From Bradyrhizobium arachidis (GTDB lineage Bacteria; Pseudomonadota; Alphaproteobacteria; Rhizobiales; Xanthobacteraceae): a stretch of 64,000 bases of DNA. This document shows, in pieces, positions 1-64,000 of the stretch (position 1 is the stretch's first letter; the number at the start of each line of letters is the position of its first letter). The notes under the pieces were generated by a model, which was given only the letters and a program-made list of their open reading frames with translations, was not told where the DNA came from and did not search any database. The position numbers and the translations under genes are program-made. Where the stretch lies: the NCBI RefSeq assembly GCF_024758505.1, contig NZ_CP077970.1, positions 6,262,001-6,326,000 on the forward strand, in the 5' to 3' direction.

Positions 1-724
1 CGTCCTGCTCGGCCGCAAGGCCGAGAAAATAGTTCGCCTTCGGCTCCTCGGCGTTGAGCGCGAGCGCGCGCTCGAACTCGCCCTTGGCTTCCGCCGTCAC
101 CACGCCGCCCGCGGCCGCCGACAGCGCCTCGCCGAGATCGGAGTGACGCTCGGCGTTCTCGCCGCTATAGGTCAGCACGTTGCGATAGGCGCGCACCGCG
201 TCGTCGTAGCGGCCGAGCCGTTCGAGAACCGGCGCGAGAACGTTCCAGCCGCGGCCGTCGGTCGGGTTCTTCTCCAGATGCTGCTCGACCTGCGTCACGA
301 GGTTTTCGAGCGACTGCGCCATGTTGGGCGCGCGGCTGCGCTCGGCGAGCGGAGCGTCGTGAAGCCGGGGCGAGCCCAGGGGCGCATAGACACCGATGGC
401 GACGAGCGGCAATCCGACCAGCGCCAGCACCGCCGCGGCACGTCGCCATGTCACGTTGGACCGGCCGGCGGACGCCTGTTCCGCACCTGCGGCCGCCAGC
501 AGCCGGCGGCCGATCTCGACCCGCGCGGCTTCGGCCTCAGGTGCGGCGATCAGGCCGGAGGCGAGATCCCGCTCGATCTCGGCGAGTTGGTCCTTGTAGA
601 CCGCAGTCTCGCTGCCTTGACCTTCAAGGTCTTGGCTGGCCGCGCGACCGCCACGGCCGAGCGGCCAGAGCACGGCGAAGATCGCCGCGACCGTCATCAG
701 CGCGAACACGAACCAAAGCGTCAT
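1..724 (-). CDS. ccmI: Cytochrome c-type biogenesis protein CcmI (CycH), 3'-truncated by the window edge
   Basis: The reading frame opens with MTLWFVFALMTVAAIFAVLWPLG, a single N-terminal membrane helix. A second hydrophobic stretch (AAAVLALVGLPLVAIGVYAPLG) follows near residue 100, and then TPR-like helices (GRGWNVLAPVLERLGRYDDAVRAY and beyond). This is the architecture of CcmI/CycH, the membrane component that holds apocytochrome c for CcmF/H during haem attachment on the periplasmic side. About 241 codons are visible; the C-terminus lies outside the window. The ccmE/F/H genes that usually follow would also be outside. A FeuP/FeuQ-like system lies about 2 kb upstream on the same strand, as in Rhizobium leguminosarum where cycHJKL neighbours feuPQ. 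Confidence 0.9.
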   Translation of the reverse strand, partial: MTLWFVFALMTVAAIFAVLWPLGRGGRAASQDLEGQGSETAVYKDQLAEIERDLASGLIAAPEAEAARVEIGRRLLAAAGAEQASAGRSNVTWRRAAAVLALVGLPLVAIGVYAPLGSPRLHDAPLAERSRAPNMAQSLENLVTQVEQHLEKNPTDGRGWNVLAPVLERLGRYDDAVRAYRNVLTYSGENAERHSDLGEALSAAAGGVVTAEAKGEFERALALNAEEPKANYFLGLAAEQD

Positions 725-793
725 CAGGCAGGTTTCCGGCAGGCGCGTGACCCGCGCCGTTACCGTCGCTTTACACCACGCCTAGGCGGGGCG

Positions 794-815
794 CCAATTG
801 ACAATTGTCAATTGG
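794..815. promoter_or_regulatory. Perfect 22-bp palindrome upstream of ccmI, candidate operator
   Basis: Positions 794-815 are a perfect palindrome whose core reads TTGACAATTGTCAA. It lies 70 bp upstream of the ccmI start and 44 bp beyond the stop of the next gene upstream. An AT-rich symmetric site of this form resembles operators of MarR/SlyA-type dimeric regulators. It also contains TTGACA on both strands, so it could overlap a -35 element. It has no GC-rich stem or T-run, so it does not look like a terminator. That it is an operator is inference. Confidence 0.5.
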
Positions 816-858
816 GCGCGACGGCAATCCGGGGCCGAAATGGTTCTGATACAACGGC

Positions 859-1128
859 TTAGCCGACCTCAAACTCGATGCTTCGCGCGGCGTCCTCGCC
901 ATGGCCGTTGAGGGCTTTCAGAAAATAGGTTCCCGGCCTGATCGTATCGGGCAGCCGGATGCGCAGCGCGCCGACGGGAACGGGGGACGCAATGGTCGTG
1001 ACGGGCTCGACGAGTTGTCGGCCGCTCGCCTTCTCAACCAGCACGACCTTGGCCCTGATCATCAAGCTGCGATAGGTCGCCGAGATGACGCGGTTCTCAA
1101 TTTCCACGAAGCTGATGATGGGTTTCAT
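859..1128 (-). CDS. Small protein of unknown function, predicted beta-rich
   Basis: An 89-residue protein starting MKPIISFVEIENRVI. A TTG start 19 codons upstream is possible, but the ATG gives a more natural N-terminus. I do not recognise the family. It has no signal peptide or membrane segment. The alternating hydrophobic pattern and the C-terminal LPDTIRPGTYFLKALNG segment suggest a small beta-sandwich resembling the extracytoplasmic Ig-like fold of the 31741-32202 protein, but that similarity is impressionistic. It lies between ccmI and the conserved hypothetical gene upstream on the same strand. Confidence 0.55.
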   Translation of the reverse strand: MKPIISFVEIENRVISATYRSLMIRAKVVLVEKASGRQLVEPVTTIASPVPVGALRIRLPDTIRPGTYFLKALNGHGEDAARSIEFEVG

Positions 1129-1219
1129 GCGCGAGTTTGTCCCGAACTGCGCGCGGACCGTACGTTGCGCTATGAACAACGTCAACTATAACTTGTAGGC
1201 GGAAATTTTTCGCGTGATG

Positions 1220-2614
1220 TCAGCCGGCGCGCGACGATTTGCGCTCGCCGGTCAGCGCATTCTCGGCCGCCCGGCTCATCAGCGAGGCGTAGTCGTCGCC
1301 GAACAGCACCTCGCAGAAGCGGATGGCGGCGGACATCTGCTGCTGCCGGTAGGTGCGGACCTTGAGGTCGGCGGCACGCAGCGATTGCACCAGCGATTCC
1401 GTGGACCGCTCGACATATTGCTGGAGGTCGGAATAGGTGCGCAGCGTCACCTCGTTGATCGCGAGCTCGCTCGCATAGTTGCGGCAGGTCGCGACGAAAT
1501 CGATCAACGCCACGGTCTCTTCCACCTCGGTGGTGTCGATCCGCGCGCCCGGCGGGATGTCCTTCTCGGCGCGCTGGCGCAGGATGCGGCGAACGCGGCC
1601 GGGAACGCTGTCGATCTCGGATTGCAGGGCGTTGGAAATGTCGGCGCGGATCGAGGTGAGCTGCTTGCCCCAGGCGGAATCGTTGCGCAGGTCGAGCTCG
1701 GTGCGAAGGCCGCGCACGCCGTCGTGCAGCGCCTTCAGGTTCTCGCCGATATTGTCGAAGCGGCCGCGCTTGATGTCCATGCGCAGCATCGCGGCCAGAC
1801 AGGACAGATCGTGCAGCGCGATGGTGACGGCCACGCCGAACGGCGTCGCCGCGACGCGGATCTCATCGTCGGAGGCTGCCATCTTGATGGCGAGGCGGAT
1901 GATCTGCCAGGGCGCCGTCATGCGCTGGATCACCATGGTCAGCGCGAACGGCAGCATCTGCGGCGTCTGCAAGGCGGGAACGTTGAGCGCCGCCGTCACC
2001 GAAGCGATCTGGGAATCGCCGAAGGCGCGCAGGGACCGCGGCAGGCGGCCGCTCAGCGCATCGACCGCTTCGCGAAGCTGGAGCACCGCGCCGATCGAAT
2101 AGAGATCCTCGATCACGTTGGGCGGTCCGACGCGGGCGAGCGCGCGCGATTTGTCGCCGCCGCCGGGGCCGGTCAGTTGAAAGATCGCATCCGCAGCTAT
2201 GCCCTGCATCTTGCGGGCCAGCGACTCCACCTGGGCCTCGTCGGACAGGCGGCCGAGCGCGGTTTCGAACTCGCGCATCTGGTCCGGAGCGCCGTCACGC
2301 CCCAGCCACTGCCAGATCGGCTGCAGCGAGGAGCGGCGGATCTGGCCGACGCGGATCGGAATGCCGGCATCGACCAGGAAGGGTTCGAGGGGCTGAAACA
2401 GGACGCGCGCCGGGTCCCCACTGCGCGCCGGCGCATCGTCGTCGGGCTCGGCGGCACGCACGATCCTGCGCAATTGGTCGAGCACGAGGGTCGCCACCGC
2501 CGTGTCCTGGCCGCGTTCGAGCGCGCGCTCGAACTCCCGCATCAGCAGCGCCTGCGCCTGCGGCGGGAGCTGCGCGAGATAGTCTCTCAGCCGCTCGATC
2601 GATGTCTGGCTCAT
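1220..2614 (-). CDS. Conserved hypothetical protein, all-helical, 464 aa
   Basis: A long frame with normal high-GC third-position usage, so it is a real gene, but I cannot assign a function. The start is taken at the ATG giving MSQTSIERLRDYLAQ; a GTG five codons upstream is an alternative. The sequence is helix-rich and soluble, has no signal peptide or clear membrane helix, and contains long charged amphipathic stretches in its second half (for example LHDGVRGLRTELDLRND, then SDLQQYVERSTESLVQSLR near the C-terminus). It sits downstream of the feuP/feuQ-type pair on the same strand, with a gap of about 160 bp to the kinase stop, and upstream of ccmI. Confidence 0.7.
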   Translation of the reverse strand: MSQTSIERLRDYLAQLPPQAQALLMREFERALERGQDTAVATLVLDQLRRIVRAAEPDDDAPARSGDPARVLFQPLEPFLVDAGIPIRVGQIRRSSLQPIWQWLGRDGAPDQMREFETALGRLSDEAQVESLARKMQGIAADAIFQLTGPGGGDKSRALARVGPPNVIEDLYSIGAVLQLREAVDALSGRLPRSLRAFGDSQIASVTAALNVPALQTPQMLPFALTMVIQRMTAPWQIIRLAIKMAASDDEIRVAATPFGVAVTIALHDLSCLAAMLRMDIKRGRFDNIGENLKALHDGVRGLRTELDLRNDSAWGKQLTSIRADISNALQSEIDSVPGRVRRILRQRAEKDIPPGARIDTTEVEETVALIDFVATCRNYASELAINEVTLRTYSDLQQYVERSTESLVQSLRAADLKVRTYRQQQMSAAIRFCEVLFGDDYASLMSRAAENALTGERKSSRAG

Positions 2615-2775
2615 GAGCCCGGTATGCACGGTGGTCTGGCGGACGGCAGGGTGCGTCCGTGCGCGATCATAGGGGCGTGCGCGTTAAGAAGCCCTTTAGG
2701 AAGTTGGACTGGAGCGACGCCTTTTGTCCCGAAAAGCTCTGGAACTCGTCAGGAAAAGCCTCGCCGGAACAACGA

Positions 2776-4152
2776 CTAAACGCCGGGCAGCACCAGTTCC
2801 GCCCGCAGGCCGCCGATCGGCGCGTGACCGAGCGTCAGGCTGCCGCCATAGAGCGAGGCAAGGTCGGTGACGATGGACAGGCCGAGCCCCGACCCGGGCT
2901 TGGACTCGTCGAGCCGCTGGCCGCGCCGCGAGACCTGGGCCCGCTCCGCCTCGGACAGGCCCCGTCCGTCATCATCGACGATGATCCGCATCCGGTGCCC
3001 CGCCTCCGGCTTGTTCCGGCCTTCCACCGCGACCTCAATGAAGACGCGGGTATCAGCCCATTTGCAGGCATTGTCCACGAGGTTGCCGACCATCTCCTCG
3101 AGGTCCTGCCGCTCGCCGCGAAATTTTGCGGCCGGATCGGCCTTGGCCTCGACGACGATGGCGCGATCGCGATGGATCTTTTCCATCGTGCGCCGCAGCG
3201 CCTCGATGGTCGGCGCCACCTCGGTCACGGTCGAGACGATCGAGACACGGGCGGCAATGCGCGCGCGCTCCAGATGATGGGCGAGCTGGTCGCGCATCAC
3301 GTCGGCCTGCTCCATCACCTTCGAAGCGAACGGGTCGGCCGCGTGTGCGCCCGCCTCGTTGACGATGACAGACAGCGGCGTCTTGATCGCATGCGCGAGA
3401 TTGCCGACATGGGTGCGCGCGCGCTCGACGATCTCGCGATTGGCCTCGATGAGCGCATTGGTCTCGCGCGCCAGCGGCGCGATTTCAACCGGGAATTCGC
3501 CTTCGAGCCGTTCCGCGCGGCCTGAGCGGATGTCGGCAATCGATTCCGAAATGCGCTTCAAGGGCGCAAGACCGAAGCGGACCTGGAACACCGTGGTCAG
3601 CAGCAGCACGACGCCGAGCGCGGTAAAGGTGCCGCCGAGGTAATAGTCGAAGCTGCGCGTCTCGTCGAAAATTTCGGTGGCATCGCCCGCGACGCTGACG
3701 AGATATTTGCCGTCGGCGCCGAGATCGACGGGACGCTCGACCATGCGCAGCGTCTGGCCTTCGGGGCCGTCGACATAAGCGAGCCGGATGCCGGCCGCCG
3801 TAAGCTCGGTACCCTGCTCTTCCAGCTTGGGCAGCTTCTTGTCCCACAGCGAGCGCGACGAACGCGCTTCCGGTTTTTCGGTATCTGTGCGGGTGATCTG
3901 CCAGTACCAGCCGGACAGCGGCAGCTCGAACAGCGGTTCGCCCAGCGACTGAAACTGACGGTCCGGCGGCTCGTCGGGGGTGGCCACCTCGGCGATCAGG
4001 GTGCGCAGATAGAGATTGAGACGGCGGTCGAAGGCGCGTTCGGTGGCGTTCTTGTAAACCGACGACAGCACGACGCCGGTGATGGCGAGAATGACCACGA
4101 GCCAGGCGGTCGCCGACAGGAACAGGCGGTTCGCAAGCGAGCTAGCGCGCAT
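2776..4152 (-). CDS. feuQ: FeuQ-like membrane sensor histidine kinase
   Basis: A 458-residue PhoQ/FeuQ-type kinase. Two membrane helices (about residues 10-32 and 173-193) flank a periplasmic sensor region. A HAMP-like linker follows (195-240), then a DHp helix with the phospho-accepting His254 in the H-box (LAHAIKTPLSVIV). The ATPase domain carries an N-box (GNLVDNACKWA), G1 (DDDGRGL) and G2 (GSGLGLSIV). The partner regulator is directly upstream on the same strand, separated by a 168-bp gap that holds a palindromic repeat. In rhizobia FeuPQ has been linked to iron uptake, and in Sinorhizobium to periplasmic cyclic glucan export. The name rests on family and on the neighbouring ccmI/cycH, so the exact stimulus here is unknown. 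Confidence 0.85.
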   Translation of the reverse strand: MRASSLANRLFLSATAWLVVILAITGVVLSSVYKNATERAFDRRLNLYLRTLIAEVATPDEPPDRQFQSLGEPLFELPLSGWYWQITRTDTEKPEARSSRSLWDKKLPKLEEQGTELTAAGIRLAYVDGPEGQTLRMVERPVDLGADGKYLVSVAGDATEIFDETRSFDYYLGGTFTALGVVLLLTTVFQVRFGLAPLKRISESIADIRSGRAERLEGEFPVEIAPLARETNALIEANREIVERARTHVGNLAHAIKTPLSVIVNEAGAHAADPFASKVMEQADVMRDQLAHHLERARIAARVSIVSTVTEVAPTIEALRRTMEKIHRDRAIVVEAKADPAAKFRGERQDLEEMVGNLVDNACKWADTRVFIEVAVEGRNKPEAGHRMRIIVDDDGRGLSEAERAQVSRRGQRLDESKPGSGLGLSIVTDLASLYGGSLTLGHAPIGGLRAELVLPGV

Positions 4153-4266
4153 CGGAAGGGCCCAAGGTGGCGCGGAGGCCGGCGCAGGACGGCGGGGCGT
4201 CGGAAACGATCATAGCCGACCAAGAGCCCCGTCCGGCCGCACGGTCAAGCCCCAGGATTCTTGCTT

Positions 4267-4316
4267 TGACGCGTTTTCTTGACGCGAATCGGTATCCACT
4301 TCGCTCGAAAACGCTC
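4267..4316 (-). repeat. 50-bp interspersed palindromic repeat, copy 1
   Basis: This copy differs from the one at 6909-6958 by a single base. It contains inverted arms GCGTTTTC (4271-4278) and GAAAACGC (4307-4314), so the transcript can form a stem. It lies four bases after the feuP stop codon, in the feuP-feuQ gap. Confidence 0.85.
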
Positions 4317-4320
4317 TCCT

Positions 4321-4995
4321 TCAGGCCCCGGGCGCTGCCGGCGGAGTCAGGAGGTAGCCCAGCCCGCGCACCGTCTGGATGATGTCGACGTCAAGCTTCT
4401 TGCGGATGCGGCCGACAAAGACCTCGATGGTGTTGGAGTCGCGGTCGAAATCCTGGTCGTAAAGATGCTCGACCAGCTCGGTGCGCGAGACGACGCGCCC
4501 CGAATGGTGCATCAGATAGGCCAGCAGCCGGTATTCGTGGGAGGTCATCTTCACGGGATTGCCCGACACGCTGACCCGGCCGGTCCTGGTGTCGAGCGTC
4601 ACCGGCCCGCAGGAAAGCTCGCTCTGGGCGTGGCCCGTTGCACGGCGCAACAGCGCGCGGATCCGCGCCAGCACCTCCTCCAGATGGAAGGGTTTTGCGA
4701 CATAGTCGTCGGCGCCGGCGTCAAAGCCTTGAACCTTGTCGCTCCAGCGGTCGCGCGCGGTGAGGATCAGGACCGGCATGGTGCGGCCGTTGCGCCGCCA
4801 GGCCTCCAGCACCGAGATGCCGTCCTTCTTCGGCAGGCCGATGTCGAGCACCACGGCGTCATAGGGCTCGTTGTCGCCGAGATAATGCCCCTCCTCGCCG
4901 TCGAAGGCCCGGTCGACCACGTAACCGGCGTCGGTCAGGGCTTTTGTGAGCTGACGATTGAGATCGGGGTCGTCCTCGACAACGAGCAGGCGCAC
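4321..4995 (-). CDS. feuP: FeuP-like response regulator (OmpR/PhoB family)
   Basis: A 224-residue regulator. The receiver domain (1-115) has the acidic pair in LLVVEDDPDL, the phospho-acceptor Asp51 (VVLDIGLP) and the conserved Lys (VAKPF). A winged-helix DNA-binding domain (125-220) ends in VRGLGYLL. The GTG giving MRLLVVEDD is chosen because GGAGAG lies four to five bases upstream; a TTG four codons earlier would itself overlap that ribosome-binding site. It is the expected partner of the FeuQ-like kinase downstream. An 11-bp-phased direct repeat about 60 bp upstream suggests autoregulation. Confidence 0.88.
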   Translation of the reverse strand: MRLLVVEDDPDLNRQLTKALTDAGYVVDRAFDGEEGHYLGDNEPYDAVVLDIGLPKKDGISVLEAWRRNGRTMPVLILTARDRWSDKVQGFDAGADDYVAKPFHLEEVLARIRALLRRATGHAQSELSCGPVTLDTRTGRVSVSGNPVKMTSHEYRLLAYLMHHSGRVVSRTELVEHLYDQDFDRDSNTIEVFVGRIRKKLDVDIIQTVRGLGYLLTPPAAPGA

Positions 4996-5052
4996 GCGTC
5001 TCTCCAAAAAATGAGCTGCACGAGATCCGTCCCCAGATGACCTCTCCCGGCG

Positions 5053-5068
5053 TGAACTGAATATGAAC
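5053..5068 (-). promoter_or_regulatory. 11-bp-phased direct repeat, candidate FeuP operator
   Basis: On the minus strand the sequence carries GTTCA twice, with starts exactly 11 bases apart (TGAAC at 5053-5057 and 5064-5068 on the plus strand). One-helical-turn direct repeats are the usual binding sites of OmpR/PhoP-family dimers. The position about 60 bp upstream of the feuP start fits autoregulation. Function is inferred. Confidence 0.45.
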
Positions 5069-5198
5069 GCGGGGAACCTGCGAAAGTTACTTTTTGGTCA
5101 TGTACCGACATACGCCCGCGCCCGCCAGGGCGACGGCAAGCCGCCGCCCCGACGGGCGCAATCTGCCGCCGAACGCGGTGAGTCGGAAGCGCGAATGA

Positions 5199-5351
5199 TC
5201 AGGTCCGGAAGAACACGAACCAGATGACGCCGAGGATCAGGATCGCAAGTCCGGTCGAGACGGTGAGCAGAGCGGCTACTGACGGTCCCAGCTCACCCTG
5301 GCGTGCTTCGGTCGGGGTCTCGACGATCTGATGTTGCGGTCGGGTTGCCAT
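5199..5351 (-). CDS. One-helix membrane peptide, 50 aa
   Basis: A 50-residue protein starting MATRPQHQIVETP. The polar N-terminal half is followed by one hydrophobic helix (VAALLTVSTGLAILILGVIWFVF) ending FRT. The ATG is preferred over an upstream in-frame start because GAGGTCACC immediately precedes it. No catalytic motif is visible. It is separated from feuP by about 200 bp, so co-transcription is uncertain. Confidence 0.65.
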   Translation of the reverse strand: MATRPQHQIVETPTEARQGELGPSVAALLTVSTGLAILILGVIWFVFFRT

Positions 5352-5585
5352 GGTGACCTCACTACTGACTTGTAGCGTCCAAATGCCGCGACCTCCTCGC
5401 GGCCTCATGTCGTCCGCAGAGCCAACGCCCCATCGCGAACGGGGTTCCGGGATCGAGCCCAGCCAAGCCGTTTCGACCTGTGCGGTGCATGACGAGGACG
5501 GTTAACGTCGTTGCAAGATTGAGAGCTGCCCCTCGCTATGATTCGGGGTTCCCCGGTGTTATCCTCACCGACTGTCCCAGTTGCG

Positions 5586-5613
5586 TTTGGAGTAACCGGT
5601 TTTTGGAGTAACC
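5586..5613 (+). promoter_or_regulatory. Duplicated ribosome-binding-site segment before ku
   Basis: The 12-base sequence TTTGGAGTAACC occurs at 5586-5597 and again at 5602-5613. The second copy gives a correctly spaced GGAG before the ku ATG. The first copy has no start codon at a usable distance and looks like a small local duplication. Confidence 0.6.
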
Positions 5614-5614
5614 C

Positions 5615-6601
5615 ATGGCCCCCAGAGCCAATTGGAAGGGTTTTTTGCGCCTCTCGCTCGTGACCTGTCCGGTCGCGCTCTACCCGGCCACTTCGGATAC
5701 CGAGAAGGTGTCCTTCAACCAGATCAACAAGAAGACCGGTCACAGGATCAAATACCTCAAGGTCGATGCCGAGACCGGTGACGAGGTGACGTCCGACGAC
5801 ATCGTCAAGGGCTACAAGGTCGACACCGACACCTATATCGAGGTCACCAAAGACGAGCTCGACGACATCGCGCTGGACTCGACCCACACGATCGAGATCG
5901 ACGAGTTCGTTCCGAAGGCCGACATCGACAGCCGCTATCTGATCCGTCCCTATTATCTCGTGCCGGACGGCAAGGTCGGCCACGACGCCTTTGCGGTGAT
6001 CCGCGAAACCATCCGCACCATGGACAAGGTGGCGATCGGCCGCGTCGTGCTCACCAACCGCGAGCACATCATCGCGCTCGAGCCGCTGGAGAACGGCCTG
6101 ATGGGCACGCTGTTGCGCTATCCTTACGAAGTGCGCGGCGAGAAGGACTATTTCGACGACATTCAGGACGTGAAGCTCACCAAGGACATGCTCGACCTCG
6201 CCAAGCACATCGTCGAGAAGAAGTCCGGCGCGTTCGAGCCTGAAATGTTCGAGGATCACTACGAGACCGCGCTGATCGACCTCATCAACAAGAAGCGCAA
6301 CGGCCTTCCCGTGGCCAAGGCCGCACCGAAGACCGCCGGCAACGTCATCAACCTGATGGACGCGCTCAAGAAGAGCCTCGCGACCGAGAAGGAAGCCGCG
6401 CCGGCTGCCAAGGCGAGGGAAACGACGAACGGCAAGGCCAAGAAGCCGAAGAAGCGCGTCGAGGGTCAGCGCGAGATGCTGCTGCCGATCGCCGGCAAGG
6501 GCGGCAAGATCGCCGCCGCCAAGGAAACGCACAAGGAAGCGCCGCCGAAGAAGGCCGACAAGCCCGTGCGTGCGCCGGCACGCGGCAGGAAGGCCGGATA
6601 G
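5615..6601 (+). CDS. ku: Non-homologous end joining protein Ku
   Basis: A 328-residue bacterial Ku. It opens with the family signature MAPRANWKGFLRLSLVTCPV, followed by the Ku core barrel to about residue 240 (SFNQINKKTGHRIKY, the EIDEFVP segment and RPYYLVPDG). The C-terminal tail (about 250-328) is Lys/Ala-rich and low in complexity, as in Ku proteins whose tails bind DNA. Ku homodimers encircle broken DNA ends and recruit LigD. No ligD gene is present in the window. GGAG seven bases upstream supports the ATG. Confidence 0.95.
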   Translation: MAPRANWKGFLRLSLVTCPVALYPATSDTEKVSFNQINKKTGHRIKYLKVDAETGDEVTSDDIVKGYKVDTDTYIEVTKDELDDIALDSTHTIEIDEFVPKADIDSRYLIRPYYLVPDGKVGHDAFAVIRETIRTMDKVAIGRVVLTNREHIIALEPLENGLMGTLLRYPYEVRGEKDYFDDIQDVKLTKDMLDLAKHIVEKKSGAFEPEMFEDHYETALIDLINKKRNGLPVAKAAPKTAGNVINLMDALKKSLATEKEAAPAAKARETTNGKAKKPKKRVEGQREMLLPIAGKGGKIAAAKETHKEAPPKKADKPVRAPARGRKAG

Positions 6602-6661
6602 CGGCACCACCTCCGGGCGACGCTGTCGTGATGTCCCTTCCCGCGTATCGCCCGGCCTGAC

Positions 6662-6892
6662 ATGCCCTGGTCGACGCCGTTCGACGACCCGATCCCCCTG
6701 CCCGGCGGACGCAAGCTGCGCACGCTCCAGCAGGCGGCCGACTACATCATGCAGTTGAGCGAAGCCGAGCAGCACGAGCCACGCTGGCAGGTCGCGATCG
6801 AGAACTTGATCAACGCTGCGGAAACGGGTGGCGGATGGCTGATGTTTGCCCGCATCGGCATGTTGCGGGCCTTGAACGAAGAACGCCGCTGA
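6662..6892 (+). CDS. Small conserved hypothetical protein downstream of ku
   Basis: A 76-residue soluble protein starting MPWSTPFDDPIPLPGG. It looks helical in the second half (LQQAADYIMQLSEAEQ and then AIENLINAAETGG). No catalytic motif is visible and I do not know its function. It is 60 bp after ku in the same direction, so the two may share a transcript. That is the only hint of a connection to repair. Confidence 0.65.
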   Translation: MPWSTPFDDPIPLPGGRKLRTLQQAADYIMQLSEAEQHEPRWQVAIENLINAAETGGGWLMFARIGMLRALNEERR

Positions 6893-6908
6893 CGCGTGAT
6901 TCCTGTCC

Positions 6909-6958
6909 TGACGCGTTTTCTTGACGCGAACCGGTATCCACTTCGCTCGAAAACGCTC
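6909..6958 (-). repeat. 50-bp interspersed palindromic repeat, copy 2
   Basis: It matches the copy at 4267-4316 except for one base, with the same arms GCGTTTTC (6913-6920) and GAAAACGC (6949-6956). It begins three bases after the stop codon of the pilin gene, in the same orientation relative to that gene. Confidence 0.85.
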
Positions 6959-6961
6959 CGT

Positions 6962-7126
6962 CTATTTGAGCGACGTGCTGACCGACGCGTACTTGTCGTT
7001 CATCACGGTGCCGATCCCCTGGACGGCCGTCACGATCACGATGCTGATGCCGGCCGCGATCAGGGCGTACTCGATCGCGGTCGCGCCGGATTGGTTGGCG
7101 AGAAACTTCATCATCAGCCGCCGCAT
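6962..7126 (-). CDS. Flp/Fap-type IVb pilin
   Basis: A 54-residue protein opening MRRLMMKFLANQSG and continuing into ATAIEYALIAAGISIVIV. The GATAIEYALIA segment is the hallmark of Flp pilins: a prepilin-peptidase site with Glu at mature position 5 and Tyr next to it, then a hydrophobic helix. AGGAG precedes the ATG. Mature Flp subunits are assembled by the Tad/Cpa machinery, but no cpa/tad gene is in the window, so this is an orphan pilin locus. A short inverted repeat lies about 80 bp upstream. Confidence 0.85.
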   Translation of the reverse strand: MRRLMMKFLANQSGATAIEYALIAAGISIVIVTAVQGIGTVMNDKYASVSTSLK

Positions 7127-7208
7127 TCAGGACTCCTGTCGAAACGGATTTGGCGGTTCTCCGCCGTTGTGCGAGAGGCGCAATCTATTGTGAAGGGATT
7201 GCCGCGAT

Positions 7209-7227
7209 GTTGACGAAAAGCGTCAAC
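7209..7227. promoter_or_regulatory. Inverted repeat upstream of the Flp pilin gene
   Basis: GTTGACG (7209-7215) and CGTCAAC (7221-7227) are perfect inverted arms around the spacer AAAAG. The site is 83 bp upstream of the pilin ATG, in a suitable place for an operator. No regulator can be named. Confidence 0.4.
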
Positions 7228-7339
7228 GCTTCGTTAAGTGCATTGGTCCTGTGAACGACCTTGGCGGCGCACCCGCGATGCGCCACAGTAATCCTACGGA
7301 AGACTAAATTAACCCTCGATTGCCTGTCCGCGCAGCAAG

Positions 7340-7531
7340 GTGGCCGCGTTGGAGCCAGGTCCCGTGCAGCAGCAAGACGCGAGAAGAAACTACATCGGCA
7401 TCGTGAGCGACACGACCGAGGAAGAACGTGCCGCCGATACCGCGGCGCGTTCGCAGCCGCGCGTCGTGAGCGATCTGGTCGGACGTCTCGCGGCGGCGCT
7501 GAAGCGCCGCACTCTGCCGCCGTCGGCCTAG
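7340..7531 (+). CDS. Possible small hypothetical protein, 63 aa
   Basis: A GTG-initiated frame with high GC at third positions. It encodes a charged peptide containing RRNYIGIVSDTTEEERAAD and ending LAAALKRRTLPPSA. There is no convincing ribosome-binding site and I do not recognise a family. It lies in an otherwise empty gap and converges on the MBL-fold gene. It may be a chance ORF. Confidence 0.25.
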   Translation: MAALEPGPVQQQDARRNYIGIVSDTTEEERAADTAARSQPRVVSDLVGRLAAALKRRTLPPSA

Positions 7532-7569
7532 ATCGCGCATACTGCTACCTGTCAGGCAACTCGCGCAAT

Positions 7570-8460
7570 TCACCCAGGTCGAACATCAAAGACCGGTTCG
7601 TAGCCGCCACCAGCCGAGTGGATATGCGCGCAGCGCTGGCCACGAAAGTGCGCGGGGACGAGCAGCCGGCTGCTGTCGGCAGCCTCTGCAAAGATCATCT
7701 GCCGCGTTTCGCTTCCCGTTCTGGGATCGACACATGTCGACGTCGACAGGCCCGGCTGAAAGATCTGCAGCGGATTGTGCACGGCATCTCCGCAAAACAG
7801 CGCACGATCTCGCGCAAAATCCACCGCGACCCCCATCTGGCCATTGGTGTGGCCCGGCAGCGGCAGGAGCCGAAGACCCGCACATAGTTCATAGCCGTCG
7901 TCGACGAGATCTGCGCGGCCCGCCTCGACGATCGGAATGACGCTGTCCTCGAGCCCGCGCGCATGGAGGGGCAGAGCGCTGCCGTCCCTCAGCTGATCCA
8001 TCCACGCGTTGAGCTCGTTGCGGCCGAAGAGATAGCGCGCATTGGGAAAGCTCGGCTCCCAACGGCCGTTCGCCCGCTGCGTATTCCAGCCGACATGATC
8101 GACATGCAGATGGGTGCAGAACACGAGATCGATGGCAGCGGGATCGACGCCGGCCCGCCGCAACCGATCGAGAAAGCCGCTGCCGCGCCGCTCATGCCAA
8201 ACGGGGATTTCGGGGCGATCCTTACCCTCGCCGATGCAGCTGTCGATTAGCAGCGTCGTCGTCGCGGTTCGCAGCACAAAGCTCTGAATCGCGAATTTGG
8301 CCATGCCGCCGGCGAGATCGAAGAAATCAGGCTCCAGGACGCCGCGGTGCCTCTCGATCAACTCCGGATCGCGGTCGGGAAAGAACTCGGACATGGGAAT
8401 GGAAAAATCGTCGTCATCGACGATGATGTCCACGATCGCCTCGCCGAGTGGAAAACGCAT
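7570..8460 (-). CDS. MBL-fold metallo-hydrolase
   Basis: A 296-residue metallo-beta-lactamase-fold enzyme. The dinuclear metal motif is HLHVDH (His117, His119, Asp121, His122), with further ligands in LPGHTNG, CGDAVH and a late His (VPAHFRG). The ordering matches the AttM/N-acyl homoserine lactonase and related quorum-quenching or hydrolytic families, but substrate cannot be read from sequence. The start MRFPLGEAIVD is supported by GGAGAGGTG upstream. It has no signal peptide, so it is cytoplasmic. It is transcribed divergently from the AEC transporter. Confidence 0.85.
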   Translation of the reverse strand: MRFPLGEAIVDIIVDDDDFSIPMSEFFPDRDPELIERHRGVLEPDFFDLAGGMAKFAIQSFVLRTATTTLLIDSCIGEGKDRPEIPVWHERRGSGFLDRLRRAGVDPAAIDLVFCTHLHVDHVGWNTQRANGRWEPSFPNARYLFGRNELNAWMDQLRDGSALPLHARGLEDSVIPIVEAGRADLVDDGYELCAGLRLLPLPGHTNGQMGVAVDFARDRALFCGDAVHNPLQIFQPGLSTSTCVDPRTGSETRQMIFAEAADSSRLLVPAHFRGQRCAHIHSAGGGYEPVFDVRPG

Positions 8461-8613
8461 GAGAGCACCTCTCCGTCGGTCGGCAGTCGCGCCCCTGGAC
8501 CATTCGCAGATCATGGCGGCGCGGGCAGGTTGAACGGTGACGACGATACATCGGCAGAGTAACATGCAGCGCGCGTATCGTCGACGCTTGGGGAATAAGG
8601 GGGGGATGCGGGG

Positions 8614-9555
8614 ATGGAAGTCGTTGGCCTGGTCCTTCCCGTATTCGCGATCATCGTCACCGGCTGGCTGGCCGGGTCGCTCGGCTATCTCTCCCGCTCG
8701 CTCGCGACCGGGCTGATCCATTTTGCCTACAACGTGGCGATGCCGGCCCTGTTGATCGTCACCATCGCGCAGGAGCCGGCGCGCAATCTCCTGGAATGGC
8801 GCTTTCTGTTCGCATTCGGCGGCGGCTCGCTGCTCTGCTTCGCCCTCGTCTTCCTGGCGGTTCGCACCACGGGAAAGCATGACCTTGCCAGCAGCACGAT
8901 CTATGGAATGACGGCCGCGATGACCAATACCGGCTTCGTCGCGCTGCCGATCCTGCACGCCATCTACGGCCAACCTGCCGTCTTGCCTGCGGCGGTGGCC
9001 ACGGTGTTCGTCGCGGCCGTGATGTTTCCGATCACGGTCATCCTCTTGGAAAGGCAGGGCGCGCGCGAGCCGTCTGCACCCGCCGGCGGGCTGGCGATGC
9101 AGATCCTGCTCAATCCGATGGTACTGTCGACGCTCATCGGTTTGGCGTGGGCGACCGCAGGCTTGCCGATACCGGCGCCGGTCGCGGCCTATCTGAACAT
9201 CATCGCGGGCGCGCTCACGCCCTGCGCGCTGTTTGCCATCGGGCTCGGCCTGTCGGTCGAGGGCCTGCGGGCGCACCTTGCGACATCGATTGCGCTTTCG
9301 ACCGTCAAGCTCGTGATCATGCCGCTGATCGTCTACGCACTTTGCGTTCTCTCGGGCCTCAATCCCCTCTACACGGTCGCCGCCGTCATCTGCGCCGCCG
9401 TGCCGACGGCGAAGACCGTGTACGTGCTGGCCCACGAGCACAAGGTCGAGGAGCCTCTGGTCGCGGCCACGGTGTCGATGACGACGGTCTTGTCAGTGGG
9501 GACGCTGTTGGTCGCGCTCTACCTCCTGTCCGGTCTCGTGCCGGGCGCGCGATAA
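8614..9555 (+). CDS. AEC-family transporter (auxin efflux carrier superfamily)
   Basis: A 313-residue integral membrane protein with about ten hydrophobic helices arranged in two halves. Features include YNVAMPALLIVTIA in the first half, TNTGFVALPIL, and the paired TPCALFAIGLGL segment in the second. AEC permeases export or import small organic acids; the substrate here is unknown. GGGG precedes the ATG. It is divergent from the MBL hydrolase, with a 153-bp shared upstream region. Confidence 0.88.
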   Translation: MEVVGLVLPVFAIIVTGWLAGSLGYLSRSLATGLIHFAYNVAMPALLIVTIAQEPARNLLEWRFLFAFGGGSLLCFALVFLAVRTTGKHDLASSTIYGMTAAMTNTGFVALPILHAIYGQPAVLPAAVATVFVAAVMFPITVILLERQGAREPSAPAGGLAMQILLNPMVLSTLIGLAWATAGLPIPAPVAAYLNIIAGALTPCALFAIGLGLSVEGLRAHLATSIALSTVKLVIMPLIVYALCVLSGLNPLYTVAAVICAAVPTAKTVYVLAHEHKVEEPLVAATVSMTTVLSVGTLLVALYLLSGLVPGAR

Positions 9556-9644
9556 TCCGCAGTCCGATTTGCCCCTTGCGGAGGTTGAAAACTTTCCCGC
9601 GTCCTGCTCAGAATGGCGCGGCTTTTTGATTTTGAGTTTGAGCA

Positions 9645-10622
9645 ATGTTGCGACGCAATTTCATCGCGATGATCGGCGGGAGCGCGCTTGCATGGCCTTC
9701 GCTCGCCAGGGCGCAGCAGGCAGGCCAGAAGGTCTGGCGCGTCGCCTATCTCTATCCCGGCTCGCTCGCCGATCCCGCCGACCATGCGGTGTTCGACGTC
9801 TTTCGCGCCGAGATGAAGGCCCTGGGTTACGTCGAAGGCAAGAACCTCATCATCGACGACCGAAGCGCCGAGGGCAAATTTGAACGCCTGCCTGCGTTCC
9901 TGACCGAGTTGATCGCGCTGCATCCGGACGTCATCGTCGCCATCGCGACACCCGCCATCGCAGCCGCTCAGCGCGCGACGTCGACCATTCCCGTCATCAT
10001 GGCGCCCGCGACCGATCCGGTCGGCTCAGGTTTCGTCAAGAGCTTCACCCGGCCCGGCGGAAACATCACGGGCATGGCCAACATGATGGGCGATGCGGTC
10101 GGCAAGGGTGTTGAGCTTCTCCACACGATCGTGCCGTCCGCAAGGCGCATTGCCGTGCTGATGTCCAGCAATTCCACCCATCCGCAGCAATTCGAACTGG
10201 CCGATACCGCCATGAAGACGCTGGGACTTGAGGCTATCCGCGTGCCGGCGCCCGCGCCCAGCGATCTCGAGGGTGCATTTGAAACGATGAAGCAGCAGCA
10301 CTGCGACGCCCTGTTCGTGCTGGGCGATGTGACGCGCCCCTCAATTCCGACTCTCGCCGCCAAAGCGGGACTGCCCGCCGTCTATCAATCGGGCCCTTTC
10401 GTGGCACTGGGCGCGCTGGCGAGCTACCACCCCAAGATCGAGGCGATCTACATCAAGGTGGCTCAATACGTCGACAAGATTCTGAAAGGCGCCAATCCCG
10501 CTGAGTATCCGGTCGAGCAGCCCGTGATTTTTGAGCTCGTCGTGAACCTCAAGACGGCGGCGGCCCTTGGCGTCACTATTCCAGACACCGTCCTGGCGCG
10601 CGCTGACCGCGTCATCGAATAA
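9645..10622 (+). CDS. ABC transporter substrate-binding protein (ABC_sub_bind family)
   Basis: A 325-residue periplasmic binding protein. The N-terminus MLRRNFIAMIGGSALAWPSLARAQQ is a signal peptide with an ARA cleavage site. The mature protein shows family landmarks: RVAYLYPG, EMKALGYVEGKNL, DPVGSGFVKSFTRPGGNITG and LFVLGDV. This family (PF04392) is greatly expanded in Bradyrhizobium and often stands without permease genes, as here. The ligand is unknown. Confidence 0.9.
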   Translation: MLRRNFIAMIGGSALAWPSLARAQQAGQKVWRVAYLYPGSLADPADHAVFDVFRAEMKALGYVEGKNLIIDDRSAEGKFERLPAFLTELIALHPDVIVAIATPAIAAAQRATSTIPVIMAPATDPVGSGFVKSFTRPGGNITGMANMMGDAVGKGVELLHTIVPSARRIAVLMSSNSTHPQQFELADTAMKTLGLEAIRVPAPAPSDLEGAFETMKQQHCDALFVLGDVTRPSIPTLAAKAGLPAVYQSGPFVALGALASYHPKIEAIYIKVAQYVDKILKGANPAEYPVEQPVIFELVVNLKTAAALGVTIPDTVLARADRVIE

Positions 10623-10762
10623 GGCACGCCATGGCGCATCGCGCTGCATAGCTGACCTACCGCGACGCGCGGCCGCGCGCGCTTTACGCTCCCGCAAATT
10701 CCTGATCCTCTCTCGATCAATCGGCCGGACCAACCGGCCTGCTGCCCTGGGAGAGAGACGTC

Positions 10763-12397
10763 ATGAAGCTCGGCACTGCGATAGCGGAAATCATGCGGCG
10801 CGAGGGGATCGAGATCCTCTGCGGCTATCCCGTCAACCACCTGATCGAGCACGCGGCCAAGGCCGAGATCCGCCCCGTGATGGTGCGGCAGGAGCGCGTC
10901 GGCGTGCACATGGCGGATGCGATCTCCCGCGTCACCTCCGGCCGCTCGATCGGCGCCTTCTGCATGCAGCACGGGCCCGGCGCCGAGAACGCGATGGGCG
11001 GCGTCGCGCAATGTTTTGGCGAATCCGTGCCGGTGCTGGTGCTGCCGATGGGCTATCAGCGGCGCCTTGCGCATATCGAGCCGAACTTCAATTCCAGCGA
11101 GGCGATGAAGCCGTTCTCGAAATCGTCAGAGCCGATCATTCTGGCCGCCGAGGTCGCCAATATCTTTCGCCGCGCCTTCACAAAACTGAAGAACGGCCGC
11201 GGCGGGCCGGTCATCGTCGAAATCCCCGCCGACATGTGGAACGAGGAAGTTCCGGAGCCGCTCAACTACACGCCGGTACTGTGCACGCGCTACGGCGCCG
11301 ACCCCGTCCATGTAAAGGAAGCTGCCGCGCTTCTGGTCGGCGCAAAACGTCCCGTGATCTATGCCGGCCAGGGCGTGCATTACGCGCAGGCGTGGGCGCA
11401 ATTGAAGCGGCTCGCCGAACGGCTCGCGATCCCCGTCACCACCAGCCTCGGCGGAAAGTCGTCCTTCCCCGAGACGCATCCGCTCTCGCTTGGCTCCGGC
11501 GGGCTCGCGGTGCCGCGAGCGGTGCCAAAATTCTTGGCCGAAGCCGACGTCATCTTCGGCATCGGCTGCTCCTTCACCGAGACCAGCTTTGGCGTGGCGA
11601 TGCCGAAGGGCAAGACCATCATCCATTCCACGCTCGATCCGAACCATCTCAACAAGGACGTCGAAGCGAAGATCGGCCTCGTCGGCGATGCCGGCCTCGT
11701 GCTCGACGCGCTGCTGGAGGAGATCGGCAAGACCGTCACCGCCGACCGTGACGCATCCGCGGTCGCAGCCGAGATCGCCGCCTCGCACGAGGAGTGGCTC
11801 GCAAAGTGGATGCCGAAGCTCACCAGCAAAGACGCCCCGCTCAATCCCTACCGCGTGCTCTGGGATCTCCAGCACACCGTCGACATCCACAGCACCATCA
11901 TCACCCATGATGCCGGCAGCCCGCGCGATCAGCTCTCGCCGTTCTGGAAGGCGGTCGAGCCGCTCTCCTATCTCGGCTGGGGCAAGACCACGCAGCTCGG
12001 CTACGGCCTCGGGCTTGCGATGGGCGCAAAGCTCGCAAAGCCCGAAAAGCTCTGCATCAACGTCTGGGGCGATGCGGCGATTGGCTTCACCGGCATGGAT
12101 TTTGAGACCGCGGTGCGCGAGCGCATCCCGATCATGTCGATCCTGCTCAACAATTTCTCGATGGCGATCGAACTGAAGGTGATGCCGATCTCGACCGAAA
12201 AGTACCGCTCCACGGATATTTCGGGCGACTATGCCGCCATGGCGCGCGCCTTCGGCGGCTATGGCGAGCGCGTCACGAAACCCGAAGACATCATTCCGGC
12301 GATCAGGCGCGGCATCCAGAAGACGAAGGACGGCGTGCCGGTGCTGCTGGAATTCATTACCAGCAAGGAGACCGAGGTGTCCCGCCCCGGCACCTGA
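10763..12397 (+). CDS. Thiamine diphosphate-dependent enzyme, acetolactate synthase-like
   Basis: A 544-residue enzyme with the three-domain layout of the ThDP decarboxylase/synthase family. The PYR domain carries the catalytic glutamate Glu44 (VRQERVGVHMADA), a central Rossmann-like domain follows (about 190-330), and the PP domain has the ThDP/Mg motif starting GDAAIGF near 436 and ending LLNN near 463. Members include acetolactate synthase, benzoylformate decarboxylase and sulfoacetaldehyde acetyltransferase, and the reaction cannot be assigned. No ilvN-like regulatory subunit is adjacent, which argues against a biosynthetic acetolactate synthase. GGGAGAGAG precedes the ATG. Confidence 0.88.
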   Translation: MKLGTAIAEIMRREGIEILCGYPVNHLIEHAAKAEIRPVMVRQERVGVHMADAISRVTSGRSIGAFCMQHGPGAENAMGGVAQCFGESVPVLVLPMGYQRRLAHIEPNFNSSEAMKPFSKSSEPIILAAEVANIFRRAFTKLKNGRGGPVIVEIPADMWNEEVPEPLNYTPVLCTRYGADPVHVKEAAALLVGAKRPVIYAGQGVHYAQAWAQLKRLAERLAIPVTTSLGGKSSFPETHPLSLGSGGLAVPRAVPKFLAEADVIFGIGCSFTETSFGVAMPKGKTIIHSTLDPNHLNKDVEAKIGLVGDAGLVLDALLEEIGKTVTADRDASAVAAEIAASHEEWLAKWMPKLTSKDAPLNPYRVLWDLQHTVDIHSTIITHDAGSPRDQLSPFWKAVEPLSYLGWGKTTQLGYGLGLAMGAKLAKPEKLCINVWGDAAIGFTGMDFETAVRERIPIMSILLNNFSMAIELKVMPISTEKYRSTDISGDYAAMARAFGGYGERVTKPEDIIPAIRRGIQKTKDGVPVLLEFITSKETEVSRPGT

Positions 12398-12525
12398 ATT
12401 GCCCCTTAGGACACCCCGATATTTGTGAGGTTAGCGCTGGCCGGACGGGTTTGAGGATGGAATAATCGGGCTTTCAGCGATTGGGCCCGGCCCCTCCAGG
12501 CGCCGGGCCACTTGGATTTTCGGGA

Positions 12526-15500
12526 ATGACCGCCCTTCCGCAGGACGTGGTGGCCGAGCTCAAAGCCAGGATTGCCGAGCTCGAGCAGAAGTTGCAGGCG
12601 AGCGCCGCACAGCGCGAGCAGGCGCTAACCCGCCAGATCGCGGCAGAGAACGAAGCTGCGCGGCTCCGCGGCACCCTCGACATCTGGCGCGATCGCCGCA
12701 ATGCCAGCGCGGAGATTCTCGGTGCGATGGCCAACGCCCCGGGCGACGCCCGCCGCATCCTCCACCAGATCGCCGAGACCTCGGCCCGCCTGTTCGATGC
12801 GCCGAGCGCGGCCATCCATGTCGCGCAAGGCGACGGCTGGTCCGAGATCATTCGCGTCGGCGAAAGCTCGAAGCGCATCGGCGCGGGCGTTCCGGAGGCC
12901 CAGCTCAAGATCGGCGGCCGCAACATGCCCGGCGTCATCGTCGCCGAAAACCGCCAGGTTCACGTTCCCGACCTCGACAATGTCGACCCCGCGATCGCCG
13001 ACTGGCCCGGCCTGCCCTTCGCGCGCGCTGGCGGCACGCGCTCGATGTCGGGATCGCCGCTGCGCCGCGAAGGTAAGGCGATCGGCGCACTCATCGTCTA
13101 CCGCGACCGGCTCCAGCCATTCACCGACGAGGAAATGGCGCTGCAGCAGATTTTTGCCGATCAGGCCGCCATCGCCATCGAGAACGCACGGCTGTTCAGC
13201 GAGACCCGACAACGCACCGAGGATCTGAGCCAGTCGCTGCAGCAGCAAACCGCGACTTCCGAACTCCTGCAGGTCATCAGTCGCTCCGCGTTTGACCTTG
13301 TGCCGGTTTTCGACGCCATCGCTGAACGATCCGTAAGGCTGTGCGGAGCCGATCGGGCGTTCATCTTCCGCTTCGATGGAGAGTTGCTGCGGATGGTTGC
13401 GGCCTACAACGCGTCTCCGGATTTCAAGGAGTGGGTTGCACAGCACCCGATCCGGCCCGGCCGTCATAGCGCATCGGCGCGCGCCGCGCTCGAGCGGCGA
13501 ACGATCCATATTTCCGATGTGCGCGCCGATTCCGAATATACCTATGGCGCAAAGGACGCCGAGGCGATCAGAACCGTGCTCGGCGTGCCCATACTCAAGG
13601 GCGACGAATTGCTCGGCGTCATGATGATCTATCATCTGGAGGTCCGTCCATTCACGGACAGGCAAATTGCGCTCGTCGAGACCTTCGCCGACCAGGCCGC
13701 CATCGCGATCGAGAATGCGCGGCTGTTCAACGAGGTCAGGCAGCGCACCATCGACCTCGGCGAGTCGCTGCAGCAGCAGACGGCGGTCGGCGACGTGCTC
13801 AAGACCATCAGTCGCTCGACCTTCGATCTCCAACCGGTGCTCGATACGCTGGTAGCCACTGCAGCAAGGCTCTGTGACGCCGATATGGCCTTCATCATGC
13901 GCCACCAGGGCGATGAGTACCTGGCTGGCGCTGCCGTCGGCTACACCGAGTCCTATATCGAGTTCCTCAAGGCCCATCCGCTGAAGGTCAATCGCGGCAC
14001 GGTCACAGGTCGCGCGGTGCTGGAAAAACGCCCTATCCAGATTCTCGATGTCATGGCAGATCCGGAATACACGCTGCGCGAAACAACGACGCTGGCCGGC
14101 CAGCGTACGACGCTCGGCGTGCCGTTGTTGCGCGAGAACGAACCGATCGGAGTGATCGTGCTGGCACGCCAGCGCGTCGAACCGTTCACGCCAAAGCAAA
14201 TCGAGTTGGTCGCGACCTTCGCTGACCAGGCCGTGATCGCGATCGAGAATGTCCGCCTGTTCAACGAGGTTCAGCAGCGCACTCGCGACGTGGAAGAGGC
14301 CCTCACCTCGCAGACCGCCAGCGCCAACATTCTCAAGGTGATCGCCTCGTCACCGACCGATGTTGGCCCCGTTCTCAAGGCCATCGTCGAAAGCGCCTGC
14401 GAGCTCTGCGATGCCTATGACGCCACGTTGCGCCTCAGGACGGGCGACGAACTGGCCTATAGCGCTCATCACGGTCCCATCGCAGCGTTTCCAAACAACT
14501 GGCGGATCAGCCGCGGCTGGACAGCCGGCCGCGCGGTGATCGACCAGAGGCCGGTGCATGTCACCGATCTCTTGTCCAGCGAGGGCGACGACTTTCCAGA
14601 GGCGCAGAAACGGGCGCGCGAGCAAGGTCATCGTTCCATCCTGAGCGTACCCCTCTTGCGCGAGGGCGAAAGCATCGGCGCGATCACGCTTCGGCGTCGC
14701 GAAGCGCATCCGTTCACGGAGAAACAGGTCGCGCTGCTGCAGACCTTCGCAGACCAGGCGGTGATCGCCATCGGCAACGTTCGCCTGTTCGAGGAGGTGC
14801 AAGCCAAGACGCGCGATCTCACGGAGGCTTTGCAGCAGCAAACCGCAACCGCGGAAGTGCTCAAGGTGATCAGCCGTTCAACCTTCGACTTGCAGAGAGT
14901 GTTTGACACGCTGACGGAGTCAGCGTGTCGCCTGTGCGAAGCCTATGACACCGCACTCTTCCTGCGAGCAGGCGAGATCCTCCGCGTCGCCGCTCACTAT
15001 GGCCCAATCCCGATTGATTTCACCCAATCTCCGATATCGAGGGCCTGGGTTACCGGACGTTCCGTGGCCGATCGCAAGCCGATCCACATCGACGACCTGC
15101 AAGCCGAGGAGGTTGAGTTTCCCATCGGATGCGAGATGGCGCGACGCATGGGCCACCGGACAATTTTCGCCGTACCTCTCATGCGAGAGCAGGAGGTCAT
15201 CGGGTCGCTCGTGGTTCGTCGGACCGAGGTGCGCTCTTTTACCGAGCAGCAAATCGCGCTTGTTTCGACGTTCGCCGACCAGGCCGTGATCGCGATCGAG
15301 AATGTTCGCCTGTTCGAAGAGGTTCAGGCACGAACCCAGGAACTTGCGAAATCTCTCGACGAATTACGCACCGCGCAGGACCGCCTGGTCCAGACCGAAA
15401 AGCTCGCTTCGCTCGGCCAGCTCACTGCCGGGATCGCGCATGAGATCAAGAACCCGCTCAACTTCGTTAACAACTTTGCTGCGCTGTCGGCCGAGCTGAC

Positions 15501-16197
15501 AGGGGAGCTGAACGATCTGCTCGCCACGTCAAAGCTCACTGACGACATCCGTGGCGAGGTCGACGAACTGACAGGGCTTCTGAAGGACAACCTCGAGAAG
15601 GTGGTCCAGCACGGCAAGCGCGCCGATTCCATCGTCAAGAACATGCTGCTGCATTCCCGCGAGGGCTCAGGCGAGCACCGGCCGACCGACGTGAACGCGC
15701 TGGTCGAGGAGAGCCTCAACCTCGCCTATCACGGCGCGCGCGCCGAAAAGCCGCAGTTCAATGTGACAATCACTCGCGAGCTCGACCCCGAGGCCGGAAC
15801 GATCGAGGCATTCCCGCAGGAGATCACGCGGGTCCTTTTGAACCTGATCTCAAACGGATTTTACGCGGTCGCCAAGCGCGGCAGGGAAACCGCAGGCAGA
15901 TTCGAGCCTGTGCTCCGCGCCAGCACGCGGGCGCACGGCGACCGCGTCGAAATCCGCATTCGCGACAATGGCATCGGTATTCCGCCTGACGTAAAGGAGA
16001 AGATGTTCAATCCCTTCTTCACGACCAAGCCGGCGGGCGAAGGAACCGGGCTCGGCCTTTCCATGAGCCACGATATCGTGGTCAAACAGCACGGAGGCAG
16101 CATCGACGTGGAAACCGAACCCGGCATGTTCACCGAATTCGTGATCGTCCTGCCGCGCGCTGGCATCTCGTCCGGCAAGACGGATCCGGCAAGCTGA
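12526..16197 (+). CDS. Soluble hybrid sensor: five GAF domains and a histidine kinase
   Basis: A 1223-residue cytoplasmic kinase without membrane helices. A short coiled coil (about 7-35) is followed by five consecutive GAF domains, each ending in a variant of FADQAVIAIENVRLF and joined by SLQQQTA-type coiled linkers. The kinase then has phospho-accepting His972 (GIAHEIKNPLNF), an N-box (LLNLISNGFYA), G1 (RDNGIGIPP) and the F/G2 box (FFTTKPAGEGTGLGLS). ATG was chosen over an upstream TTG because the extension is Pro/Gly-rich and uncharacteristic. The next gene encodes a second kinase with almost the same core, and the third a receiver, suggesting a shared phosphorelay. Ligands of the GAF domains are unknown. 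Confidence 0.9.
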   Translation: MTALPQDVVAELKARIAELEQKLQASAAQREQALTRQIAAENEAARLRGTLDIWRDRRNASAEILGAMANAPGDARRILHQIAETSARLFDAPSAAIHVAQGDGWSEIIRVGESSKRIGAGVPEAQLKIGGRNMPGVIVAENRQVHVPDLDNVDPAIADWPGLPFARAGGTRSMSGSPLRREGKAIGALIVYRDRLQPFTDEEMALQQIFADQAAIAIENARLFSETRQRTEDLSQSLQQQTATSELLQVISRSAFDLVPVFDAIAERSVRLCGADRAFIFRFDGELLRMVAAYNASPDFKEWVAQHPIRPGRHSASARAALERRTIHISDVRADSEYTYGAKDAEAIRTVLGVPILKGDELLGVMMIYHLEVRPFTDRQIALVETFADQAAIAIENARLFNEVRQRTIDLGESLQQQTAVGDVLKTISRSTFDLQPVLDTLVATAARLCDADMAFIMRHQGDEYLAGAAVGYTESYIEFLKAHPLKVNRGTVTGRAVLEKRPIQILDVMADPEYTLRETTTLAGQRTTLGVPLLRENEPIGVIVLARQRVEPFTPKQIELVATFADQAVIAIENVRLFNEVQQRTRDVEEALTSQTASANILKVIASSPTDVGPVLKAIVESACELCDAYDATLRLRTGDELAYSAHHGPIAAFPNNWRISRGWTAGRAVIDQRPVHVTDLLSSEGDDFPEAQKRAREQGHRSILSVPLLREGESIGAITLRRREAHPFTEKQVALLQTFADQAVIAIGNVRLFEEVQAKTRDLTEALQQQTATAEVLKVISRSTFDLQRVFDTLTESACRLCEAYDTALFLRAGEILRVAAHYGPIPIDFTQSPISRAWVTGRSVADRKPIHIDDLQAEEVEFPIGCEMARRMGHRTIFAVPLMREQEVIGSLVVRRTEVRSFTEQQIALVSTFADQAVIAIENVRLFEEVQARTQELAKSLDELRTAQDRLVQTEKLASLGQLTAGIAHEIKNPLNFVNNFAALSAELTGELNDLLATSKLTDDIRGEVDELTGLLKDNLEKVVQHGKRADSIVKNMLLHSREGSGEHRPTDVNALVEESLNLAYHGARAEKPQFNVTITRELDPEAGTIEAFPQEITRVLLNLISNGFYAVAKRGRETAGRFEPVLRASTRAHGDRVEIRIRDNGIGIPPDVKEKMFNPFFTTKPAGEGTGLGLSMSHDIVVKQHGGSIDVETEPGMFTEFVIVLPRAGISSGKTDPAS

Positions 16198-16210
16198 GCA
16201 AACGCGCGCC

Positions 16211-18190
16211 ATGACCGACATGCCCCCTCCCGAGGACAATCCGGACCAAGCCATCGCGGACCTGCGCCGGCAGCTCGCGGAGCGGACCGCGGAGCGCGAC
16301 GAAGCCTGGGCCCGGCAGACGGCGACCGCCGACGTGCTCAAGGTCATCAGCCAATCGGCGTTCGACCTGGATGTCGTGATGAACACCCTGGCCGGATCGG
16401 CGCGCGAATTGTGCTCGAGCGATGCTTGCGCCATCTTCCTGCTCGAGAATGAGGTATTCCATGGCCGCGGTCTTTCGGCGGTCGACGAATCGACGGCCAA
16501 TATCATGCGGAATACGCCGGTGCCGCTGGACGCCGGGACCAACATGGGAAAGGCCGTCCTGGAACGGCGCATCGTCAACGTTGCCGACTTCGAGAACACG
16601 CCGACAAACCTGACGAAATTCCAGCAACTGATCGGGTTCCAATCGTTCCTGGCCGTGCCCCTTCTCCGTGACGGACGCGGAGTTGGTGTCATTCTGTTGA
16701 CGCGGACACCCAAGGGCGGCTTTACGCAACGCGAGATCGACCTTGTCTCAACGTTCGCCAACCAGGCCGTCATCGCCATCGAGGACTCGCGCCTGTTCAA
16801 CGAAACCAAGGAGGCGCTGGAGCGGCAGACCGCAACCTCCGAAATTCTTCGGGTTATCAGCCAGTCGCCGACTGACGTGCAGCCGGTGTTCGACGCCATC
16901 AACCTCACTGCGGTCCGCCTGCTCGGTTGCGATCTCGGTTTCGTGCTGCGCTGCGACGGCAACACTTATTCGCCCGTCGCAGCCGCCAATCGCGACGGAC
17001 CGCTGGCCGAGCTCGGCCCGGCCAACCTGCCGATCGATCCCGCCGCCAACTTCCCCTCGCGAGCCATCCTGAGCAAGAAGATACTCCATCTGCCGGACTG
17101 GTCGAAAATCGACCTGCCGGAGCATGAGCGCAATATTCGCGATATGTTCGGCGTCAATTCATCCCTATTTCTGCCGCTCTTGCGGGGCGAGGAATGCATC
17201 GGCCTACTGGCACTGGCCGGCAGCCGTCTTGGCAATTTTGCCGAGAGCGAACTCGCGCTCGCTGAATCCTTCCGTGACCAGGCCCTCATCGCGATCGAGA
17301 ACACGCGGCTGTTTAACGAAGTGCAGGCGCGCACCAAGGAGCTTGCCAAATCGTTGGACGAACTGCGCGCGGCGCAGGATCGCCTGATCCAGACCGAGAA
17401 GCTCGCATCTCTCGGCCAGCTCACCGCCGGGATCGCGCATGAGATCAAGAACCCGCTCAACTTCGTCAACAATTTTGCCGCGCTTTCCGCAGAGCTGACG
17501 GACGAGCTCAATGGCATTCTGAACTCGGCAACACTCACCGACAAGATCCGGGCGGAAGTCGATGAACTGACGAGACTTTTGAAGGGCAACCTGCAAAAGG
17601 TAGTCCAACACGGCAAGCGCGCCGATTCCATCGTCAAGAACATGCTGCTGCATTCGCGCGAGGGCTCAGGCGAGCACCGGCCGACCGATATCAACGCGCT
17701 GGTCGAGGAGAGCCTCAACCTCGCCTATCACGGTGCGCGCGCCGAAAAGCCGCAGTTCAACATCACGATCGAGCGTGACCTCGATCCCGCGGCCGGTACG
17801 ATCGATGTGTTCCCGCAGGAGATCACCCGGGTGCTGCTGAACCTGATCTCGAACGGCTTTTACGCGGTCTCAAAGCGCCGCAGCGAGACCGCCGGCGGAT
17901 TCGAGCCTGTGCTCCGCGCCAGCACGCAGGCGCGCGGCGACCGCGTCGAAATCCGCATTCGCGACAATGGCATCGGCATTCCGCCTGACGTGAAGGAGAA
18001 GATGTTCAACCCCTTCTTCACGACCAAGCCGGCCGGCGAAGGAACAGGTCTGGGCCTGTCCATGAGCCACGACATCATCGTGAAACAGCATGGTGGCACA
18101 ATAGACGTCGATACTCTTCCGGGCGAGTTTACCGAGCTCACGATCCAATTGCCGCGCAAAAGTAATTTATCAGACAAGAGCAGAGGTTAG
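16211..18190 (+). CDS. Soluble sensor histidine kinase with two GAF domains
   Basis: A 659-residue cytoplasmic kinase beginning 13 bp after the previous one. A short coiled N-terminus leads into GAF 1 (about 30-200) and GAF 2 (about 215-370). A signalling coiled coil (AKSLDELRAAQDRL) follows, with His410 in GIAHEIKNPLNF and the same N, G1, F and G2 boxes as its neighbour. The kinase cores of the two proteins are nearly identical at DNA level in long stretches (17632-17760 against 15640-15770), while the GAF regions differ. It ends two bases before the receiver gene. Confidence 0.92.
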   Translation: MTDMPPPEDNPDQAIADLRRQLAERTAERDEAWARQTATADVLKVISQSAFDLDVVMNTLAGSARELCSSDACAIFLLENEVFHGRGLSAVDESTANIMRNTPVPLDAGTNMGKAVLERRIVNVADFENTPTNLTKFQQLIGFQSFLAVPLLRDGRGVGVILLTRTPKGGFTQREIDLVSTFANQAVIAIEDSRLFNETKEALERQTATSEILRVISQSPTDVQPVFDAINLTAVRLLGCDLGFVLRCDGNTYSPVAAANRDGPLAELGPANLPIDPAANFPSRAILSKKILHLPDWSKIDLPEHERNIRDMFGVNSSLFLPLLRGEECIGLLALAGSRLGNFAESELALAESFRDQALIAIENTRLFNEVQARTKELAKSLDELRAAQDRLIQTEKLASLGQLTAGIAHEIKNPLNFVNNFAALSAELTDELNGILNSATLTDKIRAEVDELTRLLKGNLQKVVQHGKRADSIVKNMLLHSREGSGEHRPTDINALVEESLNLAYHGARAEKPQFNITIERDLDPAAGTIDVFPQEITRVLLNLISNGFYAVSKRRSETAGGFEPVLRASTQARGDRVEIRIRDNGIGIPPDVKEKMFNPFFTTKPAGEGTGLGLSMSHDIIVKQHGGTIDVDTLPGEFTELTIQLPRKSNLSDKSRG

Positions 18191-18192
18191 CC

Positions 18193-18582
18193 GTGACTGT
18201 GATGGTTCTCGTGGTGGATGACGAGCCCGACGTCGAGGCCCTGTTCCGCCAGCAATTTCGCCGCGATCTGCGCGCCCAGCGCTTTGTGATGGATTTTGCC
18301 AGCTCGGCTGCGGACGCCCTGACCCGTGTCGCCAACAATATCGGGCAGTCGCTGATCCTGATCCTCTCCGACATCAACATGCCCGGCATGACCGGGCTCG
18401 AGATGCTGCCCAAGGTCAAGCAGATCCGGCCCGAAGTGCCCGTGATCATGATCACCGCCTATGGCGATGCGGACACCAAACGCAAGGCATTGGAAAACGG
18501 CGCGACCGGGCTTCTGACCAAGCCGATCGACTTCGCGTTGCTGCGCGAAGAGATCGACGCGAGGCTGGCGCAGGCGGGATAG
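18193..18582 (+). CDS. Single-domain response regulator
   Basis: A 129-residue receiver with no output domain. The acidic pair is in LVVDDEPD, the phospho-acceptor is Asp60 (LSDINMPGMTG), the conserved Thr is in MITAYGD and the Lys in LTKPIDF. The GTG start is supported by GAGG seven bases upstream. It follows the second GAF kinase by two bases, so it is probably the direct phospho-target of both upstream kinases, acting by protein contact or as a relay intermediate. Confidence 0.9.
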   Translation: MTVMVLVVDDEPDVEALFRQQFRRDLRAQRFVMDFASSAADALTRVANNIGQSLILILSDINMPGMTGLEMLPKVKQIRPEVPVIMITAYGDADTKRKALENGATGLLTKPIDFALLREEIDARLAQAG

Positions 18583-18622
18583 GTCCGAATAGTGGTGGGC
18601 CTCACGAAAGGGGTCGACCACC

Positions 18623-19549
18623 CTACTTCGCAATCCGCTCCACCACGTCGCGCACCAGGCCTGTCAGCAGCGCGAGCTTGTAGGCCGTCATCGGCAGCGG
18701 CTTCGCACCTGCCCTCGCGAGCTGCGCGGCTTGCGCGATAGCTTCCGCGGTTGCCGGCCGTCCCTCCAGGGCCACCTCGCAGGCCGTCAGCCGCAGCGGC
18801 ACCGGCGCGATGCCGCCGGCGGCGATGTGAATGCGCTGGAAGGTGCCGCCGGACAGCACGGCGCGCGCGCAGACTTCGACCAGCGGCCATTCCGCGTAGG
18901 TGCGGCCGATCGCGCGTTTGTAATCGGCGCGCTCAACCGCCACCGGCGCGGGAAGCGCGATAGTCTCGATCCTTTCGCCCGGCGCCAGCAAATGATCGGC
19001 CGCACCGTTGCTGCCATCGCCGAGCAGATCGGGGATCGACAATCGGCTGCGCCGGTCCGTCGCGACAGTGGCGTCATAAGCGAGAAGCGCCATCGCCATG
19101 GTCGAGGGATGCGGTGCCACGCAAGGACCGAGATCGAAGGCCGCGTGATAGAGATGATTGCCCGATCGCGCCGGGCAATCGGAGCCGCCCTTCTTGAGAC
19201 AGTCGATCTGTGGATTGCGAAAGTACCAGCAGCGCGATCGCTGGGCGAGGTTGCCGCCGAGCGTTGCCAGATTCCGGATCTGCGGCGTGGCGAGGCCTTG
19301 CGCGGCATCCGCAATGCCGGGATAGGCATCGCGGATGCGTGCATCGGCTGCGATTGCCGCGATCGTGGTGAAGGCGCCGATGCGGGCCGAGCCATCTTGA
19401 GCCCAGTCGATCCCGATCGTGCCTGATGTCACCGCGAGATCGACGATGGGCCCGCGGGACACCCCGCTGCGCCTGCGCTCCGAGAGATCAGTGCCGGCGG
19501 CCCGGAATTCAGGCGCGGCATTTTCTATTCTGGCTGCCATGGCGCTCAT
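18623..19549 (-). CDS. Molybdenum hydroxylase FAD-binding subunit (CoxM/XdhB type)
   Basis: A 308-residue subunit. The FAD-contact segments are AAGTDL near the N-terminus, IGAFTTIAAI, and QIRNLATLGGNLAQRSRCWYF in the middle. The C-terminal CO dehydrogenase flavoprotein domain runs from about residue 200. It passes electrons from the iron-sulfur clusters of the fused partner to its acceptor. Its start overlaps the stop of the large subunit gene by four bases, so the two are translationally coupled. Downstream it converges with the receiver gene. Confidence 0.9.
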   Translation of the reverse strand: MSAMAARIENAAPEFRAAGTDLSERRRSGVSRGPIVDLAVTSGTIGIDWAQDGSARIGAFTTIAAIAADARIRDAYPGIADAAQGLATPQIRNLATLGGNLAQRSRCWYFRNPQIDCLKKGGSDCPARSGNHLYHAAFDLGPCVAPHPSTMAMALLAYDATVATDRRSRLSIPDLLGDGSNGAADHLLAPGERIETIALPAPVAVERADYKRAIGRTYAEWPLVEVCARAVLSGGTFQRIHIAAGGIAPVPLRLTACEVALEGRPATAEAIAQAAQLARAGAKPLPMTAYKLALLTGLVRDVVERIAK

Positions 19550-22239
19550 GCCGCGGTCCTCCCCTTCAGGGCAGCGACGATGCGGTCGGGCCCGATCGGA
19601 ATTTCAGTGAGACGAATGCCGATCGCGTCGAAGATGGCGTTGGCGACCGCGGGCGAGGTCGGCACCGTCGCCACCTCTCCGATGCCGACGCTGCTGCCGA
19701 GCACGTGATCGAAGCCGGCCTGGTCGAAATGCACGTCGATCTCGGGCGTGTCGGCAATGCCCGGGATGCGATAATCCTCCATGCCTGATGTGAGCACGTC
19801 GCCGCTGTGCGGATCGACCTCGCGCGCCTCGTAGAGCGCGTAGCCGAGCCCCTGGATGACAGCGCCACAGGCCTGGCTGTGCGCGAGCTGGGGTGCCGCG
19901 ATCTTCCCGACCGCGATCCCCGTGTGCACCTTGAGCACGCGCACGTGACCGAGCCAGGTGTCGACCTCGACCTCGATGACTTGCACCGAGCTCGGCACGC
20001 CGGCGCCGATCACGAGGTTGGAGTTGCGGCGCATCATCCAGCCGAACACCAGTCCCAGAAGCCCGAGGTCTTTCAGCGGCGAGCGGATGCCGGGCGCCGT
20101 GTTGCGGCCGTCCTCGCCGCGCGTTTCCGAAATGGCGATATCAGGCGCGCGCGCAATCAGTTCGCGCCACGGCGCGTTGGAGCCGGGCGCGGGCTTGCGC
20201 GTGGCCTGCGCCAGGATCGCGTCCTTCAGCTTCTGGATCGCGGTCAGCGTCGGCGGCAGCACCGAGGCGGTGACGCGGCTGCCGCCGGAGCCGGGACCTT
20301 CCGGCAGCGAGGAGTCGCCGATGCGCACCTCGACCTCCCCAGGCTCGAGATCGAATTCGCGCGCCAACGTATCGGCCAGCACGCTGCGGGTGCCGGTGCC
20401 GATATCCTGCGTCGCGGTCGAGAGCACGACGCGGCCGCCCTTGACCGCAACCTCGACCTTCACCTTGGGCTGCCAGAGATAGAACCAGTAGCCGGTCGCG
20501 ACGCCGACACCGCGGCGATAGCGGCCGGTTTGCGCCGTCGCGCGGTTGCGCCGAGAGTCACGCCAGGTATCGAGGCCCAGCGCCCAGTCATAGAGCCGCT
20601 GGCGGTTGGGATCCGGGTCCCAGCGCTTGCGTAAGGTAATCGGATCGGTCTTGAGCCGAACGGCGGCCTCGTCGACGGCCTGCTCCACCGCGAACGCCAT
20701 CGGCGGTCCGCCGGGCCCGCGGAACGCCGCACCCGGCGGCAAATTGCTGATGACGTCGAAATCCGACAGCTCCTTGGCCTCGGCCGGGTACATCAGCCTC
20801 GCCAGGCCCGCGATCGTCGAGTTGATCGCGGCGCCGGTGTCGGCATGGGCGATGACGGACATCGCCTTCAATCCGCCGTCCGCGGCGGGAAGCAGCGCGA
20901 CCTTCACCTCGGCCGCCGGCCGATAACCGGCAACCGACAATTCCTCGTGGCGATCGTAGACGACCCGCACCGGCGCCTTCGCCGCGCGCGCGAGCTCGAC
21001 CGCCGCGATCGCTTCCGTGCCGAGGCTCGCCTTCGAGCCAAACCCGCCGCCGACATGGTCGGCGATCACGCGGATGTTTGATGGCTCGAGCTTGAAGCGT
21101 TTTGCGATCTGATCCTTCAGATGCACCACCCACTGCGACGAGGCATGCACCGTCAGCCGGCCGCCGTCGAAGCGCGCCACCGCAGCATGGGGTTCGAGAC
21201 AGGTGTGCTGCTGCGTGCCGGTGCGGAACGTCGCTTCGACGAGCAGCGCGTTGTTCGCCTGGCGCGCCTCGTTCACCCAGTTGCGCGCCTTCTTGGCGCG
21301 CCTTGCAAACACCGAGGTCGGGCCGCGCAGGTTTCCCTTCCACGGCGCCGGCCCGCCGGCCGCTTCCGAGACGTTGCCCGCCTTCTTGCGGCTCGATCGG
21401 TCGAACACGACGGGCGCATCGTCCTTCCGCGCGGCATCGAGCCCGATCACCGCGGGCAGCTTTTCGCTGGTGACCTTGATCGCAGCAAGCGCAGCGAGCG
21501 CGCTTCTGTGGTCCTTCGCCGCGACCGCCGCGATCGCCTCGCCGACATAGCGCACGATGCGGTCCTCGGACAGCAGCGACACCGCGGTGACGCCGGGCAG
21601 CGCTTGCGCAGGCGCCAGATCGAGCGCCGTAATGCGCGCATGCGCATGCTGCGACCGCAGGATCACGCCTTCGAGCTGGCCGTCATGCCTGACGTCGACG
21701 GTGTACCTGGCCGAGCCCGTCACCTTGTCGCACGCCTCGATGCGCGGACTTGCGAAATTATCGCCGTCGAAGCGGCCGGCACAGGCATCGGCGACGGCGC
21801 GGAAGATCGCGTCATAGGCGCCGCAGCGGCAGAGATGACCGGACAGCGCGGCGCCGATCTCCTCGCGCGAGGGCAGCGCCGTCCCATTCGCCGCGCGCCA
21901 GCGATCGCAGAACGCGGCCGCCTCCACGACGAAGCCCGGCGTGCAAAAGCCGCATTGCAGAGCGTCATGCGCCATGAACGCCTTCTGCACGGCGTGCAGG
22001 TCCTTTGCCCCAATGCCCTCCACCGTCGTCACGAACTTGCCGGCCGCCGCGTGCGCCGGCATCAGGCAGCTCGTGACCGGCGCGCCGTCGACGAGCACCG
22101 TACAGGCGCCGCAGACGCCACCACCGCAGACGAGCTTGGTGCCGGTGAGACCGAGTTGGTCGCGCACGACGTCGATGAGCAGCGCGTCGGGATCGTCGGG
22201 CAGGGTTTCGACGCGGCCATTGATGGTCATCGTGCTCAT
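19546..22239 (-). CDS. Molybdenum hydroxylase with fused 2Fe-2S and molybdopterin subunits
   Basis: An 897-residue protein of the xanthine dehydrogenase family. Residues 1-150 form the iron-sulfur subunit: a plant-type cluster (Cys38, 43, 46, 58) and an alpha-helical cluster domain (Cys96, 99, 137, 139). From about residue 160 comes the molybdopterin subunit, with the a/b hammerhead region, GGGFGSK, the FRGPGG segment and the active-site glutamate motif GIGEVATVP near the C-terminus. These two parts are usually separate genes. The substrate is unknown. The start overlaps the tetR stop as ATGA. No xdhC-like maturation gene is in the window. Confidence 0.9.
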   Translation of the reverse strand: MSTMTINGRVETLPDDPDALLIDVVRDQLGLTGTKLVCGGGVCGACTVLVDGAPVTSCLMPAHAAAGKFVTTVEGIGAKDLHAVQKAFMAHDALQCGFCTPGFVVEAAAFCDRWRAANGTALPSREEIGAALSGHLCRCGAYDAIFRAVADACAGRFDGDNFASPRIEACDKVTGSARYTVDVRHDGQLEGVILRSQHAHARITALDLAPAQALPGVTAVSLLSEDRIVRYVGEAIAAVAAKDHRSALAALAAIKVTSEKLPAVIGLDAARKDDAPVVFDRSSRKKAGNVSEAAGGPAPWKGNLRGPTSVFARRAKKARNWVNEARQANNALLVEATFRTGTQQHTCLEPHAAVARFDGGRLTVHASSQWVVHLKDQIAKRFKLEPSNIRVIADHVGGGFGSKASLGTEAIAAVELARAAKAPVRVVYDRHEELSVAGYRPAAEVKVALLPAADGGLKAMSVIAHADTGAAINSTIAGLARLMYPAEAKELSDFDVISNLPPGAAFRGPGGPPMAFAVEQAVDEAAVRLKTDPITLRKRWDPDPNRQRLYDWALGLDTWRDSRRNRATAQTGRYRRGVGVATGYWFYLWQPKVKVEVAVKGGRVVLSTATQDIGTGTRSVLADTLAREFDLEPGEVEVRIGDSSLPEGPGSGGSRVTASVLPPTLTAIQKLKDAILAQATRKPAPGSNAPWRELIARAPDIAISETRGEDGRNTAPGIRSPLKDLGLLGLVFGWMMRRNSNLVIGAGVPSSVQVIEVEVDTWLGHVRVLKVHTGIAVGKIAAPQLAHSQACGAVIQGLGYALYEAREVDPHSGDVLTSGMEDYRIPGIADTPEIDVHFDQAGFDHVLGSSVGIGEVATVPTSPAVANAIFDAIGIRLTEIPIGPDRIVAALKGRTAA

Positions 22240-22898
22240 GAACGTGCTCCAGCTTTGCTGCGTGACGATCTTGCTCTTGCCTCCGCCTTGTTGGCGGGCC
22301 GCTCCTGCGATTTCGGCGCGGCGCCCGCACAGAGCGTTCGCACCATCAGCGCCATGTCCTTCAGGAACGCATCGGCCGGCTGCATCGCCGGATGCTGCGA
22401 CTTCGATCCGTGCACCGCCATTTCGACAAGCCGCGCGAATTCGGTCGGCGACAGGCCTTGCGGCAGCGCAAGCTTCTGCTTGCGCGCGATCCGCGCAATC
22501 GTCGCGACCAGCCGCTCCGCGTAGACTGCCGAGTATTTCTGGTAGAGGTCGCGCCCATGCACGAGGTGTTCGGAATACAGCTCCTCGATATGCGGCGATC
22601 CGTCGAACGAGCCGATCATGGCCTGCATCCGCGCCGTCATGCCGGCGACGAGAATGTCAGCGAAGCTGCGGCCGGCCTTCTCCACCTCGCCGATCGCAGC
22701 CTCCTCGGCAGCAATGGCGGTCTCGTGCACGCGCGCGATCACGGCGCGGAACAGCGCTTCCTTGGATTCGAAATGATGATAGAGCGCCTGCCGCGTCAGG
22801 CCGGCGGCCTCCGCAACCTGCTCGATCGAGGAGCGGCGGAAGCCATGACGGCGGAACACGAGCATGGTTGCGTCGAGAATGCGCGTTTTCGGTCCCAT
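22236..22898 (-). CDS. TetR/AcrR-family regulator of the molybdenum hydroxylase operon
   Basis: A 220-residue regulator. The N-terminal helix-turn-helix is classic TetR (TRILDATMLVFRRHGFRR, SIEQVAEAAGLTRQALYHHF), followed by a helical ligand-binding domain and a basic Ser/Arg/Lys-rich tail. The ATG giving MGPKTRILDA is preferred over an upstream TTG. It is the first gene of a three-gene unit with the hydroxylase genes, so it probably controls its own operon through the inverted repeat directly upstream. Confidence 0.88.
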   Translation of the reverse strand: MGPKTRILDATMLVFRRHGFRRSSIEQVAEAAGLTRQALYHHFESKEALFRAVIARVHETAIAAEEAAIGEVEKAGRSFADILVAGMTARMQAMIGSFDGSPHIEELYSEHLVHGRDLYQKYSAVYAERLVATIARIARKQKLALPQGLSPTEFARLVEMAVHGSKSQHPAMQPADAFLKDMALMVRTLCAGAAPKSQERPANKAEARARSSRSKAGARS

Positions 22899-22900
22899 TT

Positions 22901-22930
22901 GTCGTTTTTTACACAATCTGAAAAAATGTC
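22901..22930. promoter_or_regulatory. Imperfect inverted repeat before tetR, candidate autoregulatory operator
   Basis: GTCGTTTTTT (22901-22910) and AAAAAATGTC (22921-22930) are inverted arms matching at 8 of 10 positions, with a 10-bp spacer. The left arm starts two bases from the tetR start codon. The AT-rich block stands out against the GC-rich surroundings. It lies between two divergent genes, so it could also influence the membrane hydrolase gene. Confidence 0.45.
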
Positions 22931-23039
22931 AAATCGCGATCTGGTGAGCACCGCGTCAGTTGTGAACAGGACGGGTTGTGCAATAGTTGTTCGACGACCG
23001 GAGACCGGCATATCGCCGTCTCGTTGGGGAAGTCGCGCA

Positions 23040-24758
23040 ATGGGCGTCGTGAAATACCCGGTTTGGATCGTCCGGCGGCAGATGCAATCGCTATCCGGCG
23101 TCGGGATCGTGCTGGGAGGCTTGTTCTTTGCTGCGGCCCTGACGCCAACGCTGGTGCCACGGAGCTATCTCACCCAGGGCGCGCTCGCCGGAGCCTGTTT
23201 TGCGATCGGCTACGGGGCCGGCATCTTCTGGCGCTGGCTGTGGCACTACCTCGAACTGCCCGAGCCTTCCGAGCTGATACGATCGACCGCCAACATGTTG
23301 ATCGCAGGAGCCTGCCTGCTCGTCGTCATTATTTTTCTGTGGCGCGCGGCGGAATGGCAGAACTCGATCCGTGCCGTCATGAACATGGAGCCGGTCGAGA
23401 GCGCCCATCCCTTCAAGGTCTGCGCGATCGCACTGGTCACATTCGTCGCACTTCTGGCGCTGGCGCGGCTGTTCAAGCTCGTGACCGGCTTCGTATCCAC
23501 GCGCATCCGGCGCTTCATTCCGAGAAAGATCGCGAACGTCCTCGGTGTTCTGCTGGCAACCCTGCTGTTCTGGTCGATCGCCAACAATCTCCTCATCCGC
23601 ACAGCCTTCACGGCGCTCGATTCCTCCTTCCGCGAATTCGACGCTCTTCTTGAACCTGAACGGCCGCGGCCGACGGCGCCCGGAAAGACGGGAAGCACGG
23701 CATCCCTGGTGAAGTGGAATGAACTCGGTCGTGCCGGCCGCGAGTTCGTGGCGTCAGGACCGACGGCAGCCGCGATCGGCGCGCTCACGGGGCGGCCGGC
23801 GCAAGAGCCGGTCCGTGTCTATGTGGGCTTGCGCGGCGCCGACACGGCGCGAGGACGCGCAAAGCTCGCGCTTGAGGAATTGAAGCGCCAGGGCGGGTTC
23901 GAGCGCTCCACCCTCATCGTCATCACGCCGACCGGCACGGGCTGGATCGATCCCGCCGCCATGAACGCGGTCGAATATCTCCACGACGGCGACGTCGCGA
24001 GCGTTGCGATGCAGTATTCCTACCTCAACAGCCCGCTCTCGCTGCTGTTTCAGCCCGAATATGGCGCCGAGGCCGCGCGCGCCCTGTTTTCGGAAATCTA
24101 CGGCTATTGGACGACGCTGCCGAGAGACAAGCGCCCAAAACTGTACCTGCATGGGCTCAGCCTCGGCGCGATGAACTCGGAAAAGTCAGCCGAGTTGTTC
24201 GAGACCATCGGCGATCCGATCGCCGGCGCGCTCTGGAGCGGACCGCCGTTCGAGAGCCGCATCTGGCGCTCGGTCACCGCAAATCGCAACGCGGGTTCTC
24301 CGGCATGGCTGCCCGAATTTCGCGACAGCCGCTTCGTGCGCTTCATGAACCAGAATGGGCCGACGGTCGCCCCCGATAGCCCATGGGGAGCGATGCGCGT
24401 CGTCTATCTGCAATATGCCAGCGACGCGATCACCTTCTTCGACTACCACGATGCGTATCGGCGCCCGGCCTGGCTGGACGCTCCGCGCGGGCCGGACGTG
24501 TCGCCGGACCTAACCTGGTATCCCGTCGTCACCATGCTTCAGCTTGCGCTCGACATGGCGGTCGCGACCGGCACGCCCATGGGCTACGGCCATGTCTACG
24601 CGCCGGAGCATTATGTCGATGCCTGGGTCGCGGTCACAGATGTCAGCCACTGGCCGCCCGAGGCGCTCGCGCGGCTGAGGGAACATCTTGCGGCGGAGGC
24701 GCGAAGAGCGATCGCTGGCAGCGCGAATGACAATCCCTATGACGACCGGGGTGGATAG
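23040..24758 (+). CDS. Membrane-anchored alpha/beta hydrolase (DUF2319/Abhydrolase_9 type)
   Basis: A 572-residue protein. The N-terminal third has about four membrane helices (from VGIVLGGLFFAAALTPTLVP onward), matching the Abhydrolase_9_N region. The C-terminal domain carries the nucleophile elbow GLSLG with Ser374 (LYLHGLSLGAMNSE), LIVITPTGTGW upstream and a late His (AYGHVYAPEHYVDAW-like segment). The substrate is unknown; an envelope lipid or ester role is inference. GGGGAAG supports this ATG; an in-frame ATG at 22926 is an alternative. Confidence 0.8.
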   Translation: MGVVKYPVWIVRRQMQSLSGVGIVLGGLFFAAALTPTLVPRSYLTQGALAGACFAIGYGAGIFWRWLWHYLELPEPSELIRSTANMLIAGACLLVVIIFLWRAAEWQNSIRAVMNMEPVESAHPFKVCAIALVTFVALLALARLFKLVTGFVSTRIRRFIPRKIANVLGVLLATLLFWSIANNLLIRTAFTALDSSFREFDALLEPERPRPTAPGKTGSTASLVKWNELGRAGREFVASGPTAAAIGALTGRPAQEPVRVYVGLRGADTARGRAKLALEELKRQGGFERSTLIVITPTGTGWIDPAAMNAVEYLHDGDVASVAMQYSYLNSPLSLLFQPEYGAEAARALFSEIYGYWTTLPRDKRPKLYLHGLSLGAMNSEKSAELFETIGDPIAGALWSGPPFESRIWRSVTANRNAGSPAWLPEFRDSRFVRFMNQNGPTVAPDSPWGAMRVVYLQYASDAITFFDYHDAYRRPAWLDAPRGPDVSPDLTWYPVVTMLQLALDMAVATGTPMGYGHVYAPEHYVDAWVAVTDVSHWPPEALARLREHLAAEARRAIAGSANDNPYDDRGG

Positions 24759-24769
24759 AGGGCGGTCCC

Positions 24770-26356
24770 CTACTCCGCCATCTCGACCGGTTGCGCGGCG
24801 GCGGGGCCGGCCAGCGGCCGCTCCTCCATCGCGATCAGGCACAGTGCGGCACAGGCCATCATCGCGGCCGCCGCGCCGAAGACGTAGCGGAACGCCGTCA
24901 TCATGTCGGCAGAGGCAATCGCGTTGACTGCGCCGTGATGATGATGCTCACCGGCGAGCGGCACGTCGGTGCCGAGCGCAATCAGCAAAATTGCAGCGAA
25001 TGCGGCCACAGTGAAGGAGGACAGCAGCGAACGGAAAAAATTCATGGCGCCGGTGATGGTGCCGATCTGGCTGCGGGTGACCGAATTTTGCAGCGAGACC
25101 ACGCAGACCGGGAATGTCGTGCCGAGCCCGAGCGCGAACACGCCCATCAACGTCAGCAGACCCCACAGCGGCAGCGTGGTGAGCGCGAGGCCGAGGCCGC
25201 ACACGGCCGCGAATGAGGTGCCGACGATCGCGACGCGCTTGTAGTGTTTGGCGTGAACCATGGTGCGGCCGGCGATGGCAGCCCCGCAGGTCGAGATCGC
25301 CGCGAGCGGAATCAGCGCAAGTCCCGCTTCGCTGGCGCTGAGGTGATAGACTGACTCGTAATAGAGCGGGAGCTGGACGGTCAGGCCCGTGAGCGCACCG
25401 AGCGCACAGCCGCCGGCGGTCATCGCGTAAGGCGCGACCGTGCCGCTGAGCAGCGGCAGCGGCAAAAACGGCTCAGCGGCGCGCCGCGCGTGCCAGATGA
25501 AGACGAACGCCAGCGCAATGGAGCCGCCGACCATCGCCAGGATCGTCGGCGACAGCCAGGGATAGCGGGTGCCGCCCCAGGTCAGCACCAGCATGAAGAC
25601 GACGGCGGCGGCCATCAGCAAAACGCCGCCGAGCCAGTCGACCTTGCGCTTGCGGTGGAACACCGGGATCTTGCCCATCTTCGGCAGCAGCAGCGCAAGC
25701 GCCGCAGCCGCGAGCGGCAGATTGATCCAGAAGATCATCGACCAGTGCAGATGCTCGGCGAAGACGCCGCCGATCACGGGGCCCAAAATGCCGCCGACCA
25801 TCCAGACGCTGGAGAAATAGGCCTGGTACTGGCCGCGCTCGCGCGGGGAGACCACGTCGGAGATCACGGTTTGCACGACCGGCATGATACCGCCGCCGCC
25901 GAGCCCCTGCAGGCCGCGCGCCAAAATCAGCATCGGCATATTCGGCGCGACCGCGCACAGGACCGAGCCCGCGACGAACAGGCTGAGCGAGGTGATGAGC
26001 ATGGCGCGGCGGCCATAGATGTCGCTGAGCGTGCCGAACACCGGTGCCACCGCCGTGCCGGCAAGCAGATAGGCCGTGATCACCCAGGACAGGTTCGAGA
26101 CGTCCTGGAACTGGCGGCCGATGGTCGGCAGCGCGGTCGCGACGATGGTCTGGTCGAGTGCCGCCAGGAACATCGTCAGCATCAGGCTGATCACGATGGT
26201 GCGGACCTCGTCCGTCGACAGCGGCGCCGGCGGCGCGAGCGAAGGGGCGTCGCTGACGCTGATGACCTCGGTCGGAAGGCGGGACAGCTCTTCGGCAATG
26301 TCGTCGGGCAAAGGCCCGATGTCGGCAGAACTGCTCTGCCGGTCGAATTTGTTCAT
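24770..26356 (-). CDS. MFS multidrug exporter, DHA2 (EmrB/QacA, 14-TM) family
   Basis: A 528-residue transporter with about 14 membrane helices. Family motifs are LDQTIVATALPTI in helix 1, the motif A loop GTLSDIYGRRAML after helix 2, and motif C LGPVIGGVF in helix 5. The N-terminal 50 residues are a soluble acidic extension. A natural His-rich loop (GEHHHHGAVN) lies near the last helices. DHA2 proteins export drugs or hydrophobic compounds by proton antiport. No adjacent emrA-like adaptor or regulator is seen, so the substrate is open. Confidence 0.93.
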   Translation of the reverse strand: MNKFDRQSSSADIGPLPDDIAEELSRLPTEVISVSDAPSLAPPAPLSTDEVRTIVISLMLTMFLAALDQTIVATALPTIGRQFQDVSNLSWVITAYLLAGTAVAPVFGTLSDIYGRRAMLITSLSLFVAGSVLCAVAPNMPMLILARGLQGLGGGGIMPVVQTVISDVVSPRERGQYQAYFSSVWMVGGILGPVIGGVFAEHLHWSMIFWINLPLAAAALALLLPKMGKIPVFHRKRKVDWLGGVLLMAAAVVFMLVLTWGGTRYPWLSPTILAMVGGSIALAFVFIWHARRAAEPFLPLPLLSGTVAPYAMTAGGCALGALTGLTVQLPLYYESVYHLSASEAGLALIPLAAISTCGAAIAGRTMVHAKHYKRVAIVGTSFAAVCGLGLALTTLPLWGLLTLMGVFALGLGTTFPVCVVSLQNSVTRSQIGTITGAMNFFRSLLSSFTVAAFAAILLIALGTDVPLAGEHHHHGAVNAIASADMMTAFRYVFGAAAAMMACAALCLIAMEERPLAGPAAAQPVEMAE

Positions 26357-26508
26357 CTCGGACGCAGATCTTGCCGCGGCCCAACGCCGCGATGGAATCG
26401 TTCTATGAGACGTAACTTATGCAGCAAATCTCTTCTCTGGCAGGCACCCCCGTGCATGGGAGCATCCCGCCGTGCGGCCATCGCAATGGCGTGATCGGGT
26501 CCCGCGCT

Positions 26509-27024
26509 TCAGGCCTTTGGAGGCTTCTTCAGCCGCGCCCGCTTCGGCAGCAGGGCCGGCCACCGGACGATATGGTCTTCGAGCTCCTCGACCGGGATCT
26601 CGTCCTCACTGCCCTCGACTCGGCCGCGCACGGAGACGCCAGCCTCATGCACGGTGTTGGGATCGCCCGAGATCAGGGGGTGCCACCAATAGAGGTCGCG
26701 CCCCTCGGCAACGAGCTTGTAGCCGCAGCTCGGGGGCAGCCAATTCAATGTGCGGACATTCTCGGGGGAGAGGCGAACGCAGTCGGCGACCTTTTGCGAC
26801 CGATTCGGATAGTCCTTGCACGCGCAGGAACCGGCATCGAGCAGCTTGCAACCGATATGGGTGAAATAGATCTGGCCGGTATCCTCGTCTTCGAGCTTTT
26901 CCAGGCAGCAGCGCCCGCAGCCGTCGCAAAGGCTCTCCCATTCAGCCTCCGACATCTGTTCCAACGTCTTGGTTTTCCAGAAGAATCCCTCCTGGTCTGA
27001 AGGTCGTTTGGGAGCTGCCGTCAT
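26509..27024 (-). CDS. YcgN/UPF0260-family cysteine-cluster protein
   Basis: A 171-residue protein starting [16 protein letters not shown]. It has the Cys cluster [11 protein letters not shown] and later Cys residues ([31 protein letters not shown]), the signature of the CxxCxxCC zinc/iron-chelating family. The molecular role is not established. It precedes the MFS exporter by about 150 bp on the same strand. A longer TTG start is possible, but the ATG fits the family's N-terminus. Confidence 0.85.
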
Positions 27025-27317
27025 TACATCTTCAACTGGTTTCGCAAGAGTCTTGGTTAACCCATGTAGGGCGCGGGACAACGGCGCCGCAAGCCGTGTC
27101 GTGACGGCCCCGTAGAAGCGCGGGTCCCGTTCAGCCTGTTGTTCAAAATCCCGAGTGCAGCCATTGGTTTATGGCCTCCGCTCGGTTAGAACAAACTCCG
27201 AGTCCCCTCGGACGCGGGAGGCGCGCCTTGGGTTTGCCGCAACATCCAAGCAAGACGTCTCGATGCCGCCCCGGTCGGGTGCTTGAACGCTTTCGAACCG
27301 AGCCTCAAGGGTTCTAG

Positions 27318-29594
27318 GTGCGCCAGATCATACCACCGCATTGGAAGGCCAGGTTCAGGAACTTCTTCCTGGATCTCGATGCGCGCATCGACTCCTCCCT
27401 GTTCTCCTCCGCCAAGGGTATCCGCGAGCTCTATGAGCGCTACTCGACCTTCATGGACCGCTTCTATGTCGGGCGGTGGAAGCGCTGGGTGTTCATCGAG
27501 CCGCTGTCGGAGGCTGCTACCCTCGGTCTCGGCGGACTGGTGCTGCTGCTGGCGCTCGCCATCCCCGCCTTCCGCGAGACGGCGGACGAGGACTGGCTGA
27601 AGAAATCCGACCTCGCGGTGAGCTTCCTCGACCGCTACGGCAACCCGATCGGCAGCCGCGGCATCAAGCACAACGACTCGATTCCGCTGGAAGATTTTCC
27701 GGACGTGCTGATCAAGGCGACGCTGGCGACCGAAGACCGCCGCTTCTACGACCATTTTGGCATCGACATCGCCGGCACGGCCCGCGCGCTCGTCACCAAC
27801 GCCCAGGCCGGCGGCGTCCGCCAGGGCGGCTCCTCGATCACGCAGCAGCTCGCCAAGAACCTGTTTCTCTCCAACGAGCGCACCATCGAGCGCAAGGTCA
27901 ACGAAGCCTTCCTGGCGGTCTGGCTGGAAACCCGGCTGACCAAGAACGAGATCCTGAAGCTGTATCTGGACCGCGCCTATATGGGCGGCGGCACCTTTGG
28001 CGTGGACGGTGCGGCGCATTTCTACTTCAACAAGTCGGCCCGCGACGTGACCCTATCGGAAGCCGCGATGCTGGCCGGCCTGTTCAAGGCCCCGACCAAA
28101 TACGCGCCCCACATCAACCTGCCCGCGGCGCGCGCCCGCGCCAACGTCGTGCTCGACAATCTGGTCGACGCCGGCTTCATGACCGAGGGCCAGGTGTTCG
28201 GCGCCCGCCGCAACCCCGCCTTCGCGGTCGACCGCCGCGACGAGGCCTCGCCGAACTACTATCTCGACTACGCATTCGACGAGATGCGCAAGCTGGTCGA
28301 CACCTTTCCGAAATCCTATACCGAGCGCGTCTTCGTGGTCCGCACCGCCATCGACATGAACGTGCAGAAGGCGGCGGAAGACGCGATCGAGAACCAGCTC
28401 CGCCAGTTCGGCCGCGATTATCACGCGACGCAAGCCGCGACCGTCGTCGGCGATCTCGACGGCGGCGTCCGCGCCATGGTCGGCGGCCGCGACTATGGCG
28501 CGAGCCAGTTCAACCGCGCGACCGACGCCTATCGCCAGCCCGGCTCCTCCTTCAAGCCCTATGTCTACACCACGGCGCTCCTCAACGGCTTCACGCCGAA
28601 TTCGAAGGTGGTCGACGGCCCGGTCTGTATCGGCAATTGGTGCCCGCAGAACTATGGCCATTCCTATTCCGGTTCCGTCACGCTGACGCAGGCGATCACC
28701 CGCTCGATCAACGTCGTGCCCGTGAAGCTGTCGATCGCGATCGGCGGCAAGGACGGCCCGAAGGCCGGCCGCGCCAAGATCGTCGAGGTTGCGCGCCGCT
28801 TCGGTCTCAAGGCGCCGCTGCCCGACACGCCGTCGATGCCGATCGGCTCGGACGAAGTCACCGTGATCGAGCACGCGATTGCGTATGCGACCTTCCCCAA
28901 CCGGGGCCGGTCGGTGACCCCGCACTCGGTGCTGGAAGTGCGCACCGGCGCGGGCGACCTGGTCTGGCGCTGGGACCGCGACGGTCCGAAGCCCAAGCAG
29001 GCCATCCCGGCCAACATCGCCGCCGACATGGCGGGCATGATGAGCCACGTGGTCAGCGAAGGCACCGCGCGCCGCGCCGCGCTCGACGGCATCCCGACCG
29101 CCGGCAAGACCGGCACCACCAACGCCTATCGCGACGCCTGGTTCGTCGGTTACACCGGCAACTTCACCTGCGCGGTCTGGTACGGCAATGACGACTACTC
29201 GCCGACCAACCGCATGACCGGCGGCTCGCTGCCGGCGCAGACCTGGCACGACATCATGGTCGCCGCCCATCAGGGCGTCGAGGTCAGGGAAATTCCCGGC
29301 ATCGGCATGGGCACGAAGCTGCCGCCGCAGCCGGTGGCCAACGCGGCGGGTTTTGCGGCACCGAAGGTGCTGGAGACAAAACCCGGCCCGCCGCCCGTGC
29401 TGACCAAGCGCGGCGCCGACATTCTGGTGCGCGTCGAGAAGCTGCTCGACGATGCCGCCAAGACCGCGACCAAAACCACGTCTGACGATACAACGAAGCC
29501 GGCCAAGCCGGCGCCCACGTCGAGCGCGCTGGCCTTCCCGCAAAACTACGCGGCAGAAGACAATGCGAACTCCACCGCGCCGCGCAAGAACTGA
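27318..29594 (+). CDS. Class A penicillin-binding protein (glycosyltransferase 51 / transpeptidase)
   Basis: A 758-residue bifunctional murein synthase. A cytoplasmic N-terminus (about 70 residues) leads to one membrane anchor (ATLGLGGLVLLLALAIPAF). The glycosyltransferase 51 domain has catalytic Glu139 (ATEDRRFYDHFGID) and GGSSITQQLAKNL. The transpeptidase domain has the SxxK motif Ser410/Lys413 (QPGSSFKPY), a TRSIN motif and KTG at Lys597 (AGKTGTTNAYRDAWF). The C-terminal 100 residues are Pro/Ala/Lys-rich. Translation starts at GTG. It works in the inner membrane, polymerising and cross-linking peptidoglycan. Two DUF1214/DUF1254-type genes follow closely. Confidence 0.93.
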   Translation: MRQIIPPHWKARFRNFFLDLDARIDSSLFSSAKGIRELYERYSTFMDRFYVGRWKRWVFIEPLSEAATLGLGGLVLLLALAIPAFRETADEDWLKKSDLAVSFLDRYGNPIGSRGIKHNDSIPLEDFPDVLIKATLATEDRRFYDHFGIDIAGTARALVTNAQAGGVRQGGSSITQQLAKNLFLSNERTIERKVNEAFLAVWLETRLTKNEILKLYLDRAYMGGGTFGVDGAAHFYFNKSARDVTLSEAAMLAGLFKAPTKYAPHINLPAARARANVVLDNLVDAGFMTEGQVFGARRNPAFAVDRRDEASPNYYLDYAFDEMRKLVDTFPKSYTERVFVVRTAIDMNVQKAAEDAIENQLRQFGRDYHATQAATVVGDLDGGVRAMVGGRDYGASQFNRATDAYRQPGSSFKPYVYTTALLNGFTPNSKVVDGPVCIGNWCPQNYGHSYSGSVTLTQAITRSINVVPVKLSIAIGGKDGPKAGRAKIVEVARRFGLKAPLPDTPSMPIGSDEVTVIEHAIAYATFPNRGRSVTPHSVLEVRTGAGDLVWRWDRDGPKPKQAIPANIAADMAGMMSHVVSEGTARRAALDGIPTAGKTGTTNAYRDAWFVGYTGNFTCAVWYGNDDYSPTNRMTGGSLPAQTWHDIMVAAHQGVEVREIPGIGMGTKLPPQPVANAAGFAAPKVLETKPGPPPVLTKRGADILVRVEKLLDDAAKTATKTTSDDTTKPAKPAPTSSALAFPQNYAAEDNANSTAPRKN

Positions 29595-29603
29595 TCGAAA
29601 CCC

Positions 29604-30182
29604 GTGCGGCTGATCCTCATCACATTGACTGCGCTCGTGCTGGCAACCGTCGTCGGCGTCGGCGCCACCTGGATGACGACGACGCGCGGCACCGACATCG
29701 GTGCGCTCACGATCGGCGCCTGGACTGCCCGTCCGCGCACCGGTACCGCCGACGTCGATCCCTATTCGCGCGCCACCATCGTGCGCAATGGCGAGCTGCC
29801 GATCGGCACTGGCGACGGCGTCGCTTTCACCGCCACCACCGACGACAAGAAGAAGGCGCTCGACGGCCGCTGCGACGTCGTGGTCTCCGGCGTGACGCCG
29901 CCTGCCCGCTTCTGGACGCTGACGCTCTATGACCGCAAGGGTCACCTCGTCGCCAATGCGCTGCAGCGCTACGGCTTCACCAGCCAGGAGATCCTGCGGC
30001 AGTCGGACGGCTCGTTCGAGATCCGCATCGCCTCGCGCTCGCGCGCCGGCAACTGGCTGCCGACCGGCGGCATCGAACGCTACGCGCTGATGCTGCGGCT
30101 ATACGATACGCCGGTGGGGGTCGCCACGCGCACCCAGCGCGATGCGCCAATGCCGACGATTTCGACGGTGAACTGCCCATGA
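29604..30182 (+). CDS. DUF1214-family protein, membrane-anchored
   Basis: A 192-residue protein with an N-terminal membrane helix or signal anchor (LILITLTALVLATVVGVGATW) and a beta-rich extracytoplasmic domain (ARFWTLTLYDRKGHLVANAL, FEIRIASRSRAGNWLP) typical of DUF1214. The GTG start lies 10 bases after the penicillin-binding protein stop. The gene overlaps the next one by ATGA. DUF1214 and DUF1254 are often fused in one long protein; here they are two short exported proteins. The function is unknown. Confidence 0.82.
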   Translation: MRLILITLTALVLATVVGVGATWMTTTRGTDIGALTIGAWTARPRTGTADVDPYSRATIVRNGELPIGTGDGVAFTATTDDKKKALDGRCDVVVSGVTPPARFWTLTLYDRKGHLVANALQRYGFTSQEILRQSDGSFEIRIASRSRAGNWLPTGGIERYALMLRLYDTPVGVATRTQRDAPMPTISTVNCP

Positions 30183-30763
30183 TCCGGCTCGCGTTCACGA
30201 TTCTCGCCGGCGTACTGCTCGGCCTCGTCGTCCACCTCGTCAGCGTGCTGGCGCTGCCGCGGATCGCGACGCAGGACGCCTATTCGCGGCTGACGCCGAT
30301 GACCAAGGAGAACGCGGTCACCCAGCTTGCGCTTGCCGATCCCAACAACTCGCCGATGCCCTTCATGGACCCGGCCTTCGCGATCGCGATCTGCCGTTAC
30401 GATCTGTCGGGCGGCCCGCTCAAGCTCAAGGTGCCGGTCAGCCAGGCCTATACCTCGCTGTCGTTCTACACCCGCAACGAGATCGCCTATTACGCGATCA
30501 ACGACCGCTCGGCGGGGCGCAAGGTGATCGAGCTCGACCTGATGACGGAAGCGCAGCACAACGCGCTGCCCGAGGACGAGGAAGTCACCGCCGCCGACCG
30601 GCTGATCATCGATTCCCCGTCCACGACCGGTCTCATCGTGATGAAGGCGCTCGCCGCCGAACCCGGCCTGATGCAGCAGGCGCAGGCTTCGCTGGCCACC
30701 GCCACCTGCGCGCCGCAGACGGAGCCGCCGGCCAAGGCGGAGGCGCCGCGCGGCCGGCGCTGA
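30179..30763 (+). CDS. DUF1254-family protein, membrane-anchored
   Basis: A 194-residue protein with an N-terminal hydrophobic helix (LAFTILAGVLLGLVVHLVSVLAL), then a DUF1254-like domain (RIATQDAYSRLTPM, FMDPAFAIAICRYDLSGGP, TSLSFYTRNEIAYYAIND). The C-terminal 25 residues are Pro/Ala/Arg-rich. It is translationally coupled to the DUF1214 gene by a four-base overlap, so the two likely act as partners in the periplasm. The biochemical role is unknown. It converges with the zinc-ribbon gene 9 bp away. Confidence 0.82.
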   Translation: MIRLAFTILAGVLLGLVVHLVSVLALPRIATQDAYSRLTPMTKENAVTQLALADPNNSPMPFMDPAFAIAICRYDLSGGPLKLKVPVSQAYTSLSFYTRNEIAYYAINDRSAGRKVIELDLMTEAQHNALPEDEEVTAADRLIIDSPSTTGLIVMKALAAEPGLMQQAQASLATATCAPQTEPPAKAEAPRGRR

Positions 30764-30771
30764 GGCTGTGT

Positions 30772-31536
30772 CTATCCGAGCAAACCTTTGAGACCGGCAT
30801 AGATCGAGCCGACCGCGGTCGCAGCCACGCCCGCCAGCGGACCGACGGTCTGCATGAGGTCCTGGATCAGCCGGGCGCGACGGCGCAACTGCTCCTCACC
30901 GACATGCTGTCCGAGCAGGCGCGCCACGCGGAAGGCGAACGCGTTCGGCTTGCCGCCCTGCGCAAGCACGCGCGGCAGAGTCTGGAAGACCAGCACGCCC
31001 AGGATATTGCCGGACACGAAGGCGAGCACGATGCTTGCCCCGTATTCCATCACCTCGCGCCATTCGATCCACACCTCCGGCAGGATCGGGACGCGATCGT
31101 GAATGCCGGTCACGGTCAGCATCGACAGGACACTGAGAACCGCGGCGCAGAATGCCAGCACCAGCGCGGCGATCGTCTGCACCCTGTGCAGGGGATAGGC
31201 CACGAAGCCGAACAACAGCGGAATGACGATCGACGCGATCCGGAGCGGAATCGGAGAGAGGTTGAAAGTGATGGTAACCAGGATATGTGCGGTCACCAGC
31301 AGCAATGCCGGAATGACGACGTAGAGCACCGCATGGGTCGCAAAGTATCGCAGCGGGTTGTTGTATCGCTCGAGCCGGACATTGACGCGGTCCAGGTCGC
31401 GCTGCAGCTTGTCGAGCTCGGCAACAATGCCGTCGATTTCCAGAAGCATCGGCCGCACCACGCGCAGATCGCGCGAGCAGTGCTTGCACACGATGGCCTC
31501 GTCCTTGATCGTTTCGGCGCAGAACGGACATTCCAT
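30772..31536 (-). CDS. Zinc-ribbon membrane protein, last gene of the CHAT operon
   Basis: A 254-residue protein. The N-terminal zinc ribbon has two Cys pairs (CPFC and CKHC in the first 20 residues). A short coiled coil follows (EIDGIVAELDKLQRDLDRVN), then about four membrane helices: AVLYVVIPALLLVTAHILV, IASIVIPLLFGFVAYPL, ALVLAFCAAVLSVLSMLTV and SIVLAFVSGNILGVLVF. A helical soluble tail ends the protein. It starts two bases after the previous zinc-ribbon gene and shares its N-terminal motif and the following CSRDL/CSRDI sequence, so the two ribbons are paralogous. Its role in the operon is unknown. Confidence 0.8.
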   Translation of the reverse strand: MECPFCAETIKDEAIVCKHCSRDLRVVRPMLLEIDGIVAELDKLQRDLDRVNVRLERYNNPLRYFATHAVLYVVIPALLLVTAHILVTITFNLSPIPLRIASIVIPLLFGFVAYPLHRVQTIAALVLAFCAAVLSVLSMLTVTGIHDRVPILPEVWIEWREVMEYGASIVLAFVSGNILGVLVFQTLPRVLAQGGKPNAFAFRVARLLGQHVGEEQLRRRARLIQDLMQTVGPLAGVAATAVGSIYAGLKGLLG

Positions 31537-31538
31537 CG

Positions 31539-31736
31539 CTAGCGCAGCTTCCTGCGGAGCCCGATCTTCTCGATCTCGCCGCGTGCCTGGCGCAGTTCCT
31601 CGATCAACAATTCCCGCTTGCGCAAGAGATCGTCACGCTCGGCAATCAGCGTCGCCGGAATTCCAATATCGCGCGAGCATGCAGAGCATACCATCGCGCC
31701 CTCGGCATTCTCGGCCTGGCAATACGGACACTTCAT
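31539..31736 (-). CDS. Small zinc-ribbon/coiled-coil protein, 65 aa
   Basis: The first 20 residues form a zinc ribbon with pairs CPYC and CSAC. The rest is a charged helix (LIAERDDLLRKRELLIEELR, then ARGEIEKIGLRRKLR) that should form a coiled coil. It has no membrane segment. Gaps are four bases upstream and two bases downstream, placing it in the middle of a tight operon. It resembles the N-terminus of the larger zinc-ribbon membrane protein next to it and may pair with it through the coiled coils. Function unknown. Confidence 0.8.
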   Translation of the reverse strand: MKCPYCQAENAEGAMVCSACSRDIGIPATLIAERDDLLRKRELLIEELRQARGEIEKIGLRRKLR

Positions 31737-31740
31737 TGCT

Positions 31741-32202
31741 TCACTTCGGGGCGACCTTCAAGGTGAAGCTCGCCGTGCCGGGGCGGCCGTCGCTGTCCTT
31801 GATGTCCACGCGCACCATGTATTCGCCGGGCGGCAGCTCGGCGTCCTGCATGTTGATGCCGTCGGCCTGAATGAACGGCTTGACCCGCGAGGTCAGATCG
31901 ACGTTCGGGGTGCGCAGGAAGATCACCTTGACCGATTCAGGATCGACCTTCGCGCCGCCGAAGGATTCGAACTTCAGTTGCAGCTTCATCGGCGAGCTCA
32001 CAGTGTTGCTCGGCGAGAGTACCTCCACTTTGGGCCCACGCAGGATGCCGCGCCGCTCGGCAGCGATCGCGCCCTTCGGCGGCGGCAGCTTGGCCTCCTC
32101 CTCCGTGATCAACGGTGCCGCCTGCACCGCTCCGGAGATCAACAAGCTCCCCGAGACCAAGCAGCTTGCCGCAACGGCACCAATGAAAATCTTTCCAATC
32201 AT
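31741..32202 (-). CDS. Small exported protein with predicted Ig-like beta-sandwich
   Basis: A 153-residue protein. The N-terminus (MIGKIFIGAVAASCLVSGSL, cleavage near GAVQAAP) is a signal peptide. The mature part has a short polar linker and a beta-rich domain of about 90 residues (VEVLSPSNTV, KLQLKFESFGG, VKVIFLRTP, LPPGEYMVRVDIKD, ASFTLKVAPK) with the spacing of an Ig/cadherin-like sandwich. The ATG is chosen because the upstream in-frame extension has no signal-peptide character. It follows the CHAT gene by 34 bp, so a periplasmic partnership with that protein is plausible but not shown. Confidence 0.78.
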   Translation of the reverse strand: MIGKIFIGAVAASCLVSGSLLISGAVQAAPLITEEEAKLPPPKGAIAAERRGILRGPKVEVLSPSNTVSSPMKLQLKFESFGGAKVDPESVKVIFLRTPNVDLTSRVKPFIQADGINMQDAELPPGEYMVRVDIKDSDGRPGTASFTLKVAPK

Positions 32203-32236
32203 ATTTCCACTCAATGCTTGCTTCCAAGGTCCAGAA

Positions 32237-35200
32237 CTAGCGGAGGCCACCATCGCCGATGATCGTGTATGGCGCCCAAAACAGCGGATGCGCATAAGTA
32301 AATTCGGTCTTGCCTTCGCCGTTGAGATAGCCGGGCCCATCGACCAGCGCCATCATCGCCTGACGCAGTGCCTCGCTTCGTCCCAGCTTAGAATCATCAG
32401 CCTGGCGCTTGAATAGGTCCGTGACCAATTGCCGCGCGGATTGCGAGTGCACAGACCAGTTCGTGACCAGCAATGCCCGCGTGCCAGCGTAGAAAAAGGC
32501 ACGGCCAAGCCCGGATGCGGCTTCAGCGCCGGCTCCGGCACCTGCGCCGGTGTTGCACGCCGACAGGATGACCCAGTCGGCGTCGAGCTTGAGGCCCAGG
32601 ATCTCTTCCATGGTCAGAAGTCCATCCCCCTGCTCACCGGTCACGGTCGGCGAGGACAGTGCGAGCGCCGGTTGGGTGAGGCCGTTGAGCTCTCCCGGCA
32701 CGAGCCCGTGGGTGGCGAAGGCCAAAATCTTGAACCCGGACAGGTTCATCGTCTTGACCGCGCCCTCCGTTGCGTTCTTGCCGAGGAACAGCACTTTGGA
32801 CGGATCCGCCTGCAAGGCGACGGCAATCGATTTGAGCTCGTCCGCAGTGTCGGGAAGCCGCGGCAGAAGCCCGAGCTCGGCGCTGTCCACGCCATCGAGC
32901 TTTGGACTGTTGCGCCGCTTCAACGGCATGCCGCGCATCACGTTGCTCGCGTCGGCGACCTGAACCTTGGTTTCCTGAACCTTGGCTTCCTGAACCTTGG
33001 CTTCTTCGTTTTGCGCTTCGGTCTGCTGATCCCTGTTGAAGTAGGGATCGCCGAACGCCACCAGTTCACCGCGACCGGGCTTGCCCGGCGGCAACTGCCG
33101 CAGCGTGCGTAGCGCCGCCGCCGACGGCACCGTCGTCACCGCATGCGTCCGCGCAAGCCACGGCACCTTGCGATAGCCGACGAACAGGGGATCGTCGTCC
33201 TGGGCGACCTCGGCCGGCGCCGTCGGCAACAGCGACAAGGGCAACAGTCCGAGCGCCCCGTTGGTGACGACGATCAGGTTCTTGGCCGGCTTCCAGCCAC
33301 CTTCCACGGGCTTCAGCAGCAACTCGTACAGCTCGTAGCCGAGCTTGAGATCGAACGGCGGAATGTCGGAGATCATCGCCGCTTGCGGCTCGAGCGCCTC
33401 ACGCAGCTTGCGGATCTTGGACTCGATGTCCCCGCTTTTTGCCTTGACGGCAGCAAAGGCGACGGGCCCTGATTTCGGCACCGCCCAGACGAAGCTGCCG
33501 TTCTGGCCGAAGTAGAACGACAACATGGCTTCGTCACCGCTTAGCGTTGCGCGGATTTCAGCAACGCTCGGCGGTCTCGGCGACACGAGGTCGGAATAGA
33601 CGGGGAATTTCTGCTTGATCTCCTGACGCGCCTTGTCGCGATCTGCGCGCAGGACGGAGATCGACGCCTGGATCTGCTGAACGCCCTTTTCGTCGCGCTC
33701 GGCCGAAGGAATCGCGAGCACGTTGTTCAGCGTACCGAGCTGGGCATTCACCTGCTTGGTGAGGTCCTGCTCCTTGCGAACCAGTTCGGCCAGCGCCGGG
33801 TCCTTTGCCGCAGCGCGTGCGCTCGAGGCGGCAAGGGCTTTCTGGACCGATTGGCCGCGGATGGCGTCTGCCAGGCCAAAAGTCTCCTCGCCGACCTCAC
33901 CCGACGTACCCTCGGCGCGCGCAAGCAACACAAAGTAGCTCTCGACGATGGACTGGAGCCGCTGGCTGCGCGCCGCCACCACCGTGGTGTTCTCGTCATC
34001 GGCGTTATCGCGCCCCGAGGCCATCATGATCGGGATGGCGGCCTTGAACTCGCGAATTGCCTCGGCATCGCGACGGGCCCGCATCAGGCCAATTGCCAGC
34101 GTTCCCCGCGCCGAAGCCGCGTCAAAATGATTCTCGCCGACCCGCCCGACCTGCTTCTTCACCAATTGCTCGGCGGCTGCGATACCGGCATCGAGCTGCC
34201 CGGCGGCGTAGAGCGACATGATGCGCGACGGATTGAGCTCGAAGACCTGGCGTCTCTGGGGTTCCCAGCTGGCGACCGACTTGTCGATCCTCGCAAAGAG
34301 GTCATTCGCTTCCGCGTTCTTCTTCTCGAGGTTCAGAATCCCGGCCAGCTGCGACAGCAATTGCACCGTCGATTGCGAGTCGTCCGGCACCCCGACGGTC
34401 TTGTTGATCTCCAGGGCGACGCGGCCCAACTGCTCGGCCTCTTCGTAGCGGCCCTCCTCGACCAGGATGCCCGCGAGCCCCATCACATAGCGCGGCGTGA
34501 CGGGGTTGTATTTGCCGGTGTCCTTCAAGCGCGACAGCAAGGCACGGCGGGCATCGACCTCGGCTTCGGCGAGCCGACCCTGCCGCGCCTTCATCCGTGC
34601 CTGGCTCAGCACGGCGCCATCGATCGCCTGGAGCATAATGGTTTCGGCGGGAGGATTCTCCCACTCCATGACACCTTTCAAGCCGGCGCGCTTGCGCTGC
34701 TCGGCAATGCGATAGGCCGCTTCTGCCTCGCTGAACTGACCTCGTGCCTCGAAGATGATGGCGCGGGTGCCTTCGAGCTCCGATTCCCAGTTCTGCCCCA
34801 ACTTTGCGTATGCATTGCGCCAATTCGGGAGACCGCTGGTGCGGGCTTCCTGGATCGCAGCCATAGTCCTGCGGAGATAGGCTTCGGCCTGCGCCACGTC
34901 GCCCATCATAATGAGGATGGAGGCCACCGCCCGGTTTGCACTGATTTGGTACCCCTTGGCTCCCGGCGCGTTGGACGTCTCCCGCAACAGCCTTTGCATG
35001 ACCTCAAGCGCGCGCTTGGGGTCGCCGGCCGCGGCATATTGCAGCGACAGCAATTGCAACAGCCGCCCCATCATATGGGCGCTGACGGCACCGCGACCGA
35101 CCTCGACGGCCTTGCTGGCATCGGCGATGGATTCGGCGAGCCGGCCGAGTTGAGACCGCGCGTTGGCGCGGTCGAAATAGAACTGCGCCAGGTCCCCGCG

Positions 35201-35692
35201 CGACTCCTTTCCCGTGGGCACCGAGTCGGCATCCGACTTCAACTCCGCGATCAGCTTCACGTCCGGCTTTTCGCTGTCGAGGATTGCCGTGATGTCGGCG
35301 ATGGTGCGCGGCGGCGCGATGAAGCCTTTTGGCAGCGCCGTGCCTGGGTCAAGTTTGGGCGCGGCCTCCTTCGGAACTTCAACGGCAACGTTGGCCCGTC
35401 CGTTCGCGGCATTGAGAGCAGCCATCACGCAGGCCCTGACCTGCGGTGTAGCCTTGGCGCGACAGGCTTCGATGTCGGCGCCGGCCTTGCGACCGCCGGC
35501 CGCCTGCATGCAGGCCTGCACGATCGGCCTGCCGACCGTCATCCGGCAATTCTCGCGCGCGGCCTCCATGGTGAGCGCACCTGCCGGACCCGCCGACCCC
35601 AGGAGCAAAGCGACCGCAATCAGCCTTTTGGCGCCCCGCAGCGAGAACGGATTGCAATGACTTTCGAATATGGCGGCGGTGTCCGTGCGCAT
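32237..35692 (-). CDS. Exported TPR-CHAT protein, caspase-like peptidase domain
   Basis: A 1151-residue protein. The signal peptide lies at about 20-40 (RLIAVALLLGSAGPAGALT). A small Cys-containing segment (CRMTV, CMQAAGG, CRAKATPQVRAC) comes next, then a long TPR superhelix (about 150-650). The C-terminal CHAT domain (about 830-1150) has both catalytic residues of clan CD peptidases: His995 (FATHG) and Cys1046 (LSACNTG). Three copies of a 15-bp repeat encode the KVQE-type linker inside it. CHAT domains are separase/caspase relatives that cleave proteins. The export signal places this one outside the cytoplasm, unlike CRISPR-associated CHAT proteases. It is the first gene of a four-gene unit. 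Confidence 0.88.
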   Translation of the reverse strand: MRTDTAAIFESHCNPFSLRGAKRLIAVALLLGSAGPAGALTMEAARENCRMTVGRPIVQACMQAAGGRKAGADIEACRAKATPQVRACVMAALNAANGRANVAVEVPKEAAPKLDPGTALPKGFIAPPRTIADITAILDSEKPDVKLIAELKSDADSVPTGKESRGDLAQFYFDRANARSQLGRLAESIADASKAVEVGRGAVSAHMMGRLLQLLSLQYAAAGDPKRALEVMQRLLRETSNAPGAKGYQISANRAVASILIMMGDVAQAEAYLRRTMAAIQEARTSGLPNWRNAYAKLGQNWESELEGTRAIIFEARGQFSEAEAAYRIAEQRKRAGLKGVMEWENPPAETIMLQAIDGAVLSQARMKARQGRLAEAEVDARRALLSRLKDTGKYNPVTPRYVMGLAGILVEEGRYEEAEQLGRVALEINKTVGVPDDSQSTVQLLSQLAGILNLEKKNAEANDLFARIDKSVASWEPQRRQVFELNPSRIMSLYAAGQLDAGIAAAEQLVKKQVGRVGENHFDAASARGTLAIGLMRARRDAEAIREFKAAIPIMMASGRDNADDENTTVVAARSQRLQSIVESYFVLLARAEGTSGEVGEETFGLADAIRGQSVQKALAASSARAAAKDPALAELVRKEQDLTKQVNAQLGTLNNVLAIPSAERDEKGVQQIQASISVLRADRDKARQEIKQKFPVYSDLVSPRPPSVAEIRATLSGDEAMLSFYFGQNGSFVWAVPKSGPVAFAAVKAKSGDIESKIRKLREALEPQAAMISDIPPFDLKLGYELYELLLKPVEGGWKPAKNLIVVTNGALGLLPLSLLPTAPAEVAQDDDPLFVGYRKVPWLARTHAVTTVPSAAALRTLRQLPPGKPGRGELVAFGDPYFNRDQQTEAQNEEAKVQEAKVQETKVQVADASNVMRGMPLKRRNSPKLDGVDSAELGLLPRLPDTADELKSIAVALQADPSKVLFLGKNATEGAVKTMNLSGFKILAFATHGLVPGELNGLTQPALALSSPTVTGEQGDGLLTMEEILGLKLDADWVILSACNTGAGAGAGAEAASGLGRAFFYAGTRALLVTNWSVHSQSARQLVTDLFKRQADDSKLGRSEALRQAMMALVDGPGYLNGEGKTEFTYAHPLFWAPYTIIGDGGLR
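32959..33003 (-). repeat. Three tandem 15-bp repeats within the CHAT gene
   Basis: The unit CCTGAACCTTGGCTT occurs three times in a row (the first copy differs at one base). It encodes the repeated KVQE(A/T) pentapeptide in an acidic linker of the CHAT domain. Copy number is in frame, so it may vary between strains without breaking the protein. Confidence 0.85.
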
Positions 35693-36057
35693 GGTGAAAC
35701 ACCTTCATAAAAAAATGAACAGCACGCGAAACGCAGCGATACTATCGACAGGCGCAATTGGGCGACAAGGACATTCGACAGTCCGACCACTATCGAGACA
35801 CCGGTTCCATCAGCCTTCCGGTCATTGCGGTTAATGGCCTCAAGAGGCCAGACCGAGCCCCCCGGCCAGGGCGAGCGGCCGGCGTTGATCCGTTACCGAA
35901 GCAGCGCGACCGCGGCGCCTGATCAAAAATCCGGAAAACAACCCCATGCAAAGTAGCAGACGGCGTCACAGCAGCCCTGTTATGCTCACTTTGAGTTTTG
36001 CCAGCGGGCAATTTGGGCCGCGCGATTCCGCGCGGGTGTTTCTGAGGGACCTCGGCA
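35693..36057. other. 365-bp divergent gap between CHAT and alpha/beta hydrolase genes
   Basis: It carries the promoters of both divergent genes. A perfect TGGCCTC/GAGGCCA palindrome lies at 35835-35850. A 7-bp-stem hairpin CCGCGCG/CGCGCGG lies at 36018-36035, in the leader of the plus-strand gene. I see no coding sequence. Confidence 0.6.
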
Positions 36058-36924
36058 ATGCATGTACTCGTGAACGGCGTCCGCCTCTTCTTCGACGTCG
36101 AGGGAGCAAAGCTCGTCCCCAATGGTCCGGCGATGAGGGAAAAGCCGACCTTGATCCTCCTTCACGGCGGGCCGGGCTCTGACCACGCGATCTACAAGCC
36201 TGCCTATTCGGCCCTGGCCGAGGACGCCCAGATCATCTATCTCGATCATCGCGGCAACGGCCGAAGCGAGGACGGCCCGCGCGAAAACTGGACCCTGGCG
36301 CAGTGGGGCGACGACGTCCGCGCCTTTTGCGACGCCCTCGGCATTGCAAAACCAATCGTGCTGGGTGCCTCGTTCGGCGGCATGGTCGCGCTCGCCTATG
36401 CCACGCGCCATCCGGCTCATCCGTCAAAGCTGGTGCTGATCAGCACGGAGGCCGCAGGCGGCACACATCGTGAGCGGCGCGTCGCGCTGTTCGAGAAGTT
36501 TGGCGGCCCTGAGGTCGGAGCCCTCGCACGCCGGCGGTTCCTCGAAACCGATGGCCATCTCGATCAGGCCTCCATCGACGCCTGGCGACGGCTGGCCCTT
36601 CCACTCTACACGCGCTCTCCGCGCGATCCCGACGTCGCACGACGCGTGATCGATCGGCGCGACGTTCTGCACTGGTTCACGCGACCGGGCGGTGAGAGCA
36701 GCTCGTTCGACATGTTCGGCGAGCTGCACCGGATCCAGTGTCCGACCCTGGTGCTTGGAGGGGAAGACGATCCGATGCATCCGATCGAGAGCCAGGCCGA
36801 CATCGCAGCAGCACTCCCGGCCCATCTCGTCCAGTTCGAACGGTTTGCCGATTGCGGACACGCCGTCGTCCCCGACGCGCCCGATCGCGCCATGGCGATG
36901 ATCCGGGATTTTATCCGGGATTGA
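36058..36924 (+). CDS. Alpha/beta hydrolase, proline iminopeptidase-like
   Basis: A 288-residue cytoplasmic hydrolase. The oxyanion-hole motif is HGGPGSDH, the turn YLDHRGNGRS is typical of prolyl aminopeptidase-like enzymes, and the nucleophile elbow is GASFGG with Ser105. The acid is in GGEDDP and the catalytic His in DCGHAV. HGGPG favours the peptidase S33 group, but the substrate may be an ester or amide other than a prolyl peptide. GAGGGA precedes the ATG. It stands alone between a divergent promoter and the TfoX-N gene. Confidence 0.87.
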   Translation: MHVLVNGVRLFFDVEGAKLVPNGPAMREKPTLILLHGGPGSDHAIYKPAYSALAEDAQIIYLDHRGNGRSEDGPRENWTLAQWGDDVRAFCDALGIAKPIVLGASFGGMVALAYATRHPAHPSKLVLISTEAAGGTHRERRVALFEKFGGPEVGALARRRFLETDGHLDQASIDAWRRLALPLYTRSPRDPDVARRVIDRRDVLHWFTRPGGESSSFDMFGELHRIQCPTLVLGGEDDPMHPIESQADIAAALPAHLVQFERFADCGHAVVPDAPDRAMAMIRDFIRD

Positions 36925-36984
36925 TGTCGAGAGGAAACCTCTAGAGCGCGTCAGTCGGCCGTCTAGTCTTGGAGTGGATCGAGA

Positions 36985-37386
36985 ATGGTTGCCAGCGACA
37001 GCTTTGCGGAGTTTCTGCGCGAGCAGCTCGCGCCTCTCGGCAGCATCACGATGCGGCGGATGTTCGGCAAGACGGGCGTCTTCTGCGACGGCTTCATGCT
37101 CGGAATGGTGAGGGACAATACGCTGTACTTCCGGGTGGATGACCATAACCGGGCGACTTTCAAGGAAGCCGAAGCCTTTCCGCCTCTCAACTACGAGAAG
37201 AAGGGCGAAGCCATCGATCTTGCCTTCTGGCGCGCTCCGGAACGTTTGTTCGACGAACCCGATGAGCTTCTCGCATGGGCTCGGGCGGCGATGGCGGCAG
37301 CCCAGCGTGTTGCGGCGAAGCGGACGGCGCCGAGTCGCGGTCAACCGCAGCGGAAGCCGGGTAAGCCATCGAAAAAGCGCAACTAG
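36985..37386 (+). CDS. TfoX/Sxy N-terminal-domain protein
   Basis: A 133-residue protein with the TfoX-N signature: LGSITMRRMFGKTGVFCDGFMLGMV, then LYFRVDD, FPPLNYEKKGEAIDLAFWRAP and a helix ending DELLAWARAA. The last 30 residues are basic (Lys/Arg/Pro). In gammaproteobacteria full-length TfoX/Sxy regulates competence, while stand-alone N-domain proteins are common in rhizobia and have no assigned role. Its TAG stop overlaps the TAG stop of the convergent lipoprotein gene within the tetranucleotide CTAG. Confidence 0.85.
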   Translation: MVASDSFAEFLREQLAPLGSITMRRMFGKTGVFCDGFMLGMVRDNTLYFRVDDHNRATFKEAEAFPPLNYEKKGEAIDLAFWRAPERLFDEPDELLAWARAAMAAAQRVAAKRTAPSRGQPQRKPGKPSKKRN

Positions 37387-38138
37387 CCGCGCACCGCAAC
37401 AGCCCGCCCATAGGGCGAAGCGACCGGTGGGTTGGCGGTCTGGGCGGCGAGTTCGCCGATCAGGCGGTCGGCGTCGGCGGCCATGCTGTCGGGCGCCTGG
37501 ATCACCAGGCGCTCGAGCGCCCAGCGGTAGGACGAGACGCGCCGCTCCAGGCACTGCTGCACCCACTGCACGATCAGCGAGTTCTCCTGCATCCGCGCGA
37601 TCGCATCCGCCTTCTCGCGCGGCGACAGTTCCGAGACCATCTTCATGCTGGCCTCACGCTTGCGGTCGAGCTCGATGACGCGGACGGCGCTGGCAAAGAA
37701 CGGCTCGAAGCGGGTGATATCGTCGCGCACGTCTTCGATGAGCTGCGCATAGCGCGAGGAAAACGAACGATGCGGCTCGTCGATCAGCGTGCGGCCATAG
37801 GTGGTGCGGTCGAACACGACGTTCTGCCGCCACGGCGACGGCATCGCCTTGTAGTCGCCGAACACACTTCGCCAGGCCGGGCGTGACCGCGGCGGCTCGA
37901 TCAGGGGATAGGCGAGATCGCGAAGCTGGCGCTCTTCGTCGGTGAGCTGGAATTGCGATGACTTGACGCCGACGCTCGAGGTCACCTCGGCCCCTAACCA
38001 GCGGTGCATGTCGTCACTGCGCATGTCCGCGCGGGTACGGCCGAAATCGCCGCCGCTGCAAGCGCCCAGCGCCGCGCCGATCAGTGCGAGCAGCAGGGCC
38101 GATGAGCAACACCGGATCTGGCGGAATGTGTCCGGCAT
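37383..38138 (-). CDS. Probable lipoprotein, function unknown
   Basis: A 251-residue protein. The N-terminus MPDTFRQIRCCSSALLLALI runs into the lipobox LGAC, with lipidated Cys27 followed by SGGD. The mature part is helical and charged, with no known catalytic motif (DEERQLRDLAYPLIEPP, FDRTTYGRTLIDEPHRSFSS, then long helices to the end). The start at the ATG just upstream of the hydrophobic segment is preferred to a distal in-frame start. It follows a very small ORF by 17 bp on the same strand. Confidence 0.8.
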   Translation of the reverse strand: MPDTFRQIRCCSSALLLALIGAALGACSGGDFGRTRADMRSDDMHRWLGAEVTSSVGVKSSQFQLTDEERQLRDLAYPLIEPPRSRPAWRSVFGDYKAMPSPWRQNVVFDRTTYGRTLIDEPHRSFSSRYAQLIEDVRDDITRFEPFFASAVRVIELDRKREASMKMVSELSPREKADAIARMQENSLIVQWVQQCLERRVSSYRWALERLVIQAPDSMAADADRLIGELAAQTANPPVASPYGRAVAVRG

Positions 38139-38155
38139 TTCGAATGCGCCGGTTT

Positions 38156-38344
38156 CTAGCGCCGGCGACGACGGCGCCCTGGCGCTGTGCCCTGTTCCGG
38201 GCCGCACCCGCCGCTGGTCTCGTCCGCTTCGCGCTCGATACGGATCACGGGAAGGATCAGGACCGTCCCCATTTCCGCTGATGGAACGGCATCCCCCGAC
38301 GAGCCCGACCGGCGACCGGCCGGAAATTCAATGATGGTCCCCAT
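38156..38344 (-). CDS. Small protein with MGTIIEFP start and poly-Arg tail, 62 aa
   Basis: The frame starts MGTIIEFPAGRRSGSSG and ends in a run of six arginines. AGAGAG upstream of the ATG supports translation. The MGT(I/V)IEFP start occurs in other short rhizobial proteins, to my recollection, but I know no function. It has no membrane helix or signal peptide. It lies 17 bp upstream of the lipoprotein gene and is probably co-transcribed with it. Confidence 0.55.
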   Translation of the reverse strand: MGTIIEFPAGRRSGSSGDAVPSAEMGTVLILPVIRIEREADETSGGCGPEQGTAPGRRRRRR

Positions 38345-38596
38345 GTCAGCTCTCTTCAATTGCCGCGCGACCGGTGCCGGCCCTCACAACATGGACTCAT
38401 TAAGATCAGCTCATGGTTAACGGGATGTAAACGTGCCGGCCGGGCCGTAACTGCACGGGTCAGGGCCGCGTCCCGTCGCGGCACGAAAAGGCTGCAATTT
38501 GAGGGGTTAGTTTCACGTCTCATTTTCCTTAACGAGGCTTTAAAACAACCCGCGATATGGTCGCGGCGACGATCCTTCTCGAGTTGCGTACGCCTC

Positions 38597-39574
38597 ATGA
38601 CCTCCAAGCCGCTGTTTCCAGGATTCGACGGGTTGATGACCCTCTCCCGTCGCGAAGGCGTCGATATCCGCCCGACATTGCTGCGCGTGCTGACGGACCT
38701 TTACGTCCAGGCCAAGAGCCACAGCGGCGACGAGGAGCGGCAATTCGTCGAGCTCGCCTCCCGCCTGATCGACCAGGTCGACGACGCGACGCGCGCCGCG
38801 GTCAAGGCACGGCTGGCGATCTATCCCGCAACTCCCGCACCCATCATGCAGAAGCTCGGGCTCCTGCCAGCACATGAGGGACGGCGCATTCCGCTGGCCC
38901 GCGAGATCCCGGCTCCCGCCCAGGCGCCAGCGCCGGCGCGCTCGCCGACCGAGGCCGAGTTGCGGATGGCTTCGAACATGTCGATGCAGCCGAAGGATGC
39001 CGCCGAAATCCACGACATGTTCTTCCGCGCGACGGCATCCGAACGCGCGCTGATCCTGCACAACCTCGCGCAGACGCCGCTGAAGGCCGCACCGCGTATC
39101 CCGACGATGCGTGCCCAGCGCGCGATTCAGACCCTGGAAATGGCGGCCTTCGCGGAAGACTCCGAGAGTTTTGCGCTGGAGCTCGGCGAAAGCCTGATCC
39201 TGCCGGCACGCGTCGCTGCACAGATCGTCGACGATGCCGGCGGCGAGGCGCTTGCGGTCGCCGCGCGCGCTCTCGACATGCCGAGCCCATCCTTCCAGCG
39301 CATCTTGCTATTCTTCAAGCCGGAGATCGGCAGCTCCGTGAACACCGTCTACCGGCTGTCGCGGCTCTACGATCGCCTGAGCGAACGGTCTGCGCTGGTG
39401 ATGCTCGCCGCCTGGCGCGGCTCGACGCTCGCCATCACGCGCGCCAAATACCAGTCCTCGCTGTACGACGGTGAACGGCAGCGCGCGCGCGCCGCCTCCA
39501 GCCCGTCGCGGCCGGCGGTGCAGCCAGGCTCGAGCCCGGCCATCCGTACAGGAACCGGCGGCTCCGACAGCTAG
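38597..39574 (+). CDS. DUF2336-domain protein
   Basis: A 325-residue all-helical cytoplasmic protein starting MTSKPLFPGFDGLMTLSRREG. It has the repeated short helices typical of DUF2336 (LTDLYVQAKSHSGDEERQFVELASRLI, VKARLAIYPATPAPI, SERALILHNLAQTPL, ALAVAARALDMPSPSFQRILLF), resembling HEAT-like repeats. The C-terminal 30 residues are low-complexity Ser/Pro. The start is placed at the ATG because upstream in-frame codons run through the intergenic region. The family is alphaproteobacterial and uncharacterised. Confidence 0.85.
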   Translation: MTSKPLFPGFDGLMTLSRREGVDIRPTLLRVLTDLYVQAKSHSGDEERQFVELASRLIDQVDDATRAAVKARLAIYPATPAPIMQKLGLLPAHEGRRIPLAREIPAPAQAPAPARSPTEAELRMASNMSMQPKDAAEIHDMFFRATASERALILHNLAQTPLKAAPRIPTMRAQRAIQTLEMAAFAEDSESFALELGESLILPARVAAQIVDDAGGEALAVAARALDMPSPSFQRILLFFKPEIGSSVNTVYRLSRLYDRLSERSALVMLAAWRGSTLAITRAKYQSSLYDGERQRARAASSPSRPAVQPGSSPAIRTGTGGSDS

Positions 39575-39576
39575 GT

Positions 39577-39921
39577 TTACGCGCGCGCCAATTCCAGGAA
39601 GTGACGGCCGGCGCGATCTTCTGTCTCGACGATCCAGGCGTCGGGGTCGAAGCGGATTTCCTTGGTCAGCCGCTCCTCCACCGTGTGCTCCGGCAAAGGC
39701 TGCGGCGCGACCGGCACGAAGAAGCGATCGACCGGCCGCCCATCCTCATAGACGGTCTGCGGCGCCGGCGCGTAGAGCATCGCATTGCCGTCGAGCAGCG
39801 ACACCTTGACGAACACTGCGCCGGCTTCCTCGGCGCCGCGCCGGCGCACCGCGCCGAACACGCCTTCTCCCTGGCACCGGCGCAGATAGGCCGCTACCCA
39901 AATGCTTGATTTCAATCGCAT
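39577..39921 (-). CDS. DUF1491-family protein
   Basis: A 114-residue protein with the family start MRLKSSIWVAAYLRRCQGEG, then GAVFVKVSLLDGNAMLYAPAP, FFVPV and the C-terminal FDPDAWIVETEDRAGRHFL. It is conserved in alphaproteobacteria and has no assigned function. Its stop is two bases from that of the convergent DUF2336 gene. Confidence 0.87.
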   Translation of the reverse strand: MRLKSSIWVAAYLRRCQGEGVFGAVRRRGAEEAGAVFVKVSLLDGNAMLYAPAPQTVYEDGRPVDRFFVPVAPQPLPEHTVEERLTKEIRFDPDAWIVETEDRAGRHFLELARA

Positions 39922-39982
39922 GAGTTTGACGATAGGCCAGCCGCCGCATCAGCACCAGTGTCCGTGCGGCAACAGCGACTAG

Positions 39983-40003
39983 CCACTTCGCTCGAAAACG
40001 CTC
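39983..40003 (-). repeat. Partial copy of the 50-bp palindromic repeat
   Basis: 21 bases match the right-hand end of the copies at 4267-4316 and 6909-6958, including the GAAAACGC arm. The left part is missing. It abuts the stop codon of the peptidoglycan-binding-domain gene, with its last base inside the stop codon, in the same orientation as the other two copies. Confidence 0.75.
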
Positions 40004-40732
40004 TATTCGACGGGATGTCCGATCGCGGCCGCCAGTTCGCGCAGCAGGCGGTCCGACACTTGCCCGGTGACGGGCATCTTGTGCTCGCGCTCGAACTTCT
40101 GGATCGCGGCCTGGGTCTCGCCGCCGATCGCGCCCGTCACCTTCAACTGGCCATAGCCGTATTCGGAGAGCGCGCGCTGCACGGCCGCGACGCGACGCGC
40201 GGCGGCGTTTTGCTGAACCGGGATCGACGCCGGCGGACGCGCGACCGCAACGGACGACGATGACGGCGCAGACGTCGTGGCCTTGACCAGATTGGTCATG
40301 GGATCGGCCGAGCGCGAGGTCGATGCCGTCGCTTCAGGCTTTTCCGGTGCTCTTTCCACGGCCCTTTGTTCAACAGGCTTGGGCTCGGCGGGCCGCGCCT
40401 CGGGAACGCGGAACTCCATCGGTTTCGGTTCGAGCGGAAGCGAATCGGCGGCCAGCGGCCGCGGGCGTGGCAGCGGATTCGACAAATTCATCGAGGGCGG
40501 CGCAGGCAAGTTGACCACGGTGCCGAACATCGGCGCCGGGTGGCGGCCGGTTTGCAGGAACAGCGCGTTCGCGACGATGGCGCTGATCGCAGCACAGGCA
40601 ACGAGGCCCGCCAGCGTATCCTTTGGACTGTGCAGCAGGATGCGCATCGCGATATTGCGTTCGATCTCGATATCGACGGCCGCCGCCTTCGCACCACGGC
40701 GGCGCGGCGTGTCTTCGTCCTTTGCAGACTTT

Positions 40733-40740
<8 letters not shown>
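40003..40740 (-). CDS. Membrane-anchored protein with C-terminal peptidoglycan-binding domain
   Basis: A 245-residue bitopic protein. A basic cytoplasmic N-terminus (about 40 residues) is followed by one membrane helix (LAGLVACAAISAIVANALFLQ). A Pro/Ala/Lys-rich periplasmic linker of about 100 residues leads to a PG_binding_1 domain (VQRALSEYGYGQLKVTGAIG, QAAIQKFEREHKMPVTGQVS, DRLLRELAAAIGHP). It starts at GTG and overlaps the end of the kinase gene by eight bases, so the two proteins are co-expressed. This links a murein-contact protein to a signalling kinase. Confidence 0.85.
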
Positions 40741-42598
<1,858 letters not shown>

Positions 42599-42982
42599 TC
42601 GTCGGAAAGACGCGCCGGAACGCCTCCTTGTCGTTGAGCCAACGTGTCAGAGCGGAATTAAACGAACGCTAAGGCGCCGTGGCCCGCGGCAAAACACCCT
42701 GTGATCGCGGACGTTTTGGGGCGATTTGACCGCCTCATTCGCGCGGATGGTGAACACGGGGTTTCCACCAGCCAAAACTCATGGTTTCGAATTGGTGGAT
42801 GCGGGTGCGGCAGGCGACCGATCCGGCGTCAATCGAAAATTTACGAGCCGGGCGATTCGACAAAATCGGGCGCAAATTTTCGTCAAGTTAAGCACAAAGC
42901 AATTACTTGCGATTTATCGAGGACTGCTAGGTCGAATGCCCGCGGGGTTCACCGCGGCAGGATCTAACCTACAGGTCGCAAG
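42599..42982. other. 384-bp divergent gap upstream of the PAS kinase and the DUF5330 gene
   Basis: The right half (about 42800-42920) is noticeably AT-richer than the surroundings and probably holds the promoter of the plus-strand gene. I see no coding sequence, hairpin or RNA gene that I can support. Confidence 0.5.
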
Positions 42983-43396
42983 ATGCGCTTTCTGTTCCGC
43001 ATCACATTCTGGCTCGGGCTGGTGCTGGTGCTCCTGCCGCGGGACAAGACGCCCGAATCGGAAAAGCTGCCGCAGATCGGCGCAGCCGATGCCGTGCAGG
43101 CTGCGACCGCTGCCGTCTCGAACATGAGCCAGTTCTGCAAGCGCCAGCCGACGGCCTGCGAAGTCGGCGGACAGGCCGCAACCATCATCGGTCAGCGAGC
43201 CCAGGACGGTGCACGCAAGCTCTACCAGATCATCAACGACAAAAAAGAGCAGATCACCAACGACAAGAAGGCGCCCGACCACACCGGCTCGATCGGGGCT
43301 GATACGACCGATCTCGCTGTTGTCGCGACGCCGCGTGACACCCTGACCCAGGACGATCTGGCGCTGGAATGGCGCGGACCGGAGATCGCGAACTAG
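42983..43396 (+). CDS. DUF5330-family small exported protein
   Basis: A 137-residue protein. The N-terminal hydrophobic segment (FLFRITFWLGLVLVLLP) acts as signal or anchor. It is followed by the family region AADAVQAATAAVSNMSQFCKRQPTACEVGGQA, with two Cys seven residues apart that may form a disulfide, then a helix (QDGARKLYQIINDKKEQIT) and a polar tail. This is the usual layout of DUF5330 proteins of rhizobia. No function is known. It converges with the flippase gene. Confidence 0.82.
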   Translation: MRFLFRITFWLGLVLVLLPRDKTPESEKLPQIGAADAVQAATAAVSNMSQFCKRQPTACEVGGQAATIIGQRAQDGARKLYQIINDKKEQITNDKKAPDHTGSIGADTTDLAVVATPRDTLTQDDLALEWRGPEIAN

Positions 43397-43424
43397 ATCG
43401 CGACCCGGATAAGCGGCGTGACTG

Positions 43425-44912
43425 TTACGCCGCTGCCCTGCCTTCTCTCACAATCTGCGCCGCCCGCCACGCGTTCCCAATAATCCTGCGGCCCGGCGCC
43501 GTCGCACACAGGGCGAGGCCGGTCCCCACATAAGCCGTCAGCAATCCGATTGTCAGCGCGAGCACCGGATGGAGCGCGAGGCGGTGAAGCTCGAGCGAGG
43601 CGCCATAGACGAGCGCCGCGGCAACCATGACGGATACGGCGATCGGCAGCAGCATGTTGATAAACTGCGCCAATGAAACCGGTCCGTCGCGCGTTGCGCC
43701 CCAGATCATCACGCCCTGGATCGGAATCGAGAAGATCGCAGCCGACACCGCGACCCCCACCACGCCCCAAGGCAAGCCGAGCGCCAGCGCCAGCACCGTC
43801 AGGCCCTGCCCGACGAGGCCGCATTGAAGCATCTGTCGGGTGCGGCCCTGGCTCACGAACAGCCACGACGCCGCCGCTCCCGCAGGCGCAAGCAGGCTTG
43901 CCGCTGCGAACCAGCTCACGATCGGCGACGTGGCGGTCCACTCCCGTCCGTACAGGACCAGGACTGCGTCATCGGACATGAAGGCCAGGCAGATGAGGCC
44001 GGGCGTGAGGAAAAGGATGAGCGCTTCCGAGAACTGAAGAAAGGCCTGACGATACTCGTCGGCATCGGCGGCGAGCCGCGCCAACGACGTTTCCGCAATC
44101 CGCGTCAGCGGCGTCAGGAACTGGACGAACGACATGCTCACGAGCTTGAAGCCACGGTCGAACAGGCCGACCTCCCACGCACCGAACAGGCGGCCGACCA
44201 CTAGGGGGCTGAGACTCGTGGCCGCGAACGAGGCCAGCGAGAGCCCCGTGAGATGCGCGCCAAACTTCATTAGCGGCAATGTCCTGGCGAGCGCGCGCGG
44301 CCGCGCCGGACGAAACGGCGACAGGGTCCAGGCGAGCACGCCGGCCGTGAAGGTGTGCACCAACTGCCCGATCACGAGCGACCAATAGCCGAAGCCGAAC
44401 CGCGCGGCGGCAATGGACGCAATGACGTTTGCGAGAACCGGCGCGATGTCGATCAACAGGATGGGAACCGGGTCCATGCGCCGGTGCATCAGGGCGATCT
44501 GCTGATAGGACAGGCTATTGACGATGATCAGCAGCGAGAGCGCCGCGAGCACGCCGGTCACCCTGTGATCGTTGTAGAAGCTGGCGACCGCCGGAGAGAG
44601 CGCGAGCAACGTCAGCGCCAGGACGCAGCCGACTGCCAGATTGATCCAGAACGCGTTGTTGCTGTCGTCGGCGGTCAGCGACGGACGCTGGATGACGGCT
44701 TGCGAAAGGCCGAGATCGTTGGACAGCGCGAACACGCCGAAGACCGGCGCACACATCGCAACGACGCCGAAATCGGCGGGGCTCAAGAGGCGCGCAAGGG
44801 CGATCTGCGAGCCGAACAGCAGCAATGATTTGACGAATTGAACGGCGACGCTGGACACGACCCAACGGGAAGCGACTGCCTTAACATCTGTGGGTCTTAC
44901 GGCGGCGGTCAT
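43425..44912 (-). CDS. Polysaccharide/LPS flippase (Wzx-like, MOP superfamily)
   Basis: A 495-residue membrane protein with about 14 helices. The N-terminal signature is of the polysaccharide synthesis transporter family: QFVKSLLLFGSQIALARLLSPADFGVVAM, then LGLSQAVIQRP and YNDHRVTGVLAALS. These proteins move lipid-linked oligosaccharide units across the inner membrane. It is divergent from a zinc-ribbon methyltransferase gene across a 235-bp gap. No glycosyltransferase cluster surrounds it, so the polymer is unknown. Confidence 0.88.
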   Translation of the reverse strand: MTAAVRPTDVKAVASRWVVSSVAVQFVKSLLLFGSQIALARLLSPADFGVVAMCAPVFGVFALSNDLGLSQAVIQRPSLTADDSNNAFWINLAVGCVLALTLLALSPAVASFYNDHRVTGVLAALSLLIIVNSLSYQQIALMHRRMDPVPILLIDIAPVLANVIASIAAARFGFGYWSLVIGQLVHTFTAGVLAWTLSPFRPARPRALARTLPLMKFGAHLTGLSLASFAATSLSPLVVGRLFGAWEVGLFDRGFKLVSMSFVQFLTPLTRIAETSLARLAADADEYRQAFLQFSEALILFLTPGLICLAFMSDDAVLVLYGREWTATSPIVSWFAAASLLAPAGAAASWLFVSQGRTRQMLQCGLVGQGLTVLALALGLPWGVVGVAVSAAIFSIPIQGVMIWGATRDGPVSLAQFINMLLPIAVSVMVAAALVYGASLELHRLALHPVLALTIGLLTAYVGTGLALCATAPGRRIIGNAWRAAQIVREGRAAA

Positions 44913-45147
44913 CGTCGATTGCTTGGTTGCGAGCCAGCGGAACAGGAAATGCTGCGGCTGAGGGGTTCAATGATAGCGGACGGAATAGCAGGAAAACGTT
45001 AGGAGCGACGACGATATGGCAGGGGTTGGTTAATCTAATCCGGATGTTAACTACGGAAAAAGGATGTGCTTCCGCCCTTGGCAGCGCAACGGTAATCGAA
45101 ACGGACCTTAATGGCCGGAAAGACTGATTTCCTGCGCGGAGCCTGAC

Positions 45148-46233
45148 ATGATTGAGACCATCGATCGTTTGCCTCCGGAAGAATTGACCGGTCAGCACAC
45201 TCAGCCCACGAAGCGCAGTTCCGATCAGCCCGAATGCCCGGCGTGCAAGTCGCGATCCCTGTCGACGCTGCGGACGGTATCCGCACATGAAGCGGCGCAA
45301 TTCTTCGCGCCGGAACGTGCGAATGCCGAAAGCCACAAGCGCATCCACGCCTGCGTGACCTCGCTGTGGGGCGGCGACACCTGCCAGATCATGAGCTGCG
45401 CGGATTGCGGCTTCGGCTTCGCGTGGCCCTACGTTGCCGGAAATGCCGAGTTCTACAATCACACCGGCTCCGACGGGGTCTATCCGAGAGCCAAGTGGGA
45501 ATTTACGCGCACTGCCGCCGAGCTCCGTAAGCTGAACAAGAGCGGCGCGAAGGCGCTGGAAGTCGGCGCCGGGAATGGATACTTCCTCGACCAGATCTGT
45601 CCGAGCCTCGTTCGGCCTGAAGACGTCACGGTACTCGAATACAACGACAAATCGATTCCGATCCTCAAGGCAAAGGGATTTCGGGCGCTCTCGGTTGATC
45701 TCAGAGACGAAGCCCTGGATGCCGGTCGCAACGCCTTCGATTTCATCTTCCTGTTTCAGGTCGTCGAACATCTGGACGGGCTGGACGCATTGTTCGGCCG
45801 CATCGGTTCATTGCTGAGGAGCGGCGGCTCGGCATTTTGCGCCGTGCCCAATTCCGCGCGGATCAAGTACCAGGAAGCCAACCGCTCCGTCCCGGACCAG
45901 CCGCCCAACCACATCGGGCGATGGACGCCAGAAGCCTTCGACGCAATTTGCCGGCGCAACGGCCTGGTGGTCCGCTCGGCCGAGCTCGAGCCGTTGAGCT
46001 GGCGGGAATTCCTCGCGCACGACATCTCCTACAGCCATATCCAGCGCGCGCAGCTCAATCCGGACGGCTTCATCGCGCGTGTCAGGAGCTTGCCGCGCGG
46101 CCGGATGCGGCGGCTCGCGGAAGCCGCCCTCGCCGCGCTCTTCATCCCGACCCGACTGTCGGCCTGGCACTACGTCTACCGAAACCGCAAGAATCTCGGC
46201 GGTTCCTTGTGGGTTCGGCTGGACCGGCCGTAA
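45148..46233 (+). CDS. Zinc-ribbon class I SAM-dependent methyltransferase
   Basis: A 361-residue protein. The N-terminal zinc-binding module has CPAC and CADCGFGF Cys pairs separated by about 60 residues. The methyltransferase core has motif I LEVGAGNGYFLDQI, an acidic residue after motif II (LEYNDKSI), the post-I region FDFIFLFQVVEHL and a later PPNHIGRW segment. Such zinc-ribbon methyltransferases often modify sugars in surface polysaccharide pathways, and the divergent flippase gene would fit that. The substrate is inference only. Confidence 0.85.
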   Translation: MIETIDRLPPEELTGQHTQPTKRSSDQPECPACKSRSLSTLRTVSAHEAAQFFAPERANAESHKRIHACVTSLWGGDTCQIMSCADCGFGFAWPYVAGNAEFYNHTGSDGVYPRAKWEFTRTAAELRKLNKSGAKALEVGAGNGYFLDQICPSLVRPEDVTVLEYNDKSIPILKAKGFRALSVDLRDEALDAGRNAFDFIFLFQVVEHLDGLDALFGRIGSLLRSGGSAFCAVPNSARIKYQEANRSVPDQPPNHIGRWTPEAFDAICRRNGLVVRSAELEPLSWREFLAHDISYSHIQRAQLNPDGFIARVRSLPRGRMRRLAEAALAALFIPTRLSAWHYVYRNRKNLGGSLWVRLDRP

Positions 46234-46344
46234 GCGATTCCTGCCCTGAGGTGGCCGGGCGCCACGAACGCCCCGGATGAGGCTGGCCTATCGATTTCGC
46301 CCTCCGGTGTGCCTATATAGGGTCCGAGGGAAACACGGGCCATC

Positions 46345-46773
46345 ATGACGACGATTGACGAAATCAGGGACAATTTCGACGTTCTGGACGATTGGGACGA
46401 CCGCTACCGGTATGTCATCGAACTCGGCCGCACGCTGGAACCGATGCCCGAGGGCGAGCACTCCGCCGCCAACAAGGTGCAGGGCTGCGTCAGCCAGGTC
46501 TGGCTGTCCAAGTGGGTCGAGCGCAATGGCGGCGCCCCCGTCCTGAAATATCTCGGCGACAGCGATGCCCATATCGTGCGCGGGCTGGTCGCGATCCTGT
46601 TGTCGCTCTATTCCGGCCGCACGCCGCAGGAAATCCTTTCGACCGATGCGATCGCCGTGTTCGACGAGTTCGGCTTTCGCGATCACCTGACCCCGCAGCG
46701 CTCCAACGGGCTGCGCTCGATGGTCGAGCGGATCAGGACCGACGCACGCGAAGCGCTGGCGGAAGCCTCGTAG
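46345..46773 (+). CDS. sufE: Cysteine desulfuration protein SufE
   Basis: A 142-residue SufE. The catalytic Cys48 lies in KVQGCVSQVW, which accepts the persulfide from SufS. Other family segments are DWDDRYRYVIELGR, SDAHIVRGLVAILLSLYSG and FGFRDHLTPQRSNGL. It supplies sulfur for Fe-S cluster assembly in the cytoplasm. It is not near a suf operon in this window, which is common for rhizobial sufE. Confidence 0.95.
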   Translation: MTTIDEIRDNFDVLDDWDDRYRYVIELGRTLEPMPEGEHSAANKVQGCVSQVWLSKWVERNGGAPVLKYLGDSDAHIVRGLVAILLSLYSGRTPQEILSTDAIAVFDEFGFRDHLTPQRSNGLRSMVERIRTDAREALAEAS

Positions 46774-46794
46774 GCGGCGCTAGACAGACAAGGC

Positions 46795-47316
46795 CTACTG
46801 CTCCGGTGCAAGGGCAACGATCGCGACGATGCGATCGAAGGATAGTCCATGCTTTTCCGAATATCGCTCCAGGATGTCGCCCAAATAGAAGCGATCGCTG
46901 AGTTGTCGGCGCAGCGCCGCATAGGGAGCAGCGCGGTCCGTAGCGCAGAATGGGCCACGTCCTAATCGCTGATCGATGATCGCGACGGCGTCCGCCAGCT
47001 TCAGCATGTCGGCAAGCAATGTATCGGCCTGCACGCCAGTGCGGTGATCGTGAGCGGCGATTGCTTCCTGGGCTTCAACGGGGATGCTGTCGCCGAGCCA
47101 GCTCACCGTTGTCAGGCCGTGCTGGCTCCAGTCGCCCGATGAGTGGAAGTAGTCGAGGTCGTGGCACAGGCCGACAACCTCCCAAAGGTCCGCGGAGGCG
47201 GAAAAACCCGGCGCAAGCTGCCGCATGACACAGGCGACAAATCGCGTATGGGCGGCCCGTGGCGTGTCGCCCAGATGCTGTACAATCAGGCGGTCTGCGT
47301 CGGCTGGCGTCAGCAT
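46795..47316 (-). CDS. HD-domain protein, predicted metal-dependent phosphohydrolase
   Basis: A 173-residue single-domain HD protein. The metal ligands are the early His in AAHTRFV, CHDLDYF, the downstream His (WSQHGL), AAHDHRTG and an Asp in LKLADAVAII. The arrangement matches compact HD hydrolases that act on phosphate esters or nucleotides, but I cannot name a substrate. It converges with sufE and lies just downstream of the MucR-like gene on the same strand. Confidence 0.85.
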   Translation of the reverse strand: MLTPADADRLIVQHLGDTPRAAHTRFVACVMRQLAPGFSASADLWEVVGLCHDLDYFHSSGDWSQHGLTTVSWLGDSIPVEAQEAIAAHDHRTGVQADTLLADMLKLADAVAIIDQRLGRGPFCATDRAAPYAALRRQLSDRFYLGDILERYSEKHGLSFDRIVAIVALAPEQ

Positions 47317-47347
47317 CCAGATCGTTGCAACCTTTCCGGATCACGCG

Positions 47348-47761
47348 CTATTTGCGCTTCCGCTGCTGCTGCCCCAGCCCCATCTTCTTCGCCAGTTGCG
47401 AGCGCGCCACCGCGTAGTTCGGCGCCACCATGGGATAGTCCGCGGGCAGGCCCCACTTCTCGCGATATTGCTCCGGCGTCATGTTGTACTGGGTGCGCAA
47501 ATGGCGCTTCAGCGATTTGAAGCGCTTGCCGTCCTCGAGGCACACCAGATAGTCCGGCGTCATCGACTTCTTCAGCGACACCGCGGGCTTTGCGGGCTCG
47601 AGCGGCGCCTCGGTGCGGCCGGCCGATACCCGCGTCAGAGCACCGTGCACCTGGCTGATCAGGTTCGGGATCTCGGTTGCGGGCGTTGGATTGTTGCTGA
47701 GATAGGCCGAGACGATATTCGCCGTGAGCTCGATGAAATTTTTGCCAGCGGCATCCGACAT
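47348..47761 (-). CDS. Ros/MucR-family transcriptional regulator with altered zinc finger
   Basis: A 137-residue regulator. The N-terminal oligomerisation region is [16 protein letters not shown]. The DNA-binding domain contains [17 protein letters not shown] and then [16 protein letters not shown], ending in a basic tail. The ATG is supported by GAGG. Relative to the classic Ros Cys-Cys-His-His set, only Cys74 and His87 are kept; the second Cys is Asp77 and the second His is Tyr92. MucR proteins bind AT-rich DNA and often repress their own gene, and both an AT-rich block and a perfect inverted repeat lie upstream. Confidence 0.88.
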
Positions 47762-47780
47762 GGGGTCAACCTCATTGAAA

Positions 47781-47811
47781 TGGCATCGCCTGCCATGGCC
47801 CGGCGATGCCA
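47781..47811 (-). promoter_or_regulatory. Perfect 10-bp inverted repeat in the mucR-like leader
   Basis: TGGCATCGCC (47781-47790) and GGCGATGCCA (47802-47811) are exact inverted arms around an 11-base loop. The repeat lies 20-50 bp upstream of the start codon. It could be an operator or an RNA hairpin near the ribosome-binding site. It has no trailing T-run, so it is not a standard terminator. Confidence 0.5.
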
Positions 47812-47926
47812 AAGTAATTTATGGTCACCAATACATTCGACAAAGACGCGACTACTAGTAAATTCGAGCTTATTACTGCCCTAACAACAAAAACAACACT
47901 ACTCTACTCAGGCCGGCGCGGCGGCC
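47812..47926. promoter_or_regulatory. AT-rich block upstream of the mucR-like gene
   Basis: About 100 bases are strikingly AT-rich (AAAGTAATTT, ATACATTCGACA, GTAAATTCGAGCTTATTACT, AACAACAAAAACAACACT) in an otherwise GC-rich region. MucR/Ros proteins prefer AT-rich sites with flexible T-A steps, so this is a likely promoter and autoregulatory region. It separates the mucR-like gene from the Pro-rich membrane protein gene. Confidence 0.55.
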
Positions 47927-48835
47927 TCAGCTCCGCTGGTCGAGATGCGCCCGCAGCTCGTCGATCGAGGCGAAACGCATCATGCCTTCCGGCATCTGGG
48001 CCTCGATCGAGCCGTCCGAATAGAGCGAATAGGCCATGCCATCGACGACGCCCGACTTGAGCACGGTGACAGCCGGCTGCTCGGCCGGCGGCGCAGGACG
48101 TGGAGGCTCGGGCGCAGGCGGAGGCGGAGAAGGCGCGGACGGAGCCGCGGCAGGTTCCGCGACGGGCGCGCGCAGCGGCGGCGGTGGACGCCGCGTCACC
48201 GACGCCTCCAAGGGGCGCGCGCGGTCCGGCTTCGGCCAGGCGTCATCAAAACTCGCGGGCGGAGGCTCTGGCGGCACCGCAGGCGGCGGTGGCGCGGGCC
48301 GCGGCTCGGCTCCCGAGGGCGCATCCCCGGTCTTTGCCTCGGCACGCTCGCGTTCCTTGCGCGAGGTCGACTCGAACAGAAGATTGCGCCGGCGCGGCGG
48401 CTCTGCGGGCGGTGGCGGCGACGGCACGTCGGGTACGGGCGGCGGTGGTGCCGCCTCTGCGCGCGCACGCGCCGCGGCCTGCTCCTGCCATGGCGGCGGC
48501 GTTCCCGTAGACAGCGACGCGGCTTCGATCTTGATCTCTTCGGCCGGCGCAGCCTCCGCTACCGGCATTCCCGCCTGCGCGATGCCGGCCGGAAGCACCG
48601 GCCTCACCCGCACGTCGGACGGTGCGGTGGAACCGGCGAGCCGGCGGACCATGGTCCGGAGCTCCTGCACGACGACGTACAGGCCGAGCAGTAACATTCC
48701 GGAGCAGACGCCGATTGTCCCGCTCGTTATGAGGGTGCTGCCGAGGCTGAATTCCTTGAGCGAGATGCCCCAAACGACCGTGAGGAGACCCGCCACAATG
48801 GCGACTACCCCCGCGATCATCAATGCCAGCGCCAT
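47927..48835 (-). CDS. Proline-rich membrane protein, function unknown
   Basis: A 302-residue protein with two N-terminal membrane helices (LALMIAGVVAIVAGLLTVVWG and TSGTIGVCSGMLLLGLYVVVQ). A long Pro/Ala/Glu-rich disordered region (about 70-245) leads to a small C-terminal domain of about 50 residues (VLKSGVVDGMAYSLYSDGSI, RFASIDELRAHLDQ). The ATG is chosen over a GTG three codons earlier because that GTG falls inside a GGGGTGA ribosome-binding site. The last domain recurs in rhizobial proteins as far as I can judge; the role is unknown. Confidence 0.75.
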   Translation of the reverse strand: MALALMIAGVVAIVAGLLTVVWGISLKEFSLGSTLITSGTIGVCSGMLLLGLYVVVQELRTMVRRLAGSTAPSDVRVRPVLPAGIAQAGMPVAEAAPAEEIKIEAASLSTGTPPPWQEQAAARARAEAAPPPPVPDVPSPPPPAEPPRRRNLLFESTSRKERERAEAKTGDAPSGAEPRPAPPPPAVPPEPPPASFDDAWPKPDRARPLEASVTRRPPPPLRAPVAEPAAAPSAPSPPPPAPEPPRPAPPAEQPAVTVLKSGVVDGMAYSLYSDGSIEAQMPEGMMRFASIDELRAHLDQRS

Positions 48836-49153
48836 CGAACTCACCCCCGGCCGCGCATCAGGCGCGACGCCTACGCCACGATACCGTCATATTGTGCAAC
48901 TCGCCAACGGCGTTTTGCCATAGCCGTTCCTTAAAATAGCGAAATCAGAGACTTATTCACATTCCCTTCAGTATCGCCTCGCTAGCTTGAACGAGGCTGC
49001 AAGACTTCCAATTTGGACTTCCGATTTGCTGCATTGCATCAGGAATTTAGCCATTATGCCGAATTACTTGCACATGGAACTGCGCTATAGGAAGTCCGGG
49101 GAACAGGCCCGTGAACGCCAGCAGGGCCGAGAGGGGACGCCGGGCTACTAGCC
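48836..49153. other. 318-bp divergent gap before the GT-C membrane protein gene
   Basis: It holds the promoters of two divergent genes; the centre (about 48930-49080) is AT-richer than its flanks. I see no coding sequence, RNA gene or terminator. Confidence 0.5.
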
Positions 49154-50803
49154 ATGACATCCATCACGACTTCGGCGCTCGATACGCCAGCGCGGCGCTC
49201 GATCGAACGGACTTGCGACGATCTCGCGATGCTCGTGCTCGCGGCGGTCGCTGTCATCGCCGGTTTGACGTTCCGCGACTACGGTCTCGGCTGGGATGAC
49301 TACACCCACGCCGAATATGCCGACCTTCTGCTGCGCATGTTCGGATCCGGTTTCAAGGACACTGCGGCGCTGTCCTTCGCCAACCTCTACATGTATGGCG
49401 GCGGCTTCGACATGATCGCAGCGCTGCTGCACAAGGTCATTCCGCTCGAACTGTTCGAGACCCGCCGTCTGGTCGGCGCCATCGTCGGCGTGATCGGCCT
49501 TGCAGTGACGTGGCGGCTCGGCCGCCGCGTCGGCGGACCGATCGCGGGTCTTGCGACGCTGTTGCTGCTCGCGCTCTGCCCGACCTTCTACGGCCACATG
49601 TTCATGAACCCGAAGGACGCGCCGTTCGCCGTGGCGATGATCGTGCTGATGCTCGGTCTCGTGCGCCTCGCCGACGAATATCCGCGTCCCTCGCCGCGCA
49701 CGATCCTGATCGTCGGCCTCGGCGCCGGCCTGTCGTTCGGCTCGCGCATCCTCGGCGGCCTTGCGCTCGTCTATGCGGCAATCGCCTTCATCCCGCTGTT
49801 CCACGAAGAGCTTCGCGTCGAAGGCGCCCGCGAAGCCACGCGCCGCTTCGCCCATACCGTCTACGTGCTGCTGCCCGGGCTCGTGCTCGGCTATCTCGTC
49901 ATGGGCCTGATCTGGCCGTGGTCGATCATGGAACCCGGCAATCCGTTCCAGGCGCTGACCTACTTCTCGCATTTCTTCGAAAAGCCCTGGAAGGAGATGT
50001 TCGACGGCGCCCTGGTGTCGGTGCCGGACATGCCGTGGTCCTATCTGCCGACGCTGTTCGCCCTGCAACTGCCGGAAGTGCTGCTGGTACTGACGATCGG
50101 CGCTGTCGCCGGCACCTTCGTCATGCTGCCGCGCAAGGACGTGCCGGCACGGCGCAAGACGATCATGCTCATGCTCACGCTCGCGGCCACCCTGCCGCTC
50201 GTCATCGCGATGGTGAAGCGGCCCGCGCTCTACAACGGCATCCGCCACTTCGTCTTCGTCATTCCGCCGATGACCGTGCTCGGCGGCGTCGCCTTTGCCT
50301 GGATCATGGAACGGCTGCGGGCCAATCACCGGAGCTGGCAGCCGGTCGTGCTCGCCACCTTCTGCTTCGGGCTTGCGCTCTCGCTCGCCGAGATGATCCG
50401 CCTGCATCCCTATCAGTACACGCATTTCAACCACGTCGCCGGCACCGTGCGCGGCGCCGACGATCGCTTCATGCTGGACTATTGGGGCCTCGCGCTGAAG
50501 CAGGCTTCCGACGAGCTGCGCGAGCAACTGGTCGAGCGGCAGGAGGTGCAGCCGCAGAACCGCAAGTGGAAGGTCGCGGTGTGCGGCCCGCAGCGTCCGG
50601 CGCAGGTCGCGCTCGGACCTGACTTCACCATCGGCTGGGACTCCAATGCGGCCGACTTCGCCATGACGCTGGGCGAATTCTACTGCAAGGGCCTCACCGC
50701 GCCTGTTATGGTCGAGGTCAAGCGCGACGACGTAGTGTTCGCCCGCGTCTACGACATCCGTGGCCGCAGCATTTCCAGCCTGTTGTCGATCCCGGCGCCG
50801 TAA
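49154..50803 (+). CDS. GT-C-type membrane glycosyltransferase, substrate unknown
   Basis: A 549-residue membrane protein with about ten helices. The first loop has the acidic GT-C motif (GLGWDDYTHAEYADLL). FMNPKDAPFA follows after the fourth helix, as in dolichyl-phosphate-mannose-type and ArnT-type enzymes. The C-terminal 120 residues form a soluble domain (QPQNRKWKVAVCGPQRPAQV). Such enzymes use polyprenyl-phosphate sugars on the periplasmic face. No sugar donor or acceptor can be named. Confidence 0.78.
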   Translation: MTSITTSALDTPARRSIERTCDDLAMLVLAAVAVIAGLTFRDYGLGWDDYTHAEYADLLLRMFGSGFKDTAALSFANLYMYGGGFDMIAALLHKVIPLELFETRRLVGAIVGVIGLAVTWRLGRRVGGPIAGLATLLLLALCPTFYGHMFMNPKDAPFAVAMIVLMLGLVRLADEYPRPSPRTILIVGLGAGLSFGSRILGGLALVYAAIAFIPLFHEELRVEGAREATRRFAHTVYVLLPGLVLGYLVMGLIWPWSIMEPGNPFQALTYFSHFFEKPWKEMFDGALVSVPDMPWSYLPTLFALQLPEVLLVLTIGAVAGTFVMLPRKDVPARRKTIMLMLTLAATLPLVIAMVKRPALYNGIRHFVFVIPPMTVLGGVAFAWIMERLRANHRSWQPVVLATFCFGLALSLAEMIRLHPYQYTHFNHVAGTVRGADDRFMLDYWGLALKQASDELREQLVERQEVQPQNRKWKVAVCGPQRPAQVALGPDFTIGWDSNAADFAMTLGEFYCKGLTAPVMVEVKRDDVVFARVYDIRGRSISSLLSIPAP

Positions 50804-50838
50804 TTTCCTTCTCCGGGCATGTAGATGGGGTAACGGGC

Positions 50839-50905
50839 CCCGGATGAGCGCAGCGACATCTGGGACCGTTTCGGGCAATCCCGCATATCGCGGAGCTCAT
50901 GCGGG
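50839..50905. repeat. Intergenic inverted repeat of the rhizobial CCCGCATGAGCG type
   Basis: A 26-base arm at 50839-50864 pairs imperfectly (about 20 of 26) with 50880-50905, both bounded by CCC and GGG. It lies between the GT-C gene and the aldolase gene. It resembles short palindromic repeats scattered in Bradyrhizobium intergenic DNA, from memory. Confidence 0.55.
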
Positions 50906-50999
50906 CTACGCTTGACTGCCACGCTTCGTGCGCCTTGCTGGCACCCCATCGCAAGACTAGGCTCCCTCTCCGAAACAACGTCGTTCGGAGAGATCTGCC

Positions 51000-51779
51000 A
51001 TGTCGCCAGCGGAAGCGCGCCTGAAGGAAGTGCCGTCAAACATGACGGAGGCCGAGTGGCAACAGCGGGTCAACCTCGCCGCCTGCTACCGCCTCGTTGC
51101 GCTCTACGGCTGGGACGATCTGGTCGACACCCACATCTCCGCCCGCGTGCCCGGACCGGACCATCACTTTCTGATCAATCCCTACGGCCTGATGTTCGAC
51201 GAGATCACCGCCTCCAGCCTCGTCAAGGTCGACCTGCACGGCAACCAGCTCAGCGAGAGCGAGTACAGCATCAACCCGGCCGGCTTCACCATCCATTCCG
51301 CGATCCACGAGGTGCGCGAGGATGCGATCTGCGTGCTTCACTTGCATACGCTCGACGGCACCGCGGTCTCGAGCAGCGCCGAAGGCCTGCTGCCGCTGAA
51401 CCAGACCGCGCAGCTCGTCACCCACGACCTTGCCTATCACGACTATGAGGGCATCGCGCTCGATCACGACGAGCGTCCGCGGCTGCAGAAGGATCTCGGC
51501 GACCACAACCACATGCTGCTCCGCAACCACGGCACGCTGACGGTCGGCCGCTCCGTCGCCTCGGCCTTCGAGCGCATGTACCATCTGGAACGGGCCTGCT
51601 CGATGCAGGTGCGCACCCGCGCGCTGGGCACGCCGGTCTATCCGGTCGAGGACATCGCGATCGAGAAGAACACCGAGCTGCTCGCCAACCGCGACCGCGC
51701 CGAGCTGCGTTCCACCACCCTCGTGTGGCCACCGCTGCTGCGCAAGCTCGACCGCGAGAGCCCGGGCTACCGGACTTGA
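51000..51779 (+). CDS. Class II aldolase/adducin-family protein
   Basis: A 259-residue protein of the AraD/FucA fold. The metal site is formed by the HLHT pair and a later NHGTL His, with the substrate region DTHISARVPG and a segment INPYGLMFDEITASSLVKVD. Without the usual catalytic Glu/Tyr pattern I cannot name the substrate. Many such proteins in rhizobia are annotated only to superfamily level. The gene stands alone and is followed by a strong terminator. Confidence 0.87.
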   Translation: MSPAEARLKEVPSNMTEAEWQQRVNLAACYRLVALYGWDDLVDTHISARVPGPDHHFLINPYGLMFDEITASSLVKVDLHGNQLSESEYSINPAGFTIHSAIHEVREDAICVLHLHTLDGTAVSSSAEGLLPLNQTAQLVTHDLAYHDYEGIALDHDERPRLQKDLGDHNHMLLRNHGTLTVGRSVASAFERMYHLERACSMQVRTRALGTPVYPVEDIAIEKNTELLANRDRAELRSTTLVWPPLLRKLDRESPGYRT

Positions 51780-51836
51780 GAATTTCGGCGTTCGGTGTAG
51801 TATCTGCGCCGAACGACCTCTGCGCTTTTCGGAATG

Positions 51837-51870
51837 AAACGCCGCCCAATTCCGGGCGGCGTTTTTGTTT
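51837..51870 (+). terminator. Rho-independent terminator after the class II aldolase gene
   Basis: AAACGCCGCCC (51837-51847) and GGGCGGCGTTT (51854-51864) form a perfect 11-bp stem with a six-base loop, followed by a T-rich tail to 51870. It lies 58 bp beyond the aldolase stop. Confidence 0.9.
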
Positions 51871-51880
51871 GAGTGCTTTC

Positions 51881-52023
51881 GTAGGGTGGATTGCGCCGAG
51901 CGGACTGCGCGAAGCGCAATCCGCTAGGCGTAACCCACCATGCTTCAGCAAATGCGGGACGAAGTTGGTGGGTTACGCCGAGCGGACTACGCTTCGCGCA
52001 GCCGCGAGGCTAACCAACCCTAC
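51881..52023. repeat. Compound intergenic palindromic repeat
   Basis: Outer arms GTAGGGT (51881-51887) and ACCCTAC (52017-52023) enclose perfect inner arms GGCGTAACCCACCA (51927-51940) and TGGTGGGTTACGCC (51966-51979), plus two related GCGGACT segments. It fills the space between the terminator and the M20 peptidase stop. The GGTGGGTTACGC theme recurs in Bradyrhizobium genomes, from memory. Confidence 0.75.
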
Positions 52024-52032
52024 GCTGCGCGG

Positions 52033-53433
52033 TCACTTCACCTCCGCGAGCGCGGCAAGGATGCGCGCCCAAGAGCGAATGCCCTTCTGGAAACTCTTGA
52101 GGTCGTACTTCTCGTTCGGTGAGTGGATGTTGTCGTCGTCGAGCCCGAAGCCGACCAGCAGCGAGTCCAGCCCCAGCGTGCGCTTGAAGTCGGCGACGAT
52201 CGGGATCGAGGCGCCTGACCCCATCAGCACGGTCTCCTTGCCCCACTCCTCGGTCAGCGCCTTCTTGGCGGCCGCGAGCGGCTTCATGTTCCAGTCGAGC
52301 GCGATCGCGGGCGCCGCCGAATGATCGCCGAACTCGACCGAGCAGTCGGCCGGGATCCGCGCCGAGACATAGTCGCGGAAAGCCTTGCGGATCTTCAGGG
52401 GATCCTGCCCCTCGACGAGGCGGAACGAGACCTTGGCTGAAGCGATCGACGGGATCACCGTCTTGGAGCCTTCGCCGATATAGCCGCCCCAGATGCCGTT
52501 GACGTCGCAGGTCGGACGCGAGGAGGCCTGCTCGATCAGGAGCCGCCCCTTCTCGCCCGCCGGGATCGACAGCCCGATCGGCTTGAGGAAAAAGTCCGGC
52601 GTCAGATTGAGCTTCTTCCACTGCTCCAGAATGTCCGGCGGCAGGTCCTTCACGCCGTCATAGAAGCCGGGAATGGTGATGCGGTTGTCATCGTCGAACA
52701 GGCCGCCGAGAATCTTGGTCAGCACCCGGATCGGGTTCATCGCGGCGCCGCCGAACACGCCGGAATGCAGGTCGCGGTTGGCAGCGGTGATCTTCACCTC
52801 TTCATAGAGCAGGCCGCGCAGCGACGTCGTGATCGCCGGCGTGTTACGGTCCCACATGCCGGTGTCGCAGACCAGCACGTAGTCGGCCTTGAACTCGTCC
52901 TTGTTGGCCTCGATGAACGGCACGAAATTTTTGGAGCCGACCTCCTCCTCGCCTTCGATCAGGAAGGTGATGTCGATCGGCAGCGCCCCCGTCACGCTCT
53001 TCCAGGCGCGGCAGGCCTCGACGAAGGTCATGACCTGGCCCTTGTCGTCCTCTGCGCCGCGCGCGACGATGATCTTGCGGCCGTCGGCATGATCGGTGAC
53101 GACGGGCTCGAACGGCGGACGATGCCAGAGATTGAGCGGGTCGACCGGCTGGACGTCATAATGGCCGTAGAACAGCACATGCGGCCTTCCGTTGCCCTTG
53201 GCGCCGGTCTTGCCGACGACGGCGGGATGACCGGCGGTTGGCCTCACCTCCGTGGCGACGCCGAGGCTTGCGATATCGCGGGCGAGATGCTCGGCCGCCG
53301 CCTTGCAATCCGCCGCGAAGGCCGGGTCTGCCGAGATCGACTTGATCCGCAACAACGCGAACAGGCGCTCCAGGCTGTTGTCGAAATCCTTATCGATATG
53401 GTCGAGCACGGACTGAAGCTGCGCGTTGGACAT
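52033..53433 (-). CDS. M20-family dipeptidase/metallopeptidase
   Basis: A 466-residue zinc peptidase. Metal and catalytic residues lie in YGHYDVQP, GAEDDKGQ, EGEEEVGS and a late His (DDDNIHSPNEKYD). The lid/dimerisation domain contains NRDLHSGVFGGAAMNP. The layout is that of M20 dipeptidases/carnosinase-like enzymes (M20 beta-Ala-dipeptidase group). It has no signal peptide and is cytoplasmic. AGGAAGA supports the chosen ATG. Upstream on the same strand are two membrane glycosyltransferase genes, unrelated in function. Confidence 0.92.
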   Translation of the reverse strand: MSNAQLQSVLDHIDKDFDNSLERLFALLRIKSISADPAFAADCKAAAEHLARDIASLGVATEVRPTAGHPAVVGKTGAKGNGRPHVLFYGHYDVQPVDPLNLWHRPPFEPVVTDHADGRKIIVARGAEDDKGQVMTFVEACRAWKSVTGALPIDITFLIEGEEEVGSKNFVPFIEANKDEFKADYVLVCDTGMWDRNTPAITTSLRGLLYEEVKITAANRDLHSGVFGGAAMNPIRVLTKILGGLFDDDNRITIPGFYDGVKDLPPDILEQWKKLNLTPDFFLKPIGLSIPAGEKGRLLIEQASSRPTCDVNGIWGGYIGEGSKTVIPSIASAKVSFRLVEGQDPLKIRKAFRDYVSARIPADCSVEFGDHSAAPAIALDWNMKPLAAAKKALTEEWGKETVLMGSGASIPIVADFKRTLGLDSLLVGFGLDDDNIHSPNEKYDLKSFQKGIRSWARILAALAEVK

Positions 53434-53456
53434 CGTGGTCTTCCTGACGTGGTTTT

Positions 53457-54761
53457 CTAAGTCGCCGGTTTTAGCCCCACTGCTGCGGGCGAGCCAGACC
53501 CGGTTGGTGGATGCCTGATGTGCCAGACCAGCGCACCGGCGAGCACCGCGGTGGCCGCGAGATTGTTGCCCCAGGCCTGGAGAACCAGCGGAAACCACGG
53601 CAGGGCCAGCAACCCCAGGGCACCGGCAGCGCCGAGCGCGATCCAGGTTCCCATGCGCACCGCCGGGCGTTCGTCATAGGCGGCCCGGTGAACCAGGACC
53701 GCAATCGGAAAGAACAGCCAGATGAAATAATACTGGCGCGCGAGCGGTGTCGCGACCGTCATGAGACAGAACAGGATGCCCAGTTCCTCGGCATCCGACC
53801 GCGGTGTTCGTCGCTTCTCGCCCGGCATCACCGCGAGGAATCCGAGACCCAGCGCCGCCGACACCACAAGCACGATCCAGTTCGCCGTTTTGAAATCGAC
53901 GTCGATCACATTCATCGTGCGCGGCGGCTTGTTGGGGTCCTCCTGATTGTAGTTGACGGGGCGCACCAGCCGGTGCGTCACGGCGATGAGCGACTGATTG
54001 ATCCACGACCAGTTCTGCTCGCCGCGCTGGCCAAAACCCTGCTCCGACGTCGAGCCGATCATGCCCTGGTACCAGGTCTTGAGCTCGGCGGCGTTGCGCT
54101 CGAAACCGCGAATGGGTGCGGGCAGCACGAACAGGAAGATGCCGATGAAGATCATCATTCCGGCAAACGCCTTCCACTGCCGCCGCCAAAGCAGATAGGG
54201 AAACACGGCGATGGGGAATGCCTTGATCGCGGCCGCAAGCGCGAACATCGCGCCGGCGATCCAGGGCCGCTCATGCGCAAGCATCCAGAAGCCGTACAGC
54301 ACCATCGCGAGCAGCACGAGGTTCGGCTGCCCGAGATCGAACATATCGAAGACGGAGGCGATGGTGACGAAGCCCGGGATCGCGGCGAGCCACGGCCCAG
54401 GCGTGCGTCCGATTCCGGTCATGGCGTTCGAGAGCTGCGCGGTCATCCACCAGGACGCGACGTTGAGCAGCGACAGGCACGCGTAGAGCACGACCTTGCC
54501 GAACCAGGCCGGCGGCGCCAGCAACACCGCCGGCAACGGCGGATAGATGAAATCGAGCGTGTCCCGCGTCATCCGCTCATAGAGCGGTCCGCCCTCGATC
54601 ACCTGACGGCCCGCCCAGTACCAGAGCGCATAGTCCTTGGTCTTGCCGTTACCGAAGATCTCCGGCACGAGCACGTCGGCGACCAGCAGCACGCTCGCAA
54701 ACAGGAACAGAAGGTCCGTCGGCCGTCGCAGGGAGGGCCATCGCAGCACGGGATCTTGCAT
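53457..54761 (-). CDS. Membrane glycosyltransferase, GT87 (DUF2029) family
   Basis: A 434-residue membrane protein with about ten helices. Features of DUF2029/GT87 mannosyltransferases are DYALWYWAGRQVIEGGPLYE in the first loop, then FIYPPLPAVLLAP and AAAIKAFPIAVFPYLLWRRQW. The family transfers sugars from polyprenyl phosphates on the outer side of the membrane. Its ATG overlaps the stop of the upstream transferase gene as TGATG, so translation is coupled. The acceptor is unknown. Confidence 0.85.
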   Translation of the reverse strand: MQDPVLRWPSLRRPTDLLFLFASVLLVADVLVPEIFGNGKTKDYALWYWAGRQVIEGGPLYERMTRDTLDFIYPPLPAVLLAPPAWFGKVVLYACLSLLNVASWWMTAQLSNAMTGIGRTPGPWLAAIPGFVTIASVFDMFDLGQPNLVLLAMVLYGFWMLAHERPWIAGAMFALAAAIKAFPIAVFPYLLWRRQWKAFAGMMIFIGIFLFVLPAPIRGFERNAAELKTWYQGMIGSTSEQGFGQRGEQNWSWINQSLIAVTHRLVRPVNYNQEDPNKPPRTMNVIDVDFKTANWIVLVVSAALGLGFLAVMPGEKRRTPRSDAEELGILFCLMTVATPLARQYYFIWLFFPIAVLVHRAAYDERPAVRMGTWIALGAAGALGLLALPWFPLVLQAWGNNLAATAVLAGALVWHIRHPPTGSGSPAAVGLKPAT

Positions 54762-56380
54762 CAAAGGGGGCCTTGTTTCGAAGGCCGTCCGGTATCAGCA
54801 ACCAAATCCGCCTGCAAACCCGCCTGGATCGCATTGCTGTGACCGGCCGCCGCGTTCGGCCTGATCTCCACCACCATCAGCGGCGGTTTGCCGCTGAGCC
54901 TGGCGTGGCTGACGATCCTGAGCGCCGGATTCGCGGCCGCCAGTGCCGCCATTTCCGCCGGCGAGATGATCGCCAAGGCAGGCGCTTTCAGCCTCGCCAA
55001 TTCGGGCGCGGGCAGCCTGCGCAGCGGCGCCGGCACATAGGCGAGCACATTCGCGCTGGCCGTCATCTCGGCGGCATAGATGGTGCCCGGCATCGTCGCC
55101 CTCACACCAGCGATGATCTGCGCGTCGATTCTGGACTGGCGAAAAATATCCGGCGCAGCCGGGATGACGATCCAGCCGAACACGATGAGCGCCGTCGAGA
55201 GTCCGATCACCACGGTGTTGGCGACGGCGATCAGCCAGTGACGGCTGAACCACCAGCGCTCGAACAGGATGCCGCCGATGACAGCAAGTCCGAGATTGCC
55301 CGGCATCGCATAACGCGTCGCAACGCCGCCGGGCCAGACCAGAAGGACGAGCCCACCGAGCGTGGCGTAAAGGATTGCGGCCAGCATGAGGTCGCGATCC
55401 CCTGGCAGTTCATTTCGTCGCATCGCAATGATGGCAGGGATCAGCAGCACCGAGCCCGGCGCCCACTCCATGATCATGCTGAGCGCAAAGTCGAGATGGT
55501 CCCGCAGCCATTGCGACGCCGTCATACCCTCGGCCAGCCGCGAATGATGCAGCCAGCCCTCGACGTCGCCGGGGATCATGACCATCCAGTACCAGGCCGC
55601 AGCCGGCAGCACCGCGATGGCGTTGGCGAGGACGAACCCGGCAACGTCACCCCAGCGTCGCTTGATCAGGATATAGGCGCCGACACCGAGTCCGAAGAAG
55701 GCCAGCGGCTGCGGCCCCTTGGTGAGCCCCGACAACGCAAGCAGGATGCCGATGCATATCCAGCGCGGCAGCGAGACGTTCCCCCGGATGACGCCGCGCC
55801 ACCACAGGAAGAAGCCGCCGAACATCAGCACCGACAGCGTGACGTCAGGCTCAGCCGTGACGAACTTTTGCGCCACCATCGGACAGGCGAACCAGCACAG
55901 CGCGCCGAAAACGGCGGGCGCCCTGCGGGTATGCGGCAGCACCAGATGATAGACCATCAAGCCGCCGGCGAGCAGGAACAGAAGATGCGGCAACCGCGCC
56001 GACCAGACGCCGACGCCGCCCGTCACGCTGCCGAACGCGGCCGCGATCCATGACAGCAGCACCGGCCGCTCGACGAAACGGAGGCCGTAAAGATGTGGCG
56101 CGCGCCACTGGCCGTCCTCGAGCGCACCGCGGGCCAGGCCGATGACGGTGCCCTCTTCGTAATGCGTGCCGCGGAGCGAAGCGGCCGGAAACGCCATCAG
56201 GGCCCAGAGCAGGACGACCCAGACCCAGCCCGGAATTTCGGCCTCGCGCACGCGCTCGACCTGGCGGAGAAACCAGGTCCACACGATCTGCGTGACGGCC
56301 GTTGAATCGATTGCCTGCGACACGAGTCCCTCAGTCCGCACCAAAGCGCGATAGGTCGCATCAATGGCTGGCACAGACAA
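54761..56380 (-). CDS. ArnT/PMT-like membrane glycosyltransferase
   Basis: A 539-residue membrane protein with about 11-12 helices. The first periplasmic loop carries the GT-C acidic motif (RGTHYEEGTVIGLARGAL), followed by RFVERPVLLSW and FVTAEPDVTLSVLMFGGFFLW, the pattern of ArnT/GT83-like transferases. A soluble C-terminal domain (about 420-539) follows. It is upstream of, and translationally coupled to, the GT87 protein, so the two may add successive sugars to one lipid-linked or surface acceptor. Confidence 0.85.
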   Translation of the reverse strand: MSVPAIDATYRALVRTEGLVSQAIDSTAVTQIVWTWFLRQVERVREAEIPGWVWVVLLWALMAFPAASLRGTHYEEGTVIGLARGALEDGQWRAPHLYGLRFVERPVLLSWIAAAFGSVTGGVGVWSARLPHLLFLLAGGLMVYHLVLPHTRRAPAVFGALCWFACPMVAQKFVTAEPDVTLSVLMFGGFFLWWRGVIRGNVSLPRWICIGILLALSGLTKGPQPLAFFGLGVGAYILIKRRWGDVAGFVLANAIAVLPAAAWYWMVMIPGDVEGWLHHSRLAEGMTASQWLRDHLDFALSMIMEWAPGSVLLIPAIIAMRRNELPGDRDLMLAAILYATLGGLVLLVWPGGVATRYAMPGNLGLAVIGGILFERWWFSRHWLIAVANTVVIGLSTALIVFGWIVIPAAPDIFRQSRIDAQIIAGVRATMPGTIYAAEMTASANVLAYVPAPLRRLPAPELARLKAPALAIISPAEMAALAAANPALRIVSHARLSGKPPLMVVEIRPNAAAGHSNAIQAGLQADLVADTGRPSKQGPL

Positions 56381-56410
56381 GCGGTCGCGGGCCGTATTTC
56401 AACGCCCGTC

Positions 56411-58027
56411 TCAGCGCCGCAACAGCCCGCCGAGCGCACCGCGGACCAGGGTTCGGCCGATCGAGCCGCCGAGCTGACCGCCGACCGACTTGCCGATATT
56501 GGCCGCCATCCCGCCGATCACCTGGTTGGTGACCGATCGCGTCACGTCGCGCGCGATGACCTGGCCGGTCGACAGGCGGCCACGCTTGACGTTGGTGCCG
56601 AAGATGCTGCCGACGATCGAGCCGATCTGGCCGAGAATGCCGCCGCCGGCGGCGCCTGCATCCGCCGTTGCCGCGGTGCCTGCGATGCGCTTCTGGATCA
56701 TCTCATAGGCGGACTCGGCATCGACGGCGGTGTCATATTTGCCCTTCACCGGGCTTGCATCCATGATCGCCTTGCGCTCCTCCGGCGTGATCGCCCCGAT
56801 ACGCCCGGTCGGCGGGCGGATCATCACGCGCTCGACCATGGAGGGCGTGCCATTGCCCTCGAGGAAGGACACCAGCGCTTCGCCCTTGCCGAGCTCCGTG
56901 ATCACCTTGGCGGTGTCGAGCTTCGGATTGGGCCGGAAGGTCTGCGCGGCCGCGGCGACCGCCTTTTGATCGCGGGGCGTGAAGGCGCGCAGCGCGTGCT
57001 GCACGCGATTGCCCAACTGGCCGAGCACGCGATCCGGCACGTCGATCGGGTTCTGCGTGACGAAGTAGATGCCGACGCCCTTGGAGCGGATCAGGCGCAC
57101 CACCTGCTCGATCTTGTCCATCAGCGCCTTGGGCGCGTCGTTGAACAACAGATGCGCCTCGTCGAAGAAGAACACGAGCTTTGGCTTCGGCAGGTCGCCG
57201 GCCTCGGGCAGCTCCTCGAACAACTCTGACAGCATCCACAGCAGGAATGTCGCGTAAAGCCGTGGACTCTGGAGCAGCTTGTCAGCCACGAGGATGTTGA
57301 CCATGCCGCGGCCGTCACGGTCGGTCTTCATAAAATCTTTCAGCGTCAGCGCCGGCTCACCGAAGAATTTGGTAGCGCCCTGGTTCTCCAGCACCAGGAG
57401 CTGGCGCTGGATCGTTCCCACGGTCGCCTTGGTGACGTTGCCGAAGCCCTGCGCCTCCTTCTTGATATCAGCCAGCGGACCTTCCTCGGCGTCCGCACCC
57501 TTCTTGCCGGCATCCGGCACGATCGCATCCAGCAATGCGCGCAGATCCTTCATGTCGATGAGGGTGAGGCCGTTGTCGTCGGCGACACGGAAGGCGACGT
57601 TGAGGACGCCCTCCTGCACGTCGTTCAAGTCAAGCATCCGCGACAACAGAAGCGGCCCCATCTCCGTGACGGTCGCCCGCACCGGGTGTCCCTGCTCGCC
57701 GAACACGTCCCAAAACACCGTCGAAAACTGATCCGGCTGGAACGCCAGTCCCATATCGGCCGCGCGCTTGACGATGAAATCCTTGGCCTCTCCCACTTGC
57801 GAGATGCCGGAGAGGTCGCCCTTGATGTCGGCTGCGAAGACAGGAACACCGGCGCGCGCAAATCCTTCCGCCATCACCTGCAACGTCACGGTTTTACCGG
57901 TTCCGGTCGCACCGGTCACCAGACCATGGCGGTTGGCGAGCGCGAGCGTGAGCCAGGCAAGCTCATCTCCCTTGCCGACGAAAATCTTGTCGTCCGTATC
58001 GCCGAGCTTGGTGTTGGGTGTCGCCAT
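56411..58027 (-). CDS. HerA-like ATPase, DUF853 (YjgR) family
   Basis: A 538-residue P-loop ATPase. Walker A is GATGTGKT (39-46), Walker B is [11 protein letters not shown] and the sensor-like segment is [11 protein letters not shown]. The C-terminal part is Gly/Ala-rich ([26 protein letters not shown]). This is the DUF853 branch of HerA/FtsK ATPases, widespread and uncharacterised. HerA proteins of defence or repair systems are associated with NurA or SIR2 partners; none is present, so a defence role is not indicated. The ATG giving [10 protein letters not shown] is chosen. Confidence 0.92.
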
Positions 58028-58366
58028 GACTGTCCGCCCTGTCGTCTGAATCAAGTACTGGTTCCGCAATTTACCGTATGTCGCGAGCCGATTGAAACAG
58101 AACAACGCGTCTCAGACGGCGTTGCACCTGCGACATTGTCGGATGTCAAGTGCATGGCATTCGCCGAAAGTCGGAATGGAAGTGCGCACCGCGGCAAATT
58201 TTCGCGGAAATTCGATCTCCGCTCTTGCATCGGTGCAACACCTTTCTTGCGTTTGAGGATGAATCGCGCCTTAGCGTGCGTTCATCGCTTGAATTTCACA
58301 TCACACAGGCTCAAGATTGTTTTCAGAAGCAATACTCCGGTATCCAACCGGTCGGGGGCAGGCAAT
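58028..58366. other. 339-bp divergent gap between the HerA-like and DUF2267-like genes
   Basis: It contains the promoters of both genes. An 8-bp inverted pair (GTTGCACC near 58123, GGTGCAAC near 58230) is about 100 bp apart and unlikely to matter. I find no coding sequence or RNA gene I can support. Confidence 0.5.
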
Positions 58367-58732
58367 ATGGATGAGCTGATCGGGCGGCTGGCGTCAAACG
58401 CCGGCATCGATAGTGCTGTCGCTGAACAGACCGTCGGCATCATCCTCGGTTTCCTTCGCAATGAAGGACCTTCCGATAGTGTCCAGACCCTGATCGACCA
58501 CATTCCCGGTGCCGAGGCTGCGATTGCGGCGTCGCAAGGCGGCGGCGGCCTATCCCGGCTGATGGGCGGCGGCCTGATGGCCGTCGGTACCCGGCTGATG
58601 GGCCTCGGTCTCGGCATGTCCGACATCCAGAAAATCGCTCGTGAACTTTTCCGCTTCGGTCGCGACAAAATCGGAGCGGATCAGATGGGCAAGATCATCG
58701 CGGGGACGCCGGGCCTCAGCCAATTCGCCTGA
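58367..58732 (+). CDS. DUF2267/DUF2780-like small helical protein
   Basis: A 121-residue protein starting MDELIGRLASNAGID. An N-terminal helical domain (AEQTVGIILGFLRNEGPSDSVQTLIDHIPGAEAAI) is followed by a Gly-rich hinge (GGGGLSRLMGGGLMAVGTRLMG) and a C-terminal helix pair ending KIIAGTPGLSQF. The layout fits DUF2267-like or DUF2780-like families. GGGGGCAGG precedes the ATG. It is 23 bp before the DUF4332 gene. Function unknown. Confidence 0.78.
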   Translation: MDELIGRLASNAGIDSAVAEQTVGIILGFLRNEGPSDSVQTLIDHIPGAEAAIAASQGGGGLSRLMGGGLMAVGTRLMGLGLGMSDIQKIARELFRFGRDKIGADQMGKIIAGTPGLSQFA

Positions 58733-58755
58733 AGCGCGCATTCACATCGGGCATC

Positions 58756-59163
58756 ATGACATACCCCATCTCAGATATTGAGGGCCTGTCGGCCTTCGCT
58801 GCCAGCAAGTTGAAAATGCTGGGCATCCGCACCACCGACGCGCTGCTGGAAGCCGCCGGCACCGTGAAGGGCCGCAAGGCGCTGTCTGCCAAGACCGGAA
58901 TCAGCGAGCAGCAGCTCCTCGAATGGGCCAACGTCTCCGACTACATGCGCATTCCCGGCATGGGTAAGGCCAAAATCGGCCTGGTGCGCGCTGCCGGCGT
59001 CACCACGGTGCGCGAGCTTGCCTACCGCAACCCCGCACGCCTCGCCCAGAACATGCGCGACGTGAACGAGAAGAAGAAGCTCGTCCAGCTGCTGCCGTCG
59101 GAAAAGTCGGTCGGCGACCTCATCGCCAAAGCGCGCAAGCTGCCGCCGAAGATCACGTATTGA
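58756..59163 (+). CDS. DUF4332-domain protein, helix-hairpin-helix
   Basis: A 135-residue protein. It has two helix-hairpin-helix-like units (IEGLSAFAASKLKMLGIRTT, YMRIPGMGKAKIGLVRAAGV) followed by VRELAYRNPARLAQNM, the DUF4332 pattern. Such HhH folds are common in DNA- or protein-binding contexts; the actual role is unknown. It is co-oriented with the preceding gene and followed by a hairpin and an intergenic palindrome. Confidence 0.87.
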   Translation: MTYPISDIEGLSAFAASKLKMLGIRTTDALLEAAGTVKGRKALSAKTGISEQQLLEWANVSDYMRIPGMGKAKIGLVRAAGVTTVRELAYRNPARLAQNMRDVNEKKKLVQLLPSEKSVGDLIAKARKLPPKITY

Positions 59164-59190
59164 TATCCGTTCCGCATCCTGAGGTGCGAG

Positions 59191-59274
59191 AGCAGCGGCG
59201 CGGTTGCGCCGCTGCTTGAGCCTCGAAGGATGAACGGCCAAGATGCAGTAGCGGGGCCGTTCATCCTTCGAGGC
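59191..59274. repeat. Hairpin plus 20-bp-arm palindromic repeat before folP
   Basis: AGCAGCGGCGC (59191-59201) and GCGCCGCTGCT (59206-59216) form a perfect 11-bp stem with a four-base loop. Next to it, 59220-59239 and 59255-59274 are exact 20-bp inverted arms around a 15-base loop, with a CATCCTTCGAGG theme typical of rhizobial intergenic repeats. Either hairpin could also act as a terminator or processing site for the DUF4332 transcript, but no T-run follows. Confidence 0.75.
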
Positions 59275-59388
59275 CTCCGCTACGCTCCGGCACCTCCAGC
59301 GACAACGGCTTCGCCGTTGCGCGGGGATGACGGAGCTGGGGCCCCCTCCCGTCTTGACTCCACCTCCCCGACCGCGCAAAGCGACCGC

Positions 59389-60222
59389 ATGGTTGCCTCG
59401 CCTCACCCCCCTGCCTGGCTGCGGGCGCTGCTGGAGCGGCGCGGTCCGGCCGTGATGGGTGTGCTCAACATCACCCCGGATTCCTTCTCCGACGGCGGGC
59501 AGTTCATCGCGCCCGAACAGGCACTGGTTCGGGCACGGGCGATGATTGCTGATGGCGCCGACATCATCGACATCGGCGCCGAGTCCACGCGGCCCTACAA
59601 GGGCGCCAAGCCCGTCACGGCGGACGAGGAGCTTGCGCGGCTAAAACCCGTGCTGGCGGCCGTGGTGGCGCTCGGTGTGCCGGTCTCGATCGACAGCATG
59701 AAGTCGGAGGTCGTGGCCTGGGCGCTCGACCAGGGAGCTGCCATCGCCAACGACGTCTGGGGCCTGCAGCGCGACGCCGGCATGGCCGCGCTGGTGGCCG
59801 CGCGAAATGTGCCCGTCGTCGTCATGCATAACCGCGACAGCGTCGATCCCGCGCTCGACATCATGCAGGACATGGCCGCCTTCTTTGACCGTTCGCTCGA
59901 CATTGCGGCCAAAGCGGGCATCGCGCGCGACGGCATCGTGCTCGATCCCGGGATCGGCTTCGGCAAGACGCCGGAGCAGAGCATGACCGCGCTGGCGCGG
60001 CTCGACGAACTCGCCGCCTTCGACCTGCCGATCCTGGTCGGCGCCTCGCGCAAGCGCTTCATCGCATCGGTCTCACCGTCCGAGCCGCAAGACCGGCTCG
60101 GCGGCTCGATCGCCGCCCATGTCATTGCCGCGCAACGCGGCGCGCGCATCATCCGGACCCACGACGTCGCCGCGACGCTGCAAGCGCTGCGGGTGACGGA
60201 AGCCATCGAGAGCAAGAGATGA
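59389..60222 (+). CDS. folP: Dihydropteroate synthase
   Basis: A 277-residue DHPS. The signature is VMGVLNITPDSFSDGG, then ADIIDIGAESTRP, pterin-contact segments PVSIDSMKSEV and ANDVWGLQRDAG, DPGIGFGKTPEQ, and a phosphate/pterin site GASRKRF. It condenses p-aminobenzoate with dihydropterin diphosphate in folate synthesis. The start at MVASPHPPAWL is chosen because the longer in-frame extension would run through the intergenic repeat. Its stop overlaps folB by four bases. Confidence 0.95.
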   Translation: MVASPHPPAWLRALLERRGPAVMGVLNITPDSFSDGGQFIAPEQALVRARAMIADGADIIDIGAESTRPYKGAKPVTADEELARLKPVLAAVVALGVPVSIDSMKSEVVAWALDQGAAIANDVWGLQRDAGMAALVAARNVPVVVMHNRDSVDPALDIMQDMAAFFDRSLDIAAKAGIARDGIVLDPGIGFGKTPEQSMTALARLDELAAFDLPILVGASRKRFIASVSPSEPQDRLGGSIAAHVIAAQRGARIIRTHDVAATLQALRVTEAIESKR

Positions 60223-60596
60223 CAGACACGATTTTCATCACCGGCCTGTCGATCCACGCCCGCCATGGCGTGTTGGATCACGAGACCGAAGTGGGCCAGC
60301 GTTTTGTGATCGATCTCGAGCTTTACACAGATTTGTCCGAGTCCTCCCGCACCGATCGCCTGGCCGACACCGTCTCCTATTCCGAGGTGGTGGCGACAAC
60401 GACGGCGGCGTTCAAGAACACCAACTACAAGCTGCTGGAGCGCGCGGCCGGCGCGGTCGCCGATGCCATCCTGTCGCACTTCCCGCGCATCCGTGCCGTC
60501 AAGGTCACCGTGCACAAGCCACATGCACCTATCGCCGCGATCTTCGACGATGTCGGCATCATGCTGACGCGCTCGCGGCATCCAACCCACGGCTAG
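60219..60596 (+). CDS. folB: Dihydroneopterin aldolase
   Basis: A 125-residue FolB. Landmarks are FITGLSIHARHGVLDHETEVGQRF, with the catalytic region HGVLDHE, then DTVSYSEVV and LERAAGAVADAIL, and VKVTVHKPHAPI with the conserved Lys. It cleaves dihydroneopterin to the hydroxymethyl pterin used by FolK. It overlaps folP by ATGA and precedes folK by five bases, so the three are one operon. Confidence 0.95.
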   Translation: MTDTIFITGLSIHARHGVLDHETEVGQRFVIDLELYTDLSESSRTDRLADTVSYSEVVATTTAAFKNTNYKLLERAAGAVADAILSHFPRIRAVKVTVHKPHAPIAAIFDDVGIMLTRSRHPTHG

Positions 60597-60601
60597 CAAT
60601 C

Positions 60602-61093
60602 ATGGCTAGCGCTCTCATCGCACTCGGCGGCAATGTCGGCGATGTCCGAGCAACCTTCAAAAAGGCGACTGCACAGATCTGCGGCATGGCGCAGGCCGCG
60701 CTAGTCGCGCGCTCCTCCGACTATACGACGCCGCCCTGGGGCGATGAGGACCAGGATCCCTTCATCAACGCCTGCATCGAGATCGACACCGCGCTCGATC
60801 CGCATGCGCTCCTGTTCGTGATGCAGAAGGTCGAGCAGAAATTCGGGCGCACCCGCAACAAGGATCGGCAGTGGGGCCCGCGCACGCTGGATCTCGATCT
60901 GATCGCGTATGACGATGTCTCGCTGAAGACGCCGGATCTGACACTGCCCCATCCGCACCTCTTTGAGCGCGCCTTCGTGCTGGTGCCTCTGGCCGAAATC
61001 GCGCCTGATCGCCTGATCGGCGGCCGCAGGGTGCGCGACGGCCTGGCTAGCGTCTCAGCGCAAGGAATTGAGCGGCTGCCTGATACCGGTTAG
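60602..61093 (+). CDS. folK: Hydroxymethyldihydropterin pyrophosphokinase
   Basis: A 163-residue HPPK. The start is ALIALGGNVGDV, followed by SSDYTTPPWGDEDQDPFINACIEI, the GRTRNKDRQWGPRTLDLDLIAYDD signature holding the Mg-binding Asp pair, and LPHPHLFERAFVLVPLAEI. It transfers diphosphate from ATP to hydroxymethyl dihydropterin, giving the FolP substrate. It ends the folPBK operon; 87 bp separate it from the mutase gene. Confidence 0.95.
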   Translation: MASALIALGGNVGDVRATFKKATAQICGMAQAALVARSSDYTTPPWGDEDQDPFINACIEIDTALDPHALLFVMQKVEQKFGRTRNKDRQWGPRTLDLDLIAYDDVSLKTPDLTLPHPHLFERAFVLVPLAEIAPDRLIGGRRVRDGLASVSAQGIERLPDTG

Positions 61094-61180
61094 GCGAAAA
61101 CAACCGTTTGCAGGGACGCCTGCCCGTGGCAATTTCCGGCCAACAACGAGACCGCCGATTTTCAGGGAGCCCCCTGCCGA

Positions 61181-63052
61181 ATGACCGCCGTGACTGACGA
61201 TCTGCCGCTGGCCGCCGACTTTCCGAAGGCTGATAACGAGGACTGGCGCAAGCTGGTCGATGGCGTGCTGAAGGGCGCGCCGTTCGAAAAGCTCGTCGGC
61301 AAGACCTATGACGGCCTCAAGATCGATCCGCTCTATCCGCGCGCCAGGGATGTCGCACCGGTGGCGGGCCGGGCCGCGGCGGCGCCCTGGCAGATCGTGC
61401 AGCGGATCGACCATCCCGACGCGGCGCTGGCGAACGCGCAGGCGCTGACGGATCTGGAGAATGGCGCGTCGGGCCTGTCGCTCGTCTTCGCCGGCGGCAA
61501 TGGCAGCCACGGTTTTGGCCTGGAACCGACCGCGGACGCGGTCGCGAAGGTGTTGAAGGACATCCATCTCGATGCCGGTATCGGCATCGAGCTTCAGGTC
61601 GGCCCGCAGTCGCGGATGGCCGCGATCCATGTCGCGGAATATGTGAAGTCGAATGGCCTCGATCCTGCCGCCTGCAACATCCGCTTCGGTCTCGATCCGC
61701 TGGCCGCCGGCGCGGTGTGGGGTCATAGCCCCTACACCTGGGACGAGATCGCGCCCGCGGTGACGGGCGCAATCAAGGGCCTCGCCGCACTCGGCTTCAA
61801 GGGACCCTTCGCCTCGACCGACGGCCGCGTCATCCACGATGCCGGCGGATCGGAGGCACAAGAGCTCGCCTTCGTGCTCGCCTGCGGCATCGCCTATCTG
61901 CGCGCGATCGAAGCCGCCGGTATCCCGCTCGAGCAGGCGCAGGACATGGTCTATGCGCGGCTCGCGGCCGATGCCGACCAGTTCTTAACGATGGCAAAAT
62001 TCCGCGCGCTGCGCCTTTTGTGGGCGCGCATCGAGGCGGCGTGCGGCTTGACGCCAAAGCCGCTGTTCATCGCGGCCGACACCGCCTGGCGCATGCTGAC
62101 CCAGCGCGACCCTTATGTGAACATGTTGCGTGCGACCATGGCGACATTCGCCGCAGGCCTCGCCGGCGCCAATGCGATCACCGTGCTGCCGCACACGCTG
62201 GCGCTCGGCCTGCCCGATCCTTTTGCGCGGCGCGTGGCGCGCAACACGCAGCTTCTGCTGCTGGAAGAAAGCAATCTTGCAAAGGTCTCGGATCCCGCGG
62301 CGGGTGCGGGCGGCATCGAGGCGCTGACGTCGGAACTCTGCAATGCGACCTGGGCGCTGTTCCAGGAGCTAGAGAAAGCCGGCGGCATCTTTGCGAGCCT
62401 CCAGCAGGGCCTGATCCAGGGCAAGGTGGCGGCAACGCGCAAGGCGCGCGAAGCCAACATCGCAAAACGCCGCGACGTGCTGACCGGCGCGAGCGAGTTT
62501 CCCAACCTGCACGAGAGCGAAGCCTCGGTGCTGTCAGCGACGCCAATCGTGCTTCCGCCCTATGGCGAGCAAAAGTTCAAATTCGATGCTCTTGCGCCGA
62601 TGCGTCTTGCCGAGCCGTTCGAGGCCCTGCGCGACAAGTCGGACGCGGCATTGAAATCGCGCGGCGCGCGGCCAAAAGTGTTCTTGGCCAATCTCGGGAC
62701 AGCAGCCGATTTCACCGCGCGCGCGACGTTTGCGAAGAGCTTCTTCGAGGCCGGCGGCATCGAGGCCGTCGACAGCGCGGGATTTGCCGATGCGGCGGCG
62801 CTTGCGGCCGCGTTCAAGGCCTCCGGCGCCGAACTCGCCTGCCTCTGCTCCAGCGACAAGGTCTATGCGGACCGTGCGAAACCTTCCGCCAAGGCCCTGC
62901 AACAGGCCGGCGCAAAACATATCTATCTGGCAGGCCGCCCGGCTGAGGCCGAGGCCGCGCTTCGCTCTGCCGGCGTTGCCGGCTTCGTCTTTGCAGGCGG
63001 CGATGCGCTTGCAGCGCTGCAGGACGCCTATCGACGGATGGAACAGGCATGA
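61181..63052 (+). CDS. mutA: Methylmalonyl-CoA mutase, small (beta) subunit
   Basis: A 623-residue protein of the mutase superfamily. The TIM-barrel half runs from about residue 20 to 450 (WQIVQRIDHPD, GASGLSLVFAGGNGSHGFGL, FRALRLLWARIEAACG, FAAGLAGANAITVLPHT). The C-terminal cobalamin-binding-like domain (about 490-620) lacks the DxHxxG motif, as expected for the non-catalytic small subunit. The partner large subunit begins downstream, after a GFA-family gene. The heterodimer converts methylmalonyl-CoA and succinyl-CoA, linking propionate or branched-chain amino acid catabolism to the TCA cycle. Confidence 0.93.
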   Translation: MTAVTDDLPLAADFPKADNEDWRKLVDGVLKGAPFEKLVGKTYDGLKIDPLYPRARDVAPVAGRAAAAPWQIVQRIDHPDAALANAQALTDLENGASGLSLVFAGGNGSHGFGLEPTADAVAKVLKDIHLDAGIGIELQVGPQSRMAAIHVAEYVKSNGLDPAACNIRFGLDPLAAGAVWGHSPYTWDEIAPAVTGAIKGLAALGFKGPFASTDGRVIHDAGGSEAQELAFVLACGIAYLRAIEAAGIPLEQAQDMVYARLAADADQFLTMAKFRALRLLWARIEAACGLTPKPLFIAADTAWRMLTQRDPYVNMLRATMATFAAGLAGANAITVLPHTLALGLPDPFARRVARNTQLLLLEESNLAKVSDPAAGAGGIEALTSELCNATWALFQELEKAGGIFASLQQGLIQGKVAATRKAREANIAKRRDVLTGASEFPNLHESEASVLSATPIVLPPYGEQKFKFDALAPMRLAEPFEALRDKSDAALKSRGARPKVFLANLGTAADFTARATFAKSFFEAGGIEAVDSAGFADAAALAAAFKASGAELACLCSSDKVYADRAKPSAKALQQAGAKHIYLAGRPAEAEAALRSAGVAGFVFAGGDALAALQDAYRRMEQA

Positions 63053-63513
63053 CCGACACAGCAAAAAACGCTCTCACCGGCGGATGCCAATGCGGCGCCG
63101 TCCGCTTCGCGCTCTCGGCGCCGCCGGCCAAGATCAGCATCTGCCATTGCCGCATGTGCCAGAAAGCGACCGGCGCGCCGTTCGCCTCCTTTGCCGATAT
63201 CGAGCACGGTGACTTCAGGTGGACGAAGGGTACGCCCGCGGCGTTCCAATCCTCCTCCATCGCCATGCGCGATTTCTGCGCGGCCTGCGGCACGCCGCTC
63301 AGCTTCCGCCGCATCGGCGGTCCGCGCATCGAGATCATGACCGGCGCGTTCGATCGCCCTGACAGGATCGTGCCGACGCGGCAGTACGGAACGGAGTCCC
63401 GCCTCGGCTGGGTGGTCGGCATCGCCAATCTGCCGAGCCAGACCACGCTGCAGAATTACGGGCCGGAGAAGATGGCGACCATCGCAAGCCATCAGCACCC
63501 GGATCACGATTAA
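63049..63513 (+). CDS. GFA (CENP-V) family zinc protein
   Basis: A 154-residue protein of the glutathione-dependent formaldehyde-activating fold. The zinc-binding Cys residues lie in [26 protein letters not shown] and [11 protein letters not shown]. The name of the family comes from Gfa, but most members have unproven substrates. Its start overlaps the mutase small subunit stop by four bases, placing it firmly in the mutase operon between the two subunit genes. Confidence 0.9.
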
Positions 63514-63548
63514 GACCCGACGCGCTCACCTATGATATGGTTGGAACC

Positions 63549-64000
63549 ATGAGCCGCATTCCTGATTTCGCCAACGTCGCTTTCGAGAGAGTAGCCTCGA
63601 CTGCACCTGCAGGCAGTGCCGAGCCGTGGCTGACGCCCGAGGGCATTCCGGTCAAATCCGCCTACGGTGAAGCCGATCTCGCCGGCCTCGATTTCCTCGA
63701 GACATATCCGGGCATCGCGCCCTATCTGCGCGGGCCCTACCCGACCATGTATGTCAACCAGCCCTGGACGGTGCGGCAATATGCCGGCTTCTCCACGGCG
63801 GAGGATTCCAACGCGTTCTACCGCCGCAACCTCGCGGCGGGCCAGAAGGGTCTCTCGGTCGCCTTCGATCTCGCCACCCATCGCGGCTACGATTCCGATC
63901 ATCCGCGCGTCGCCGGCGACGTCGGCATGGCCGGTGTTGCCATCGATTCCATCTACGACATGCGCACGCTGTTTGCGGGCATTCCGCTCGACCAGATGAG
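63549..64000 (+). CDS. mutB: Methylmalonyl-CoA mutase, large (alpha) subunit, N-terminal part
   Basis: The first 150 or so residues of the catalytic subunit are visible: [77 protein letters not shown], then [15 protein letters not shown]. These are invariant in methylmalonyl-CoA mutases (CoA channel and Tyr/Arg contacts). The gene runs off the window edge, so the cobalamin domain with its DxHxxG motif is not seen. It starts 35 bp after the GFA gene. Confidence 0.95.

Follow-up and report, generated by a model that had tools for sequence, protein, structure and literature searches.

A locus of Bradyrhizobium arachidis raises the question of what a CHAT peptidase-like protein with a predicted export signal does in an operon with a small beta-rich protein and two zinc-ribbon proteins, one of them in the membrane. 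The window (the whole stretch of DNA analysed, 64,000 nucleotides) comes from a genome of 9.43 Mb in one contig, whose closest named relatives are Bradyrhizobium. The unit runs on the minus strand from 35692 to 30772 in the order CHAT, BETA, ZNR65 and ZNTM, with gaps of 34, 4 and 2 bases. The initial annotation had described these four open reading frames and their spacing, and had placed an intact His995 and Cys1046 in the CHAT protein; all coordinates matched when they were re-derived, and both residues are present. The features are as follows.

32237..35692, minus strand: CHAT, a predicted exported protein of 1151 aa with Cys-hairpin, TPR and CHAT peptidase-like parts (open reading frame, Pfam, dN/dS)
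35576..35692, minus strand: signal-peptide-like N-terminus of CHAT, aa 1-39, ending PAGA (hydropathy heuristic)
35393..35575, minus strand: Cys-hairpin domain of CHAT, aa 40-100, with C49, C61, C77 and C88 (four Cys in 10/10 orthologues)
32252..33343, minus strand: CHAT domain, aa 784-1147 (Pfam)
32708..32710, minus strand: codon of the putative catalytic His995 (sequence, orthologue alignment)
32555..32557, minus strand: codon of the putative catalytic Cys1046 (sequence, orthologue alignment)
31741..32202, minus strand: BETA, a predicted exported Ig/PKD/CopC-like beta-sandwich of 153 aa, ATG at 32202 (AlphaFold, Foldseek, conservation)
32032..32091, minus strand: coil of BETA ahead of the sandwich, aa 38-57, candidate cleavage segment (model, conservation)
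31539..31736, minus strand: ZNR65, zinc ribbon and coiled coil, 65 aa (Pfam, ZNTM profile, dN/dS)
30772..31536, minus strand: ZNTM, zinc ribbon, long helix, four TM helices and charged C-terminal tail, 254 aa (Cys conservation, model, hydropathy)

All four genes are under purifying selection, with dN/dS of 0.07-0.30 in 20/20 gene-by-genome comparisons (0.08-0.10 for CHAT in five comparisons, 0.08-0.30 for ZNR65). Among the CHAT relatives of named genomes, the order CHAT-BETA-ZNR65-ZNTM is kept on one strand in 48 of 52 related loci, which is more than chance. The initial annotation had made its reading depend on the partners being retained beside CHAT genes elsewhere, and they are conserved across the genus and the family. 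The four exceptions are L052, where the contig stops after CHAT, L057, which holds a CHAT fragment only, and L053 and L056, where the genes after CHAT encode an unrelated small exported protein and then a CHASE2 cyclase (L053:1317-4143; L056:544-3367). The small exported protein of the latter two was considered as a BETA and rejected (hhalign probability 0.6%; hmmsearch E 0.16-0.25), and the CHASE2-cyclase receptor behind these CHAT relatives is a third possible output. CHAT paralogues that stand without the partners were also seen (L069-L071, L124, L125).

A survey of the genus, covering 242 genomes, gave ZNTM profile matches in 92, near full length in 83, partial or degenerate in 5 and weak in 4 (G371 and G490, with the zinc ribbon only, and G492 and G527, none of the four counted as carriers). 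CHAT is found at E <= 1e-200 in 80. CHAT lies 666-1306 bp upstream on the same strand in 78 of the 83 genomes with near-full-length ZNTM, and in one of the remaining five (G529) the contig stops within CHAT (L117). In G314 and G449 CHAT stands beside a partial ZNTM; hence ZNTM is present, in whole or in part, in all 80 genomes with CHAT. The family survey found ZNTM matches in 37 of 198 genomes, of which 11 belong to the genus and 26 to other genera; one of the latter (G683, zinc ribbon only) was set aside, and among the 25 counted, 17 have CHAT nearby, 2 have only a Peptidase_C14 (C14) caspase and 6 have neither (G543, G545, G568, G584, G640 and G694, the contigs of G640 and G694 being shorter than 6 kb). 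The four genes are a real co-inherited unit; the linkage is observed, and it is proteolysis and signalling that we infer. In one genome, the C-terminal end of ZNTM recurs at several scattered places downstream of a full operon (L154:6407-18138).

The CHAT domain (PF12770) is recognised by Pfam at E 1.3e-49 (169.7 bits against a cut-off of 24) and TPR_12 at E 3e-12. His995, Cys1046 and the four hairpin cysteines are identical in 10/10 aligned orthologues, and the motifs F[AS]TH[GA]L and LSACN occur in 94/94 CHAT domains above 600 bits, a set that includes near-copies and paralogues. A solved CHAT protein (8rot) aligns weakly to that of the window across the His/Cys motifs (E 0.05). The N-terminus is hydrophobic from residue 24, with a net charge of +3 ahead and a small-x-small site behind it, according to a heuristic; together with the conserved Cys pairs, this hydropathy profile predicts that the protein is exported. 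The CHAT protein thus keeps the signal-like N-terminus behind the export proposed in the initial annotation and has a conserved four-Cys hairpin as well; passage across the membrane stays a prediction from sequence. In L100, L104 and L105 an extra small exported protein lies between CHAT and BETA; it is built of two Cys-hairpin repeats that resemble CHAT's own N-terminal domain.

Loci without CHAT often carry another peptidase in its place. In the last four of the 83 genus genomes with near-full-length ZNTM, which lack CHAT (G216, G308, G378, G380), predicted exported C14 caspases stand beside the trio of partner genes (L068, L099, L098, L103), and in G491 a second copy of the trio, with ZNTM split, is followed by a predicted exported C14 (L112). 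Two genomes of other genera (G657 and G662) also have C14 beside the trio (L155, L156), as open frames with signal-like starts. In L098, L099 and L156 the divergent gene consists of the CHAT-type Cys-hairpin, then TPRs, and then C14 instead of CHAT. Of 11 CHAT-less loci, 7 have a C14 within 3 kb, against none of 37 CHAT loci (P-value = 4.5e-6, Fisher test), and at 5 kb the counts are 7 of 11 and 1 of 37 (P-value = 3.3e-5), in a locus set that is not random, since CHAT-less and divergent loci were sought out and L110 and L111 belong to one genome. In a separate set of loci from named genomes, 0/47 have C14 near CHAT. Chance adjacency was considered and rejected on the genus-survey linkage and this neighbour test. 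Some C14 neighbours could be there by chance, because the genomes hold many C14 matches (2-25 in each of 13 genomes searched, 25 in the window's own). In a ZNTM tree of 71 rows, from which rows with stops were left out, near-copies thinned and X letters dropped, and where the long branches L144 and L160 are unsure, the caspase label needs 4 changes, at least 2 of them forced by well-supported branches. C14 caspases stand in for CHAT in the same setting, and because a second clan CD family replaces the first there, the idea of an exported peptidase is strengthened. In 4 of the 11 CHAT-less loci (L140, L141, L144, L145) neither CHAT nor C14 is found within 5 kb, so the membrane pair may work without an adjoining peptidase or with one elsewhere. 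Elsewhere in the window's own genome, a tandem run of five C14 matches is present (C1:4734005-4742392).

CHAT and C14 are both clan CD His/Cys peptidases, and TPR-CHAT proteins are large binding platforms. A reading in which both domains are binding scaffolds instead of proteases, the module being a non-proteolytic receptor complex, can draw on this platform architecture and on the fact that the substrate is not known. It must also account for His/Cys motifs kept in all 94 CHAT domains and in 7/7 C14 domains checked, and we regard it as very unlikely.

If the peptidase cleaves a partner, BETA is the candidate substrate. Its family is conserved among relatives and its N-terminus is signal-like by the hydropathy heuristic. 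The AlphaFold model (mean pLDDT 83; 10-residue blocks above 90 across residues 71-150 and 79 for 51-70) is a beta-sandwich, for which Foldseek returned 5icu at E 2.7e-4 and PKD domains at 5.8e-4 to 1.2e-3. A CopC copper function was tried and rejected (Pfam CopC E 0.11, 13.9 bits against a cut-off of 23.3), the likeness being one of fold alone. Residues 38-57 form neither helix nor strand in the model (block pLDDT 68 for 41-50 and 79 for 51-60); within and at the end of this coil R51 is conserved in 41/46, R55 in 43/46 and P57 in 46/46, and the segment with the two arginines would be the candidate cleavage site. Orthocaspases cut after positively charged residues, according to the available text of PMC6426788. 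Against such a reading, the coil arginines may be conserved for other reasons, and the beta-sandwich is a generic fold.

The other two proteins share a zinc ribbon. ZNR65 has a Zn_Ribbon_1 match (Pfam E 1.2e-5) followed by a helical tail; it resembles the N-terminus of ZNTM, whose profile also picks up ZNR65 beside ZNTM. Four cysteines of ZNTM are invariant in 35/35 sequences. Its model (mean pLDDT 78) places helices at 27-59, 61-90, 96-117, 121-147 and 156-193, and hydropathy and model together point to four TM helices. A conserved loop, the candidate receptor site, contains Pro153 and Glu158-Trp159-Arg160-Glu161, of which EW(R) is retained in the TIR form described below. The model is of fair quality, and no PDB entry matched it below E 0.6.

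In L130, L131, L152 and L153 a recognisably homologous TM part carries a TIR domain (TIR_2 E 4e-10 to 8e-12) in place of the zinc ribbon, and with L169 and L170 added TIR_2 was above cut-off in 6/6 proteins tested (40.7-46.2 bits against a cut-off of 28). When the TM part was searched against a database, 17 proteins came back; 15 carry a TIR-family annotation, and the other two are short and start inside TIR-like sequence. The gene order is CHAT-BETA-TIR/TM in L131 and L169 and BETA-TIR/TM in L170, which comes from the same genome as L169 and lies about 0.6 kb from a convergent, predicted exported C14. Each of the four pairings of CHAT or C14 with zinc ribbon or TIR is therefore found, with C14-TIR in one locus only (L170), where the caspase is convergent and outside the operon, a point against giving this pairing much weight in our explanation. 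In L152:1790-2680 the TM part appears to interrupt the TIR fold, Pfam seeing the first half only and the second half lying, by eye, after the helices; with the TIR domain split in this way, both ends of this protein would be on one side of the membrane. The trans-membrane layout put forward in the initial annotation, with the zinc ribbons on the cytoplasmic face, gains the four-TM model of ZNTM and this relative with a seemingly split TIR fold, and in part remains a proposal: the zinc ribbon or TIR domain of the membrane protein probably faces the cell interior.

The Glu of the DPVRVEIE motif in the TIR variant, which we take to be the TIR catalytic residue, is nearly invariant, and this is only suggestive of NADase activity. 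It does fit a role in conflict or cell death, in which infection or envelope damage would activate the peptidase and the membrane protein would then kill or arrest the cell, the TIR form by depleting NAD and the zinc-ribbon form by making the membrane permeable or bringing in an effector. Bacterial conflict systems use caspase and TIR as effector domains, as the available text of PMC8195603 sets out. We consider this role unlikely. PADLOC 2.0 gave just two weak matches for the four proteins (E 0.027 and 0.028, both to the CHAT protein), which do not amount to a known anti-phage system, and for the variant proteins single-domain matches only. In part of the genus the unit occupies a shared chromosomal place with no obvious island, the flanking genes being common to L094, L114 and the window. 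Moreover, its exported peptidase would set the unit apart from the systems in the available text of PMC8195603 and PMC7159879. Within the window, the unit lies near a gene that resembles a penicillin-binding protein by eye (27318-29594).

The position of the locus in relatives bears on two further readings. Among the 25 genomes of other genera counted in the family survey, 12 have the locus at clpP-clpX, which looks like the ancestral site of the operon. The operon or its remains lie between clpP and clpX in L101, L132-L135, L141-L143, L145-L147, L150, L151 and L158 (judged by length, L047 and L049 seem to be the contigs of L146 and L151 again), with tig and lon adjoining in several. Within the genus, L101 is at this site, and L120 holds there a leftover C-terminal piece of ZNTM (L120:3073-3387); the window copy is not at clpP-clpX. 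It could be that the genes adjoin merely by descent from the clp locus, with no shared function, and a position conserved in many relatives would agree with this. In most of the Bradyrhizobium loci surveyed, the unit nevertheless stays together away from that site; it is kept or lost as a whole, and caspases adjoin the trio in most CHAT-less cases; we think this the least probable reading of all.

The link to clpP, clpX and lon could alternatively reflect proteostasis, with the exported peptidase removing or activating damaged envelope proteins, BETA serving as adaptor or inhibitor and ZNTM as anchor. Such envelope quality control would suit the clpP-clpX position in those 12 genomes and the ZNTM remnant in L120, as well as peptidoglycan-binding matches, weak and below the Pfam cut-off, that follow the caspase in L155 and L174. 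It leaves the alternation of zinc ribbon and TIR and the soluble ZNR65 unexplained, and the clp position may be historical only; we judge quality control improbable, to the same degree as the conflict role, and count both as serious alternatives. L174:7322-9612 (G112) is itself a BETA-caspase pair without ZNTM.

Outside the family, BETA relatives were detected in 8 of 318 genomes of a class draw and in one genome of another class (G1223), and CHAT or C14 is present in the fetched region in 7 of these 9 loci. L159 has CHAT, L160, L163 and L173 have C14, and L161, L164 and L166 have trypsin-C14 fusions but share a single genus, so that they are not independent cases; the L162 region is truncated, and in L165 neither CHAT nor C14 is seen. 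The trypsin-C14 fusions near these distant BETA relatives come with DUF4384.

The explanation we favour, with confidence about evenly balanced, is that the genes encode a trans-envelope signalling module centred on an exported clan CD peptidase, with BETA as candidate substrate and a four-helix transducer that has a cytoplasmic zinc-ribbon or TIR output. The TPR-CHAT protein would be exported and its Cys-hairpin disulphide-bonded in the periplasm, where its TPRs would bind a cue or a scaffold. CHAT would act on or with the exported Ig-like BETA, the Arg-containing coil being the candidate cut site, and BETA, whether cut, released or bound, would shift the state of ZNTM through its conserved EWR loop, predicted to be periplasmic. 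Inside the cell, the change would be read by the zinc ribbon and coiled coil of ZNTM, together with soluble ZNR65 as a candidate adaptor or brake; in relatives the reader would be a TIR domain, and elsewhere the peptidase would be a caspase.

In animal Toll signalling, extracellular proteolysis is followed by a TM receptor with a TIR domain inside, and the TIR variant may resemble this in outline. We hold only tentatively to a form of the trans-envelope module that is Toll-like in this sense, in which an exported caspase-type peptidase cuts a periplasmic Ig-like ligand and a four-helix receptor leads to a cytoplasmic TIR or zinc-ribbon output, the modules being exchanged freely. Homology to Toll is seen for TIR only; the unit differs in its four TM helices, its Ig-like partner and a peptidase of another clan.

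Other known systems share parts with the unit. The TPR-CHAT protein of Craspase (type III-E CRISPR) has TPR repeats and then a CHAT peptidase domain with a His/Cys dyad, as does the window protein, and Craspase is defined by its partner, the Cas7-11 effector, at a CRISPR locus. The window CHAT differs in being predicted exported and in its Ig-like and membrane partners: its neighbours are BETA, ZNR65 and ZNTM in 48/52 loci with no CRISPR partner seen beside CHAT, and no cas-like gene was found in the window's gene list, read by eye. The CHASE2 receptor cyclases of L053 and L056 (PF05226+PF00211) are similar in joining a CHAT relative, a small exported protein and a membrane receptor, but there the small protein is not BETA and the output is an adenylate/guanylate cyclase.

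The bacterial caspase homologues (metacaspases/orthocaspases, Peptidase_C14) covered by the available text of PMC3501461 are clan CD His/Cys proteins, some with N-terminal helices that could serve as export signals, and it is C14 that stands in for CHAT in this unit; that text names no BETA, zinc-ribbon or TIR membrane partners. It also describes a metacaspase-CHASE2 fusion, in which one polypeptide holds both parts and the peptidase is assigned to the cell interior, unlike the separate and predicted exported peptidase here. Conflict systems with caspase, TIR and EAD/Death-like domains are modular and swappable, and one GTPase class among them combines zinc ribbons with TM parts (available text of PMC8195603 and PMC7159879). 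The reuse of caspase and TIR domains in swappable modules is shared with our unit, whereas an exported peptidase with an Ig-like partner is absent from those texts, that of PMC8195603 lacking the terms 'signal peptide' and 'periplasm' and that of PMC7159879 'CHAT' and 'signal peptide'. No description of the gene set was found in the open-access papers searched. The parts are known families; what is judged new in kind is their combination, in which an exported peptidase and an Ig-like partner are joined by a four-helix membrane protein with a swappable domain, and the unit appears to be a route, so far undescribed, by which a protease signal would cross the cell envelope.

To our knowledge, bacterial caspase relatives are abundant and few have a known role. 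In one survey, location information is absent for 529 of 671 caspase-homologue sequences (available text of PMC3501461). Two clan CD families in one exported position, beside a swappable zinc-ribbon/TIR protein, would give exported caspases a partner, a candidate substrate and an output. The unit makes the role of exported bacterial caspases directly testable in a soil bacterium, and it is relevant to how pathways linking caspases with TIR domains arose.
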